Shown here: piece by piece, positions 1 to 53,863 of the stretch
Layout of the letters: each line of letters opens with the position of its first letter
How positions within the stretch are numbered: the first letter of the stretch is position 1
Source: Christensenellaceae bacterium
GTDB taxonomy: Bacteria; Bacillota; Clostridia; Christensenellales; UBA1750
DNA length: 53,863 nt
Reading direction: 5' to 3'
Assembly (NCBI GenBank): GCA_031280685.1
Contig: JAITGM010000046.1
Coordinates: 1-53,863, forward strand
The notes under the pieces: model-generated
Database searches by the model: none
Seen by the model: the letters and a program-made list of their open reading frames with translations, nothing else
What the model was told of the DNA's origin: nothing
Made by a program: the position numbers and the translations under genes

Positions 1-2
1 AG

Positions 3-2899
3 GCTTTCCCCGCTCACGCGGGGGTGATCCTTCAAAGTTTTGGCAAGGTAGTAGTATAAAAGTGCTTTCCCCGCTCACGCGGGGGTGATCCCAAGCGCGA
101 ACCTTGGTATTGGTACGACGTTGAGCTTTCCCCGCTCACGCGGGGGTGATCCTGCAAGGGCGACACGCAGGAGGCTTTGATGAGCGCTTTCCCCGCTCAC
201 GCGGGGGTGATCCTTGCGTCATCGCCGTTGGTGTGCCGCTACAGCGGCTTTCCCCGCTCACGCGGGGGTGATCCCGTACCCACGCACCAGCCACATGAAG
301 ATACCACGCTTTCCCCGCTCACGCGGGGGTGATCCTGCAAACGCCGATATGACGAACCTTACGGAAAAGCTTTCCCCGCTCACGCGGGGGTGATCCCGGG
401 TTTAAGTACCTTTCCATTGATAGTGACCTGCTTTCCCCGCTCACGCGGGGGTGATCCTGCGTCGCAACCGACTCCTCCTTCGACAACTTCGCTTTCCCCG
501 CTCACGCGGGGGTGATCCTCGTCAATTGGATTTTGCATTCGGGTTCACCTCGCTTTCCCCGCTCACGCGGGGGTGATCCCTTCACCCGCTCGGAAAGCGC
601 GGTAATGAGGTTGCTTTCCCCGCTCACGCGGGGGTGATCCCCTGTTTACCGCTTCGATGGGAAAATATGCCGAGCTTTCCCCGCTCACGCGGGGGTGATC
701 CCGTACAAAACGGCGGTTGAGCTTTTCGCGGAGCGCTTTCCCCGCTCACGCGGGGGTGATCCCAGAGTACGGGGAGAATTCAACAGAAGCGGAAAGCTTT
801 CCCCGCTCACGCGGGGGTGATCCCTGATTACACGGACGCTCATTGGAGCGGTCTCAGCTTTCCCCGCTCACGCGGGGGTGATCCCAACGCGACCTTCCGT
901 AAGTCGCAAACTACAGAGCTTTCCCCGCTCACGCGGGGGGTGATCCCAGTAGTGAACACCAAAGCAGAGGACCAGCTCAGCTTTCCCCGCTCACGCGGGG
1001 GTGATCCGATAGACCGCAGCGCAGCGTACACGGCTCGATAGCTTTCCCCGCTCACGCGGGGGTGATCCTTTGCGTTGTGGTTTTCGTGCTTCGGGTTGCC
1101 GGCTTTCCCCGCTCACGCGGGGGTGATCCACTACTATAACCACGTTGAGCGCATCCAAAAGCTGCTTTCCCCGCTCACGCGGGGGTGATCCCAGACCTTG
1201 ACGCTATGTTCGGGGCGTGAGCTCGCTTTCCCCGCTCACGCGGGGGTGATCCCGGATGCGAGCGTCATATTGAGCGCTTCATTCGGCTTTCCCCGCTCAC
1301 GCGGGGGTGATCCCCGCGGCGACGTTATGGCGGGAATTCGCATTGAGCTTTCCCCGCTCACGCGGGGGTGATCCTTCGCCGCTGACGAATTCTTTTACGA
1401 TTTCGTCGCTTTCCCCGCTCACGCGGGGGTGATCCTCTGTGCCGCCGTGCGGCGGCCTCTGCGCCGGAGCTTTCCCCGCTCACGCGGGGGTGATCCTTCA
1501 ACAGAATTGCGTACCGTCCGTTGAACGTTGCTTTCCCCGCTCACGCGGGGGTGATCCCGCGCCCTTGCGCCCTACGATGCAGTTGATCCAGCTTTCCCCG
1601 CTCACGCGGGGGTGATCCTAGAATATTTCAAGCTCTTCGTTCATGGCGGCCGCTTTCCCCGCTCACGCGGGGGTGATCCCTATACAACATTTGTTGTATA
1701 GTGTCAATAGGGGCTTTCCCCGCTCACGCGGGGGTGATCCTAGGCGTAATGTGGCCGCCGCAATAGGCGCATTGCTTTCCCCGCTCACGCGGGGGTGATC
1801 CCCCACGTTGCCGTAGGCTTCGCGCTGGAAGTCGGCTTTCCCCGCTCACGCGGGGGTGATCCCCGCGCGCATGACCGAAGAAGAGTGGGAGGCGGGCTTT
1901 CCCCGCTCACGCGGGGGTGATCCCGCGCGCACTTCTTTTCCGGCTTGGTTTCCTCCGCTTTCCCCGCTCACGCGGGGGTGATCCTACAAAGTGCGCTATC
2001 ACGTCAAGCGCAGGACGGCTTTCCCCGCTCACGCGGGGGTGATCCCTCCTTGAGCCTATCCACCACGGCATCGGCATCGCTTTCCCCGCTCACGCGGGGG
2101 TGATCCTCCTGCCCTATTCTCTGCAAACATTTCTCCTGCGCTTTCCCCGCTCACGCGGGGGTGATCCTTCCGTGACGGTGACAAAAAGGTTGAGGTCAAG
2201 GCTTTCCCCGCTCACGCGGGGGTGATCCTCAAATAAATTCCTTCGTAGCCCTCAATCGGTTGCTTTCCCCGCTCACGCGGGGGTGATCCCAATGCAAATC
2301 ACCCCCAAATCTCTCTCACAAGGCTTTCCCCGCTCACGCGGGGGTGATCCTAACGCAGATTATGAACTCCACTCGCATCAAGAGCTTTCCCCGCTCACGC
2401 GGGGGTGATCCTATTGCAGACTCGCGCCATTGCGTCTCATGCTTGCTTTCCCCGCTCACGCGGGGGTGATCCTGTCCGAGGCGCAATACAAGCGGTTCCT
2501 GCCGCGCTTTCCCCGCTCACGCGGGGGTGATCCCTGAATAATTTTGTCCGTTATCAGCGTTACGGAGCTTTCCCCGCTCACGCGGGGGTGATCCCCGCCG
2601 CCGTTGCGATCGTCGGCGCATTCGAAAGCTTTCCCCGCTCACGCGGGGGTGATCCTCTTTTTTAAGTGTAGATCAGGCAAGGGAGCTGGCTTTCCCCGCT
2701 CACGCGGGGGTGATCCCTTTTGAAAAAAGGCTTGATATATACTACGATGGCTTTCCCCGCTCACGCGGGGGTGATCCTAGAGCGTAAGGAGGGGCAAGAA
2801 AAGCCCCCGAGCTTTCCCCGCTCACGCGGGGGTGATCCCGCGCACACTGCAAGACTGGGAAAAAGGAAGGCGCTTTCCCCGCTCACGCGGGGGGGGGAT
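3..2899 (+). CRISPR. Type I-E-like CRISPR array, 48 repeats and 47 spacers
   Basis: A 28-nt repeat (begins GCTTTCCCCG, ends GGGGGTGATCC, with an inner CCCCGC/GCGGGG palindrome) recurs every 61-62 nt, starting at 3, 64, 125, 186 and so on to 2872. Spacers are nearly all 33 nt (one, 1130-1163, is 34 nt). The repeat matches the class 1 type I-E pattern in length and palindrome, so crRNAs would read left to right and carry a GGTGATCC 5' handle (family knowledge). All repeats look identical except repeat 16 (starts 918), which has one extra G, and repeat 48 (starts 2872), whose 3' end has decayed to a G-run followed by AT. A degenerate last repeat marks the leader-distal end, so leader and cas genes are expected left of position 1. 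No cas gene lies in this window. Confidence 0.98.
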
Positions 2900-2902
2900 T
2901 GG

Positions 2903-2928
2903 GTGCCAAGAGTGTACCCTCTTGGCAC
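2903..2928. terminator. Hairpin just after the CRISPR array
   Basis: GTGCCAAGAG (2903-2912) and CTCTTGGCAC (2919-2928) form a perfect 10-bp stem around a 6-nt loop, three bases beyond the decayed last repeat. There is no T-tract after it on either strand, so it is not a classical intrinsic terminator. It could end or stabilise the pre-crRNA, or be a leftover of an older element. Confidence 0.4.
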
Positions 2929-3036
2929 GCAGCGAAAGGCCTAAGGTAACACAAAGTCTCAAGGCTCTGTCTCGCAGCGTCGAAAAAGTTGTTTTCAAAA
3001 ACTTGCCCGCCCTTCGCGTAATGAAGAAACCTCCCC

Positions 3037-3066
3037 TTGCGCACCTTACCGCATAGAGTGTATAAT
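3037..3066 (+). promoter_or_regulatory. Sigma-A-type promoter for miaB cluster
   Basis: TTGCGC (3037-3042), an 18-nt spacer and TATAAT (3061-3066) lie about 37 nt before the chosen miaB start. Because the promoter overlaps the longer ATG at 3037, that upstream start is unlikely. Confidence 0.7.
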
Positions 3067-3102
3067 GAAAAAAGATTTTCGACCACAAGAAAGGATGTCT
3101 GG

Positions 3103-4512
3103 ATGGCGGAGGCAGCACACACCCACAGCAGAGGAATTCTATTGCCTGTAGCGGAGGTCGAGCGACAGCGTGGAATTATGGATCAAATCGCCGCAAGCGC
3201 TGGCGGCAGATATTGGGTTAATACCTATGGCTGCCAAATGAACGTGCGCGACTCGCAAACCTTGGCCGGAATGTTGGAAGAGATGAGCTACGAGAAAGCC
3301 TCAAAACAAGATGAAGCCGACCTCATTCTCTTCAATACCTGTTGCGTGCGCGAAAACGCAGAAAGGCGGGTCTTTGGGAACATCGGGCATCTGCAGTCTC
3401 TTAAAAAGGAGCGGCCCGGCCTGATTGTAGGTGTCTGTGGCTGCATGATGCAGCAAGATGGCAGCGCCGAAAGGTTGCTCAAATCAGCTCCCTTCGTGAA
3501 TCTCATCTTTGGTACGCAGAGCCTATACCGTTTCCCAGAACTCCTACAAGGCGCCTTAAATGGCGAAAGGCCCATCGCGATCGAAAGCGACCCGCAGGGC
3601 GTCATCGCGGAAGGCCTGCCTGCTCAGCGCGAGGGAAACGCCCGCGCTTTCGTCAATATCATGTTTGGATGCAATAACTTTTGCAGCTATTGCATCGTTC
3701 CCTACGTGCGCGGCCGCGAACGCAGCCGCGCCACTGAGGATATTCTGCGCGAGATCGAGGCTCTTTCTGTTCAGGGCATAAAGGAAGTGACGTTGCTGGG
3801 TCAAAACGTGAACAGTTACGCGCCGCAGGGCGGCGGGAGCTTCCCAAAGCTCCTCAAACGCCTCGAGGGGCTCGTGCCCAGGCTGCGCTTCATGACCTCG
3901 CACCCGAAGGATCTTTCCGATGAGCTGATTGAAGCGATGGCCGGATCAAAAACGGTTTGCCCGCAACTGCATCTGCCGGTGCAGGCGGGTTCGAACGTCA
4001 TCCTTCAAGCTATGAACCGCGGCTACACCCGTGAAAAATACCTTGAACTCATCCAAAAGTTGCGCGCGGCGGTTCCCGATATCGGCCTTTCGACCGACTT
4101 TATCGCGGGCTTCCCGGGCGAAACCGAAGAGGATTTCGCCCAGACCCTCAATCTTTGCACCCAGGCCCGTTTTGATTCCGCGTTTACCTTCATTTATTCA
4201 AGGCGCAGCGGCACGAAGGCGGCCGAAATGGAGGGGCAGGTTCCAAGCAAGGTTCAGCACGAGCGCCTCTCGCGCCTGATCGCCTTGCAGGAAGGCATCA
4301 CGGCTAAGCGGTTGCGCGCGATGGAAGGCAAGGAATACGAGCTGCTCATCGAGGATCATTCCCGCCGTGGCAAGCAGGATTTTATGGGCCGAACAGGAAG
4401 TGGCATCGCCGTGAACCTGCGCGGCGGAGGTTTGCGGCCAGGCGATTTCGTAAGGGCAAAAATGGTTGCCAGCGGGGCCAATACCCTGCGCGGCGAGTTG
4501 CTTTCACAATAA
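3103..4512 (+). CDS. miaB: tRNA-2-methylthio-N6-dimethylallyladenosine synthase MiaB
   Basis: Radical-SAM methylthiotransferase that adds the 2-methylthio group to i6A37 of tRNAs; MiaA, encoded downstream, makes the i6A substrate. The 469-residue protein shows the N-terminal UPF0004 domain with three cluster-binding cysteines (YGCQMN near 43, CCVREN near 80, CGCMMQ near 112), the radical-SAM CxxxCxxC motif in FGCNNFCSYCIVPYVRGRE near 189-196, and a C-terminal TRAM-like region. Start ATG 3103 is chosen over ATG 3037 because AAGGA precedes it by 7 nt and a promoter overlaps the longer version. It is the first gene of a same-strand run reaching 12.2 kb; the YlbF-family gene follows after 36 nt. 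Confidence 0.97.
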   Translation: MAEAAHTHSRGILLPVAEVERQRGIMDQIAASAGGRYWVNTYGCQMNVRDSQTLAGMLEEMSYEKASKQDEADLILFNTCCVRENAERRVFGNIGHLQSLKKERPGLIVGVCGCMMQQDGSAERLLKSAPFVNLIFGTQSLYRFPELLQGALNGERPIAIESDPQGVIAEGLPAQREGNARAFVNIMFGCNNFCSYCIVPYVRGRERSRATEDILREIEALSVQGIKEVTLLGQNVNSYAPQGGGSFPKLLKRLEGLVPRLRFMTSHPKDLSDELIEAMAGSKTVCPQLHLPVQAGSNVILQAMNRGYTREKYLELIQKLRAAVPDIGLSTDFIAGFPGETEEDFAQTLNLCTQARFDSAFTFIYSRRSGTKAAEMEGQVPSKVQHERLSRLIALQEGITAKRLRAMEGKEYELLIEDHSRRGKQDFMGRTGSGIAVNLRGGGLRPGDFVRAKMVASGANTLRGELLSQ

Positions 4513-4548
4513 CGAAAAGAGCAAAAAAGAGAAAGAAGGCGTCAAAGC

Positions 4549-4971
4549 ATGAAGGCCGAGGTCTTTCAAAAAACGCGGGAGCTTGGCGAATTAATCGCAA
4601 GTGGTGAGGAATGCGCCCGCCTGCAGGCAGCACAGGCAGCCGTAAACGAGGATATGGCAGCGCAGGCCGTCATTCGACGCTATACCATCTTGCAGGGGGA
4701 AATTCAAGCCCTCATGCAGGGGGAAAGCCCCGATACGAAAGAGGTCGGCCGACTGGCGAGCGAAATGCAGGCGGTGCAAGCGCAAATGATGGATTTTTCG
4801 AGTGTGCGCGCGCTGAATGAGGCCCAAAAAGCCTTTGCCGATCTTTTCGCCGGCGTCAACCAGGTCTTAAAGTTCATGATCACCGGCGAAATCGCGGAAG
4901 AAGGCCTTTCCTGCGGCGGCGGCTGCGCTTCCTGCCAAGGCTGTTCCGCCCTTCACGCCCACGTCCATTAA
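4549..4971 (+). CDS. YlbF/YmcA (RicA/RicF) family protein with Cys-rich tail
   Basis: 140 residues, almost entirely helical, matching the Com_YlbF (DUF964) family. In Bacillus, YmcA, YlbF and YaaT form a complex that carries Fe-S clusters and influences RNase Y-dependent RNA processing, competence, biofilm formation and sporulation. The last 20 residues hold Cys122, Cys126, Cys129 and Cys132 in a glycine-rich tail, a plausible metal or Fe-S ligand set. In Bacillus subtilis ymcA lies beside miaB, and the same adjacency is seen here, which favours a RicA-type identity over RicF. It sits 36 nt after miaB and 39 nt before mutS, so cotranscription is likely. The exact paralogue cannot be settled by eye. 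Confidence 0.82.
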   Translation: MKAEVFQKTRELGELIASGEECARLQAAQAAVNEDMAAQAVIRRYTILQGEIQALMQGESPDTKEVGRLASEMQAVQAQMMDFSSVRALNEAQKAFADLFAGVNQVLKFMITGEIAEEGLSCGGGCASCQGCSALHAHVH

Positions 4972-5010
4972 AACACCCCGATATCGATAAAGAGAAAAGA
5001 GAGAAGCGCT

Positions 5011-7593
5011 ATGCCCTTATCGCCCATGATGCGGCACTATATGACGGTGAAAGAGCAGCATAAGGATTGCATCCTTCTCTACCGTCTCGGCGATTTTTAC
5101 GAGATGTTCTTCGACGATGCCCTGCTCGCCTCGAAGGTTCTAGACATCACGCTGACCTCTCGAGATTGCGGCCTGCCGGAGCGAGCGCCCATGTGCGGCG
5201 TGCCCTTCCACTCGGTGAACGGCTACATCCAAAGGCTTATCGAAGGCGGCTACCACGTGGCCATCTGCGAGCAATTAAGCGACCCCTCGCAGTCAAAAGG
5301 CCTAGTCGAAAGGGAAGTCGTTCGCATCATCACGCCCGGCACGGTGATTGAGAACGATATGCTGGAAGATAGGCGCAATAACTTCCTCCTTTCGCTCTAT
5401 TTGGCCGAAAACAGGGTCGGCCTTGCTTATGTGGACGTTTCCACGGGCGACCTTTCCTGCGCGCTGTGCGAAAAGAGCCGCAGGGCCGTCGAAGAGGAGA
5501 TCTCTCGCATCCGCCCGAGCGAAATCATCTTCTGTGCCTCAGACGCGCCCTATTTCGCGGCCGAAATCGCCTTGCCCGTTCCTCCGGTCGTTCGCCCCGA
5601 CGAGGACTTCGACCGTAAAAAGGCCTTAAGCGCCATTCGCCGGCGGCTGACCGCCGGCGAAATCAAACCCGCCGCGCTCTCTGCTTCTGCGGAGGCTGCC
5701 GGTGGGCTCTTTGCCTACCTCGACCTTACGCAAAAAAACGCCCTGAGCCATATCAATTCGCTCAAGGTCTACACCCGCGAAGAGCATCTGCAGCTCGATC
5801 CCGCTGCCCGCCGCAACCTAGAGCTCACCGAAAACCTGCAGACCCGCCGTAAGCGCGGTAGCTTGCTCGGCTTGATGGATCGAACGGTGACCTCTATGGG
5901 CGGCCGCGAACTTCGCCATTGGATTGAGGAGCCTCTGGGCGAAATCGCCGGGATTCAGCGCCGGCAAGACGGCGTTGAGGAGCTTTTCCGCGACTATATT
6001 CTGCTGCAGGCCATCAGAGAAGAGCTTTCTCCCATCCTCGATATCGAAAGGCTGATCGGCAAGATCGCCTACCAGGCCGTCAACGCAAGGGATCTTCTCG
6101 CCTTGAAGGCCTCCATCGCCCAGCTCCCGCGGCTGAAGACTCTTTTGCAGAACGCGAACTGCGAAATCCTGCGCGGCCGAATGGAGCAAATCGACGGCAT
6201 GCGCGATCTGCACGACCTGCTCGAGCGTTCCATCGCGACCGAGCCGCCGCTGACCATTCGCGAAGGCGGCATCATCCGCGACGGCTACGACGCGGAGCTG
6301 GATGAAACCAGGGCGCAGGCAGGCGGCGGGAAGGATTGGCTCCTAAAGCTCGAGGAGGCAGAGCGTCAAAGCACGGGCATCAAGAGCCTAAAAATCGGCT
6401 ATAATCGCGTTTTTGGCTATTTCATCGAAGTCACCAAGGCCAACAGCGCCACGGTGCCCTATCGCTATGTGCGCAAGCAAACCCTGGCAAACGCCGAGCG
6501 CTACACGACCGAGGAATTGCAGAAATACGAAGAAAATATCCTCAGCGCACAGGATCGTTCCGTCAAGCGCGAATACGCCCTCTTTTGCGAGATCAGAGAT
6601 CGGCTCGCGGCGCAGATTCCTCGCTTTCAGCAAAGCGCCGACGCGGTAAAGACCATCGACGTTTTGCAGTCCCTGGCGCTGCTCGCTGCCGAAAACGGTT
6701 ATGCAAGGCCCGAAATGCACCCGGGCTTTGCGCTTGAAATCATCGCGGGGCGCCATCCGGTGGTCGAAGGCCTGTCGAAGGAACCCTTCGTGCCCAACGA
6801 TACCCTGATGGACGATGAGGGCAGGCTGCTCATCATCACGGGGCCGAACATGGCGGGCAAATCAACCTATATGCGCCAGGTCGCCCTCATCGCGCTGATG
6901 GCGCACATGGGCTCGTTCGTGCCCGCGCAGGGCGCAAAAATCCCCCTGCTCGATCGAATCTTTACCCGCGTCGGCGCCTCCGACGACCTTTCGACCGGCC
7001 AATCGACCTTCATGGTCGAAATGAACGAAATGGCGCAGATTTTGGCCGGCGCGACACGACGCAGCCTGCTCGTTTTAGATGAAATCGGCCGCGGCACCTC
7101 AACCTTCGACGGGCTTTCCATCGCCTGGGCCGCCGTGGAGCACATAGCAAGCCAGAGTCAGCTCGGCGCGAAGACCCTTTTCGCCACGCATTACCACGAG
7201 CTGTCCGAGCTCGAAGGCCGTCTGCCCGGCGTTATCAATTATTCCATCGCTGTGCGCGAGCACGGCGAGGAAGTCATCTTTTTGCGCAAGATTCAGCGCG
7301 GCGGGGCAGACCATTCCTTCGGCGTGCAGGTGGCCTCGATGGCCGGGCTGCCCCAGTCGCTCGTGGCGCGGGCACGCGAGATCATGGCCAAGCTTGAGGT
7401 CAACGACATGGCCCAGCAGATCAGCCAAAACATCCTCAGCGGCAAGAAAAAGCCAGAAAGCCAGGTCGGCCTGCTCGAATACAGCGCTCTGAGCTTCGCC
7501 AAGGAGCTAGCCGAAATCGACGTGAACGCGATGACCCCAGTCCAGGCCCTGAACGTGCTCTATACCCTGCGCGAAAAGGCCAGGGCCCTCTAA
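5011..7593 (+). CDS. mutS: DNA mismatch repair ATPase MutS
   Basis: Recognises mismatches and small loops and recruits MutL. At 860 residues it is of normal MutS length. The N-terminal mismatch-binding domain has the Phe-x-Glu wedge (DFYEMFFDDA near residue 30), and the ATPase domain has Walker A GPNMAGKST near 611 and Walker B/signature DEIGRGTSTFDG near 690. A C-terminal stretch of about 60 residues follows, as in MutS1. The start ATG at 5011 fits the MutS1 N-terminus (MTVKEQHKD follows within ten residues), although the ribosome-binding site is only purine-rich. mutL follows after 36 nt. Confidence 0.98.
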   Translation: MPLSPMMRHYMTVKEQHKDCILLYRLGDFYEMFFDDALLASKVLDITLTSRDCGLPERAPMCGVPFHSVNGYIQRLIEGGYHVAICEQLSDPSQSKGLVEREVVRIITPGTVIENDMLEDRRNNFLLSLYLAENRVGLAYVDVSTGDLSCALCEKSRRAVEEEISRIRPSEIIFCASDAPYFAAEIALPVPPVVRPDEDFDRKKALSAIRRRLTAGEIKPAALSASAEAAGGLFAYLDLTQKNALSHINSLKVYTREEHLQLDPAARRNLELTENLQTRRKRGSLLGLMDRTVTSMGGRELRHWIEEPLGEIAGIQRRQDGVEELFRDYILLQAIREELSPILDIERLIGKIAYQAVNARDLLALKASIAQLPRLKTLLQNANCEILRGRMEQIDGMRDLHDLLERSIATEPPLTIREGGIIRDGYDAELDETRAQAGGGKDWLLKLEEAERQSTGIKSLKIGYNRVFGYFIEVTKANSATVPYRYVRKQTLANAERYTTEELQKYEENILSAQDRSVKREYALFCEIRDRLAAQIPRFQQSADAVKTIDVLQSLALLAAENGYARPEMHPGFALEIIAGRHPVVEGLSKEPFVPNDTLMDDEGRLLIITGPNMAGKSTYMRQVALIALMAHMGSFVPAQGAKIPLLDRIFTRVGASDDLSTGQSTFMVEMNEMAQILAGATRRSLLVLDEIGRGTSTFDGLSIAWAAVEHIASQSQLGAKTLFATHYHELSELEGRLPGVINYSIAVREHGEEVIFLRKIQRGGADHSFGVQVASMAGLPQSLVARAREIMAKLEVNDMAQQISQNILSGKKKPESQVGLLEYSALSFAKELAEIDVNAMTPVQALNVLYTLREKARAL

Positions 7594-7629
7594 GCGTCAC
7601 ACTCAAGAAGGGATTAAGGAACAACCAAT

Positions 7630-9465
7630 ATGGAAAACACCCCGGGCAGTCGGCATATCCGCCTGCTGGACGAGCAGACCATCAACCGCATCGCGGCGGG
7701 CGAAGTGGTGGAACGCCCCGCATCCATCGCCAAGGAGCTGCTCGAAAACTCGATCGATGCGGGCGCCACGGCCATCACGCTGGAGATCCGCGAAGGCGGC
7801 ATCGACTACCTCCGCGTGACCGACAATGGCTCCGGCATCCCCGCCGAGGAAGTGCGCATGGCCTTTGAGCGCCACGCCACCTCGAAGATCTCTTCCGGCG
7901 ACGCTCTGACCTCCATCGGCACCCTGGGCTTTCGGGGAGAGGCCCTGCCCTCCATCGCTTCCGTCGCCAAGGTCGAGCTGACTACGCGCACCGCAGGGGC
8001 GGAAGGCGGCACCCGCATCGAAATCGCGGGCGGCCATGTCGAAGGGCTTCGCGCTGCTGGCAGCCCGCAAGGTACGACTCTGGTCATGCGCGACCTGTTC
8101 TTCAACACGCCGGCGCGCAAAAAGTTCCTGAAGCGCCCAAGCGTCGAGGGCGGCCTCGTGGCCGAGGTTGCCGCGCATACCGCCCTGGCCAGGCCCGAAA
8201 TTGCCCTGCGCTTCATCAACAACGGCAAGACCATCTACCAAACCACGGGGAACGGCGACTTAAAGACCGTGATCTACCTTCTGCACGGCAAGGAAACGGC
8301 CTCGGAACTCATTCCTGTTGACGGCAGCTTTTCCACCGTGCGCTGCAAGGGCTTTGTGGGCGTCGGCAATGCCGCGCGCGCGACGAGGGCCTACCAGTTC
8401 TTCTTCCTGAACGGCCGCTATATCCGCTCGCCACTGCTCAGCGCCGCCCTGGAAGCTGCGGCGAGCGAGAGGGTCATGATCGGGAAAACCCCTTACTGCG
8501 TCTTGCACATCGAACTTCCGCCCGAGTGCGTGGATGTCAACGCCCACCCAAACAAGCTCGAGGTCAGGTTCCGCGACGGCTACCCGATTCAAGATAACCT
8601 GCGCGAGATTTTGCTGACCGCTTTCCCAAGGCCGCAGCCCTTCGCGCCGCAGCCTCCGGATGGCGAAGCCGCCCGCTTCGTGCACCTAAAGCAGGAACAG
8701 CAGCCCTTAAGACCCGTCAAGCCTCAGGACGAGGCTCCGTTTTCGCCATCTGCGGCTCCCTTTGCAGGCTTTCGCGAGGGTATTTCGGCTCTTATGCCCA
8801 GCAGCGCACCCATTTGGATGGGGGAGGGGCCTGCCGACCCGCCGCCCGCAACCGAGCGGCCCGCCAACCCGCCAAAGCCCGAATTCTTCGGCCCTTTGCC
8901 CATCCTCATCGGCCAGCTTTTCGATACCTATCTCCTTGCGCAGTTGGGTGAGGAGTTCATCCTCATCGACCAGCACGCGGCGCACGAAAGAATCCTTTAC
9001 GAGCGCTTCAAGGCTGCCCTTGGCCGCGAAGGTCTCTCACAGCCGCTGCTTTCGCCCTATATCTTCCACGTAACGCCAAAGGAAGAAGCCCTGCTCCTCG
9101 AAAACCTAGCTCATCTTGAAGGCCTGGGCTTCCAGCTCGAAGCCTTCGGGCCGAGTCAGTACCGCGTGCTCTCGCTGCCCATGCTCTTGGGGCAGCCCGC
9201 GGTTCCGGGCTTCATTCAGCAGCTGCTCGATCACATCGAAGACGTTTCAAACCTCCGCGAAGAGGATCTAAAGCGTGAAACCCTCATCCAAATGGCCTGC
9301 CATGGGGCCATTAAGGCAGGCGACAGGCTCAGCTATGAGGAGCTGCGCGCGCTGATGCAGAGCATTCGGGGCGAAAACATTCCCTTGACCTGCCCGCATG
9401 GGCGGCCAGTGCTCCTGCGCATGACCAAGCGCGAACTCGAAAGGAAGTTTAAGCGCATTCAATGA
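7630..9465 (+). CDS. mutL: DNA mismatch repair protein MutL, endonuclease type
   Basis: 611 residues. The N-terminal GHKL ATPase shows NSIDAG near 39, DNGSGI and GFRGEA near 101. After a Pro-rich linker (about 330-415), the C-terminal dimerisation domain carries the metal-binding DQHAxxExxxxE motif (near 446) and the CPHGRP motif (near 587). These mark a MutL with intrinsic nicking activity, as used by bacteria that lack MutH. The gene overlaps the miaA start by 4 nt (ATGA), so translation of the two is probably coupled. Confidence 0.97.
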   Translation: MENTPGSRHIRLLDEQTINRIAAGEVVERPASIAKELLENSIDAGATAITLEIREGGIDYLRVTDNGSGIPAEEVRMAFERHATSKISSGDALTSIGTLGFRGEALPSIASVAKVELTTRTAGAEGGTRIEIAGGHVEGLRAAGSPQGTTLVMRDLFFNTPARKKFLKRPSVEGGLVAEVAAHTALARPEIALRFINNGKTIYQTTGNGDLKTVIYLLHGKETASELIPVDGSFSTVRCKGFVGVGNAARATRAYQFFFLNGRYIRSPLLSAALEAAASERVMIGKTPYCVLHIELPPECVDVNAHPNKLEVRFRDGYPIQDNLREILLTAFPRPQPFAPQPPDGEAARFVHLKQEQQPLRPVKPQDEAPFSPSAAPFAGFREGISALMPSSAPIWMGEGPADPPPATERPANPPKPEFFGPLPILIGQLFDTYLLAQLGEEFILIDQHAAHERILYERFKAALGREGLSQPLLSPYIFHVTPKEEALLLENLAHLEGLGFQLEAFGPSQYRVLSLPMLLGQPAVPGFIQQLLDHIEDVSNLREEDLKRETLIQMACHGAIKAGDRLSYEELRALMQSIRGENIPLTCPHGRPVLLRMTKRELERKFKRIQ

Positions 9466-10406
9466 AAAAGATTCTATTCGTCCTTGGGCCGACGGCCACG
9501 GGCAAGACCGCGCTTGGCGTCGAGCTCGCCCTGCGCCTTGGTGGGGAAATCGTCTCGGCTGACTCCATGCAGGTCTATAAGCGCCTGAGCATCGGCACGG
9601 CAAAACCCACAAGGGCGGAAATGCGCGGCATTCCACACCATTTAATCGACTTTTGGGAACCTGATCAGTCCTTCAGCGCGGCAGCCTACAGGGAGCTTGC
9701 GCTGGGCGCCATTGAGGGCATTTTCCAAAGGGGGACGCTGCCCATCGTGGTCGGCGGCACCGGCCTTTATGCCGATTCCATTCTAAAACCCCTTGATTTC
9801 AGCGCCGCCAAGAGCGATCCCAAACTGCGAGAGAAATGGCAGGCCTTTCTTGACCAAAATGGCCCCGACGCACTGCACCGTGAGCTTAAAAAAGCCGATC
9901 CGCTCAGCGCAGAGCGCCTGCATAAAAACAATACCCGCAGGATAATCCGGGCGCTAGAGGTCATTGAGCTTGACCGGCAGCCGCTCTCGGAGCAAATCGC
10001 CCCTCCAAGTTCCCTGCGCGTCGGCGTTGGGCTTTCGCCGCTGCTGATCGGCCTTACGATGGAGCGCCCCGCGCTCTATGCGCGGATTGAGAGGCGGGTG
10101 GATCGAATGATGGAGGAGGGCCTGCCGGCTGAGCTTCAGAGGCTGCTGGATGAAGGACTTTCGCCTGCGGCGCAATGCCTGCAAGGCATCGGCTATAAAG
10201 AGCTTTTGCCGGCCCTGCGGGGCGAAATGGGGCTTGACGAAGCGACCGGGCTCATCAAGCGCAACTCGCGGCGCTATGCCAAGCGGCAGCTTACCTGGTT
10301 TCGCGCAAATCCGGCCATCGGCTGGCATATGCTGACGGAATCCAGCTCCCTTCCGAAGCTCGCTGAGGAAATCGCGCGCGATTTCCTAGGAAATCCAACG
10401 GAATGA
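9462..10406 (+). CDS. miaA: tRNA dimethylallyltransferase MiaA
   Basis: Transfers the dimethylallyl group to N6 of A37 in tRNAs reading UNN codons; MiaB then thiomethylates the product. The 314-residue protein begins with Walker A GPTATGKTAL (residues 8-17), followed by SADSMQVYK (substrate site) and GGTGLYADSIL. The C-terminal part has the GIGYKELLPAL and KRNSRRYAKRQLTWFR motifs typical of the family. It overlaps mutL by 4 nt and is directly followed by the hfq promoter. Confidence 0.97.
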   Translation: MKKILFVLGPTATGKTALGVELALRLGGEIVSADSMQVYKRLSIGTAKPTRAEMRGIPHHLIDFWEPDQSFSAAAYRELALGAIEGIFQRGTLPIVVGGTGLYADSILKPLDFSAAKSDPKLREKWQAFLDQNGPDALHRELKKADPLSAERLHKNNTRRIIRALEVIELDRQPLSEQIAPPSSLRVGVGLSPLLIGLTMERPALYARIERRVDRMMEEGLPAELQRLLDEGLSPAAQCLQGIGYKELLPALRGEMGLDEATGLIKRNSRRYAKRQLTWFRANPAIGWHMLTESSSLPKLAEEIARDFLGNPTE

Positions 10407-10415
10407 TGGTATAAT
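10407..10415 (+). promoter_or_regulatory. Extended -10 promoter for hfq
   Basis: TGG followed by TATAAT forms an extended -10 element immediately after the miaA stop codon. No good -35 is seen. A transcript starting near 10422 would leave no leader for ATG 10428 and supports ATG 10455 as the hfq start. Confidence 0.55.
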
Positions 10416-10454
10416 GGGCGCGAGGAAATGCAAAGAAAGCGGGGACTTCGACAA

Positions 10455-10715
10455 ATGGGCAAGAATACTGCCGGCCTGCAAGACATCATCTTAAATTCTA
10501 CGCGGAAGGATCGTATTCCCGTAACCCTGCACCTGATGAACGGCGTGCCGCTGAAGGGGTTGATTCGCGGTTTCGATTCCTTCGTAGTGCTCCTGGAAAG
10601 CGACGGGAAACAGCAAATGATCTATAAACACGCCATTTCCACGGTCACGCCCTCGCGCCCGGTGCAATACAACACCACGCCCGACGGCGAGCCTTTAGAC
10701 GAAACGGAGGAGTAA
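10455..10715 (+). CDS. hfq: RNA chaperone Hfq
   Basis: An 86-residue Sm-like protein that forms hexameric rings and binds small RNAs and A-rich tracts. Sm1 ([23 protein letters not shown]) and Sm2 with the YKHAIST motif are intact, and the conserved N-terminal LQDIILN helix is present. The acidic C-terminal tail is short. An in-frame ATG at 10428 would add nine residues not found in the family; 10455 is preferred because of the GGGGA site before it and the promoter position. The hfq after miaA order is widely conserved. Confidence 0.95.
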
Positions 10716-10720
10716 GGCCC

Positions 10721-11980
10721 TTGCAGCAGGCCACGCGGGTCGAACAGCGTATTTTAGAGGCCGAATCGGCCCTGGAGGGCGTTTTTCGCCGGATTGATCA
10801 GACGGAGCAGATCTGCTTTGGGCGCGTTCTCGACGCCTTTCACCAGTGCAGGGTGGCGGCGCGCCATTTCGCGCCGAGCAGCGGCTATGGCTACGGGGAC
10901 GAGGGCCGCGAAACCCTCGAGAAGCTCTTTGCAACTGCCCTTTTTGCGGAGGACGCTTTGGTGCGCCCTTCCATTGCCTCGGGCACGCACGCGCTGGCCA
11001 TCAGCCTGTTTGGCCTGCTGCGCCCGGGGGATACCCTGCTTTGCGCCTCGGGCAAACCCTACGATACCCTCGAAAGCGTGATTGGCATCGGCGGAGCGGG
11101 GAAGGGGCAGGGCAGCCTTGCCGAATACGGCGTTAGCTATGCGCAGATCGGCCTGAAAGCAGATGGCGGCATCGACTTGAACGCCCTGCGCGCCGCTCTT
11201 GAGCAAAAGCCTTCCATCCGCACCGTGGCGCTGCAGCGCTCGCGCGGCTATGCCTGGCGGCCTTCGCTCAGCCTGGCAGAAATTGGCCAGGCAGCTCAAA
11301 TCGTGCACGAAAAGGATCCGAGGATCGTCGTCCTGGTCGACAATTGCTATGGCGAGTTCGTCGAAGCGGAGGAGCCGACCCGCGTTGGCGCCGACCTCAT
11401 CGCGGGCTCCCTAATCAAGAACCCCGGCGGCGGCCTGGCCCCGACCGGCGGTTACATCGCAGGGCGGGCCGATTTGGTCGAAAAATGCGCCTATCGGCTA
11501 ACTTCGCCTGGCATCGGCCGAGAGGTCGGCTCATACCAAGCCGGCTACGGGCCGTTTTACCAGGGCCTGTTTCAGGCGCCGCATACCGTCGCCCAGGCCT
11601 TGAAGGGTGCCGCGCTCTTTGGCATGGCGTTCGAAGCGTTGGGCTACGCGGTTAGCCCGCGGCCCGGCGAGCCGAGGGGCGATATCATTCAGGCCGTGGA
11701 GTTTGGCAGCGCGAAGAAGCTCATCGCCTTTTGCCAGGCCATTCAGGCCGCTTCGCCGGTCGATAGCTTCGCCGTGCCGGAGCCCTGGGCCATGCCCGGC
11801 TACCAAAACGAGGTTATCATGGCAGCCGGCAGCTTCGTTGCTGGCGCCTCCATCGAGCTGAGCGCCGACGCGCCCCTGCGGGAGCCCTACATCGGCTATC
11901 TGCAGGGCGCTTTAAGCTATGCCCACGCGCGCCAGGCCCTAAAAACGGTGCTGCTGCGTCTTGGGGTAGATGAACAATAG
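10721..11980 (+). CDS. YnbB-type PLP-dependent protein (methionine gamma-lyase-like, 'aluminium resistance' family)
   Basis: 419 residues, aligning end to end with the family often labelled aluminium resistance protein or methionine gamma-lyase family protein (Met_gamma_lyas, YnbB of Bacillus). It has the fold-type I PLP pattern: SGTHALAI near residue 87-94, VDNCYGEF near 205, and the likely Schiff-base lysine in GSLIKNPGGG near 233. The real substrate is not established for most members. The start is TTG at 10721, 8 nt after a GGAGGAG site inside the hfq stop region, so it is probably translated from the hfq message; its position after hfq is common in Clostridia. Confidence 0.88.
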   Translation: MQQATRVEQRILEAESALEGVFRRIDQTEQICFGRVLDAFHQCRVAARHFAPSSGYGYGDEGRETLEKLFATALFAEDALVRPSIASGTHALAISLFGLLRPGDTLLCASGKPYDTLESVIGIGGAGKGQGSLAEYGVSYAQIGLKADGGIDLNALRAALEQKPSIRTVALQRSRGYAWRPSLSLAEIGQAAQIVHEKDPRIVVLVDNCYGEFVEAEEPTRVGADLIAGSLIKNPGGGLAPTGGYIAGRADLVEKCAYRLTSPGIGREVGSYQAGYGPFYQGLFQAPHTVAQALKGAALFGMAFEALGYAVSPRPGEPRGDIIQAVEFGSAKKLIAFCQAIQAASPVDSFAVPEPWAMPGYQNEVIMAAGSFVAGASIELSADAPLREPYIGYLQGALSYAHARQALKTVLLRLGVDEQ

Positions 11981-11996
11981 GGGAGGGGGAAGGGCC

Positions 11997-12170
11997 GTGC
12001 CAAAGGACTGCGTTTTAGAGGATCGAATATGCACAAGCTGCGGCGAATGCGAACGCTGCGACCTGAACCCCGCAAAGATTTGTGACAATTGCGGCATTTG
12101 CATCGAGCCGGAGGAGGATTACGCCAAGGTGCCCATCGAAAAGGTCGATTTGGGCGGCGATACGCAATAG
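11997..12170 (+). CDS. Small Cys-rich protein, CxxC repeats
   Basis: A 57-residue protein with eight cysteines: Cys5, then Cys12/15/18/21 (a run of four CxxC steps) and Cys29/32/35, followed by an acidic tail. The pattern suggests zinc or Fe-S binding; I cannot assign a function. GTG 11997 is preferred over ATG 11970 because a strong purine site (GGGGAGGGGGAAGG) lies just upstream of it, and the longer start would overlap the previous gene. A strong terminator follows within 10 nt of the stop, so this is the last gene of the miaB-hfq run. Confidence 0.7.
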   Translation: MPKDCVLEDRICTSCGECERCDLNPAKICDNCGICIEPEEDYAKVPIEKVDLGGDTQ

Positions 12171-12171
12171 C

Positions 12172-12625
12172 TCAGGCATAAAGAAAGGGCTTCCGCAAAG
12201 CGGAAGCCCTTTCTTTGTACCAAAACCGGCTCTTTAGGTTCTGCCCCCAGCGGCCCAGCAGGCAGAGCGCAGTTTCCTTGGCAGGCTCCATGCGGCCGTC
12301 GCCGCCAACCAGCAGAACGATGCCCTTGCGCTCTTTGCGCGTCAGGATGATTTGTTCCCCGCCGCCCGCAAAAGCCGCAGGCGGCTCGCGAGGCTCAGAA
12401 GCGGACCGCTCAGGTTCGAAAAATACAGGGGCGAGGCCAGAACGATCAGATCCGCCCGGTCGATCACGCCAGCAGCCCGGCAAAGCCATCCGCGATGGCG
12501 CAGGAAGGCTGCGACAGAAAAGGGCCGCGCGAAACCCTGCCGCCAAGGCACGCTTTGAGGGGCGCAAGCAGCGCCGCCGTGCCGCCGTTCGGCCTGGGGG
12601 AACCGTTCAAGATCAGGGTTCGCAT
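12172..12625 (-). pseudogene. Frameshifted NADPH-dependent FMN reductase-like gene
   Basis: Reading leftward from ATG 12625, frame 1 gives MRTLILNGSPRPNGGTAALL, the standard start of the NADPH-dependent FMN reductase/iron-sulfur flavoprotein family, but it hits a stop near 12470. The protein then continues in a second frame (ADLIVLASPLYFSNLSGPL) and in a third (EQIILTRKERKGIVLLVGGDG) down to about 12220. At least two frameshifts are therefore needed, and no complete protein can be made unless the assembly is wrong. The ATG overlaps the TGA of the upstream recombinase (ATGA), so the pair was translationally coupled. The last residues of the third frame run into the terminator hairpin, so the original stop is unclear. 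Confidence 0.75.
12180..12216. terminator. Strong bidirectional terminator
   Basis: A 17-bp perfect stem (12180-12196 with 12200-12216) around an AAA loop, with AAAG at the left and CTTT at the right of the arms. It ends the + strand cluster and faces the minus-strand pseudogene. Confidence 0.85.
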
Positions 12626-13707
12626 CACTCTTCTGCCGGCGGCCCGTCCTTGGGGCCATCATCGCGCAGGCGCACGGCATGTGCCGCGATGCGGCGATTT
12701 TCATCGCCCATGGCGGCATAATGGCGGCGGGTGGTGTTCACGTCAGAGTGGCCGAGCACGTCGGCGACCAGGTAAATATCCCCAGTTTCGCGGTAGAGCG
12801 ACGTGCCGAAGGTAGAGCGCAGCTTGTGCGGGCTGATCTTCTTCAGCGGCGTGACCACGCGCGCATACTTCTTGACGAGGTTTTGCACCGTGCGCACATC
12901 CATGCGCCTGCGCTGAAGCGAGAGGAAGAGGGCGTTTTCGTGGCCGGGGAAAGGCTCGATCTTTTCGCGTTCGCCGATATAGGCGCGCAGAGCGTCTTCG
13001 ACCTCCTGCGGGAAGTATAAAATCGAGCTGGAACCACCCTTGCGCGTGACCTTAAAGCCGCCCAGGTCAAAGTCGATATCGCTCAGGTTCAAGCCGACGC
13101 ATTCGCTGACGCGGATGCCGGTGCCCAGCAGCAAGGAGATCAGCGCGAGGTCGCGCGCCTTGGTCTGGGCATGAAAGGCTTGCTGGCGCTTCGTGAGCTT
13201 GGCGCCGTCCTCAACCAGATCGAGCAGTTTTGCCACCTCGTCGATCTCCAGGTGAACGATGGCCTTTTCGTGGCGCTTGGGCATATCGACCAGCGCGGCC
13301 ACATTGGAAGAAAGAATTTGCCTTTTAAAAAGGTAGCCAAAGAACGAGCGCAAGGATGATAGCTTGCGCTCCTTGGCGGCCTCGCGATCCTGCAATTGCT
13401 TTTCGCCACGCTCATAATAAGTCAAATACTCTAAAAAGATCTCAAAATCGCTTAAATTCAATGCGTTTAAGGCTTCAACGGGCACATCTCGGCGGTTTTT
13501 GCCCGAAAGCTCAGGCTTATATTCTAGAAGGAAGTCGAAAAAGATGAGCAGATCGCGCGCGTAAGCTAGCCGCGTCAGCGGCAGGGTTTCGTCGGCCACG
13601 CCGCGGAAGAATTCCGCGCAGCAGGGCGGCAATTCCCTTAAAATTTCGCGCAGTAGGAGTGTGTTCTTCAAATCCTGCTGCTCGCGGTAGCTTTGCTGTT
13701 CGCTCAT
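12625..13707 (-). CDS. Tyrosine recombinase (XerC/XerD-like integrase)
   Basis: A 360-residue site-specific DNA recombinase. The N-terminal SAM-like core-binding domain covers about residues 30-150, and the catalytic domain carries the Arg in GTGIRVSE near 198, a Lys in TRKGGSSS, HKLR in SPHKLRSTF near 293, His in LGHSDVNTT near 318 and the nucleophile Tyr in RRHYAAMG near 328. All catalytic residues are present. It resembles the Xer-like recombinases common in Clostridia. No att duplication or phage genes are visible nearby. A long inverted repeat (13737-13778) sits 30 nt upstream of the start. Confidence 0.9.
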   Translation of the reverse strand: MSEQQSYREQQDLKNTLLLREILRELPPCCAEFFRGVADETLPLTRLAYARDLLIFFDFLLEYKPELSGKNRRDVPVEALNALNLSDFEIFLEYLTYYERGEKQLQDREAAKERKLSSLRSFFGYLFKRQILSSNVAALVDMPKRHEKAIVHLEIDEVAKLLDLVEDGAKLTKRQQAFHAQTKARDLALISLLLGTGIRVSECVGLNLSDIDFDLGGFKVTRKGGSSSILYFPQEVEDALRAYIGEREKIEPFPGHENALFLSLQRRRMDVRTVQNLVKKYARVVTPLKKISPHKLRSTFGTSLYRETGDIYLVADVLGHSDVNTTRRHYAAMGDENRRIAAHAVRLRDDGPKDGPPAEE

Positions 13708-13736
13708 CGCAAAAAGCTCCTTTCGCGGCTCCTTAG

Positions 13737-13778
13737 GTCTATCTATTCGTAAAAGTTGTCTTTTGCGAATAGATAGAC
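13737..13778. repeat. 19-bp inverted repeat between rnhA and the recombinase
   Basis: Arms 13737-13755 and 13760-13778 (GTCTATCTATTCG outward to AAAAG inward) pair over 19 positions with one mismatch around a TTGT loop. It lies in the recombinase leader on the minus strand and is not followed by a T-tract. It could be a recombinase binding/autoregulation site, an RNA hairpin protecting the 5' end, or a cross-over site. Confidence 0.75.
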
Positions 13779-13796
13779 GGGCGGCAAACCCCCTGC

Positions 13797-14294
13797 CTAC
13801 TCGTCCTTCGCTCCAGCCCTCTGCTGCTTGATCGCGCCGGTCGCCAGTTTATCGCAGCGATTGTTGTATTCGTTATCGGCATGGCCCTTGACCTTGACAA
13901 ATTGCAGTTGGTGCCGACCGGCCTGAATCAGCAGCAAGCGCCACAGATCCTGGTTCGCCACCTCTGCCTTCGCCGCGGTTCGCCAATTCTGCCGCTGCCA
14001 GGCATCGATCCAGCGCCGCTCAAAGGCATTGACCAGGTAGCTGGAATCGGAATAAAGCTTGACCGCGCAGCTTTCTTTCAGGGCGCCGAGTCCCTGAATG
14101 GCGGCAAAAAGCTCCATGCGGTTGTTGGTGGTTTCAGCTTGAAAGCCAGAAAGCTCCTTTTCTTGGCCATTATAGACGAGGATGGCGCCCCATCCCCCTG
14201 GCCCCGGGTTGCCCGAACAGGCTCCGTCCGTATAAACTTCCACTTTTTTCAAAATCTTAACCGCCAAGTGCGACCGATTTTTTCGCCGCGGCAT
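13797..14294 (-). CDS. rnhA: Ribonuclease HI
   Basis: Cleaves the RNA strand of RNA:DNA hybrids. The active-site acidic residues are all present: Asp in YTDGACSGNPGPGGWG near 23, Glu in NNRMELFAA near 61, Asp in LYSDSSYL near 82, and Asp in GHADNEYNN near 141. The protein ends shortly after the last motif, as in the minimal enzyme. ATG 14294 gives 165 residues with an AGGGGAAG site, but it overlaps proC by 38 nt and adds a basic 15-residue extension. TTG 14249 (giving MKKVEVYTDG) would match the usual family start and is a serious alternative. Confidence 0.93.
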   Translation of the reverse strand: MPRRKNRSHLAVKILKKVEVYTDGACSGNPGPGGWGAILVYNGQEKELSGFQAETTNNRMELFAAIQGLGALKESCAVKLYSDSSYLVNAFERRWIDAWQRQNWRTAAKAEVANQDLWRLLLIQAGRHQLQFVKVKGHADNEYNNRCDKLATGAIKQQRAGAKDE

Positions 14295-15054
14295 GCACAG
14301 CTTCCCCTATGGCCGCGCGCACGCCGCCCCTTTCAAGGGCCGCCACGCCTTCCGCCGTGGTGCCTGCCGGGCTCGTGACGAAGGCGCGAAGCTGCGCGGG
14401 GTGCGTTTCATCGCTTAAAACCATCTGCGCGGCGCCGAGCAACGTCTGCGCGGCAAGCTCCTTGGCGAGCGCGAAGGGCAACCCCTCGCGCACGCCGGCC
14501 TCCGCCATCGCCTCAATGAACAAATAGGCGTAGGCGGGGCCGGATCCGCTCACGGCGGTCACGGCATCCATCAGGCGCTCGGGCAGCCAGGCCACGCGGC
14601 CAACGCCCGCGAAAACATCGCCGATAAAGGCCTTTTCCTCGGCAAAAAGGTCGCTGCCGTCACAAAGCGCACTCATTCCCTGCCCCACCATCGCAGGCGT
14701 GTTGGGCATCACGCGCAAGACGCGGGCGGTTTCGGGGATCTGCGCGCGCAGCTTCGCCACGGAAAGCCCGGCCACGATGGAAACCAAGGCCTTGCCGGCC
14801 AAAAAGGGCTTGAGTTCAGCCAAAACGCCGGAAACCATCTGCGGCTTCACGGCCAGAAGCAGCAGATCAGCCCAGGCGCAAAGCTCTTTTCCACTTTGGA
14901 AGCACAAAACGCCAAAATCCTTCTTGATTGCGTCCAAAGCGGCCGGGCTGACATCGTAGGCGGCGAGGGCCGCCTCCTTATCCCCTGCCACAACCCCACC
15001 GATGATGGCGCGGCCCATATTCCCCACGCCGATGAACCCAAGTCTAAAATCCAT
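14257..15054 (-). CDS. proC: Pyrroline-5-carboxylate reductase
   Basis: Last step of proline synthesis, reducing 1-pyrroline-5-carboxylate to proline with NAD(P)H. The 265-residue protein has the Rossmann GVGNMG motif at residues 8-13, VMPNTPAMVGQGMSALC, and the ProC signature region SGSGPAYAYLFIEAM with the conserved C-terminal dimerisation helices and SPAGTT. A GGAGGG site precedes the ATG. No proA or proB is in the window. Confidence 0.96.
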   Translation of the reverse strand: MDFRLGFIGVGNMGRAIIGGVVAGDKEAALAAYDVSPAALDAIKKDFGVLCFQSGKELCAWADLLLLAVKPQMVSGVLAELKPFLAGKALVSIVAGLSVAKLRAQIPETARVLRVMPNTPAMVGQGMSALCDGSDLFAEEKAFIGDVFAGVGRVAWLPERLMDAVTAVSGSGPAYAYLFIEAMAEAGVREGLPFALAKELAAQTLLGAAQMVLSDETHPAQLRAFVTSPAGTTAEGVAALERGGVRAAIGEAVHAAAKKSVALGG

Positions 15055-15071
15055 CGGAACCTTCCCTCCAC

Positions 15072-15519
15072 TTCCCCGTTTACAACCCTAAAATAGCATG
15101 AATTTCATCCGATTTCAACCTTGTCCTTCGGCTGAGAGCCTCCACCCTTTGGAGCCGAAGCTCGGATCTTCCCGGCCTTCACCCTCTCTTCCAGGCTACG
15201 GGCTGCAATCGCGGCCCGTAGCTCGCAAAGCGCATGCAGGTTGCCGGCAAGGCAGAGGAAGCTCCTTCACCTCCCGTTGTCGAACTCCGCAAAGAGCCGC
15301 CACAGGAGGACTCAAGCACTATTTCTCGTGACTTTTCCACGCCCACAAGCTGCCGACGCTTCGCGATGAAGGAACCCTTTATCGGAGCCCCGCCGCAAAA
15401 ACAGTGCTTCGCGCGGGAAATCACGCCGCAAGAGAGAAGGGTTTCGAAAAAGCCCCTCGCTCCGCAGCCCGAACAATGCGCACAATTCAGGCCACAGAGG
15501 AAAGAGTATGGCTGGCCAT
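15072..15519. other. Long intergenic stretch without recognised gene
   Basis: About 450 nt between proC and the tRNA-Trp terminator. Open frames here lack start sites with ribosome-binding sites and family-like sequence. No T-box, riboswitch or repeat signature was seen, apart from an 8-bp inverted repeat CTTCGGCT/AGCCGAAG around 15126-15162. It may be decayed sequence. Confidence 0.5.
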
Positions 15520-15557
15520 AAAAAAAGCCGCCGCTAACGATTCCTCGCTCGCGGCGG
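15520..15557 (-). terminator. Intrinsic terminator after tRNA-Trp
   Basis: On the minus strand CCGCCGC pairs with GCGGCGG (15551-15557 with 15528-15534), followed by a run of T (15520-15526 as A on the + strand). It begins directly after the encoded CCA of the tRNA. Confidence 0.8.
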
Positions 15558-15559
15558 TC

Positions 15560-15634
15560 TGGCAGGGGAGACGCGACTCGAACACGCAACCAATGGTTTT
15601 GGAGACCACTACTCTACCATTGAGCTACTCCCCT
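15560..15634 (-). tRNA. tRNA-Trp (anticodon CCA)
   Basis: The 75-nt minus-strand cloverleaf has acceptor arms AGGGGAG/CTCCCCT, a D-arm AGCTC-AATGGTA-GAGT, anticodon loop CTCCAAA with anticodon CCA, T-loop TTCGAGT and a G discriminator, with the 3' CCA encoded. It is flanked by a consensus promoter and an intrinsic terminator, so it is a monocistronic tRNA gene. Confidence 0.96.
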
Positions 15635-15655
15635 ATGGGATCAAACCCGAAGGTC

Positions 15656-15684
15656 AGTATACAGCACTTGAAGTTCCCCGTCAA
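15656..15684 (-). promoter_or_regulatory. Promoter of tRNA-Trp
   Basis: On the minus strand TTGACG (15684-15679), a 17-nt spacer and TATACT (15661-15656) lie about 22 nt before the tRNA 5' end, a near-consensus vegetative promoter. Confidence 0.85.
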
Positions 15685-15774
15685 CCATTTTTCGGCCCGT
15701 TGCGCAAGTTTTCGGACGCAAAAAGGCCGCGTCCTTTCGGCGCGGCTCAATTCTAGTAAGCTTTTTTTCGCTCC

Positions 15775-16014
15775 TTATAAATCCTTTGGCCTGCCGATAT
15801 CGACCAAAATCACGTCGTCCCCTATCATATTCACGCAGTTCCAAGGTATGGTATACCCGCTGGGCTTAAACAGGCTCTGAACCGACAGCCCACCTGGCAC
15901 CACCAGCGCCAGGATGCGGCCGTCGTCCGAAAGCTGGACATCGCAGACATTGCCAAGCCTGCGGCCATCGCAGGCGTTGATGACCTCCTTGCGCGTCAGT
16001 TGCGAATACGTCAC
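15775..16014 (-). CDS. YlmC/YmxH family PRC-barrel protein
   Basis: 79 residues forming one PRC-barrel, with the family pattern LTRKEVINACDGRRLGNVCDVQ and IPWNCVNMIGDDVILVDI. YlmC/YmxH proteins are restricted to spore-forming Bacillota; their exact role is unknown, and some are sporulation genes. A GGAGGGG-type site lies upstream of the ATG. It stands alone between tRNA-Trp and a divergent promoter. Confidence 0.85.
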   Translation of the reverse strand: MTYSQLTRKEVINACDGRRLGNVCDVQLSDDGRILALVVPGGLSVQSLFKPSGYTIPWNCVNMIGDDVILVDIGRPKDL

Positions 16015-16117
16015 TTTGCGCCACTCCCCTTCCCCTCCAGTTCATGGCTATGCTGTGGCAGGCTCAAACAGACTGGGAAAGCGGCCAAGCCGAAAAACTT
16101 TTTTCTTGCCAAAGACC

Positions 16118-16146
16118 TTGCAAAATCAACGAAAGGGCGCTATACT
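16118..16146 (+). promoter_or_regulatory. Promoter for acetyltransferase gene
   Basis: TTGCAA (16118-16123), 17 nt, TATACT (16141-16146). Transcription would start near 16153 and leave a leader of about 90 nt. Confidence 0.65.
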
Positions 16147-16241
16147 CATAATATTAGAATAATTATGCGTTACTCCTTCATGAATCAGGCTGTATTAAGG
16201 CTGAATCCGCGCCAATCTTCAGCGTAAAGGATGAATGAACT

Positions 16242-16688
16242 TTGTTGCCCCATGCTTCCCTCAAAAACGAACTCCTCCTTCTGGAAAACGGGCTTGACGT
16301 GGCGAGCTTTATGGCGCTCCGCCGCTCCGTTGGCCTGCCCGAACGTGAAAAGCTGCAGGTCAAGCGCGCACTGGGCGCCTCGCTTTGCTCGGTTTTGGCC
16401 CTTTATGGCGGCGAAATCGCTGGAATGGGCCGCCTCGTCGGGGATGGCGCGATCATCTGGTATTTGCAGGATGTCATCGTTTCCCCGCGATTCCAGGGGC
16501 AGGGTGTCGGCAGGGCAATCGTCGAAAAGCTTCTCGCGCACATCCGCGAATCCAGCCTGCCGGGCAGTTGCGTTTCCATTGGCCTGATGGCCACCGCCGG
16601 CAAGGAGGGCTTTTATGAAAGGCTAGGTTTTCACGCAAGGCCTAGCGACGGCCAGGGCAGCGGCATGATGCTCAACTTGCAGCTCTAG
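16242..16688 (+). CDS. GNAT family N-acetyltransferase
   Basis: A 148-residue single GNAT domain. The acetyl-CoA motif A is VIVSPRFQGQGVGRAIVEKLL near 78-98, and the C-terminal GKEGFYERLGFHARPSDGQGSGMML motif is standard for the YhbS/AttT-like group. The acceptor is unknown. The frame has a stop at 16236, so the start must be TTG 16242 or TTG 16245, downstream of an AAAGGATG site. Nearby ATGs at 16231 and 16235 are in other frames; a frameshift at the 5' end cannot be excluded. Confidence 0.85.
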   Translation: MLPHASLKNELLLLENGLDVASFMALRRSVGLPEREKLQVKRALGASLCSVLALYGGEIAGMGRLVGDGAIIWYLQDVIVSPRFQGQGVGRAIVEKLLAHIRESSLPGSCVSIGLMATAGKEGFYERLGFHARPSDGQGSGMMLNLQL

Positions 16689-16713
16689 CCCTTTTCTAAC
16701 ACCAAAAAGGCAA

Positions 16714-16743
16714 AAGGTCGGGTATGAATCCATACCCGACCTT
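16714..16743. terminator. Intrinsic terminator after acetyltransferase
   Basis: A 13-bp perfect stem AAGGTCGGGTATG/CATACCCGACCTT with an AATC loop, followed by GTTTTGTTT. Confidence 0.85.
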
Positions 16744-16802
16744 GTTTTGTTTCCGCACCGTTTCGAAATTGTACGAAGCCGGTTAAATCCCTCGGACCGG
16801 CC

Positions 16803-16831
16803 TTGCGCTTTTGGGCAGGGCTCCTTATAAT
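16803..16831 (+). promoter_or_regulatory. Promoter of peptidoglycan-binding protein gene
   Basis: TTGCGC (16803-16808), 17 nt, TATAAT (16826-16831), about 75 nt before the start codon. Confidence 0.75.
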
Positions 16832-16906
16832 GAGCGATGTATCCGCGCACAACGCCTTGCCGGCGCCCGAAAATCCCGTTTTTGCGAAGGATACCGGAGG
16901 AGCCCA

Positions 16907-18421
16907 ATGAAAAACAGACTGTGTTCGCTTACGCGAAAGCTTATCGTTTTCCTGCTGCTCTCCTGCCTGGCGTCCAGCTTTTGGGCTGTGTCCGTTTTTG
17001 CGGCCAGCTCGGGCCAGACCGCCACGGCGACGAGCAATGTTATCCTGCGGCAGGGCGCAGCTTCCGATACCAAGGCCCTGACGACGGTCAAAAAAGGTTC
17101 TACGGTCGAAATCCTTTCCTTCCAGGATGGTTGGGCCCAGGTCAAATATGGTTCCCAGACCGGTTATGCTTCCGCGCAGTATCTCTCCCTTCAGCTTCCC
17201 ACCGAGAGTGCCGCAACGCCCCTTAAAAAAGGCAGCGAGGGTTCGGTGGTCGAAGCCCTTCAAAAGGCCTTAATTGCGCTGGGTTACCTCAAGGCGGATG
17301 CAACCGGCTTTTACGGCAGCGCCACCCAGAGCGCGGTAAAGGCTTTCCAAAAAGACAATCACCTTAGCGCCGATGGGGTTGCCGGCGAAAAAACGCAAAG
17401 CGTCATTGCGGCAAAGTCTTCTTCGAGCGGCTCCTCTTCCCCCGTTCCGGTAGAAACGGGTGCGGCTGGGCTGCAAAAGGGTGCGGAAGGCGCGGCCGTC
17501 AAGGCCCTGCAAGAAAAGCTCAAAGCACTTTCGTACTTTTCGGGCGATTGCACGGGCTTTTTCGGCGCGATGACCGAAAGCGCGGTGAAAAAGTTCCAGT
17601 TGCGCAACGCCTTGGACGAGGATGGCATCGCGGGCGCCAAAACCTTGGAGCTGCTCGAAAAAGCGTATGCGAGCCTGGGCACGGGCGCGCCCAGCCCAAG
17701 CGCTTCTAATGCCCCGCTGAGCTATGGCAGCGAGAATGAGGCCGTCAAGGAGCTCCAAAAGGATCTGATCAGCCTTGGGTATTTGAGCGCGGACGCCACC
17801 GGCTACTTCGGCAGCGCTACCTATAAGGCCTTGAAGCGCTTCCAGAAGGAAAACGGGCTCAGCTCCGACGGAGTGGCCGGCGCACTGACGCTCAGCGCCA
17901 TTTCGGCGAAAAAAGCTGTCTCCTCAGCTAGCGTAAGCCTCAGCGGCACCAGTGATAAGCTCCCCGCGCCCCCGCAAGAGAGCAGCCCCGCCCCGTCCGG
18001 CGGCAATGGCAAGGTCGTGCTGGAAGATTGGTGGTCCGGTTATATCGATAGCCACTATAAGCGTGGGCAGCTCGCCACCGTCACCGACGTACTGACCGGC
18101 CTAAGTTTCAAGATCGCTCGCTTCGGCGGCGAAAACCACCTAGATGCCGAACCTCTTACCGCCACCGACTCCGCGACCTACTTCAAAATCTTCAATCATG
18201 TCACTACCTGGGCGGCCAGGGCGATCCATATCCAGATCGGCGGCATAACCTACGCCGCCGCCATGAACGGAATGCCTCATGGCGGTGAAAATATCAAGTC
18301 AAACAATTTCGCGGGTCAGTTCTGCATCCACTTCTATAACTCCCGCACGCACGGCGGCAACTCGGTCAATGCGGATATGCAAGAAAAGGTCATGCAGGCC
18401 TACAACACCCCACCCAAATGA
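16907..18421 (+). CDS. Secreted SH3b and triple PG_binding_1 protein
   Basis: 504 residues. An N-terminal signal peptide (basic start, hydrophobic 11-30, VFA-AS cut near 33) is followed by an SH3b domain (about 38-95), three PG_binding_1 repeats (about 106-165, 185-245, 264-325; each with LQK..L..LGYL and VKxFQxxNxLxxDGxAGxxT), and a Ser/Pro-rich linker. A C-terminal domain of about 140 residues ends with PHGGENIKSNNFAGQFC and HFYNSRTHGG. That last domain recurs in clostridial wall proteins but I cannot assign it; its His/Cys/Asn/Arg pattern suggests an enzyme acting on the wall. ATG 16907 has a GGAGGAG site and starts the signal peptide; the ATG at 16811 precedes the promoter. Confidence 0.88.
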   Translation: MKNRLCSLTRKLIVFLLLSCLASSFWAVSVFAASSGQTATATSNVILRQGAASDTKALTTVKKGSTVEILSFQDGWAQVKYGSQTGYASAQYLSLQLPTESAATPLKKGSEGSVVEALQKALIALGYLKADATGFYGSATQSAVKAFQKDNHLSADGVAGEKTQSVIAAKSSSSGSSSPVPVETGAAGLQKGAEGAAVKALQEKLKALSYFSGDCTGFFGAMTESAVKKFQLRNALDEDGIAGAKTLELLEKAYASLGTGAPSPSASNAPLSYGSENEAVKELQKDLISLGYLSADATGYFGSATYKALKRFQKENGLSSDGVAGALTLSAISAKKAVSSASVSLSGTSDKLPAPPQESSPAPSGGNGKVVLEDWWSGYIDSHYKRGQLATVTDVLTGLSFKIARFGGENHLDAEPLTATDSATYFKIFNHVTTWAARAIHIQIGGITYAAAMNGMPHGGENIKSNNFAGQFCIHFYNSRTHGGNSVNADMQEKVMQAYNTPPK

Positions 18422-18430
18422 TCGGCGCCC

Positions 18431-18468
18431 AAAAGAGGCCTTCGGCGAACCCCGAAAGCCTCTTTTTT
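18431..18468. terminator. Intrinsic terminator after the PG-binding gene
   Basis: AAAAGAGGC (18431-18439) pairs with GCCTCTTTT (18458-18466), extended inside by CTTCGG/CCGAAAG, followed by T residues. It also serves the convergent glmM gene. Confidence 0.8.
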
Positions 18469-18484
18469 AATCGCTTTTCTGGGT

Positions 18485-19843
18485 CTAGCCCAGCCTTTCC
18501 CCGATGAGCCTCGCCAGGCCTTCGGCCAGAGCCTTGACCTTGTCAAGCTCGGGCCCTTCGGCCAGCACGCGCACCAGGGCTTCGGTTCCGGATGGGCGCA
18601 CAAGCACCCTTCCCCGCCGCCCCAGAGTCTCCTCCGCCTTGCGAATGGCCTTCACGATGACCTCGTCCCCCAAATAGGTTTCCTTTTGGTCGTTTTTAAC
18701 CTTGACGCCCAACAAAACCTGCGGAAAGACCGGCAATTCCCCGGCAAGGGCCGAAAGCGTCCTCCCCTCTTCCTCTTTTGCCTGCTTGAAGGCCCGCAGA
18801 AGCTGAATTCCGGTCAAAAGCCCATCCCCCGTAGGGTTGTGTTCGAGGAAGATAACATGCCCGGAGTTTTCACCCCCAAGGCTGTAGCCGCCTTCGCGCA
18901 TCTTTTCGAGCACATAGCGGTCGCCCACATTCGCACGCAGGACTTCGATGCCCCGCTCTTTCATCGCCACATCCAGGCCGATATTGCTCATCACCGTGGA
19001 AACCACCGTGTTTGCTTTGAGCTTGCCCTGAGCCTTCAGCCATTGACCACAAATTAGCAAAATATGGTCGCCCAGTAGCGTCCCCCCGGTTTCGTCCACG
19101 GCGAGCAAGCGATCCGCATCGCCGTCAAAGGCCAGGCCCGCATCGGCATGTTGGGCCAGAACGGCCTTTTTTAGCGATTCCAGATGGGTGGAACCGCATT
19201 GATCGTTGATATTCACCCCATTTGGCTGTGCGTGAATGACGATCGGCTCCGCGCCGAGCTCCTCAAAAAGCCGCGGCGCGATTTGGCTGGCCGACCCATT
19301 GGCGCAATCGAGCACGATTTTAAGCCCTGAAAGGTCGGCCCCAGCCTGCGCTTTCAAGATGGCAACGTACTCGCTTTCGGCGCTTTCGCAAGGCCGTATG
19401 CGGCCGATCTGGCCACCGGTTGCCGGCGGCAGGCGGTCAACGCCCACGCGAATTCTCTCTTCAATCTCGTCTTCGAGCGTGTCTGGCAACTTAAACCCGT
19501 CTTTATCGAAGAACTTGATGCCGTTGTGCTCGTATGGATTGTGCGAGGCAGTGATCATCACGCCCGCATGCGCCCGATGGGCCTGCAGGAGCAGCGCCAC
19601 GCACGGCGTCGTGACGACGCCCAGATCCAGAACCTCGGCGCCACTGGCGCAAAGGCCGGCCATCAGCGCGCAGGCGAGCATATCCCCAGAAACCCTGGTG
19701 TCGCGCCCGACGAGAACGAGGGGGCTGCGGCGCGCCTTGGCCAGGGCCGCCGTCCCGGCGCGCCCCAGCTCATAGGCGAGCTTGCAAGTTAGATCCGCAT
19801 TGGCTATGCCCCGAACGCCATCGGTTCCAAACAGCCTGGCAAT
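18485..19843 (-). CDS. glmM: Phosphoglucosamine mutase GlmM, apparent ATT start
   Basis: Converts glucosamine-6-phosphate to glucosamine-1-phosphate for UDP-GlcNAc and peptidoglycan synthesis. Read from ATT 19843 the protein has 452 residues, the usual GlmM length, begins ARLFGTDGVRGIANADL exactly where the family begins, and places the phospho-serine of ITASHNP at residue 100. The frame has a TAG two codons before the ATT and no ATG, GTG or TTG at the N-terminus; the first ATG (19681) would delete 54 residues including GTDGVRG and GRDTR. An AGGTGGGA site lies 7 nt upstream of the ATT. AUU starts are known (infC of E. coli), but a sequence error (ATG to ATT) is also possible. It lies 28 nt after trxB. 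Confidence 0.9.
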   Translation of the reverse strand: MARLFGTDGVRGIANADLTCKLAYELGRAGTAALAKARRSPLVLVGRDTRVSGDMLACALMAGLCASGAEVLDLGVVTTPCVALLLQAHRAHAGVMITASHNPYEHNGIKFFDKDGFKLPDTLEDEIEERIRVGVDRLPPATGGQIGRIRPCESAESEYVAILKAQAGADLSGLKIVLDCANGSASQIAPRLFEELGAEPIVIHAQPNGVNINDQCGSTHLESLKKAVLAQHADAGLAFDGDADRLLAVDETGGTLLGDHILLICGQWLKAQGKLKANTVVSTVMSNIGLDVAMKERGIEVLRANVGDRYVLEKMREGGYSLGGENSGHVIFLEHNPTGDGLLTGIQLLRAFKQAKEEEGRTLSALAGELPVFPQVLLGVKVKNDQKETYLGDEVIVKAIRKAEETLGRRGRVLVRPSGTEALVRVLAEGPELDKVKALAEGLARLIGERLG

Positions 19844-19871
19844 AAGCTATCCCACCTTTTTATGTATGGTT

Positions 19872-20777
19872 TCAGGCCAAATCCTTCACGGCGCTCATCG
19901 CGGCCAAGGCACCGTCGGCAGCCGCGCTGAGGATCTGCCTTGGTGAGCCGCCGCGCAGATCCCCCGCCGCGTAGACCCGCGGAAGGGAAGTGCGAAGCTC
20001 CACGTCGGTTTCGATCGCGCCGCTTTGGCGAAGGGCGATTTGGCCCCTGACCAGCGCGCTTTGCGGCAGCGATCCGATGGCCACAAACAGCCCGGTGGCT
20101 TCCAGCCGCTCTTCTTTGCCGGTCTTTACGCCCTTGAGCAGCAGATGCGTGAGCTTACCCTCACCCTCTGCCCTCTCTACTACCCTATCATACGCAATCC
20201 GGATGGAATGGGTTCCTTCGATGCGCGAAACGAGGGCCGCCTGCGCGCGAAGCTCTCCCCTTCGGTGGATGAGGGTCACGCTTTTAGCCGTTCGCGCCAG
20301 ATAGAGCGCATCCTCGCAAGCGGTGTCGCCGCCACCGACCACGGCCACATCCTGCCCGCGGAACAGGGCGCCGTCGCAGCTTGCGCAATACGAAACCCCC
20401 CTGCCCAAAAACTCGGCCTCGCCCGAGATTTCAAGCTTGCGCGGGCTGGCCCCCATGCAAAGAATCACCGCCCGAGCAAAAAGCGTTTCGTTCTTTAGCG
20501 AAATCCGCTTTTCCTCGCCGGCAAGGCCCAATTCAAGGGCTGCTTCGCCCCGCAGCAGCAATCCGAAGCGTTCGGCCTGCTTGAGCATCATTTGCCCAAG
20601 CTCCGGCCCGCCCACGCCTTCTGGGAAACCAGGGTAATTCTCGACCCAATTCGTGGTGGCTGCCTGCCCGCCCGGAAAGCCCCCATCGAAAACGACGGCG
20701 CTTAAGCCCGCCCGGGCGGCGTAAAGCCCAGCGGTCAGTCCGGCCGGCCCCGCCCCGATGATCGCGATATCCAGCAT
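19872..20777 (-). CDS. trxB: Thioredoxin reductase (NAD(P)/FAD-dependent)
   Basis: 301 residues. The FAD-binding GAGPAGLTAGLYAARAG motif is at residues 8-24, the redox-active Cys pair is in YCASCDGALF (CASC instead of the common CATC), the NAD(P)H-binding site is VVGGGDTACEDALYLA and the C-terminal FAD site is YAAGDLRGG. It reduces thioredoxin or a related partner. It begins 6 nt before the end of the ArsC-like gene's stop region and ends 28 nt before glmM, so the three form an operon. Confidence 0.94.
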   Translation of the reverse strand: MLDIAIIGAGPAGLTAGLYAARAGLSAVVFDGGFPGGQAATTNWVENYPGFPEGVGGPELGQMMLKQAERFGLLLRGEAALELGLAGEEKRISLKNETLFARAVILCMGASPRKLEISGEAEFLGRGVSYCASCDGALFRGQDVAVVGGGDTACEDALYLARTAKSVTLIHRRGELRAQAALVSRIEGTHSIRIAYDRVVERAEGEGKLTHLLLKGVKTGKEERLEATGLFVAIGSLPQSALVRGQIALRQSGAIETDVELRTSLPRVYAAGDLRGGSPRQILSAAADGALAAMSAVKDLA

Positions 20778-20783
20778 GGAGCT

Positions 20784-21137
20784 TCAGCCCCCTTCTTCGT
20801 CGAGCCAGGCCTGCCAGGTTTCTGGGCAAAAGCCTGCGGTCGCCTTCTGGCCGTTGCGCAGGATCGGCGTCCTGAGCAGTGCCTGGTTTTCAAACAAAAC
20901 CCTTCGGATAAAGGCCTGATCGAGCGAAAAACGCGCAGCGCTGGCCGCATAGGCCTTTGCTTCCTTGTCGATCAGGGCCTCGAGCCCCACGCTCTGCAGC
21001 ACTGAGTCGAATTCCCGCCCGGAAAGGGGCTTCTTGCTAAGGTCTACGATCTGCAGCTTAACGCGCCTTTCCTTAAACCAGCGCTCCGCCTTGCCGCAGT
21101 CGAAGTTCTTCTTGCCCATGAATAGCTGCAGGTTCAT
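20784..21137 (-). CDS. ArsC/Spx-family thioredoxin-fold protein
   Basis: 117 residues, matching the arsenate reductase (ArsC/YffB/Spx) family: an N-terminal strand MNLQLF, a single Cys in NFDCGKAERWFKER, the mid-section VDLSKKPLSGREF, and the conserved TPILRNGQKATAGF. Only one active-site cysteine is visible, as in YffB and ArsC rather than Spx CxxC. Likely a glutaredoxin-like reductase or regulator rather than true arsenic detoxification, since no ars genes are near. ATG 21137 is preferred over ATG 21176 because of a GGAAGGGGGA site and family length. It leads the trxB-glmM operon. Confidence 0.85.
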   Translation of the reverse strand: MNLQLFMGKKNFDCGKAERWFKERRVKLQIVDLSKKPLSGREFDSVLQSVGLEALIDKEAKAYAASAARFSLDQAFIRRVLFENQALLRTPILRNGQKATAGFCPETWQAWLDEEGG

Positions 21138-21179
21138 GCTCGTCCCCCTTCCTCTGTGTATAGGCCAACAAGCCAAGTT

Positions 21180-21405
21180 CGCGCCGGCGGGAAGTCCCGC
21201 CAGCGCGTTTGAACGAGTTTCCCCCCTGCTTACAGGGACGCTCTATTCCGGACTCCGGGCAGGTCTGCCCGCGGCACAAGCCCGAAGGCCGCTTAGTGCT
21301 GCTCCCTTCCGGGCCTGACACGGTTCGCAACGGGGCCTTGCACGGGGCCAGCCCTTCATCGCCCGCAACAAAGCGCCCTTGCAAGCATGGGCAGAACTCG
21401 TTACC
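21180..21405 (-). ncRNA. ffs: Signal recognition particle RNA, large type
   Basis: The minus strand contains the conserved SRP helix 8 core (CAGGCCCGGAAGGGAGCAGC, + coordinates 21298-21317) with its GGAA tetraloop and the asymmetric loop. The 5' part (AACGAGTT) pairs with the 3' part (AACTCGTT near 21213), giving the long rod with an Alu-type 5' region typical of Bacillota. A GC-rich hairpin (21180-21191 with 21196-21207) ends it, with only a weak T-tract. The 5' end is set from the promoter and is approximate. Confidence 0.92.
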
Positions 21406-21411
21406 ACGCCC

Positions 21412-21441
21412 ATTATACAGGATGATCCTGCGAAGATGCAA
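21412..21441 (-). promoter_or_regulatory. Promoter of the SRP RNA
   Basis: On the minus strand TTGCAT (21441-21436), 18 nt, TATAAT (21417-21412), 7 nt before the inferred RNA start. Confidence 0.8.
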
Positions 21442-21485
21442 GGCGAAAAGCTGAACTAGGAAGTTTTTTCGCTTTGGGCGCGTTT

Positions 21486-23555
21486 TTAGCGCCTTTGAAA
21501 AACCCGCGCGACCAGGATCGTCATATCATCCGGATGCTTCGCGCCCGCATAAGCTTCGTCAAGTAGCTGCCTGGCTGCCTGCGCCGGATCGCGCAAGGGC
21601 AGGGCAGCAATCCGCTCCATCAACCATTCCTCCCCTTTTTCGCGGCTGTCGGGCACGCCGTCCGATGTAAGGACGAGCACGTCGCCATCGAGAAGCTGGG
21701 TTTCCCCTTCGATCGGGGCCAGCTTTTCCACGATACCCATGGGCAGCGCGCCGCCCCGCAAGGGCAAAACCTGCCTGCCGCGCTTGATGTAACTGCCGCA
21801 AGCGCCGATCTTCAGCGCCTTTAGCTTGCCCGTGCCAAGATCAATTAACCCTATATCCATCGTGGCGAACATATCCCCTCTCGCGCGGCGCAAAAGGACG
21901 TCGTTCACGCCCAAAATGGCCGAATCCGGATCAAAGCCGGCCAGCAGGTAGTCTTCCAGCAGCTCGATGGCCGCGCGGCTCTCTTCATAGGCCCGAAGAC
22001 CGTGCCCCATCCCATCCGAAATCGCCAAAAGGTAGCCGTTGCCCGGCAGCTCACAAAAAAGGTGGCTATCGCCGCAGGGGCCGCCGTTTTCGCTCTCTTT
22101 TTGGGCGCAGCCGACCAGCACGCTGTAGCGCGTAGCAGGCCCCAGTGTCAGGCTGCGCTCGTCGTTTATGGTTCCAGGCAGCTCCCGCAAGGGCTGGCCG
22201 ACCGCCCGGGCGGCGGCAGCCGCCAGCTTTTCCCTAAAAGCCTCGTCCGCGTTCCTGCGCAGGCGAATGCCAATGCGCAGTTCCCCGCCCACGCTCTGCG
22301 CGCGCACCCCCAGATTGGCCAAGCCCTGCCTGTCAATCTCCTCGCTTACGAGCAGCGCCTTGTCGGTTTCCAGCTTCACCTCGCGGCCGCTCTCCTCCGC
22401 CATGGCCATCAGCGCAGTGCCCACCGCGGAATACTGCCGGCCAACTGCGCGCGGGTTGATGATGCGCGCCATTGAGAAATAGTGCTCCGCATAGCGCTCT
22501 AGCCTAGCGCGGATCTCGGCCCGCACGTTGTTTTCGACCACAGACACGTCCTTTTGCGCGCGCTCGTCGCGCTTGAGATGCGCAGAAAGCTCCTGCAAAA
22601 GCTTTTTGGGCACCAGCAGCAGGCAGAGCGCCGCAAACCCGGCTTCGATGAACATGGGGAGGCTGAACCAGCTCTCGTTGAGCGCTGAGGCCAGCAAAAC
22701 CCCCAGGAAGAGCGCGGCGGCGGAACCCCAGCGCCCAAGCCTTGAAAAGATGCCGCAAAGCAGGCCGCAGAGCGCCAGCCCACCAAAAAGATGAGGTGAA
22801 GGAGCTTGGCCCAGGTAGGCGGCGGATCCGAGCATTGCCCCGGCGGCGGCGCCCATCCCGGCGCCGCCTAAGGCCCCCGCAAAGAGACAGACGAGCAGCA
22901 TCAGCGCCTCGGAGGGCGACAGGCCAAAAAGCGTATAAGGCCTCAGCGCCAGCAGGGGCCCGGCGAGCAGCAGGCAAAGGCTAGCGATCTCTTCCGCAGA
23001 AAGGATCTCCCTTTCGCGCCAACGCACCGAAAGCGCAGCGGAATAGATTCTAGCCAAAACCATCGTGATCAGCGCCCCGGCGCCCGCCAGGAACATCTCA
23101 TAAGGCGTCTGCGCGGAGCTTAAGGGCAGCAAAAGGGTCAGCAGGCCGGCCAGCAGGATGACGCTCAGATCACTCAGGCGGATCTTGCACAGCGCAAGGC
23201 CCAAATACAGGCCCAGCAGCGCCAAAATCACCAAGGCCTGCGCGCTCGCCCCCGCGAAGAAGGCCCCAAGCGCCGCCCCTAACCCGGCAAACAGAACGTA
23301 TTCACCGCTCATCATATACGAGGCCATGATGGCCGGGCCTAAGGGGCTCAAATCCCCCGTCAATCGGCTTGCCGCAGTAATGAAGCACAGCGCAAAGATC
23401 GGCAGCCCCTTCCACAGGGATAAAACGCGCGAAAAAAATCCGGGCGCCTCCTCCTTTTGCCCCGGAGGGACGAAGGCCCAGGATTTCAATCCCTCGCGTT
23501 TCAGGCTCCAAATGCGCTTGCCCCGCGTCTGCTCGCCATAGCTGCCGCTTTGCAT
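21486..23555 (-). CDS. spoIIE: Stage II sporulation protein E (PP2C phosphatase)
   Basis: A membrane phosphatase that dephosphorylates SpoIIAA to release sigma-F in the forespore and takes part in polar septation. The 689-residue protein has about ten hydrophobic segments between residues 45 and 300, a central coiled region, and a C-terminal PP2C domain with AISDGMGHG near 510 and VLTSDGVPDS near 645 (Asp metal ligands intact). It is shorter than the Bacillus protein of about 830 residues, mostly in the central region. It is a single gene, convergent to nothing on the left but the SRP RNA, with candidate Spo0A sites upstream. Confidence 0.93.
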   Translation of the reverse strand: MQSGSYGEQTRGKRIWSLKREGLKSWAFVPPGQKEEAPGFFSRVLSLWKGLPIFALCFITAASRLTGDLSPLGPAIMASYMMSGEYVLFAGLGAALGAFFAGASAQALVILALLGLYLGLALCKIRLSDLSVILLAGLLTLLLPLSSAQTPYEMFLAGAGALITMVLARIYSAALSVRWREREILSAEEIASLCLLLAGPLLALRPYTLFGLSPSEALMLLVCLFAGALGGAGMGAAAGAMLGSAAYLGQAPSPHLFGGLALCGLLCGIFSRLGRWGSAAALFLGVLLASALNESWFSLPMFIEAGFAALCLLLVPKKLLQELSAHLKRDERAQKDVSVVENNVRAEIRARLERYAEHYFSMARIINPRAVGRQYSAVGTALMAMAEESGREVKLETDKALLVSEEIDRQGLANLGVRAQSVGGELRIGIRLRRNADEAFREKLAAAAARAVGQPLRELPGTINDERSLTLGPATRYSVLVGCAQKESENGGPCGDSHLFCELPGNGYLLAISDGMGHGLRAYEESRAAIELLEDYLLAGFDPDSAILGVNDVLLRRARGDMFATMDIGLIDLGTGKLKALKIGACGSYIKRGRQVLPLRGGALPMGIVEKLAPIEGETQLLDGDVLVLTSDGVPDSREKGEEWLMERIAALPLRDPAQAARQLLDEAYAGAKHPDDMTILVARVFQRR

Positions 23556-23623
23556 CTTCGTAACGGCTCCCCTTTATATGGTATTTTTGCGTAATGTCAT
23601 CGTACAGGCCCAGGCAGCGCGCC

Positions 23624-23666
23624 ATTGTCGAAGGGCCGCGCTGCCCCGGTTTTTGTTTCCGACAAA
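23624..23666. promoter_or_regulatory. Two candidate Spo0A boxes upstream of spoIIE
   Basis: ATTGTCGAA (23624-23632, + strand) and TTTGTCGGA (23666-23658, minus strand) each match the TTTGTCGAA-type 0A box at 8 of 9 positions. In Bacillus spoIIE is a direct Spo0A target. A clear core promoter was not identified for spoIIE. Confidence 0.5.
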
Positions 23667-23695
23667 AAATATTTCTCCAAAACAGTCGGAGCGTA

Positions 23696-23754
23696 TTGAC
23701 AGCGAAGTTCCAGTGTGGTCTAATTCCATTGGATTTTGTTTAGCAAAGCTAAAC
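23696..23754 (+). promoter_or_regulatory. Promoter and palindromic operator of the cupin repressor-pot operon
   Basis: TTGACA (23696-23701), 17 nt, TCTAAT (23719-23724). Just downstream, GTTTAGC-AAA-GCTAAAC (23738-23754) forms a perfect 7-bp-arm palindrome in the early leader, a suitable operator for the Xre-cupin regulator encoded next. Confidence 0.7.
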
Positions 23755-23826
23755 TTCATCCTTAGTATTAGGCGCCGCGCGGCGGGGCCGATCTGGGGAT
23801 TCCCGCGTGAAAAGGGGGCCGAAACC

Positions 23827-24369
23827 ATGGAACTTGGCGAAAAAATCCGCAGACTGCGCCTAATGCACGACCTGACGCAGGAAGAGCTCGCCCAGCGCTG
23901 CGACCTTTCAAAGGGCTTCATCTCTCAGCTTGAGCGGGACTTGACCTCCCCCTCCATCGCCACCCTGATAGACATTTTGGAATGCCTCGGTCAGAGCCTG
24001 AAATCATTCTTTTCAGGGGATGCCGAAGAAGAAAAGATCGTATTTGGCGAAGATGACATTTACGACACGAAGGATACCGAAAAGGGCACCCGCATAGCCT
24101 GGCTCATCCCAAACGCGCAAAAAAACGAGATGGAGCCGATTTTGATCGAGCTGCGGCCAGGCTCCTCCTCCACGCTCGATAATCCGCACGAGGGTGAGGA
24201 ATTCGGCTATGTTCTTTCGGGCGGCGTGGTGGTCGAGCTAGGCGGCAAGGCGCACCGGGCAAAAAAGGGCGAGAGCTTCTATTTTAGGCCCTCCAGCCCG
24301 CACCGCCTGCGCAATCCCGGCAAGCAGACCGCCAAAATCCTCTGGATTTCCACACCGCCGAGCTTCTAA
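23827..24369 (+). CDS. Xre-cupin transcriptional regulator (PuuR-like)
   Basis: 180 residues. An N-terminal Xre helix-turn-helix (about 1-60; LTQEELAQRCDLSKGFISQLERDLTSPSI) is joined to a C-terminal cupin_2 domain (about 110-178; HEGEEFGYVLSGGVVVELGG and FYFRPSSPHRLRNPG). Such proteins, directly upstream of potABCD, repress polyamine uptake and sense polyamines in other bacteria; this is inferred from synteny. ATG 23827 is chosen since it starts the HTH and is preceded by a purine-rich site; the ATG at 23578 would precede the promoter. potA follows 33 nt later. Confidence 0.92.
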   Translation: MELGEKIRRLRLMHDLTQEELAQRCDLSKGFISQLERDLTSPSIATLIDILECLGQSLKSFFSGDAEEEKIVFGEDDIYDTKDTEKGTRIAWLIPNAQKNEMEPILIELRPGSSSTLDNPHEGEEFGYVLSGGVVVELGGKAHRAKKGESFYFRPSSPHRLRNPGKQTAKILWISTPPSF

Positions 24370-24402
24370 ACCTAAAAAAACAGTATTTTAGGGGGGTAGG
24401 CC

Positions 24403-25464
24403 ATGAGCGTTGTCGAGCAACAGCACCTCATAGATTTGGTAGACCTGACCAAGGTCTATGACGGCGAAACCGAAGCGCTTTCCCGTATGAATCTTTACAT
24501 CCGCAAGAAGGAGTTCGTCACCCTGCTGGGCCCTTCCGGCTGCGGCAAGACCACGACGCTCCGGCTCATCGCGGGTTTTGAATTCCCGACCGCCGGCCAG
24601 GTCTATTTCGAGGGCAAAGAGATCAGTTCCCTGCCGCCCTATAGGCGCCATGTCAACACGGTCTTTCAAAAATACGCGCTGTTTCCTCATATGAATGTGT
24701 TCGAAAACATCGCCTTTGGCCTGCGGCTGAAAAAGGTGGATGAAAGCACAATCAACGCCCGGGTGGCCGAGATGCTTGAGATGGTCAACCTGCGCGGGTT
24801 TGGCAGGCGCAAGGTCGATACGCTCTCGGGCGGGCAACAGCAGCGCGTGGCGATCGCCAGGGCGCTCGCCAACCGCCCTGAGGTTCTCTTGCTCGACGAA
24901 CCCTTGGGCGCGCTCGACCTGAAGCTGCGTAAGGAGATGCAGATCGAACTCAAAGCGATGCAGCAGCAGCTCGGCATCACCTTCGTCTACGTCACGCACG
25001 ATCAGGAAGAGGCCCTCACGATGTCGGACACCATCGTGGTCATGAAGGAGGGCCTCGTGCAGCAGATCGGCTCGCCGATCTGCATCTACAACGAACCCAA
25101 AAACGCCTTCGTGGCCGATTTTATCGGCGAGAGCAATATCCTGCCCGGCACCATGCTGCATGACGAACTCGTTTCCTTCGAGGGGCACGATTTCATCTGC
25201 GTCGATCGGGGATTTGGCGAAAATCAGCCTGTCGATGTGGTGATTCGCCCCGAAGACGTGCAGCTTTGCGCCCCCAACGATGGGATGCTGCGCGGCACGG
25301 TGGCCTCTATCGTCTTTAAGGGTGTGCATTACGAGATGATGATCCAAACCGGAGGCTTCGCCTTCATGGTGCACTCCACCTTGGCCAAAGCCCCGGGCGA
25401 AGAGGTCGGCCTGCGCATCGTCCCCTTCGATATCCACATCATGAAAAGGGAGGCGGCCCTGTGA
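24403..25464 (+). CDS. potA: Spermidine/putrescine ABC transporter ATP-binding protein PotA
   Basis: 353 residues. Walker [13 protein letters not shown] near 45, signature [15 protein letters not shown] near 142, Walker [13 protein letters not shown] near 165, and a C-terminal TOBE_2 regulatory domain (about 270-345). It powers import of polyamines through PotB and PotC. It overlaps potB by 4 nt. Confidence 0.95.
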
Positions 25465-26288
25465 AAACAAAGCCCTTCGCCGCCCCTTACGCGGTGTGGA
25501 TGCTGCTCTTTACCATCGTGCCCATCGCCCTGGTGGCAGCCTACTCCTTCACCACGGCGGATGGGGCCCTCACCCTGCGGAACATGGCGAATTTTCTCGA
25601 CCCGATCTATATCACGGTTTTGCTGCGCTCGCTGGGCATAGCGCTGCTCTGCACGCTGATCTGCCTGCTGGTGGGGTACCCCGCCGCCTATGTGCTCGCG
25701 CAAAAGGATTTTGACAAAAAGGGCGTGCTCGTTTTGCTCTTCGTCATCCCCATGTGGATGAACTTCCTTCTGCGCACCTATGCCTGGCTGACTCTGCTCG
25801 AATCCAACGGCCTCATCACATCCACGGTCAACCGCGTCATCGAATTCTTCGGCGGCCAGGGCAATGTAAGGCTGCTGTATAACTATGGCGCGGTGCTGAT
25901 GGGCATGGTCTATAACTACCTCCCCTTCATGGTTCTGCCGCTTTACACCTCGCTAAGCAGGCTGGATCGGCGCGTGGTCGAGGCCGCCGAGGACCTGGGC
26001 GCTAACCGCTCGCAGGTTTTCTTGCGCGTGGTCTTTCCGCTTTCGGTGCCGGGCATCTTTTCTGGGGTCACGATGGTCTTCATGCCGGCGATCACCACCT
26101 TCGTCATCTCCCGCCTGCTGGGCGGGGCGCAGTTCAAGCTCTTTGGTGACCTCATCGAGCAGCAGTTCCTGTTCACCGGCAATTGGAATTTCGGCTCGGC
26201 CATGTCGCTGATCATGATGGTGCTTCTTCTCCTCTCAATGAGCATCATGAATCGCTACGGCGATCAGGAAGGGGGCGGCATCTTTTGA
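25461..26288 (+). CDS. potB: Spermidine/putrescine ABC transporter permease PotB
   Basis: 275 residues with six predicted membrane segments and the EAA loop ([28 protein letters not shown]), which docks PotA. It starts with GTG at 25461 (GTGAAAACAAAG) overlapping the potA stop, and its TGA overlaps the potC start. Confidence 0.94.
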
Positions 26289-27058
26289 AGTCGGCGGGCT
26301 TTTTCAAGCGCGGCTACGTCTACCTGGTGCTGGCCTTCCTCTATATGCCCATCCTCACCCTCATCGTTTTTTCGTTCAACGCCTCCAAATCCAGGGCAGT
26401 ATGGGGTGGTTTCACGCTGGATTGGTACCGCGCTCTCTTCCAGAACAGCGAGATCCTAAACGCCCTCTATGTCACCCTGGCCGTGGCTCTCTTGGCGGCC
26501 GTGACCGCCACTTTCATCGGCACCTTGGGCGCAATCGGCATGTTTTCGATGAAGAACGGCCCAAAATCCCTCCTCTTGGCGGCCGCGAACCTTTCGATGC
26601 TCACGCCTGACATCGTCATCGGCATCTCCCTGATGATCCTCTTCCTTTTTGCCAACCTGCCCCTCGGCTTTGGCACCATGCTCCTTGCGCATGTGAGCTT
26701 TAACGTCCCCTATGTGCTCTTTTCGGTGCTGCCGCGCCTTAAGCAGATGAACGGCAGCGCGTATGAGGCGGCGCTCGACCTGGGCGCCACGCATTGGCAG
26801 GCCATCCGCAAGATCGTGCTCCCAGAGATCATGCCCGGCATTCTCACGGGCTTCATCCTGGCCTTCACCCTCTCGCTGGACGATTTTGTGATCAGCTTCT
26901 TCACGACTTCAGAAGTGCAGAACCTCTCTATCCTCGTCTATTCCATGGCCAGGCGCGGCATTCACCCCACGATCAACGCGCTTTCTACGCTCATGTTCGT
27001 GGCCATCGTCGCCCTGCTCCTCCTCGTGAACCGCAAATCCTCCATCCTCGAGAGATGA
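26285..27058 (+). CDS. potC: Spermidine/putrescine ABC transporter permease PotC
   Basis: 257 residues, six membrane segments, and an EAA loop (AYEAALDLGATHWQAIRKIVLPEIMPGI). The start is TTG 26285, overlapping the potB TGA (TTGA), which gives the family N-terminus [22 protein letters not shown]; an upstream ATG at 26183 would lie deep inside potB. Confidence 0.93.
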   Translation: MKSAGFFKRGYVYLVLAFLYMPILTLIVFSFNASKSRAVWGGFTLDWYRALFQNSEILNALYVTLAVALLAAVTATFIGTLGAIGMFSMKNGPKSLLLAAANLSMLTPDIVIGISLMILFLFANLPLGFGTMLLAHVSFNVPYVLFSVLPRLKQMNGSAYEAALDLGATHWQAIRKIVLPEIMPGILTGFILAFTLSLDDFVISFFTTSEVQNLSILVYSMARRGIHPTINALSTLMFVAIVALLLLVNRKSSILER

Positions 27059-27105
27059 GGGATTGCGAAAACCCCAAAAACGCTCGAAAGGAACGATCAA
27101 GCGAA

Positions 27106-28161
27106 ATGAAAAAGCTCCTCCCTCTGCTGCTCTGCGCCTGCCTGCTCTGCGCACCCTTCCTTAGCGGCTGCACCCCCGCCGCAAACGAAAAGCCTTCCTC
27201 CATTACGGTCTTCAACTGGGAAGATTACATCAACCCCGAGATCTTTGACCTTTTCGAGAAGGAAACGGGTATAAAAGTGACCTATACCCGCTTCACCACC
27301 AATGAGGAGATGTATCTGAGGCTCGATCGCGGCGGAGTGAACTACGATGTTGCCTTCCCCTCCGACTACATGATTGAGCGGCTGGTCAAGAACGACCTCC
27401 TCCTCCCTCTCGATCACGAAAAGCTCCCCGAGTTTAAAAACACCTACGCTTGGCTGCAAACCCCAGACTACGACCCGGAATCGAAGTATTCCGTTCCCTA
27501 TATGTGGGGCACCGTAGGCATCCTTTACAACACCGAGATGACCGACGGCGAGATCGACTCCTGGGGCGCCATGTGGGATGCGAAGTACCTGCGCAACGTG
27601 CTGATGATGGACTCAGTGCGCGACTCTCTAGGCATCACGCTGTGCTACCTGGGCTTTGATCTCAACACGCGGGACGAAACGCAGCTTGCCGCGGCCGCGG
27701 AAATGCTCAAGGAGCAAAAGCGATCCGGCGTGGTGCTGGCCTACGGCGTGGACGAGATCAAGGATAAGATGGTCAACAACGAGGCGGCGCTCGGGCTCGT
27801 TTGGTCCGGGGACGCGATCACCTCAATCGACCTTAACGAAGGCCTCGCCTTCTGCGTGCCGAAGGAAGGCTCCAACGTCTGGATTGACGGCATGGTCATT
27901 CCCAGATCCAGCAAGAACCCCGAGGGTGCCCTCGCCTTCATCAACTTCATGATGCGCCCCGAGATCGCCGCCATGAACAGCGAATATATCGGCTATTCCA
28001 CGCCCAACGAAGCCGCGATGGCGATTTTGGGCGCCGAATACTCCGAAAACCCCATCTTCAACCCACCCGCGGAAGTCATCGCCCGCTGCAAGTTCTTCCA
28101 TGACGTGGAGGATGCGCTCGAAACCTACAACCGTATTTGGGAAGAGGTCATGAACGAGTAA
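27106..28161 (+). CDS. potD: Spermidine/putrescine-binding lipoprotein PotD
   Basis: 351 residues. A lipoprotein signal peptide with lipobox LSGC (lipidated Cys22) is followed by a periplasmic-binding-protein type fold starting SSITVFNWEDYINPEIFDLFEKETGIKV, the hallmark of PotD/PotF. It captures the polyamine at the outer membrane face of the cell membrane and hands it to PotBC. ATG 27106 is preceded by AAAGGAA; upstream in-frame ATG 26794 lies inside potC. A bidirectional terminator follows. Confidence 0.95.
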   Translation: MKKLLPLLLCACLLCAPFLSGCTPAANEKPSSITVFNWEDYINPEIFDLFEKETGIKVTYTRFTTNEEMYLRLDRGGVNYDVAFPSDYMIERLVKNDLLLPLDHEKLPEFKNTYAWLQTPDYDPESKYSVPYMWGTVGILYNTEMTDGEIDSWGAMWDAKYLRNVLMMDSVRDSLGITLCYLGFDLNTRDETQLAAAAEMLKEQKRSGVVLAYGVDEIKDKMVNNEAALGLVWSGDAITSIDLNEGLAFCVPKEGSNVWIDGMVIPRSSKNPEGALAFINFMMRPEIAAMNSEYIGYSTPNEAAMAILGAEYSENPIFNPPAEVIARCKFFHDVEDALETYNRIWEEVMNE

Positions 28162-28182
28162 TTTCCCGCCTCCGCTTCCACC

Positions 28183-28227
28183 AAAAAAAGAGCCTTCCAC
28201 GGTTTCATGCCGTGAAGGGCTCCTTTT
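28183..28227. terminator. Bidirectional terminator between potD and sigG
   Basis: A-run, then AAAAGAGCCTTCCACGG pairing with CCGTGAAGGGCTCCTTTT with a short loop; T-tracts occur on both strands. Confidence 0.85.
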
Positions 28228-28241
28228 CTTCATCCTGTTTC

Positions 28242-29015
28242 CTATATTTGCTTTTTCATACGGGCCAGGGCACTCTTTTCCAGCCTGGAAACCTGGGCCT
28301 GCGAAATCCCGATCTCTTCGGCCACCTCCATCTGCGTGCGGCCGTCAAAAAAGCGCATTTTTACGATCTTTCTCTCCCTGTCGCCCAGGCGCTCGATCGC
28401 CCCGCGGATCGCGATGCCGTCCAGCCAGGTTTCGTCGTTGTCCTTCTCGTCGTGAATCTGGTCCATCACATACAGCGCGTCGCCGCCATCGTTGAAGATG
28501 GGCTCGAAGAGCGAGATCGGATCCTGAATGGCGTCCATCGCCATGGTGACGTCCTCCTGCTTGAGCTCAAGCTTGGCCGCGATCTCAGCGATGGTCGGCT
28601 CGCGGCCAAGTTCGGCCGAAAGCCTTTCCTTCATCTGCATGGCCTTATAGGCCGTGTCCCTCAGCGATCTGCTCACGCGGATGGAATTGTTATCGCGCAA
28701 ATAACGGCGGATCTCGCCGATGATCATCGGCACGGCATAGGTCGAAAAGCGCACGCCAAGGGTCGTATCGAAATTGTCGATGGACTTCATCAGCCCGATG
28801 CAGCCGACCTGAAAGAGGTCGTCCATGGTTTCGCCCCTGCCGGCAAAGCGCTGCACCACAGAAAGCACGAGCCGCAGATTGCCGCTGATGAACTCCTCCC
28901 TGGCTGTCGGATCCCCAGCGTGAATGCGATCGAAGAGTTTGAGCATTTCTTCATGCTTGAGCACCGGTAGTTTTGAGGTATCGACTCCGCAGATTTCCAC
29001 TTTGTTCAATGCCAT
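28242..29015 (-). CDS. sigG: RNA polymerase sporulation sigma factor SigG
   Basis: 257 residues, the late forespore-specific sigma factor. Regions 2 (LRLVLSVVQRFAGRGETMDDLFQVGCIGLMKSIDNFDT), 3 and 4 (TQMEVAEEIGISQAQVSRLEKSALARMKKQI) are complete, and the N-terminus MALNKVEICGVDTSKLPVL is the conserved SigG-specific leader that binds anti-sigma factors. It follows sigE on the same strand with a gap of 121 nt, as in Bacillus and Clostridia. Confidence 0.96.
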   Translation of the reverse strand: MALNKVEICGVDTSKLPVLKHEEMLKLFDRIHAGDPTAREEFISGNLRLVLSVVQRFAGRGETMDDLFQVGCIGLMKSIDNFDTTLGVRFSTYAVPMIIGEIRRYLRDNNSIRVSRSLRDTAYKAMQMKERLSAELGREPTIAEIAAKLELKQEDVTMAMDAIQDPISLFEPIFNDGGDALYVMDQIHDEKDNDETWLDGIAIRGAIERLGDRERKIVKMRFFDGRTQMEVAEEIGISQAQVSRLEKSALARMKKQI

Positions 29016-29136
29016 TTCCTTTTCCTCCGGTCAGCAAGGTTTTTGCCATCTTAGTGTTGCCATCCGGAAAGGAATTCATTCCCGAAGCACGGAACAACAC
29101 AAAGCGGAAACGTATACGAAAATCAGCCTTGGCGGG

Positions 29137-29838
29137 CTAGAGTTTTGCCCCAATGTCGCTCTTTAGGCGCTTAATGATGCGCTTTTCCAGGCGGGAAATA
29201 TAGCTTTGCGAGATGCCGAGCTTATCGGCCACCTCTTTTTGCGTCTGCTCACTTTCACCGCTTAGACCAAAACGCATTTTAATGATGCGCTTCTCTCTCG
29301 TGCTCAGGCGCGAGAGGGCGTCTTCCAGCAGGCTTTTGTCGGCTTCCTCCTCCAGCGCCCGGCCTACCAGGTCGGGTTCCGTGCCCATGATGTCGGATAA
29401 AAGCAGCTCGTTGCCGTCCCAATCCACGTTCAGCGGCTCCTCGAGGGACACCTCCATTTTCGTGCGGTTCGAGCGCCGCAAATGCATCAATATTTCGTTT
29501 TCTATGCAGCGGGAAGCGTAGGTCGCCAGCTTGATCTTCTTCTGCGCGTCAAAGGTATTAACCGCCTTAATCAGCCCGATGGCTCCAATCGAAATCAGGT
29601 CTTCAATGCCCACGCCGGTGTTTTCGAACTTACGCGCGATATAGACCACCAGCCGCAGGTTGTGTTCAATCAGCCCCGGCCGCATGGACTCATCGCCCTC
29701 GCGCAGGCGGCGCATGACCTCTTCCTCTTCCAGCTTGCTGTAGGGCGGCGGAAGGGATTGGCTGCCGCCGATGTAATGAATCGGCCGCGCAAAAAGCCGC
29801 AAAAATCTCCTCCATAGGGCCGCAAAAGCATTCTCCAT
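29137..29838 (-). CDS. sigE: RNA polymerase sporulation sigma factor SigE (pro-form)
   Basis: 233 residues, the early mother-cell sigma factor. The first about 25 residues ([25 protein letters not shown]) are the hydrophobic/basic pro-sequence removed by SpoIIGA. Regions 2 and 4 are complete ([65 protein letters not shown]). ATG 29838 with AAAGGGGAG upstream is preferred over ATG 29949, which overlaps spoIIGA. The order spoIIGA-sigE-sigG is conserved. Confidence 0.96.
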
Positions 29839-29872
29839 CCCCAAAACTCCCCTTTCTCGTATCTGTGCGCGC

Positions 29873-30625
29873 TTATTGCGCTTGGTTATAGGCGCAGGAG
29901 CCCGGCAATAAGGCGTCGCAATCCAACTCACCCGGGTAGATCGCCACAAACCAGTCCATCTTTTCGCCCTCTAAAAAGACGGAATCCGGATAAAATGCGT
30001 CGATGACGCCCTCCGCGCCCAGTGCCGTGAAGGGCACGGGGCGAAGCTTCCCGAGGTGCAGCCCTTTCGCCAGCCCCGGGGCAATGAGCATCACCGGCAG
30101 GCCAGAAAGGGGCTCCTGCAGGGCGTTTCCAGTGTCGATCAGCCCAACCAGGTCGAGCTCCTCCTCCCCCAGGCGAAGGTTGACCCGCCGGCGGAACTCC
30201 GGCCTGGCCTGCCCAAGCGGCAGGCTAAGTGCGGCCATGGCCATCGCACCCAGAACGGCGGTGAAAATCGCCTGCCAAAGGCCGAACCCGCGCGCGCCGA
30301 GCATCTCCATCAGCCCATAGCCCGTGCCGCCCAGGCAAATCAGCGCTACGAGCGAAAAGCCACTCGTGCGCAGCCAGGTTCTAAGCGTCAAGCCCCGCAG
30401 GGCAAGCCCGCACATGCCCACGATACAGGCCGTGCGGAAGAGCAAGCCTTGCAAAAAGCGAAGTGGCGGCCAATACGCGGCAAGTGCATAGCCGCTGCCG
30501 AGCGCCGCGGCCAACGCGACGCGCCAAAAGATTGGTCTGCGCCGCGAAAGCCGCAGGGCCAGCGAAAGAACGAGGGCATCCATGGCAAAATTCTGCAGGA
30601 GGAACAACTCCACATACACCCTCAT
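29873..30625 (-). CDS. spoIIGA: Sigma-E processing aspartic protease SpoIIGA
   Basis: 250 residues. Five to six N-terminal membrane segments (about 1-130) precede a soluble domain holding the aspartic protease motif [17 protein letters not shown] near 165. The membrane part senses the forespore SpoIIR signal and the soluble dimer cleaves pro-SigE. It is shorter than Bacillus SpoIIGA (about 309 residues), like other clostridial copies. Start ATG 30625 has a GGAGGGCGAAGG site and gives [12 protein letters not shown], the family start; an upstream ATG would run through the promoter. Confidence 0.94.
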
Positions 30626-30657
30626 GGCCTTCGCCCTCCGCGTTTTGACTTTTCCTA

Positions 30658-30724
30658 AATATAGGCGCAGAAGCTTCGACATCTCTGTAGAAGCGGCGCG
30701 GAAACAAGGCCATTTTGCTCGACA
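30658..30724 (-). promoter_or_regulatory. Spo0A boxes and -10 of the spoIIGA-sigE operon
   Basis: On the minus strand TGTCGAG (30724-30718) and TGTCGAA (30681-30675, perfect 7-mer core of the 0A box) are followed 11 nt later by TATATT (30663-30658). No consensus -35 is seen, as expected for a Spo0A-activated spoIIG promoter. Confidence 0.6.
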
Positions 30725-30755
30725 GCTTCCCCCGTTCTTTTCCTGCGCGAGGGGT

Positions 30756-30781
30756 AAAAAAAGAGCGCTTTCGCGCTCTTT
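30756..30781 (-). terminator. Terminator after the nucleotidyltransferase
   Basis: AAAGAGCGC (30760-30768) and GCGCTCTTT (30773-30781) form a 9-bp stem with a TTTC loop; a T-tract follows on the minus strand (A-run 30756-30762). Confidence 0.8.
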
Positions 30782-30806
30782 GGGCTGTGGATTAGGGAGC
30801 CGGACT

Positions 30807-31559
30807 TTAAGGGAAGATTCGCCCCAGCAGATGGGCGCAAAAAGTGCGTACGGACTCCTCATCCGCGCAAAAGCGGCCGTCGCCCGCATAGGCGGCAAGC
30901 GCTGCGGCCAGAACCCGCGAAAAGGCCTTGGGCAGATGCGTAAGCCCCCACTCCCCACCGGCCTTTTTCGATAGAACCAGCCCCTCCTCCACATAAGCCA
31001 GCACCCGGCAAAGATTCAGGCAGGCATAAACCGGGTTTTGCGCCAGGTTCGCCATGGCGTCCCGCGCGTCGTCGCGCAGGCTCGCCAGGTAGTCCTCGTG
31101 CCGCACGGGGCCAAAAGCCTCGGCGATGGGCCTGCCCAAAAGGCAACGCCCTGCGGCCAGAATGACGGTGAAATGCGCCGCCAGATCCGGATCGCTGCCC
31201 TGGTAACGCCGAAAATAGCCGGCCGGATCCGCTAAATAGTCCAATCGGTAATTGCTGGCGTAATGCAACTCAAAACGGCAGGGATGGAAAAAATGGAGCG
31301 CGTTTTCGGCCAGAACCACGCTCATTTCAAAGCCCCTGGGCGGCGCGAAGGCCTCAAGGGGAAGCAACGCATCTAAAATCGCCGCTTTTTCCTCAAAAGT
31401 GAGCGCCTTTTTGGCCAAAATGATGAAGTCTATATCGCTGCCCTTCGGGTTAAAGCCGCCGAGCACGGCGGAGCCATGCAGATATAGCCCGCTCAGCCCT
31501 TCCCCGAGGGCTGAGCGCATCGCATCTTCGAGCTTTCGCAGCAAGGCTTCGAGTTCCAT
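30807..31559 (-). CDS. Aminoglycoside adenylyltransferase-like nucleotidyltransferase
   Basis: 250 residues. The nucleotidyltransferase core motif LYLHGSAVLGGF (residues 26-36) and GSDIDF (Asp42, Asp44) match the AadA/ANT family, followed by an all-helical C-terminal domain of the DUF4111 type. Such proteins can adenylylate streptomycin or spectinomycin, but many chromosomal homologues are not resistance enzymes. It starts 4 nt after the MATE stop and is cotranscribed with it. The substrate cannot be inferred from sequence. Confidence 0.83.
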   Translation of the reverse strand: MELEALLRKLEDAMRSALGEGLSGLYLHGSAVLGGFNPKGSDIDFIILAKKALTFEEKAAILDALLPLEAFAPPRGFEMSVVLAENALHFFHPCRFELHYASNYRLDYLADPAGYFRRYQGSDPDLAAHFTVILAAGRCLLGRPIAEAFGPVRHEDYLASLRDDARDAMANLAQNPVYACLNLCRVLAYVEEGLVLSKKAGGEWGLTHLPKAFSRVLAAALAAYAGDGRFCADEESVRTFCAHLLGRIFP

Positions 31560-31562
31560 GGC

Positions 31563-33029
31563 CTAAACCTGGATGCTCTGCCACTTCCCCTGGCGGTAAC
31601 GCCAAAGAGAGAGTATATAGCAGATGACGCCATCTGAAACCAAGGCGATCCACACGCCGGCAAGCCCGATTTGAAGGGGATAAAAGACGAGCGCCGCGCT
31701 GATGAGCGGCCGAACCAGCAGCACGCCCACAAAGGTGATGACGGCCGCAAAGCGCGAATCCCCGGCGCCGCGAAGGGCGCTGATATAGACAAAGCGCGCG
31801 TTGGAAATGGGGTTTGCCACCGCGATGATCTGCAGCATCAAAACCGACAGCGCGATGATGCTCGCCTCGCCGGTATACAGCCCCACGATGGGCCTGCCGC
31901 CGAAGAACAGCAAGATCGCCACCAAAAACGAAACGATCAACCCCATCTGCTGCGTCATCCGCACATAAATCTTTGCCAAATCGGGGCGGTTGCGCCCCAG
32001 GCACTGGCCCACCAGCGTGGTCGCCGCAGTGCCGAAGGCCATGCCCGTGGTGAATGAGAGCTGCTGAATATTCATGGCCACCATGTGCGCGGTGTAAGAC
32101 GCATCCCCAAGGGAGGTAACGATCATGACGAAGAGCAGCATCCCCGCGCGCATGATGATCTGCTCAACCATCGCAGGCAGGCCTATATTCAGGATGCGCT
32201 TCATCATCGACCAATCTATGTGGAAGAGCTTCTTAAAGTCGAAAAAGACGAAGCTTTTGCCCCTGGCCACAACGGCAACTGCCATGCCGAGCGCCACCGC
32301 CTGACCGATGACCATGGCAATCGAGGCGCCGGCCACGCCCCAGGCCGGGAAGCCGAGGTTGCCGCCGATCATGCAATAGTTAAAGAAGATGTTGACGAGG
32401 TTGGCCGCCGTGTTGTTATAGAACGACGCCCTGGTGTTGCCGGCCCCGCGCAGCACCGCGTTGATGGTGAAGGTGAGCGCGAGCGTCGGGAAGCCATAGA
32501 TCTGAATCCTGAAATAGGCCCAGGCTTCCTCAATCGTCCTTTCGCTCAGGCTGCCGGTCGATAAAAGGCGCAGCATGCCCTTGCCGCAGAAGAACATCGC
32601 CACGCAGAGCAAAGCGGTGATAGCAAGCGTCATGAGCATAGACTGATAGAGCACCGCATTGGCGCTTTGGGCATCCCTTGCGCCCCTGAAGCGGGCCACC
32701 AGCGCGGTGGAGCCAACGCCCAGCGCCATGAAGGCGGCCATCATGATGAACCTTGGCTGCGTCACCAGCCCAACCGCGTTGATCGCATAGGAGCCAAGCC
32801 CCGCGACCATGATATTATCTGCAATGGATACCAGCGACGCAAGGATGCTTTCGGCCAGGGCCGGCCAGGTCAGCCCGATGATAAGATTGCGCCGCCGCGC
32901 GCTGCCCTCGACCTCAATGTCGAAATTGTGCGCCCTTTCAGCCGCCTTGCCCTTAAAGGGGCTTTCTTCGGTTTCGGAAGGTTCTTCAACTGCTTCCGCA
33001 AGCTCTTCTCGATCGGTCTTCTCTTCCAT
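31563..33029 (-). CDS. MATE family efflux transporter
   Basis: 488 residues with twelve hydrophobic segments arranged as two MatE domains, and the family pattern LTWPALAESILASLVSIADNIMVAGLGSYAINAVGLVTQP near the N-terminus. It probably exports cationic or amphipathic compounds using a Na+ or H+ gradient. An acidic cytoplasmic N-terminal extension (about 45 residues, rich in Glu) precedes the first segment. Ribosome-binding site AGGAGG. First gene of a two-gene operon with the nucleotidyltransferase. Confidence 0.92.
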   Translation of the reverse strand: MEEKTDREELAEAVEEPSETEESPFKGKAAERAHNFDIEVEGSARRRNLIIGLTWPALAESILASLVSIADNIMVAGLGSYAINAVGLVTQPRFIMMAAFMALGVGSTALVARFRGARDAQSANAVLYQSMLMTLAITALLCVAMFFCGKGMLRLLSTGSLSERTIEEAWAYFRIQIYGFPTLALTFTINAVLRGAGNTRASFYNNTAANLVNIFFNYCMIGGNLGFPAWGVAGASIAMVIGQAVALGMAVAVVARGKSFVFFDFKKLFHIDWSMMKRILNIGLPAMVEQIIMRAGMLLFVMIVTSLGDASYTAHMVAMNIQQLSFTTGMAFGTAATTLVGQCLGRNRPDLAKIYVRMTQQMGLIVSFLVAILLFFGGRPIVGLYTGEASIIALSVLMLQIIAVANPISNARFVYISALRGAGDSRFAAVITFVGVLLVRPLISAALVFYPLQIGLAGVWIALVSDGVICYILSLWRYRQGKWQSIQV

Positions 33030-33075
33030 TTCCTCTTCCTCCTAATTCTAAGCACAGGGATTCTATATCCTTTTT

Positions 33076-33104
33076 AGTGTAAGCCATCCGAAGGCAAATT
33101 GCAA
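33076..33104 (-). promoter_or_regulatory. Promoter of the MATE operon
   Basis: On the minus strand TTGCAA (33104-33099), 17 nt, TACACT (33081-33076). Confidence 0.65.
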
Positions 33105-33144
33105 ACCCGCAATGCTATGTTTTTTATGCTCTCTTATAAAGAAT

Positions 33145-33177
33145 GGCGGCGCCCCATCTACGCGATGGGGCGCCGCC
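33145..33177. terminator. GC-rich hairpin after the ADP-ribosylglycohydrolase gene
   Basis: A perfect 14-bp stem GGCGGCGCCCCATC/GATGGGGCGCCGCC with a TACGC loop; on the minus strand it is followed by ATTCTTTAT, a weak T-tract. Confidence 0.65.
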
Positions 33178-33200
33178 CGCGCATTGCCCATTTAGGGAAC

Positions 33201-34784
33201 CTAGTCTTCCCCCATGTGCTTCATCGTAAGGCTGCAAAGCTCGTCGATGTGGATCTTTTCTACGCCCAGAATCTGCGTCTGCAGCTCGCCGCCGAAAGCC
33301 TTGGTCCATTCCTCCGGAATTCGCTCGGCGCTGATCATCATGCCGATGATGGAGCCCACCGTGGCGCCGTTGCAGTCGGTATCAAAGCCGCAGCCCACAG
33401 CCAGGCAGATGGACTTGCCAAAGTTTTTCCTTCCCCAAAGCAGCGCCATGACGATGATCAAGGCATTGGAAATGGTATGGCACCAGTGGTGCGCGTCGTG
33501 CTCATCCCAGCGGGCATGGATGAAGGCATAGGCCTCCTCGGCGCTCCTGCCCTCGTCATAAAAGGCCAGCAGTGCGCAAATTTGCTCATAAAGCCTCGAT
33601 CGCTCGGGGATTTCCTTCAACCCGCAGGCGATCACGGCGCGAACATCGTCTAAAACGGCGGCGGCCGAGAGCATCGCGGCCACGAAGATCTCGCCATAGA
33701 TGCCGTTTTTCACATGAGAAACCGAGGCGTCGCGCCAGGCCATTTCGGCTGCCGCCTCGGGCTTGCCGGGGTTGATGTAGCCATAATAGTCCGCCCGGAT
33801 CTGCGCGCCGATCCACTCGCGATAAGGGTTTTTGTGCACGGCGGAAATCGGCGGCTCGTAGCCGTTGACGAAGTTTAGGTAGGCTACGCGCTCGGCCGTG
33901 CAATAGGCCTTCTTGGGCTGGCAGTCCACCCAGGCCGCGAGCACATCAAAGGGCTTGAAGTCCCTGCCATGGCGCTCTAAAATCTGCGTGGCGGCCATCA
34001 CGGTATAGTTCGTGTCGTCATCCGCCGGGGCGCCGTCTATCGTATCCGCCCAGCAGCGCCCACGCAGGTGGAAGCTGATGCGCGCATAGAGTTCCTCGTT
34101 CAAATCCTTCTGCAGCACGTAGCGGCGCAGCGGGTAGTTGCCCGTGGCCTTTAAAAGCTCGTTCAGTTCGCCCGTGCGAATGCCTTCAAGCGGCTTGCCC
34201 AGCAGGCAGCCCGCGATACGCCCCAGCCATGCGCCCTTAATCTTCTCTGGCAGAGCCTTTTTATCGGGCTTGGGCAGGAACCTGCCGCCGGGATGGCGGC
34301 AGGCCTTGATTCCGTCCAGATCTGAGGGCTCGTAATAAGCATAGCCCTCGCGCAGCGGCCGCGAAAGCAGGATCTGCGCCAGCGCCTCGACCATCGTTTC
34401 CCTTTCGGCGGTGAAGGGCAGCGCCACAAGCTCCTCCACAAGCCTTTTATAGCGCTGAACATCGCGGCCCTCGTCAAAAAGCTGCTGGTACTCCACCAAA
34501 AAGTCGGCCGAGTAGAGATCCCAGGGGTGCATCGCCGCGTAGTTTGGCTGATCCTTGACGCGCCTTTCCTCAGCCGTGCGGCCGGAATCCTCGACATCGA
34601 TGAGTTCATCCAGCTTCATGCCGAAACGGCGGCAGATGAGCACCAGCCGCTCAAACTCGGGAACCGACGCGCCGGATTCCCATTTTTGCACGGCCTGGCG
34701 TGATACGCCGAAGATTTCGCCCAGCGCCTCCTGCGAAAGACCCGCTTTGACCCTGGCCGCCGCGATTTTGCCCCCGATGCCCAT
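33201..34784 (-). CDS. Xre HTH - ADP-ribosylglycohydrolase fusion
   Basis: 527 residues. An N-terminal Xre-type HTH (about 5-60; LSQEALGEIFGVSRQAVQKWESGASVP) is followed by a helical linker and an ADP_ribosyl_GH domain (about 185-515). The domain has GAWLGRIAGCLLGKPLEG at its start, ADDDTNYT near 250 and GFDTDCNGATVGSI near 466, which supply the Asp residues that bind the two Mg ions of the DraG/ARH fold. It probably removes ADP-ribose from a macromolecule or metabolite and may bind its own promoter. ATG 34784 with GAGGGGATT is preferred over ATG 34874, which precedes the promoter. No ADP-ribosyltransferase is nearby. Confidence 0.87.
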   Translation of the reverse strand: MGIGGKIAAARVKAGLSQEALGEIFGVSRQAVQKWESGASVPEFERLVLICRRFGMKLDELIDVEDSGRTAEERRVKDQPNYAAMHPWDLYSADFLVEYQQLFDEGRDVQRYKRLVEELVALPFTAERETMVEALAQILLSRPLREGYAYYEPSDLDGIKACRHPGGRFLPKPDKKALPEKIKGAWLGRIAGCLLGKPLEGIRTGELNELLKATGNYPLRRYVLQKDLNEELYARISFHLRGRCWADTIDGAPADDDTNYTVMAATQILERHGRDFKPFDVLAAWVDCQPKKAYCTAERVAYLNFVNGYEPPISAVHKNPYREWIGAQIRADYYGYINPGKPEAAAEMAWRDASVSHVKNGIYGEIFVAAMLSAAAVLDDVRAVIACGLKEIPERSRLYEQICALLAFYDEGRSAEEAYAFIHARWDEHDAHHWCHTISNALIIVMALLWGRKNFGKSICLAVGCGFDTDCNGATVGSIIGMMISAERIPEEWTKAFGGELQTQILGVEKIHIDELCSLTMKHMGED

Positions 34785-34820
34785 AGCAATCCCCTCTCTA
34801 TCCGTTGATTTCTTAAGCGC

Positions 34821-34849
34821 AGTGTAGCAGGCAGGCCCCAAAGACGCAA
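34821..34849 (-). promoter_or_regulatory. Promoter of the Xre-ADP-ribosylglycohydrolase gene
   Basis: On the minus strand TTGCGT (34849-34844), 17 nt, TACACT (34826-34821), about 40 nt before the ATG. Confidence 0.65.
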
Positions 34850-34867
34850 TCAACCAAGGGTAGCGGA

Positions 34868-34888
34868 AAGGCAACTTTTAGTTGCCTT
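34868..34888. terminator. Hairpin after the ABC permease pair
   Basis: AAGGCAAC (34868-34875) and GTTGCCTT (34881-34888) around TTTTA. No T-tract follows on the minus strand, so function as a terminator is uncertain. Confidence 0.45.
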
Positions 34889-34900
34889 CCCCAAAGCCAG

Positions 34901-35698
34901 CTAGCTGCTCGCGCTCTTGTAGTTTTTGAGCCCCAGGCGCCAAAACCAGAGCGCAAAGGCGGTGAAGCCGGCCACGATGGCCAGCGCGTAGGCAAGCCCC
35001 TGGGGCTTGAGCACCCCGCTCAGCGCCTCGGTGGGCACCGTGGCCATCAGGCCATAGGGCAGCGCGAAGCAAAACAGCAGCTTAAAGCCGCCCTTGTACA
35101 GCACGCCCGGTATTTTGAAGTTCAGCGTCAGCATGTCGCCCTCCAGGTGGTTGATCGCGTCGGCCGCAATCACGAAAAAGGGAATGGTGCGCAAAATCAG
35201 CTCCATATCGCAATAGAGCAACGCCATCGCCAGCAGCAGCCCGATAAAGCCAAGCAGCAGCGGCAGGCTGACGGCGATGCCCTCGAGCGCAGCGCCGCGC
35301 GCGATGATCAGGCCGCTGAGGAGCAGCAGCGGCGCGGAGCCCAAATCCACGCTTTCAAAGCAGATGCGCAGCAGCGGACTGCCGGGCTTCGTCAGGTAAA
35401 GATCCAGCCCGCCCTCCCTGATCTTGCGCGGCAGCTCGATCAGCCCAAAGAAGCAGAGCAGCATGCTCAGGCCGTTGAGCATCGAAAAGCTGCCGATGAA
35501 GATCATCATTTGCCCCCGGCTCCAGCCGCCGATGCCGTCCACCTGGCCATAGATCAGCTCAAAGGCCAGCATCTGCGTTAAAAACAGCGCCCCGTCGGCA
35601 AAAAACGAGCCGAAGAAGCTCAGGCGAAACACCATCTGCCGCGTCAGGCGCAGCTTGGTCAGCAGCCAAACGAAGCGAAGCGAACGCAGAAAGCTCAT
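34901..35698 (-). CDS. ABC-2 type permease (COG3694-like)
   Basis: 265 residues with six membrane segments, matching the DUF990/ABC-2 permease family that accompanies COG4586 ATPases. It begins within the stop of the upstream permease (4-nt overlap). Together the two form the membrane channel of an exporter of unknown substrate. Confidence 0.85.
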   Translation of the reverse strand: MSFLRSLRFVWLLTKLRLTRQMVFRLSFFGSFFADGALFLTQMLAFELIYGQVDGIGGWSRGQMMIFIGSFSMLNGLSMLLCFFGLIELPRKIREGGLDLYLTKPGSPLLRICFESVDLGSAPLLLLSGLIIARGAALEGIAVSLPLLLGFIGLLLAMALLYCDMELILRTIPFFVIAADAINHLEGDMLTLNFKIPGVLYKGGFKLLFCFALPYGLMATVPTEALSGVLKPQGLAYALAIVAGFTAFALWFWRLGLKNYKSASS

Positions 35699-36492
35699 AT
35701 GCCCACCCCGTCGTACTGGACGCGCAGCCTTTCATAGAGGAGCCTGTTGGCGGCCAAAAACGCAGCCGTCCAAAGCACCAGCACCAGAAGGCCCTTGAGC
35801 CCCTCGCCAAGGCCCGCCCGCCCGGTTAGCAGCATGGCGGGCAGATAACCAACCTGCGAAAAGGGGAGCAAATTCAGCAACTCGAGCACCGTTTTGGGCA
35901 AGAGAGACAGCGGTAGCATCGCGCCCGTCGCGAGGGCGATCAAATTGCCCTGCAGGTGCAAAAAGAAGTTGATCTCTTGAAACTTGAAGGCCAGCAGCCC
36001 GACGAAAAAATGGTAGCTCACCATGAAGACCAGCCCCAGGGCGCTAAGGCAGAACGCGCAGAGCAGCGCCGCTGGTTCCGCGCCAAAGCCCATTCGGATT
36101 TGAAACAGCAGCGCGCCAAGCAGCGCCGCCAGCAGCGCAAACAGGGCGTAATAGAAGCTCGCGCCCAGGCTCTGCGCCATGAACTGCAGCTGTGGGCTCG
36201 CCGGCAGCACCATAAACTTAGAAAACGTGCCGCCGCGAATGCGCTCGTTCAGCTCAAAGCTCACGCCCGAGGACTGATCCATGGAGGAAAGGAAGGAAAC
36301 CACGAGGTAATAGCCCAGCATGCCGCCAAAGTCAAAGCCGCTCACGCTTTCTTGCCCCTGGAAGATCGCGCCCCAGAGGATCCAGGCGAAGAGCAGCTTC
36401 CAAAGCGTGCCCAGCGCGGTCATGGCCACGTCAAAGCGATAGACGATCTGCGCCTTAAAGGCGGTTTTGGCGATAGCAAAGTACTTTTTCAT
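35695..36492 (-). CDS. ABC-2 type permease (COG4587-like)
   Basis: 265 residues, six membrane segments, starting MKKYFAIAKTAFKAQIVYRFDVAMTALGTLWKLLF, the typical start of this permease family. ATG 36492 overlaps the ATPase stop by 4 nt; the upstream ATG at 36633 would lie inside the ATPase gene. It pairs with the next permease and the ATPase. Confidence 0.87.
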   Translation of the reverse strand: MKKYFAIAKTAFKAQIVYRFDVAMTALGTLWKLLFAWILWGAIFQGQESVSGFDFGGMLGYYLVVSFLSSMDQSSGVSFELNERIRGGTFSKFMVLPASPQLQFMAQSLGASFYYALFALLAALLGALLFQIRMGFGAEPAALLCAFCLSALGLVFMVSYHFFVGLLAFKFQEINFFLHLQGNLIALATGAMLPLSLLPKTVLELLNLLPFSQVGYLPAMLLTGRAGLGEGLKGLLVLVLWTAAFLAANRLLYERLRVQYDGVGI

Positions 36493-37304
36493 GCCTTTTC
36501 CCCCATCGCGTAGATCCTCTCGACCACCAGGCCGATTTCCTCGCCCTCCTCCTTTTGGAAGCGCCGAAAGAGCGCGTCCGTGCCGCCGTCGTAGAGCTTT
36601 TTCCCCTCGCCGACCACCACGCTGCGCTTGCAAAGGCTTAAAACGTCTTCCATGTAGTGCGAAGTCAGCAAAATCGTGGTGCCCTTCTGCTCGTTGACCT
36701 CGCGCAGAAAGAGCCGCATCTGCCGCTGGGCCACCGCGTCAAGGCCGATGGTCGGCTCGTCGAGGAAGAGCAGTTTGGGGTCGTGCAGCAGCGCCGCAAC
36801 CAGCTCCATCTTCATGCGCTCACCCAGGGAAAGGCTGCGCACCTGCACATTCAACAGCTCTTTCAGGTCAAAAAGCTCCACAAAGAAGTTCAGGTTCCTT
36901 TTGTAGTTCTCATCGCTGATGCCATATAGCTCTTTGAAAAGACCAAAGGTATCGGCCGCGGTCAGCTCAAAAAAGAGCTGGCTTTTTTGCCCCATCACCA
37001 CGGCATATTGGCGCTTGAAGGCGTTTTGCAGCCTGTTTGGCCAAAAGCCCAGCACCTCGATTTCGCCGCTTGTGGGCGCGATGATGCCCGTGAGCATCTT
37101 CACCAAGGTCGTCTTGCCCGCACCGTTCGGGCCGATCAGCCCGACGAACTCGCCGGGCTCCACGTTAAGGTCGAAATCGCTTACGGCGAGCTTTTCGCTG
37201 AATTCGCGCTTAAACAGCGATTTAACGCTGCCCAGCAGGCCCGGCTCCTTCTCGAAGCGGCGAAATGCCTTGGTCAGCCCCCTCGTTTCGATGATCGGCC
37301 TCAT
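36489..37304 (-). CDS. ABC transporter ATP-binding protein (COG4586-like)
   Basis: 271 residues. Walker A GPNGAGKTTLVK near 56, signature LSLGERMKMELVAALLHDP near 160, Walker B LLFLDEPTIGLD near 180. The N-terminal insert with GSVKSLFKREFSEK is typical of the COG4586 type that works with two ABC-2 permeases. Its ATG overlaps the rsgA TGA by 4 nt, so all four genes are probably one transcript. Confidence 0.93.
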   Translation of the reverse strand: MRPIIETRGLTKAFRRFEKEPGLLGSVKSLFKREFSEKLAVSDFDLNVEPGEFVGLIGPNGAGKTTLVKMLTGIIAPTSGEIEVLGFWPNRLQNAFKRQYAVVMGQKSQLFFELTAADTFGLFKELYGISDENYKRNLNFFVELFDLKELLNVQVRSLSLGERMKMELVAALLHDPKLLFLDEPTIGLDAVAQRQMRLFLREVNEQKGTTILLTSHYMEDVLSLCKRSVVVGEGKKLYDGGTDALFRRFQKEEGEEIGLVVERIYAMGEKA

Positions 37305-38350
37305 GGCTTGCCGCCCCCCTTCTTGCGCCGCTTATTAAAGGCCGCAATCTCCTTATTCCGCTTGCGCTTTTCGCCCAAAAAGGCGTTTTTATCCTCGGCA
37401 AAGCCCACTTCGCGCCGAAGCTTCAAATAGGCCTGCCAGCTTCTTTCGTCAAGCTCGCCGCTCGCAAGCGCCTGCCGCACCGCGCAGCCGGGCTCGCCTT
37501 TGTGCGAGCAGTCGGCAAAGCGGCAGCGCTCAAACAGCGCTTCAATGCCCGCGAAAGTTCCGCTCACGCCCTCTTCGGCGTCAAGGAGCCCAAGCTCGCG
37601 CATGCCCGGCGTGTCGATGACCATCACGCCCGAGGGCAGCAGGAAGAGCTGCCTGTGCGTGGTGGTGTGGCGGCCGCGGCTGTCGTCCTCCCGAATGCCG
37701 GCCGTGCCCATGACTTCCCGACCCATCAGCGCGTTTAGAAGCGAAGACTTCCCCACACCCGACATGCCCAAAAAGACCAGGGTTTTTCCGGGCAAAAGGT
37801 AGGGCGCAAGCTCGTGCATGTTGAGCCCCGTTTTCACCGAAAGCGCAATCGCCGCAACCCCTTGGCAGGCAGCGCGCACTTTTTCTAGCCTTTCGGCCCA
37901 ATTCTCGCACAAGTCGGCCTTCGTCAGCAGAACCACGGGCTCGGCGCCGCTCATGCGCGCCTGGCTCAAATAGCGCAGAATGCGGGCGGGGTTAAAGTCC
38001 TGGTTGAGCGAGGAAACAACAAAAACCGTGTCGAAGTTCGCGGCGACGAGCTGCTCAAACGCAATCCCTCTGGGCCCCGCCTCGCGCCGCCAGAATTTTG
38101 AACGCCTGGGCAGCAGCTTGTGGATGAGCGAAGGGCCGCTGGGGTTGAACCGCAGCAGCACAAAGTCGCCCACGCAGGGCAATTCGCCCCACCCGGCGCC
38201 GTGCAGCAGCGCGCCCCTTGGCTGCGCCTGCACTTCGCCTTGTTCACAAAGCACCGTCCAGCTTTCGCGCCTCAATTCAACCACGCGCCCCGGAATCAGT
38301 CCATCCGCAAACGCTTCCGGGCCGTCATAGCCATATTGCATAAGCTTCAA
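37301..38350 (-). CDS. rsgA: Ribosome small subunit GTPase RsgA
   Basis: 349 residues, a circularly permuted GTPase that acts late in 30S assembly. An N-terminal OB-fold is followed by the G4 motif TKADL, then G1 GMSGVGKSSLLNAL, G3 DTPGM, and a C-terminal zinc site (CRFADCSHKGEPGC). The C-terminus is very basic (KRRKKGGGK). The likely start is TTG 38350, 8 nt after AAAGGAG; ATG 38341 is three codons in. It heads an operon with the ABC exporter genes. Confidence 0.94.
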   Translation of the reverse strand: MKLMQYGYDGPEAFADGLIPGRVVELRRESWTVLCEQGEVQAQPRGALLHGAGWGELPCVGDFVLLRFNPSGPSLIHKLLPRRSKFWRREAGPRGIAFEQLVAANFDTVFVVSSLNQDFNPARILRYLSQARMSGAEPVVLLTKADLCENWAERLEKVRAACQGVAAIALSVKTGLNMHELAPYLLPGKTLVFLGMSGVGKSSLLNALMGREVMGTAGIREDDSRGRHTTTHRQLFLLPSGVMVIDTPGMRELGLLDAEEGVSGTFAGIEALFERCRFADCSHKGEPGCAVRQALASGELDERSWQAYLKLRREVGFAEDKNAFLGEKRKRNKEIAAFNKRRKKGGGKP

Positions 38351-38394
38351 TTTGAATTCTCCTTTTTATCTTCCTTTTCGTTTTTTTGCAGCAC

Positions 38395-38597
38395 AAAAAA
38401 GGATACGACAGCCATCGTATCCCATTCCCTGCGGTTTTACGAAAGGTTCCCGTTCTTTCGGCGGGCACAAACAAAAGAGGCAGCGCCCCTTCGCTCAGAT
38501 CCCGCCGGTTTTATGTGGTTTTAGGGCACAATCACCTTTGCTGCCGACATCAAACCACACTTCCTTTCGTCATCGGCCCTCAAGGGGCCTTGCTATG
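38395..38597 (-). ncRNA. Candidate structured noncoding RNA, unidentified
   Basis: A region of about 200 nt between hisF and rsgA without a plausible reading frame. On the minus strand a consensus promoter (38633-38604) predicts a start near 38597. The transcript would contain a 5' hairpin GGCCC/GGGCC, a long-range closing helix ACGAAAGG (38570-38563) with CCTTTCGT (38446-38439), and inside it two hairpins: GTGTGGTTT/AAACCACAT (38560-38552 with 38521-38513) and CGGCGGG/CCCGCCG (38507-38501 with 38465-38459). An intrinsic terminator ends it: GGATACGA/TCGTATCC plus six T (38422-38395). I cannot match it to 6S RNA, tmRNA, RNase P RNA or a riboswitch class by eye. It could be a standalone RNA or an attenuator/riboswitch ahead of rsgA. 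Confidence 0.6.
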
Positions 38598-38603
38598 GCC
38601 AAG

Positions 38604-38633
38604 AGCATACCACAACAAAAGGCGGGAGCGCAA
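38604..38633 (-). promoter_or_regulatory. Promoter of the candidate structured RNA
   Basis: On the minus strand TTGCGC (38633-38628), 18 nt, TATGCT (38609-38604). Confidence 0.65.
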
Positions 38634-38662
38634 GCCCTCGCCTCAAACTTTGGCAAAAACCC

Positions 38663-39418
38663 CTAAATTCGCATGCAAATCCCGCGCGAGGCGAGCTCGC
38701 GCTTGAGCTCCATGATTTCAAGCTCCTTAAAGTGAAAGAGCGAGGCGGCCAAAGCCGCGTCGGCTCCGGCGTGGCTCAATACGTCATAAAAATGCTTCAC
38801 CGCGCCAGCGCCGCCCGAAGCGATCACGGGAATATCGACCGCCGAGCAAATCGCGCGGGTGAGTTCCAAATCATAGCCGGTCTTGTGGCCGTCGGCGTCC
38901 ATCGAGGTTACGAGCAGCTCACCAGCGCCCTTTTGCGCCACGAGCTTAGCCCAGTCCACGGCGTTCATGCCGGTGGATTTGCGCCCGCCGTGGGTGTAGA
39001 CCTCCCAGCCGATGGGCGAGCGCTTGGCGTCGATCGCCACCACCACGCACTGGCTGCCATAGATCCGCGCCGCGTCGCGAATCAGCGCAGGGCTGCCCAC
39101 CGCCGAAGAGTTGATCGAAACCTTTTCGGCCCCGGCATGCAGCAGCATCGAAAAATCCTCCACGCTGCGGATCCCGCCGCCAACGGTGAAGGGAATGGAA
39201 ACCGCCCTTGCCACCTTGCGCACGGTTTCGAGCATGATAGCGCGATCGTCGCTGGTCGCGGTGATGTCCAAAAGCACGAGCTCGTCGGCTCCGGCTTCGT
39301 CATAGGCCCTGGCGCACTCCGCAGGGTCGCCGGCATCCACGAGATCCACGAAGCTCACGCCCTTGACCACGCGGCCGTCCTTCACATCCAGGCAGGGAAT
39401 GATGCGCTTAGCGAGCAT
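38663..39418 (-). CDS. hisF: Imidazole glycerol phosphate synthase cyclase subunit HisF
   Basis: 251 residues, a TIM barrel. The catalytic aspartates are present in [14 protein letters not shown] (Asp near 11) and [10 protein letters not shown] (near 130), with the phosphate-binding TVGGGIRS and ASGGAG motifs. With HisH it closes the imidazole ring and releases AICAR. It overlaps hisH by 11 nt. No other histidine gene is in the window. Confidence 0.94.
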
Positions 39419-40046
39419 GGTCTTCCTCCATTTGGCAGATTTTCACGAAATTCGAAAGCAGCTGCAGCCCTGCCTGGCCGCTCTTTTCGGGGTGAAACTG
39501 CACCGCCCACAGGTTTTGGTCGCGCACGGCAATGTCCATATCGCTATTGCCATAGCTAAGCCTGGCCAGCACGTTTTCGGGGTTTTGGGCCTGAGCGAAG
39601 TAGCTGTGCACGAAGTAAAACCACGGCTTTTCGGGCAGGCCGTCAAAAAGGGGATCGTCCCGCCTGGTTTCGAGCTGGTTCCAGCCCATGTGCGGCACCT
39701 TGGCGTGGCTATTGCCCACCTGGATCTTCTTCACCTCGCCCTCGAGGTATTTCAGGCCTGGAATTCCGGGTGATTCTTCGCTTTTTTCAAAGATTAGTTG
39801 CTCGCCGATGCAAATCCCCAAAAAGGGCGTGTTTTTCATGCGTACACGGCGCAGGCAGTCCATCAGGCCGCGGCATTTGAGCTGGCGCATGGCTTCGCCA
39901 AAGGCGCCTACGCCCGGCAAAATGACCCCGCTCGCTGAGAGGATCTCATCCCTTTCGGCGGTGAGCCTGGAATCGGCGCCGATCTTTCCCAGCGCATGCC
40001 GCACACTTTCGACGTTCCCCGCGCCGTAGTTTAGGATGGCGATCAT
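39408..40046 (-). CDS. hisH: Imidazole glycerol phosphate synthase amidotransferase subunit HisH
   Basis: 212 residues, class I glutamine amidotransferase. The nucleophile Cys is in [10 protein letters not shown] near 79, and the His/Glu dyad is in [10 protein letters not shown] near 188. It supplies ammonia to HisF. Its ATG follows an extended -10 promoter. The lone hisHF pair suggests either a split histidine pathway or recruitment to another amidotransfer reaction. Confidence 0.94.
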
Positions 40047-40081
40047 CGCAGCCGGCCCCCATTCCTCTGAAAGTTACTTAC

Positions 40082-40090
40082 ATTATATCA
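40082..40090 (-). promoter_or_regulatory. Extended -10 promoter for hisHF
   Basis: On the minus strand TGATATAAT, i.e. TG-n-TATAAT, about 37 nt before the hisH start; no good -35. Confidence 0.5.
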
Positions 40091-40171
40091 AATAAAAATC
40101 GAGAATTTCGTTAAAAGCAAGCGATTGTTATGCTAAAACTGGATATCAAAGCGGATTTTAGTCCGCGCTTC

Positions 40172-40200
40172 TTGACAAGGCCATGGCGCGCGGATATGCT
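40172..40200 (+). promoter_or_regulatory. Promoter of guaA
   Basis: TTGACA (40172-40177), 17 nt, TATGCT (40195-40200). No purine riboswitch is seen in the short leader. Confidence 0.8.
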
Positions 40201-40236
40201 CTGAGTATATTGAATGTGCAGGAGGGCTTGTGCGCT

Positions 40237-41772
40237 ATGCAAACCCATCAACTGGTTCTTGTTTTGGACTTTGGCGGCCAATATAACCAGCTCATCGCGC
40301 GCCGCGTCCGCGACGAGGGCGTGTATTGCGAAATGATTCGGGGCAATACGAAGGCGGAAGAGATCCGCGCAAAAAGCCCATTGGGCATCATCCTCACCGG
40401 CGGGCCGATGAGCGTCTATGAAAAGGGCGCGCCGCAGATCGACCCCGGGGTTTTTGCGCTTGGCGTGCCGATTTTGGGCATTTGCTATGGCCAGCAGCTC
40501 ATCGCCCATGTTTTAGGGGGCAAGGTCAGCTCCGCACAAAAGCGAGAATATGGTCAGGCCAGCGTCATCTTGCAAAAAAGCCCGCTCTTTCAGGGCGTCG
40601 AAGGCGAATCCCTCTGCTGGATGAGTCATACCGATCAGGTGCGCACCCTGCCCGACGGCTTTTCGCCCATCGGCTTTACGGCAAGCTGCCCCATCGCCGC
40701 CATTGCCGATGAAACCCGGAAGATCTACGGCGTGCAGTTCCACCCCGAGGTGCAGCACTCCGTGCGCGGCAAAAAAATCCTGCGGAACTTCCTCTATCAG
40801 GTCTGTGGGCTCAGCGGCGATTGGCGCATGGACTCCTACGCCGAGGAGCTTACGGAAAAGCTCAGGAGCCAAATCGGGGAAGGCAGCGTGCTCTGCGCCC
40901 TCTCTGGCGGGGTGGATTCCTCGGTCTGCGCGGCGCTCCTTCACCGCGCCGTGGGCGAAAGGCTCAGCTGCGTCTTTGTCGATACCGGCCTTCTGCGCAA
41001 GAACGAAGCAAAAGAGGTTGAGGAGCAGTTCGGAAAGCGCTTTGGCAAGAGCCTGATCTCGATTGACGCAGGCGCCCGTTTTTTGCAAAAGCTCGGGGGC
41101 GTTTCAGACCCGGAGCAAAAGCGCAAGATCATCGGCGCCGAGTTCATTCGGGTCTTTGAGGAAGCGGCAAAGCAGCTCGGCACGGTGGACTACCTCGCCC
41201 AGGGCACGATTTACCCCGACGTCATCGAATCCGGCAGCGGCTCCGCCGCCACGATCAAGAGCCACCACAACGTGGGCGGCCTGCCCGATGTCATCGACTT
41301 TAAGCAGATCGTCGAGCCCCTGCGCGACCTATTTAAGGATGAGGTTCGCAGGCTCGGTCTCGAGCTGGGTCTGCCGCAAGCGCTGGTTTGGCGCCAGCCC
41401 TTCCCCGGCCCCGGCCTTGCCGTGCGGGTTTTGGGCGAAATCACGGAAGAAAAGCTCGCCATCCTCCGCGAGGCGGACGCGATCTTTCGCGAGGAAGTCG
41501 CAACCGCCGGGCTGCAGACCTCGATTAACCAATATTTCGCCGTACTGACCAACCTGCGCTCGGTCGGCGTGATGGGCGATGCTCGCACCTACGATTATGC
41601 CATCGCCCTGCGCGCGGTCGAAACCCTGGATTTTATGACGGTAGACTGGTCGCGGATCCCCTTCGAGGTTCTGGCAAGCGCCTCGAGCCGTATCGTCAAC
41701 GAGGTGCCTGAGGTCAATCGCGTCCTGTACGACATCACGACCAAGCCCCCGGCCACCATCGAATACGAATAA
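40237..41772 (+). CDS. guaA: GMP synthase (glutamine-hydrolysing)
   Basis: 511 residues; converts XMP to GMP. The N-terminal amidotransferase domain has [11 protein letters not shown] (nucleophile Cys) and GVQFHPEV; the ATP-pyrophosphatase domain has the P-loop [14 protein letters not shown] near 222, and the C-terminal dimerisation domain ends [11 protein letters not shown] 40237 follows a GGAGG site; the ATG at 40183 lies within the promoter. Monocistronic with a strong terminator. Confidence 0.97.
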
Positions 41773-41783
41773 GGCGAGCGCCT

Positions 41784-41838
41784 AAACCGCAAAACCACGG
41801 CCCGTGGCAATCCGCCCCGGGCCGTGGTTTTGCGGTTT
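41784..41838. terminator. Very strong bidirectional terminator after guaA
   Basis: Arms 41784-41804 and 41818-41838 pair perfectly over 21 bp (AAACCGCAAAACC...GGTTTTGCGGTTT), loop of 13 nt. It separates guaA from the convergent PIN/TRAM gene. Confidence 0.9.
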
Positions 41839-41845
41839 CAAGGCC

Positions 41846-42964
41846 TTATTTAAGCATTTCCTTGAGCTTTGCGAAGATCATTCGGCCGGCCGAGGTCTGC
41901 AGCACCGAGGTAACGACCGCAGCCACGGTTTCGCCGATGAGCTTGCGCGCATTGTCGATCACGATCATGGTGCCGTCCTCTAAGTAGGCGATTCCCTGGC
42001 CCGGCTCCTTGCCCTCCTTCATCACCACAAGCTCGATCTCCTCCCCAGGGATCAGCACGGGCTTTAAAGCGTTGGCCAGGTCGTTGATGTTCAGCACGCG
42101 GATGCCGGTCAGCTCCGCGACCTTGTTGAGGTTATAGTCGTTGGTCACCACAAAGCCCGGCAGCGCCTGCGCGAGCTTTAAAATCATCAAGTCGGCCTCG
42201 GCGGTATCCTCAAACTCGGTTTCGTCTATGATAACCTCCATGCTCAGATCCTTTTGGATGCGCTGCAGCACATCCAGGCCGCGCCTGCCGCGGTTGCGCT
42301 TTAATCCGTCCGCCGAGTCCGCAATGTGGCGCAGCTCCCTAAGCACCACCTGCGGGATGACCAGCGGCCCTTCCATGAAGCCGGTCGCGCAGACGTCGAA
42401 GATGCGGCCGTCGATGATCGCGGAGGTATCCAAAACCTTGGCGTAGCCCTTGCCCTGCAGCTTTGCGCGGCCCTCATCCTCCTTGACCGTGGCGCGGCTG
42501 AGCAGCCCGACGACGCCGGGCAGCTCCCGCCAGCGCTTAGAGAAGATGCGAGCGCCTAAATAGGCCAACCCCAGGCAGAGGATCAGCGAAAGGGGCATCA
42601 CCAAAAACAGCGAGAGGGCTGCGTTGAGTAGCGTGATGATGAAATAGCCGGTGATCAGCCCGAAGAGCAGCCCAACGCAGCTAAAGAGGATATCCGCCAT
42701 GGGCATCTTGCGGAGCTTCTCTTCAGAGACCGCGATAAAGCGCTTGCCCCAGGCCACAATGGGCCCGGAAAGCAAAAAGAAAGAAATCGTAAAAATGGCG
42801 GCCAGCAAAGCCGAGGCGCCAAGCCAGATCAGTTGCAGCAGATAATGCGGCAAAAAGTAATGGTCAAAGCCCGACTCATCCAGAAACCTGCGCAGCGTTT
42901 CGGCCAGGGCAAGCCCTGCACCAAGGCCCGAGAGTGTGAACACGATCCTGAAAACCTTCTGCAA
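41846..42964 (-). CDS. PIN/TRAM domain membrane protein (YacL-like)
   Basis: 372 residues. Four N-terminal membrane segments (about 1-125) are followed by a PIN nuclease domain starting KVLDTSAIIDGRIFDVCATGF and containing the acidic residues of the active site, then a TRAM RNA-binding domain. Bacillus YacL is the reference; its role is unknown, with RNA cleavage or translation control proposed. The ATG at 43042 gives an odd basic extension; TTG 42964 with GGGGAG 9 nt upstream gives the membrane segment at the start as in homologues. It lies next to radA, as yacL lies near radA in Bacillus. Confidence 0.88.
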   Translation of the reverse strand: MQKVFRIVFTLSGLGAGLALAETLRRFLDESGFDHYFLPHYLLQLIWLGASALLAAIFTISFFLLSGPIVAWGKRFIAVSEEKLRKMPMADILFSCVGLLFGLITGYFIITLLNAALSLFLVMPLSLILCLGLAYLGARIFSKRWRELPGVVGLLSRATVKEDEGRAKLQGKGYAKVLDTSAIIDGRIFDVCATGFMEGPLVIPQVVLRELRHIADSADGLKRNRGRRGLDVLQRIQKDLSMEVIIDETEFEDTAEADLMILKLAQALPGFVVTNDYNLNKVAELTGIRVLNINDLANALKPVLIPGEEIELVVMKEGKEPGQGIAYLEDGTMIVIDNARKLIGETVAAVVTSVLQTSAGRMIFAKLKEMLK

Positions 42965-43081
42965 AGGCCATCTCCCCTGTCTTTTTTGTAGGCTCCCCAG
43001 GCGCAGGCGCCCATGGTAGCCCTTTAAACATCCCCAGAGCATTAATTTGCCGCAATCACCGAAAAACCCTTTTCATTTCCC

Positions 43082-44455
43082 TCAAAAAAGGAGGGCGAGC
43101 GCCTGCGCGAGCGAGGACGCGCCATAGATGCGGATGCCCTCCACCGCACGAACCTGCCTGCGGTTCCCTTCAGGGATGACCACATGGGCAAAGCCCATGC
43201 GCTTGCACTCCATCAGGCGCCTTTCCATCTGGCCGACGGCCCGAATCTCGCCCGACAGGCCGATTTCCCCGATGAAGGCCCAGGAGGGCGGAATCGGCGC
43301 GTTTTTGACCGAGGAGGCAACCGCCATGGCCACCGGCAGATCGACCGCGGGCTCGTCAAGCTCCAGTCCGCCCGCGACGTTCACGTAGGCATCCATATTA
43401 TAGAGCGTGAAGCCGGCCCGCTTTTCGAGCACCGCCAAAAGCAGCGCCACGCGGGAGGCATCAAAGCCATAGGCCTGCCGCCTCGGCGCGGGAAAGGGGG
43501 TTTGGGCGATCAGGGCCTGAATATCGACCAGCACGGGGCGCGAGCCCTCCATCGAAACCGCCACCGCGGAGCCAGCCGCGCCCTCAAGCCTGCCCGAAAG
43601 CAGAAATTCCGATGGGTTTTCGACCTCCTCCATGCCGCTTTGCAGCATTCTGAACACGCCAATTTCGTTAACAGAACCGAATCGGTTCTTCGCGGCGCGC
43701 AGGATGCGGTATTCCTGATGGCGTTCGCCCTCGAAATACAAAACGGCATCCACCATGTGCTCCAAAACTCTCGGGCCCGCCAAGGCCCCTTCCTTGGTGA
43801 CGTGGCCAACCAAAAAAACGCTCACGCCGCTTTGCTTTGCCAGGCGCATGAGCACATTGGTGGCCTCGCGCACCTGCGAAACCGATCCCGGAGCCGACGG
43901 CCTGCCCGGCACGAACACGGTCTGGATCGAATCGACGATGAGAAAATCCGGCGAAAGGGCCTGTGCCTGCGCCTCGATCTCCTCTATGTTGGTTTCTGAA
44001 AGGACGTGCAGATTCCCACCCGTAATGCCCAGCCTTTTGGCGCGCATCTTGATCTGGCGCGCGGATTCCTCGCCGGAAACGTAGAGAACCCGGCCGCCCT
44101 GCCCCGCATAGAGCGCCGCCGCCTGCAGAAGCAGGGTGGATTTACCTATTCCCGGGTCGCCGCCGATCAACACCAGCGAACCGCGCACCATGCCGCCGCC
44201 TAAAACCCGGTCGAGCTCGCCGATGCCGGAGCGCGCCCTCTCTTCCCAGGCGTCGTCGATCTCCGGCAGGGTCGGCGCCACACCGCTTGGCTGCCGGATG
44301 GCTGCCCGACGGCCGGCCAGCGCCTTGGGTTCCTCAATCACGGCGCTCTCTTCGAGCGTATTCCACGCAGAGCAGCCCGGGCACTGGCCCAGCCAGCGCG
44401 CGGACTCGTAGCCGCAGGCAGAGCAGACGAAAACGCTTTTGGGCTTCTTTGGCAT
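43082..44455 (-). CDS. radA: DNA repair protein RadA
   Basis: 457 residues, a RecA-like helicase that extends branch migration during recombination. N-terminal C4 zinc finger CSACGYESARWLGQCPGC, Walker A GGDPGIGKSTLLLQ, the RadA-specific KNRFGSVNEIG motif and a C-terminal Lon-like domain are all present. ATG 44455 starts MPKKPKSVFVCSACG; an upstream ATG at 44521 overlaps the next gene. Confidence 0.96.
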   Translation of the reverse strand: MPKKPKSVFVCSACGYESARWLGQCPGCSAWNTLEESAVIEEPKALAGRRAAIRQPSGVAPTLPEIDDAWEERARSGIGELDRVLGGGMVRGSLVLIGGDPGIGKSTLLLQAAALYAGQGGRVLYVSGEESARQIKMRAKRLGITGGNLHVLSETNIEEIEAQAQALSPDFLIVDSIQTVFVPGRPSAPGSVSQVREATNVLMRLAKQSGVSVFLVGHVTKEGALAGPRVLEHMVDAVLYFEGERHQEYRILRAAKNRFGSVNEIGVFRMLQSGMEEVENPSEFLLSGRLEGAAGSAVAVSMEGSRPVLVDIQALIAQTPFPAPRRQAYGFDASRVALLLAVLEKRAGFTLYNMDAYVNVAGGLELDEPAVDLPVAMAVASSVKNAPIPPSWAFIGEIGLSGEIRAVGQMERRLMECKRMGFAHVVIPEGNRRQVRAVEGIRIYGASSLAQALALLF

Positions 44456-44480
44456 GGAAAAAGAATCCTCTCTTTGTGCG

Positions 44481-45800
44481 CTATGGAGCCGCATCGCCCT
44501 CTTGCTGCGCGGTGGTTTCAAACGTGTAGGGCACGGTCAAGGTCATGAGCTGATCCTTCCCAGAGTCCGCGCTCTTATTAAACCACACCACTCGCCGGCC
44601 AGAAACCACGGGCGTGATGCCGCGCACGCCTTCCGGCGTCAGGCGGCCATATTGATCCGTCAGGTAAAAATAGGCATAGATCGCGCCGTTTTTATAGAAC
44701 ACCAGCATTTCATCGCCAAGGGCATAGAGCATCACGCCCTGAGCGACCTGCCGAATCTCCTCGCCGTATTTGAGATAGAGATTGGAATCCGGGGCCTTAT
44801 TCTTGTCGATCCATGCCCAGGCGTCCCCGTTCGTGATGGGGTCGTGCACGTACATGCCCGTCGAGAAGAACTCGGGCGAGTAGCCATCTTCAACGAAGCG
44901 GCTCATATCGCAATAGAAAATCGCGCTCTGCTCGCCCTTCAAAATGCGATCCTCATCGCTTAGGTTCGGATCACTGCCCGCCCAGACGATCTGGCTGCCC
45001 GAAATGCTCGGCGCGCTGACGCCGTAGGTGTTCATGGCCTTTTCGATGGACTCGACAAAGCCCGGCATCGAGGCGTTCTCTTCGCTGATCAGATCGACGA
45101 CGAAGAGCCTTTCCTCATCCTTTTCGATCTGTTCGATCCAGATCAAGAAGTCATTCGAAAGGCGCAGCTTAGGCGTGGCGAAGCTGCATTGGCGCACCAT
45201 CTTAATCGCGTCTTCCTCTTCCTGCCCGATGCGCTCGCGATAAAGGCAGTAGATGGCGTTGCTGCCCTGCTGGTCGGTATCGACCCAGGCGATGTAGTCG
45301 TTATTGACGACGGTTTCGAATATCTCACCATCCTTAAGGCGCACCTTGGCCATTTCGCGTTCCTCATCCTGCTCAAAGTCGTAAAGATAGAGCGTCTCTA
45401 GAAGTGGCTCGCTCAGGGAGCCAGAGCCTGCGGAATAGACCAGTTCCTGGCCGCTGATATCGGGCATGTTGATGGTGCTCTCTTTGGAAACGATCTTGCG
45501 CGCGCCCTCCGATAGGTCGATCGGGTTCTCAAAGCTGCCTAGGGGGAAGCTCTCGTCGGGCTTCGTGCTCTCTTCCACCACGAGGGAACTCGGCGCGATG
45601 CTCGGCAGGCCTGTTTCGCTGATAACAAGGGTCGAGGGCTTGGCTTCATCGAGCAGGATGCGTAGGCCAAAGAACAGCCCGAACCCAAGCGCAAGCGCCC
45701 CTCCGGCCACGGCAAACACGGCAGACCAGCGAAGCTCCCCCCTGCCCGTTGATTGTTGCTTGCTTCTGGCGCCGCGCGCCCTTCTTTCGTTTGGCTGCAT
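44481..45800 (-). CDS. Membrane-anchored hypothetical protein, beta-propeller-like
   Basis: 439 residues. A basic N-terminus (RRARGARSKQQ) and one hydrophobic segment (about 28-50) anchor it, with the rest outside. The outer part is built of repeated blocks of a Trp/Tyr strand with an acidic turn (VNNDYIAWVDTD, SNDFLIWIEQIEKDE, SGSQIVWAGSD, NGDAWAWIDKN, SGRRVVWFNKS), as in TolB-like propellers. I do not recognise a named family. It lies upstream of radA on the same strand, 25 nt away. Confidence 0.7.
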   Translation of the reverse strand: MQPNERRARGARSKQQSTGRGELRWSAVFAVAGGALALGFGLFFGLRILLDEAKPSTLVISETGLPSIAPSSLVVEESTKPDESFPLGSFENPIDLSEGARKIVSKESTINMPDISGQELVYSAGSGSLSEPLLETLYLYDFEQDEEREMAKVRLKDGEIFETVVNNDYIAWVDTDQQGSNAIYCLYRERIGQEEEDAIKMVRQCSFATPKLRLSNDFLIWIEQIEKDEERLFVVDLISEENASMPGFVESIEKAMNTYGVSAPSISGSQIVWAGSDPNLSDEDRILKGEQSAIFYCDMSRFVEDGYSPEFFSTGMYVHDPITNGDAWAWIDKNKAPDSNLYLKYGEEIRQVAQGVMLYALGDEMLVFYKNGAIYAYFYLTDQYGRLTPEGVRGITPVVSGRRVVWFNKSADSGKDQLMTLTVPYTFETTAQQEGDAAP

Positions 45801-45912
45801 CGTAAATCCCTTCGCCAGGTTTTATTGTTCATGATAACATAGTTTCGCGTTGAGATGAAGCTCCCTCGGCGATTCTAAACAATTTATTCATCAAAAGACG
45901 CGGCGCGGGGCC

Positions 45913-45942
45913 TTGAGTTCCCTCCGCGCGCGATGGTATACT
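45913..45942 (+). promoter_or_regulatory. Promoter of the metallophosphoesterase gene
   Basis: TTGAGT (45913-45918), 18 nt, TATACT (45937-45942), about 40 nt before the start codon. Confidence 0.6.
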
Positions 45943-45983
45943 GCTGCTAACCGCAAAATCCACAGAAAAGGGGCAAAAATCGC

Positions 45984-47051
45984 ATGCAAATGAGGCTCAG
46001 CAAGGAATCCCGCGCGCTGTTTCGCGCAAAAAGGCGCTTTTCCTGGGCTTCCATCGGGATCGCGGCGCTGCTCCTCGTCCTGCTCCTGTCTTATGTGATC
46101 TACGATAACAGCCTCATCTCCACCGAGTTCCTCTCGATTTCGATGCCCACGCTGCCAAAGTCCATGGAGGGCTATTCCATCCTGCACCTTTCAGACATCC
46201 ACGAAAGGAACCTGGGCGAGGGCGGCAAGGCCCTGAACCCGCTTCTGGGCGGCAAGCGGCCCAACATCGCGGTGATCAGCGGCGGCCTTGTGGATGCGAA
46301 CGGCCACGGCGAAGGGTTCTTGCAGGCGCTTCAATACCTGCACAGTCTAGGCGTAAGCTCATACTTCGTCTTGGGCGAATCCGACCCGCCCTATATGGAC
46401 TTTCAGCCGGACGGCAGCTATGCCGTAAACCCATTATACCTTTCCGCCCAGGTGCTTGGCGGCGTGTATCTAGATAGCCCTCTGCGCCTTTATGAGGGCG
46501 ATCCCAGCCTCTGGCTCGTCCCTGCCTCCTCGCTCTCGCTCGATGCCAAGTCCGCCATTGATTCGCTCAACGCCTTGGAAGAAAGCTACAGGGGCAGCGA
46601 AGCCCTGGTGAGGGCCAGCGGTCACACGCTGGAGGCGCTTTTGGCCAACGTCGGCAGCAAGCTTGAAACCGCGCAGCGTTTTTTAGACCGCCAGGAATTG
46701 CGCAAGCCGACCGATTTAAATATCCTCGTCAGCCATATCCCCGCTCTGAGCGAGGATATGCAGAGCCAAAGCAGTAGCCAGATCTTCGCGGAAGGCGATC
46801 TCATCCTTTCTGGCCATAACCACGGGCCGCAGTACCGGCTAATCTTACCCCTTTGGGTCGGGAACGAGCAGTTCGGGCGCGGCGGCTGGTTCCCAGGCGA
46901 AACCTTCATGCGTGGCTTTACCACGGCCTCAGGCCAGCCCCAATACATCAACCCAGGCCTTGGCACGGGCCGGCCTTTTCCGCAGAATTACAGGCTTTTC
47001 TCAACGCCTGGCATCGCCATGATCCAGCTTACGCGCTCGGTCGCCTCCTAA
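45984..47051 (+). CDS. Metallophosphoesterase-like membrane protein with altered active site
   Basis: 355 residues. One N-terminal membrane segment (about 24-42), then a calcineurin-like fold similar to YkuE/YaeI-type enzymes: LHLSDIHERNLG (Asp and His kept), SHIP and SGHNHGPQYRLILP (His kept). The second motif, usually GDxxD, reads SGGLVD, and the GNHD motif reads LGESD, so a bridging Asp and the Asn/His ligands are lost. It may be inactive or have another role. The 3' end overlaps the convergent pdxK gene by 4 nt. Confidence 0.8.
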   Translation: MQMRLSKESRALFRAKRRFSWASIGIAALLLVLLLSYVIYDNSLISTEFLSISMPTLPKSMEGYSILHLSDIHERNLGEGGKALNPLLGGKRPNIAVISGGLVDANGHGEGFLQALQYLHSLGVSSYFVLGESDPPYMDFQPDGSYAVNPLYLSAQVLGGVYLDSPLRLYEGDPSLWLVPASSLSLDAKSAIDSLNALEESYRGSEALVRASGHTLEALLANVGSKLETAQRFLDRQELRKPTDLNILVSHIPALSEDMQSQSSSQIFAEGDLILSGHNHGPQYRLILPLWVGNEQFGRGGWFPGETFMRGFTTASGQPQYINPGLGTGRPFPQNYRLFSTPGIAMIQLTRSVAS

Positions 47052-47920
47052 AGCTCGACCAAGCGCTGATTCAGGCCCCCGCTATGGAGCAACGGCAGCC
47101 TTTCTTCGAGCAGCACGCCCTCCCTTTCGGGCGCGCCGGCCCGCAAGGTGTGCTCCATCGCATCGCGCACGAAGGACGCAGCCCGCTCGGCAGCCTGCCG
47201 CATCGCGCCGCCGCCGAGTAGCGCGCCCAGCAGCACCGAAGCGAAGAGATCCCCGGTACCCGGGTAGTGCGCATCAATCCGCCCGCTGAGCAGGGCGCAA
47301 CAGCTGCCTTTTTGGCTTTTTTCTCCCTTTTCCCCCAATAGCGTCGCGATTTGGCCCTCCTCGCCCTCAAGGGCGGCGCTGGTCACCACCGCGCTGCCCG
47401 CGCCCAGCTCCAAAAGGCCAAAAAGCAACTCTTTCGCCTCTTTTTTTGATAAAGCCCCCTTGGGCATGGGCCTTCCCAGCAAAAAGGCTGCCTCGGTCAT
47501 GTTGGGTGTGATCAGATCGGCCCTTTGGCAAAGCGTGCGCATCGCCTCCACCATCTCGCCGCCGATGTTGCGATACAGCGCGCCCATATCCCCCATCACG
47601 GGGTCTACAAGACGCAGGCCGGGGAAGCTTTCCATCGCGCGGAGCACCAGGGCGGCCTGCTTGGGCGAGCCTAAGTAGCCACTGTAGACCGCGTCGAAGC
47701 TCGGCCGCAGCTCCTCGAGCTTTTGCAGAATCCCTTCCATCTCGCGGCTCAAATCCCGGGCAAAGACGGGGCCAAACCCGCCGGTATCAGACGACAAGAT
47801 CGCGGTCGGCAGCGGGCAGACCTTGATCCCCATGGCCGAAAGCGCGGGGATCACGACGGTCAGCGAGCAGCGCCCCAGGCTGACCATATCGTGTAGGGCA
47901 AGAACGGTTTTTACTCCCAT
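47048..47920 (-). CDS. pdxK: Pyridoxamine/pyridoxal kinase
   Basis: 290 residues, ribokinase-type vitamin B6 kinase of the PdxY group. Shows LALHDMVSLGRCSLTVVIPALSAMG at the N-terminus, VDPVMGDMGALY near 100, ITPNMTEAAFLLGR near 137, and the anion-hole/catalytic PGTGDLFASVLLGALLGG near 217. It would phosphorylate pyridoxal or pyridoxamine salvaged from outside. The gene symbol is by family, not by proven substrate. Convergent 4-nt overlap with the gene to the left. Confidence 0.88.
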   Translation of the reverse strand: MGVKTVLALHDMVSLGRCSLTVVIPALSAMGIKVCPLPTAILSSDTGGFGPVFARDLSREMEGILQKLEELRPSFDAVYSGYLGSPKQAALVLRAMESFPGLRLVDPVMGDMGALYRNIGGEMVEAMRTLCQRADLITPNMTEAAFLLGRPMPKGALSKKEAKELLFGLLELGAGSAVVTSAALEGEEGQIATLLGEKGEKSQKGSCCALLSGRIDAHYPGTGDLFASVLLGALLGGGAMRQAAERAASFVRDAMEHTLRAGAPEREGVLLEERLPLLHSGGLNQRLVEL

Positions 47921-47959
47921 GGCACTCCTCTTCTTCAGCCACTGGCTGCTATAAATTAA

Positions 47960-47992
47960 GCGCCGCCTTGCGGGTTGACCCGAAAGCGGCGC
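47960..47992 (-). terminator. Terminator hairpin after the flavodoxin-like gene
   Basis: GCGCCGC (47960-47966) pairs with GCGGCGC (47986-47992), with an inner CGGGTT/CCCG helix; on the minus strand TTAATTTAT follows. Confidence 0.55.
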
Positions 47993-48010
47993 GTCAAAAC
48001 GGTGAACGGC

Positions 48011-48442
48011 CTAAGGCTGGCCCGTGAAGTCGGCGATGTACTTGTTGGTAAAGTCCTTCGCCGCGGCGATATCTTCCGGAGTGGGCATCTTGCCGCCGAA
48101 CATGCCCTTGCCGTTGCAGATCAGCGTTTCGTCGATCACCTTGATGCCGCGCTCGGTCAGCGCCGCGCGGAGGACGTCCAGGCAGGCGCCGTCCTTTGCG
48201 GAGCTGGTGCAAAACAGGGCCGCGCTCTCTACGCGCTTCTTGTCGAGCATCCGGATAAATTCGAGGGCGCGCTGATCCGGCTTCTTCCCCTTGGCCTGGG
48301 TGCCGATGAAGGCGAGGGCCAGGTTTTCGGGCGGGTAAGAGGGCGGCAACGGAATGGAGCTGCTCTTGATTTCCTCGGAGATGGCGATGGCGACCTCTTG
48401 GATGCAGGGCTTGTCGCCGGCATAATAGACTTTCACGCGCAT
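48011..48442 (-). CDS. Flavodoxin-like protein
   Basis: 143 residues, a compact alpha/beta protein of the flavodoxin superfamily (YYAGDKPCIQEVAIAISEEI at the P-loop position, NLALAFIGTQAKGKKPDQRALEFI, ALFCTSSAKDGACLDVLRAALTERGIKV). The usual T/SxTxxT phosphate loop is replaced by AGDKPC, so FMN binding is uncertain. It probably handles electrons or is a family relic. Upstream of pdxK on the same strand. Confidence 0.7.
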   Translation of the reverse strand: MRVKVYYAGDKPCIQEVAIAISEEIKSSSIPLPPSYPPENLALAFIGTQAKGKKPDQRALEFIRMLDKKRVESAALFCTSSAKDGACLDVLRAALTERGIKVIDETLICNGKGMFGGKMPTPEDIAAAKDFTNKYIADFTGQP

Positions 48443-48516
48443 TTGAATGGCCTCCTTATCCTCTAAGGCTGTTACCCAGCCAATGGAACCAAAAACAGGA
48501 ACGAAGGGGAATGTTC

Positions 48517-49203
48517 ATGACGAACGCAGAATTTACCGCATCGTATTTAAAGGCCCGCGGCCTTGCTTTCAGGCCCTATTCCGCGGCGATTGACGAAGAG
48601 CTTTCGCCCGAGTACCCGCTTTGCTTTTATGAATTCACCTGCGGCGCCAAGTTTTATGCCTTGGCCCCCGGGCTTGAGGATGCGATTGGGCCCGTTTTGC
48701 AAGAACGCCCCGCAAGCTATGACTCCTTGCTGCGCTTCGCCTTTGCGCCCGGCGTCCGCGCCGAAAAAGAGAGCGTTTTGGGCTACTATTTAAGGGGGCC
48801 CTCGCGCACCGGGCAAAGGAAGCTGGTGCGGCTTCATTCCGGGCATCTGCCCGCCGTCGCCGCGCTCCGCAGGGCGGTTTCCCCGCGCGAATGGGCGCTG
48901 GGCGGTGTCGATCTGCGCGACCCCTTCTGCTATGGGCTCTTTGAGGGCGGCCTGCTCGTCTGCGCGGCCGGTGCCGAGATTTTTGGCGGCCTGGCCGAGG
49001 TCAGCGTGCTGACCCATCCGGCCTTTCGCGGGCGGCAGCTAGCCAAGCATGCGGTTTTTGAGCTCTGCGGCCTCGTTTGCCAAGCCGGGCTTGTGCCGCT
49101 TTACCGTTGCGAAAGCGAGAACCAGGCTTCGATTCGCACGGCCCTCTCGCTAGACCTCGCGCCCGCCTTTCGCATGACGGGCGGGCGGCTGAGCTACCGC
49201 TGA
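48517..49203 (+). CDS. GNAT family acetyltransferase with N-terminal extension
   Basis: 228 residues. The C-terminal half is a GNAT domain (motif A region GGLAEVSVLTHPAFRGRQLAKHAVFELC); the N-terminal half (about 110 residues) resembles the FR47-like/DUF-type first domain of tandem acetyltransferases. ATG 48517 has a 7-nt spacing to GAAGGGG; ATG 48511 is too close to it. Function unknown. Confidence 0.75.
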   Translation: MTNAEFTASYLKARGLAFRPYSAAIDEELSPEYPLCFYEFTCGAKFYALAPGLEDAIGPVLQERPASYDSLLRFAFAPGVRAEKESVLGYYLRGPSRTGQRKLVRLHSGHLPAVAALRRAVSPREWALGGVDLRDPFCYGLFEGGLLVCAAGAEIFGGLAEVSVLTHPAFRGRQLAKHAVFELCGLVCQAGLVPLYRCESENQASIRTALSLDLAPAFRMTGGRLSYR

Positions 49204-49286
49204 ACTAAAGCGCCGCATTCCCTTTATGTTAGAAGGAACTCCTCAAAAAATCAAGCGCGGCGCGGCGCCTAAATGTTGAGTTATGA

Positions 49287-50504
49287 TTAAACCGCTTCGC
49301 CCGGCTCGCGCAGCGCCCTGCGATACAGCCAAAAGGCCGGCGCAAAGAGGGCCAGCGCAAAGAGGGCAAAAAATAAAAAAGTATTCTGCAGGCCAATGGC
49401 ATCGCCCAGGCCGCCCGCGAGCAGGGAACCGACCACGCGCGAAAGGCCCATCGAAACCATGGAAACCAGGGTCTGCGCGGTGGCCTTAAAGTCGCTCGGC
49501 ACGCGGCGGTGAATGGCCTGCGCCGCGCAGTAATACAGCATGATGAATGAGAGCGAGTGGAAGGTCTGTGAGGCGCAGAGCACGGCAAAGGCAGAGGCCG
49601 CCGGCGCAAAGCCCGCAAGGTAGGCGATCAGCATCCGGGCGGCGGTAAAAAACAGGGTCGAAAGCATGACGTTTTCGGCCCTGAAGCGCTTGAGCAGCCG
49701 GTCGATCACAAGAAAGAGCACGATTTCACCCGCCGCGGAAACCGTGCTGAGCTTGCCCGCCAAATCGGCGCTCACGCCCATGTCCGTGGCGTAAACGGGG
49801 AGGAAGTTCACCGCAGCCATGCAACTGCCCAGCACGAAGTTCATGCAGAGGATGAATTGCACGACGGGATCCTTGAAGATGCGTGCAAATCTCCCCTTTT
49901 CAGCGCCCGCTTTACCTTTTTCGCCCCTGCCCGGCGCATGGTGTTCGCACCCCTTGGGCATGAAGCCGCAAATCGCCGCCGCGACGGCACAAAACAGCGC
50001 ATAGATGGGGAAAATATTGCGCAGATCCTGCTGCATGAGCCCGCCCACGAGCAGCGGCATCAGGCCAAAGCCCAGCGTGCCGATCATTCGGATGGGCGAA
50101 AAGCGAAAACCGCTCTCGGCGCAAAAATCCAAGGTGATCGTGTCCATCAGCGGCTGCGAGGAAGTGGAAACCAGCACGTACAGCCCCGAGAGCAGAAAAA
50201 CGAATAAAAACGAGGTGTTCAGGGCGTAAAGCAGCATCGCCCCGCCGGAAAGCGCCAGCGTCAGCATCCAGACCAGGCGGCGGTTGGTCTTATCGGCAAA
50301 GCGGCCCCATAGCGTCTGCACGAGCAGCGCGCAGAGCGGCCCGATGGCCGAGATCATGCCGATTTGCTCGACCGTAATGCCGATGCTCTTATAATACAGC
50401 GTAATGTAGGGGTAATACGCGCCGTGCGACATATAAAAAGCCGCATACATCGCGCAGGCGACGAAGAAGCCCCGCTTCCCGATCCTCCGCCCAGTCTCCT
50501 CCAT
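49287..50504 (-). CDS. MFS transporter (sugar/multidrug type)
   Basis: 405 residues with twelve hydrophobic segments; the loop motif GRFADKTNRR is between segments 2 and 3. It starts MEETGRRIGKRGFFVACAMYAAFYMSHGAYYPYITLYY, close to the MFS_1-like/lactose-permease-type group. ATG 50504 with GGGAG upstream; ATG 50636 would add a basic stretch before the first membrane segment. The substrate is unknown. Confidence 0.86.
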   Translation of the reverse strand: MEETGRRIGKRGFFVACAMYAAFYMSHGAYYPYITLYYKSIGITVEQIGMISAIGPLCALLVQTLWGRFADKTNRRLVWMLTLALSGGAMLLYALNTSFLFVFLLSGLYVLVSTSSQPLMDTITLDFCAESGFRFSPIRMIGTLGFGLMPLLVGGLMQQDLRNIFPIYALFCAVAAAICGFMPKGCEHHAPGRGEKGKAGAEKGRFARIFKDPVVQFILCMNFVLGSCMAAVNFLPVYATDMGVSADLAGKLSTVSAAGEIVLFLVIDRLLKRFRAENVMLSTLFFTAARMLIAYLAGFAPAASAFAVLCASQTFHSLSFIMLYYCAAQAIHRRVPSDFKATAQTLVSMVSMGLSRVVGSLLAGGLGDAIGLQNTFLFFALFALALFAPAFWLYRRALREPGEAV

Positions 50505-50620
50505 GTTTTCGCCACTCCCATTTCGTTTTTTGCGCAAGATTTTTCTCAGGCCACGCGAGGCCCCGAGCCAGTATACACAAAAGGGCGGGCAGAGGGCAAT
50601 CCCCAAAAGCTGCTTGCCTC

Positions 50621-50649
50621 TTGCGCTAGCCGGCATGTTATGCTATATA
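50621..50649 (+). promoter_or_regulatory. Promoter of the small membrane protein gene
   Basis: TTGCGC (50621-50626), 17 nt, TATATA (50644-50649); a second TATAGAT-type -10 lies close by. Confidence 0.5.
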
Positions 50650-50702
50650 TGGTATAGATTCGGCTTTATTCGAGTTCATTTGAGGAAAGGGGAAATTTCA
50701 TC

Positions 50703-50996
50703 ATGGCACAGTATGATCAGCCGCAAGTGCGGCCCTCTAACTCCTACGAAACCGTCAGCCTTGGCGAGTGGATCGTCACCGCCATCCTGCAGTGCATCCC
50801 AATCGTTGGCTTCATCATGCTCCTCGTTTGGGCCTTTGGTAGCGGCGCCAAGCCCAGCAAGCAAAACTATGCCCGCGCAATGCTCATCTTTTGGCTTGTA
50901 GGCGCCGTTTTGTGCATCCTCCTCTCGTTCGCCTTTGGCAACTACTTCATCGCGTCCCTGGCAGTGCCCGGCGGCGCACTTTCCTGGGCGACTTAA
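50703..50996 (+). CDS. Small two-segment membrane protein
   Basis: 97 residues with two hydrophobic segments (about 24-45 and 60-82) joined by a basic loop (SGAKPSKQNYARA). The start is preceded by GAGGAAAGGGGAAA. No family function is known to me. It resembles short membrane proteins that often follow metabolic genes in clostridia. A very strong terminator follows. Confidence 0.75.
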   Translation: MAQYDQPQVRPSNSYETVSLGEWIVTAILQCIPIVGFIMLLVWAFGSGAKPSKQNYARAMLIFWLVGAVLCILLSFAFGNYFIASLAVPGGALSWAT

Positions 50997-51027
50997 GGCC
51001 GAGTGCCCTGGCATAGCAATCTTGTAA

Positions 51028-51078
51028 GGCGGCTGCCCGCCCGCGCGCTTTCGCGCAAGACGGGCAGCCGCCTTTTTT
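51028..51078 (+). terminator. Very strong intrinsic terminator
   Basis: GGCGGCTGCCCG (51028-51039) pairs with CGGGCAGCCGCC (51061-51072), with an inner GCGCG/CGCGC hairpin, then six T. Confidence 0.92.
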
Positions 51079-51112
51079 CGCCGCGCTCCCTTTCCCCAAG
51101 CGCGCGAATTTG

Positions 51113-51142
51113 TTGACAATCGGCCTTTTCTTTTGCTATAGT
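51113..51142 (+). promoter_or_regulatory. Promoter of the short alanyl-tRNA synthetase gene
   Basis: TTGACA (51113-51118), 18 nt, TATAGT (51137-51142). The leader has a small CGGG/CCCG hairpin followed by ACTTTTTG, a possible weak attenuator; no T-box motif. Confidence 0.8.
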
Positions 51143-51225
51143 GGTACGAGTTCGCGGGGGCTTCGCTCCACGGCGCGTGGGGCGGGACTTGCCCGTCACT
51201 TTTTGATTTCAAAGGAGTTTTCGCG

Positions 51226-53019
51226 ATGCAAAGCTACAGCTCAAACCGCCTTCGGGAGGCCTTTTTGGCGTTTTTTCGCGATCGGGGTCATGCCGTCATT
51301 CCCTCGGCCTCGATCATCCCCGATAACGACCCTTCGGTTCTGTTCACCATGGCGGGAATGCACCCTCTCGTTCCCTATTTGATGGGGCAGCCCCATCCCG
51401 GCGGCACGAGGCTGGCCGACGTGCAAAAGTGCATCCGCACCGGCGACATCGACGAGGTGGGCGACGCTTCGCACCTGACCTTCTTCGAAATGCTGGGCAA
51501 CTGGTCTTTGGGTGATTACTTCAAGCGCGAGGCAATCGCTTGGAGTTGGGAGTTTTTGACCTCCAAAAGCTACCTTGGCATCGACCCCGAGCGCCTTGCC
51601 TTCTCGGTCTTCGCCGGGGACGAAAATGCCCCCCGCGACCAGGAGGCGCACGACCTTTGGCTAAAGGCAGGCGCGAAGAAGGAGCAAATCTTCTTCCTCC
51701 CGGCAGAGAATAACTGGTGGAAGCCCGGCCCAACCGGCCCTTGCGGGCCCGACACCGAGATGTTCTTCATCACCGATAAGCCCCCTTGCGGCCCGGATTG
51801 CTCCCCGGCCTGCGATTGTGGCCGCTATCTTGAAATCTGGAACGATGTCTTCATGCAATATAACCGCCTTGAGAACGGCGAGCTCGTTCCCCTGGCCAAA
51901 AAGAACGTCGATACTGGCATGGGCCTGGAGCGCACCATTTGCACGCTTAACGGCCAAAAGAGCGTCTACGATACCGACGCGTTTTCGGCCATCATTGCCA
52001 AAATCGAGACTTTGAGCGATGTAAAATACGGCGCGGACGACGAAAGCACCCGCGCGATTCGCATCATCGCCGATCATACCCGCACCTCGACGATGATTCT
52101 GGGCGATGAAAAGGGAATTACCCCCTCAAACGTCGATCAAGGCTATGTGCTCAGGCGGCTGATCCGCCGTGCCGTGCGCATGGGCATGAAGATTGGCCTG
52201 CCCGAGAACAGCCTGCGCCAGATCGCGGAAGTAATCATCGCGCAATACGAAGGGGTTTATCCGGAACTTGAGCGCGCCAAAGCGCAAGTGCTCGAGCAGT
52301 TCGAGCTTGAGGAGCAGCGCTTCCAGCGCACCCTGCGCCAGGGCCTGCGCGAGTTCGAAAAGGCGGTGCAGCGCCTGAGCGGTTCGACCCAGATCGACGC
52401 CGCGACCGCTTTCCGCCTTTACGACACCTACGGCTTCCCCATCGAGATCACCACGGAGCTTGCCAAAGAGCGCAATTTGGGCATAGACGAAGCGGGCTTT
52501 GCCGAGCGCTTCCGCCAGCACCAGCAGCTTTCAAAGGCCGGGGCCGAGCAGCGCTTCAAGGGCGGCCTGGCCGACTCCAGCGAGCAAACCGCCCGCCTGC
52601 ACACAGCCACGCACCTTCTTCACGCCGCCCTGCGCAAGGTTCTTTCTGAAGAAGTGGCCCAAAGGGGCTCCAACATCACCACCGAGCGCCTGCGTTTTGA
52701 CTTTTCCTTCCCGCGCAAGGTGGCAAAGGAAGAGCTTGACGAGGTCGAAAGGCTGGTCAACGAGGCCATCGCGGCCGATTACCCCATCGCCGAGGAAGAA
52801 ATGACGGTGGACGAAGCCAAGGCCCAAGGCGCCATCGGCCTGTTCGAATCCAAGTACGGCGAGCGCGTGCGCGTTTACACCATGGGCCCGGTTTCAAAGG
52901 AAATCTGCGGCGGCCCGCATGCCGGGCACACGGGTGAGCTCGTAGCCTTCAAAATCCAGAAAGAAGAGGCCTCTTCTGCGGGAGTGCGCCGCATCCGCGC
53001 GGTCATTGAGGCCGAATAG
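51226..53019 (+). CDS. alaS: Alanine--tRNA ligase, short form without C-Ala domain
   Basis: 597 residues. The catalytic and tRNA-recognition domains (THLTFFEMLGNWSLGDYF; EIWNDVFMQYNR; DHTRTSTMILGDEKGITPSNVDQGYVLRRLIRRAVR) and the editing domain with zinc ligands (THLLH, CGGPH) are present. The usual DHHA1/C-Ala domain of about 280 residues is missing; the frame ends at a normal stop followed by a terminator, so it is not a simple truncation by the window. A Cys-rich insert (PPCGPDCSPACDCGR) sits before the catalytic EIW motif. It could be the main AlaRS or a paralogue; this cannot be decided here. The ATG is preceded by AAAGGAG. Confidence 0.88.
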   Translation: MQSYSSNRLREAFLAFFRDRGHAVIPSASIIPDNDPSVLFTMAGMHPLVPYLMGQPHPGGTRLADVQKCIRTGDIDEVGDASHLTFFEMLGNWSLGDYFKREAIAWSWEFLTSKSYLGIDPERLAFSVFAGDENAPRDQEAHDLWLKAGAKKEQIFFLPAENNWWKPGPTGPCGPDTEMFFITDKPPCGPDCSPACDCGRYLEIWNDVFMQYNRLENGELVPLAKKNVDTGMGLERTICTLNGQKSVYDTDAFSAIIAKIETLSDVKYGADDESTRAIRIIADHTRTSTMILGDEKGITPSNVDQGYVLRRLIRRAVRMGMKIGLPENSLRQIAEVIIAQYEGVYPELERAKAQVLEQFELEEQRFQRTLRQGLREFEKAVQRLSGSTQIDAATAFRLYDTYGFPIEITTELAKERNLGIDEAGFAERFRQHQQLSKAGAEQRFKGGLADSSEQTARLHTATHLLHAALRKVLSEEVAQRGSNITTERLRFDFSFPRKVAKEELDEVERLVNEAIAADYPIAEEEMTVDEAKAQGAIGLFESKYGERVRVYTMGPVSKEICGGPHAGHTGELVAFKIQKEEASSAGVRRIRAVIEAE

Positions 53020-53020
53020 A

Positions 53021-53063
53021 AAGATCAAAACAACGCCCCCGGATGGGGCGTTTTTTTGATCTT
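53021..53063. terminator. Bidirectional terminator
   Basis: Arms 53021-53039 and 53045-53063 (AAGATCAAAA...CGCCCC / GGGGCG...TTTTTTTGATCTT) pair with one mismatch around CGGAT. It ends both the AlaRS gene and the convergent collagen-like gene. Confidence 0.9.
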
Positions 53064-53071
53064 GATAGCGT

Positions 53072-53863
53072 TTAGCTGCCGAGTCCCATCACAACAAGGC
53101 TCGCATCCAGTAGATCTAGCCCGCCAGAAGCAAGCTGGAACTGGATCTGCGCATTGGGTTGGCAGGCCAAGATCCAATCGGCCGCAATCGCCCCGTTGCT
53201 ATCGATCGAGAGGCTCATGCTCGTGGCCGCACCATCCTCCATGAGCAAGAGGGTGCTCCCAGGCATCGCAGACTGAACGTTGAGCTGCAACGTAAAGCGG
53301 TAGAAGGACGCGCTGCCTAATGTCAGGCTGTTCGTGCCTCCGTCCCATTGCAGGCCGGCTGCTGCAGATAAGGAAGCGAAGCTTAAAAAGTCATTCGCAG
53401 CCACGGTTCCCTCTGCCGCACCGTTCAAAAAGGCGAACTCCGCTTGGGCCGGCAGGCCGCGCGGGCCTGTGGCACCAGTTGCGCCAGTCGCGCCGGGTTC
53501 GCCCTGCGGCCCTTGCGGGCCTGCCGCCCCAGTCGCACCCGTTGGGCCGGGTTCGCCTTGCGGCCCTTGTGGGCCTGCCGGGCCAGTCGCACCCGTTGGG
53601 CCGGGTTCGCCCTGCGGCCCTTGCGGGCCTGCCGCCCCAGTCGCACCGGTCGCGCCCCTGATTCCTGTTGAACGGCCCGCCGGGCCGGGCTCGCCTTGCA
53701 ATCCCCTCGGGCCAGCTTCGCCTCGAGGGCCCTGCGCCCCTTGCGCACCGGCCGCGCCAGTCAGGCCGCGTGGCCCCATCGGCCCTGCGGCACCAGCCGG
53801 CCCCATCGGCCCAGTCGCTCCAGTCGGCCCTGCATTCCCCTGCGGCCCGCGCGGCCCCATCGG
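53072..53863 (-). CDS. Collagen-like surface protein (N-terminus outside window)
   Basis: The frame continues past the right edge, so the N-terminus is missing. The visible part starts with about 135 residues of Gly-X-Y repeats ([19 protein letters not shown] and similar) followed by a C-terminal domain of about 120 residues beginning [22 protein letters not shown]. That arrangement resembles BclA-type exosporium proteins of spore formers, whose C-terminal domain forms a TNF-like trimer. Location on the spore surface is an inference from the spore genes in this genome. The coding DNA contains a 54-bp tandem repeat. Confidence 0.85.
53498..53659 (-). repeat. 54-bp tandem repeat in the collagen-like gene
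   Basis: Near-identical units start at 53498, 53552 and 53606, each encoding 18 residues of Gly-X-Y ([18 protein letters not shown]); differences are mostly silent. Such units are prone to copy-number change. Confidence 0.85.

Follow-up and report, generated by a model that had tools for sequence, protein, structure and literature searches.

A uORF-bearing leader upstream of accessory rsgA genes, a probable ribosome-controlled transcription attenuator missing from Rfam

Introduction

What occupies the 312 nt that separate hisF (38663-39418, minus strand) from rsgA in this Christensenellaceae genome? A sequence-only reading of the window, by which we mean the whole stretch of 53,863 nt that was analysed, had described the gap as a gene-free region holding a structured RNA, either a trans-acting regulator of the Hfq type or an attenuator of the rsgA-ABC exporter operon. 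Our analysis points to the latter. The element, which like all features described below lies on the minus strand, is probably the 5' leader of the operon comprising an accessory rsgA (rsgA2) and ABC exporter genes, acting in cis as a ribosome-controlled transcription attenuator, and its sequence suggests that a block in protein synthesis most likely makes it switch on rsgA2 and genes for handling drugs. The widely conserved cis-acting attenuator family to which it belongs is real and is missing from Rfam and from the literature searched; its cargo and architecture are new, while the mechanism is of a known kind.

Promoter and anatomy of the leader

Behind hisF lies a terminator-like hairpin (38614-38642; GGCGaGGGC-TTGC-GCTCcCGCC followed by TTTTGTT), which is perfected in G001, the only same-genus genome found, where the element is kept at 83% identity. 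The promoter proposed earlier, TTGCGC-18-TATGCT, survives in its -10 half, which is conserved in G001, but not in its -35 half, since TTGCGC (38628-38633) falls in the loop of this hairpin; the promoter is therefore best seen as one of the extended -10 type, TGGTATGCT (38604-38612), retained in G001 as TGGTATGAT. A TGnTAwnnT motif was present 20-70 nt upstream of the Shine-Dalgarno (SD) sequence in 30 of 79 copies of the element, compared with 8% of shuffles. Immediately upstream of the SD is a 5' hairpin, P0 (GGCCC-CTTGA-GGGCC, 38575-38589), and strong hairpins occupied this place in 22% of copies versus 6% of shuffles. The minus strand folded to -90.1 kcal/mol (z = -5.0), a value equalled by none of 200 shuffles, and the plus strand folded less well (z = -3.1). 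The structural features named beforehand (5' hairpin, 8-bp helix, inner hairpins and terminator) were all recovered on the minus strand.

The gap is not devoid of genes, however, as it holds a conserved uORF of 9 codons, MSAAKVIVP* (38521-38550), upstream of an intrinsic terminator, with the counterpart MSVAVVISA* in G001. Of 79 copies, 78 have an ORF of 8-15 codons suitably spaced from the SD, and 73 of these start with ATG. When the stop was fixed from the conserved sequence around it and the frame of the first ATG in a suitable position was checked, the start agreed with the stop in 63 of 64 testable copies against the one third expected by chance. The peptides themselves are unconserved save for a valine at the fourth residue from the end, in most cases after E, K or M, and the run of regulated-amino-acid codons that marks the leader-peptide attenuators of amino-acid operons is absent from them. 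Within the uORF is an internal SD-like motif, AAGGTG (38533-38538), exactly 9 nt before the stop, and a six-base motif ending in GGTG (or GGTA) keeps exactly this distance in 69 of 78 uORFs despite their variable length. This fixed AGGTG may keep ribosomes that are terminating away from the SD, or it may belong to the sensor. Sequence following the stop, AACNGAATA, is conserved in homologues as well.

The SD of the uORF, ACGAAAGG (38563-38570), forms the 5' arm of helix P1, and its GAAAGG is nearly invariant; the 3' arm, CCTTTCGT (38439-38446), with a nearly invariant CCTTTC, is an anti-SD strand that also supplies the 5' strand of a proposed antiterminator. Because relatives share the same layout of GAAAGGA, short ORF, hairpin, ACCTTTCG and terminator, the 8-bp helix previously regarded as a long-range closing helix is an SD:anti-SD helix that hides the ribosome-binding site of the uORF. 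Across 63 aligned sequences, pairing in P1 was kept in 96.1% of cells, with double changes in 7 cells at two outer pairs (C-G to U-A and G-C to A-U), and its covariation score exceeded those of all 500 shuffles, although kinship among the sequences inflates these and all other pairing and conservation tests, and the alignment leans towards P1. That the compensatory change in P1 is limited and its inner pairs barely vary follows from one of its strands being an SD.

Compensatory changes of the kind that had been predicted thus exist, limited in this closing helix and abundant in the CGGCGGG hairpin, P2 (38459-38507), whose basal helix pairs CGGCGGG (38501-38507) with CCCGCCG (38459-38465). In other copies the P2 arms read GGCATAC/GTGTGCC or TGGAACA/TGTTCC, among others. 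RNAalifold on MAFFT alignments recovered P1 alone, missing P2 because it begins at differing offsets, and P2 pairing was then tested by arm swapping: true arms averaged -13.2 kcal/mol and swapped arms -10.0, with none of 2000 permutations doing as well. The hairpin that encloses the uORF, GTGTGGTTT/AAACCACA(T) (38513-38560), is genus-specific, none having been seen in other genera, whereas the remaining helices are widely conserved. The leader ends in the intrinsic terminator T1, GGGATACGAT-GGCT-GTCGTATCCT with a T tract (38395-38423), and a T1-type terminator lies upstream of the gene in most homologues.

Distribution of the element

Named genomes were scanned using an alignment of the rsgA2-type RsgA subtype, and the element was found upstream of accessory rsgA in Christensenellales, Oscillospiraceae, Clostridia, Paenibacillus, Lysinibacillus, Aquibacillus, Anaerocolumna, Clostridium and others. 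The tie to hisF noted in the window holds within this genus and breaks down in other genera, where hisF is not beside the element; two further genera of the family have the element upstream of the orthologous rsgA and away from hisF. A covariance model (R1) built from 16 seed copies, excluding the window and its genus and with P1 as its only structure, scored the window at 38 bits, with E = 1.6e-4 over a search space of 866 kb, and had matches in front of roughly half of the 80 related RsgA loci. Context-free scans detected the element in 20 of 291 class-level genomes, a few matches being weak or due to chance, in 11 of 297 from the order and in 8 of 398 from the phylum. In Paenibacillaceae it was present in 26 of the 100 genomes sampled, and its occurrence in Clostridia is scattered. 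Plasmid searches for the element were negative. One model match in G095 (L178/L193) and short DNA matches of low identity (e.g., in G035 and G046) look like chance.

No Rfam 15 family, riboswitches, 6S RNA, tmRNA, RNase P and the T-box included, matched the element above gathering score, either in the window or in 11 homologous loci, which upholds the suggestion that the RNA lies outside established families; at permissive thresholds the search returned chance matches only. The papers searched on rsgA leaders, drawn largely from outside the subscription journals, give no account of the element.

Genes downstream of the element

The first gene behind the leader, rsgA2 (37301-38350), encodes an accessory RsgA-type 30S GTPase of 349 aa (PF03193, E = 3e-48). 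A second, shorter rsgA of the same genome (G000:C30:25296) has no copy of the element. Next come the ATPase of a DrrA-like ABC exporter (36489-37304), homologues of which are found directly behind the element elsewhere, and two ABC-2 permease genes (35695-36633 and 34901-35698; PF06182). In two genomes besides that of the window (L182/L184 and L216), exporter homologues follow the element without an intervening rsgA. The gene run behind the exporter ends with a Cro/C1-type HTH fused to an ADP-ribosylglycohydrolase (33201-34874).

Of the 79 copies, 64 have rsgA2 no more than 1.6 kb downstream, a proportion biased upward by the many copies found through rsgA. Other cargo comprised ABC-2 exporters, APH-fold phosphotransferases, which stood alone or behind rsgA2, and also GNAT acetyltransferases, SAM methyltransferases, a CD3324-family protein and a MoxR/VWA pair. 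In two Paenibacillaceae loci (L253 and L255), what appears to be a single operon behind the element continues from rsgA2 into an APH-fold phosphotransferase gene. None of the controlled genes tested passed the cut-off of a named resistance family, so that the label 'drug-handling' rests on fold. In Streptomyces, a second RsgA paralogue (SCO6149) depends on WblC and is switched on upon tetracycline exposure (PMC7157823), which supports a stress role for accessory RsgA.

Proposed mechanism and alternatives

The model proposed here takes its parts, namely the uORF, P1, P2, the terminator, the complementarity between anti-SD and terminator, the conservation and the kinds of controlled genes, from the sequences themselves. 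We infer the signal and the order of events as follows. By default, with the uORF already translated or untranslated, the SD GAAAGGA would pair with the anti-SD CCUUUCGU; P1 would sequester the anti-SD, T1 would form and transcription would end after about 190-210 nt. A ribosome held at the uORF start, for example by an initiation-stalling inhibitor, would cover the SD, and the freed anti-SD CCUUUCGUA would then pair with the SD-like UACGAUGG in T1; T1 would fail to form, and rsgA2 and the exporter would be transcribed. Translation inhibitors would accordingly be expected to induce the operon, and its products may relieve translation stress. Stalling at the start of the uORF is proposed as the signal because the layout resembles the vmlR and cplR leaders described below and because of the SCO6149 precedent.

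The pairing on which this switch would depend involves TACGATGG (38412-38419), which lies in the ascending arm and loop of T1, is complementary to the anti-SD strand and would complete the antiterminator. Complementarity to the anti-SD averaged -5.6 kcal/mol for terminators of the element and -3.2 for 661 control terminators (p = 8e-14), and an SD-like motif was present in 59% of element terminators compared with 8% of the 661 controls from the same loci; look-alikes of the SD in the ascending arm and loop included CGAA.GG, CGATGAAGG and CGGAAAGG. Scrambled anti-SD strands, on the other hand, fitted the terminators almost as well on average, with 31 of 200 as good, and shuffling of the terminator arms made no difference (-5.0 vs -5.0 kcal/mol), in part because that test picked second terminators in some loci. 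We regard the complementarity as support for a switch, short of proof. Nascent folds with the uORF start masked paired CCUUUCGUA with UACGAUGG in the window, and an equivalent pairing appeared in L088. In the window the antiterminator is weaker than the 10-bp T1, which the full-length minimum-energy fold retains even with the uORF start blocked; since T1 is the more stable in the finished transcript, antitermination would have to be kinetic, taking place during RNA synthesis. A second terminator is common in homologues and absent from the window; the stretch following the anti-SD pairs with its 5' arm, with covariation that none of 2000 permutations reached, and the complete switch in such homologues may control two terminators in a row.

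Several other readings of the element were considered. One of them, in which the leader responds not to drugs but to ordinary translation or the availability of 30S subunits and places RsgA2 in a small-subunit feedback loop, draws on the main cargo being a 30S-assembly GTPase and on the uORF amino acids, unconserved save for the valine near the end, which imply that no specific amino acid is sensed. Frequent initiation at the uORF would keep the SD occupied, tying rsgA2 expression to an abundance of 30S subunits, or, alternatively, unproductive initiation complexes would accumulate. Exporters, APH-fold kinases, GNATs and methyltransferases as cargo are nevertheless better suited to drug stress, and we consider this reading unlikely. 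The fixed AGGTG 9 nt before the stop counts against a simple start-codon stall, as such a model does not need it. In another reading, the signal is a ribosome paused by this motif at the end of the uORF, under termination or release stress. The constant spacing of GGT (plus the next base) in 69 of 78 uORFs and the conservation of AACNGAATA would both fit, but a ribosome at the stop leaves the SD bare so that P1 could re-form, and the complementarity between anti-SD and terminator would then lack an obvious trigger; this makes pausing at the end a distinctly improbable account.

Conserved nucleotides outside the helices, AACNGAATA and GAATACTG, would be expected of a metabolite riboswitch or protein-binding leader that contains an ORF by happenstance. 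Happenstance would hardly preserve the reading frame between start and stop in 63 of 64 copies or place the SD itself inside a helix, however, and GAATACTG is partly explained as the antiterminator of the second terminator in homologues; with no riboswitch family matching either, we give such a leader very little credence. Least probable of all, by a narrow step, is a trans-acting small RNA with its own gene ending at T1. The promoter, 5' hairpin and terminator would serve one, and the attenuated transcript would be a stable RNA of about 200 nt, yet the element is translated, sits before a same-strand gene of varied cargo and shows no conserved unpaired seed besides the uORF and the anti-SD. 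Terminator-ended, uORF-carrying copies before same-strand genes across phyla lend no support to the Hfq-type option raised earlier, and the anatomy of the element and its fixed same-strand position argue for cis action. The alternative offered alongside it, attenuation of the rsgA-ABC operon, has strong support and corresponds to no Rfam family.

Comparison with known leaders

Ribosome-controlled attenuation of the kind we favour has experimental precedent: in vmlR and cplR, ribosomes stalled by a drug on the leader uORF relieve attenuation (PMC9226507; PMC10201436). In Bacillus subtilis, the vmlR leader, which responds to such stalling, has a uORF in an upstream anti-antiterminator hairpin and an intrinsic terminator, as here, along with an antiterminator of the kind proposed for our element, but its uORF is Met-Ile-Asn and its cargo an ABCF protein (PMC9226507), whereas our element has uORFs of 8-15 codons with a fixed internal AGGTG and carries RsgA2, an exporter, a kinase or an acetyltransferase; our family is further defined by its central P2 hairpin and by the invariant pairing of GAAAGG with CCTTTC. 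The leaders of cplR in Clostridioides difficile, which responds to retapamulin and lincomycin, and of lmo0919/vgaL in Listeria share the uORF, anti-SD and terminator, and differ in their MR[I/M] tripeptide uORF, their ABCF cargo and a terminator that also hides the SD of the main gene (PMC10201436). More generally, the features of ARE-ABCF-type attenuators are present here in the short uORF with its own SD, the SD/uORF region in a helix and the upstream intrinsic terminator; the cargo, being RsgA2, ABC-2 exporters, APH kinases, GNATs and methyltransferases, includes no ABCF ribosome-protection protein.

Another related leader is the uORFC-6-1 motif upstream of hflX in Bacillales, a uORF and covarying RNA before a ribosome-acting GTPase that is a proposed sensor of stalled ribosomes (PMC8632094). 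That motif has a conserved Arg-Leu-Arg peptide and a structure lying wholly downstream of the uORF start, while our element has the SD itself within a helix and no RLR. The toiL uORF of Escherichia coli, which senses many classes of ribosome-targeting antibiotics via stalled ribosomes, resembles the mode of action proposed for our element, but controls translation and Rho termination (PMC12121999), where the element has an intrinsic terminator.

A broader proposal, which we advance tentatively, is that these leaders form a Firmicutes-wide family of uORF attenuators dedicated to the state of the small subunit, in which ribosomes trapped at the uORF start induce a stress paralogue of RsgA, the checkpoint GTPase of 30S assembly, together with drug-modifying or drug-exporting proteins. 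If so, RsgA2 would be an inducible ribosome-protection factor of a kind undescribed in these bacteria, and the internal SD before the uORF stop would be part of the sensor. The family also yields a list of genes that are probably switched on under translation block, among them accessory RsgA and uncharacterised kinases, acetyltransferases, methyltransferases and exporters, which become candidates for intrinsic resistance or ribosome protection.

Variant copies

Several copies depart from the arrangement seen in the window. In L087, L088 and L080, for example, a second terminator lies downstream of the element, with pairing between its 5' arm and the segment behind the anti-SD such as CTGCTGTT with AACAGCAG. 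Two diverged copies (L186 and L187, in G169 and G237) carry the uORF MKKTI[FC]CEVLYI* and precede a pair encoding a MoxR ATPase and a VWA/metallopeptidase protein, in place of a gene linked to ribosomes or drugs. Four Christensenellales copies before a GNAT acetyltransferase (L220, L222, L223 and L226) are without T1 and have the second terminator only, with the anti-SD shortened to AACTTTCGG (AACTTCTG in L220); in L226 the gene that comes next is a GNAT/beta-lactamase-like fusion.
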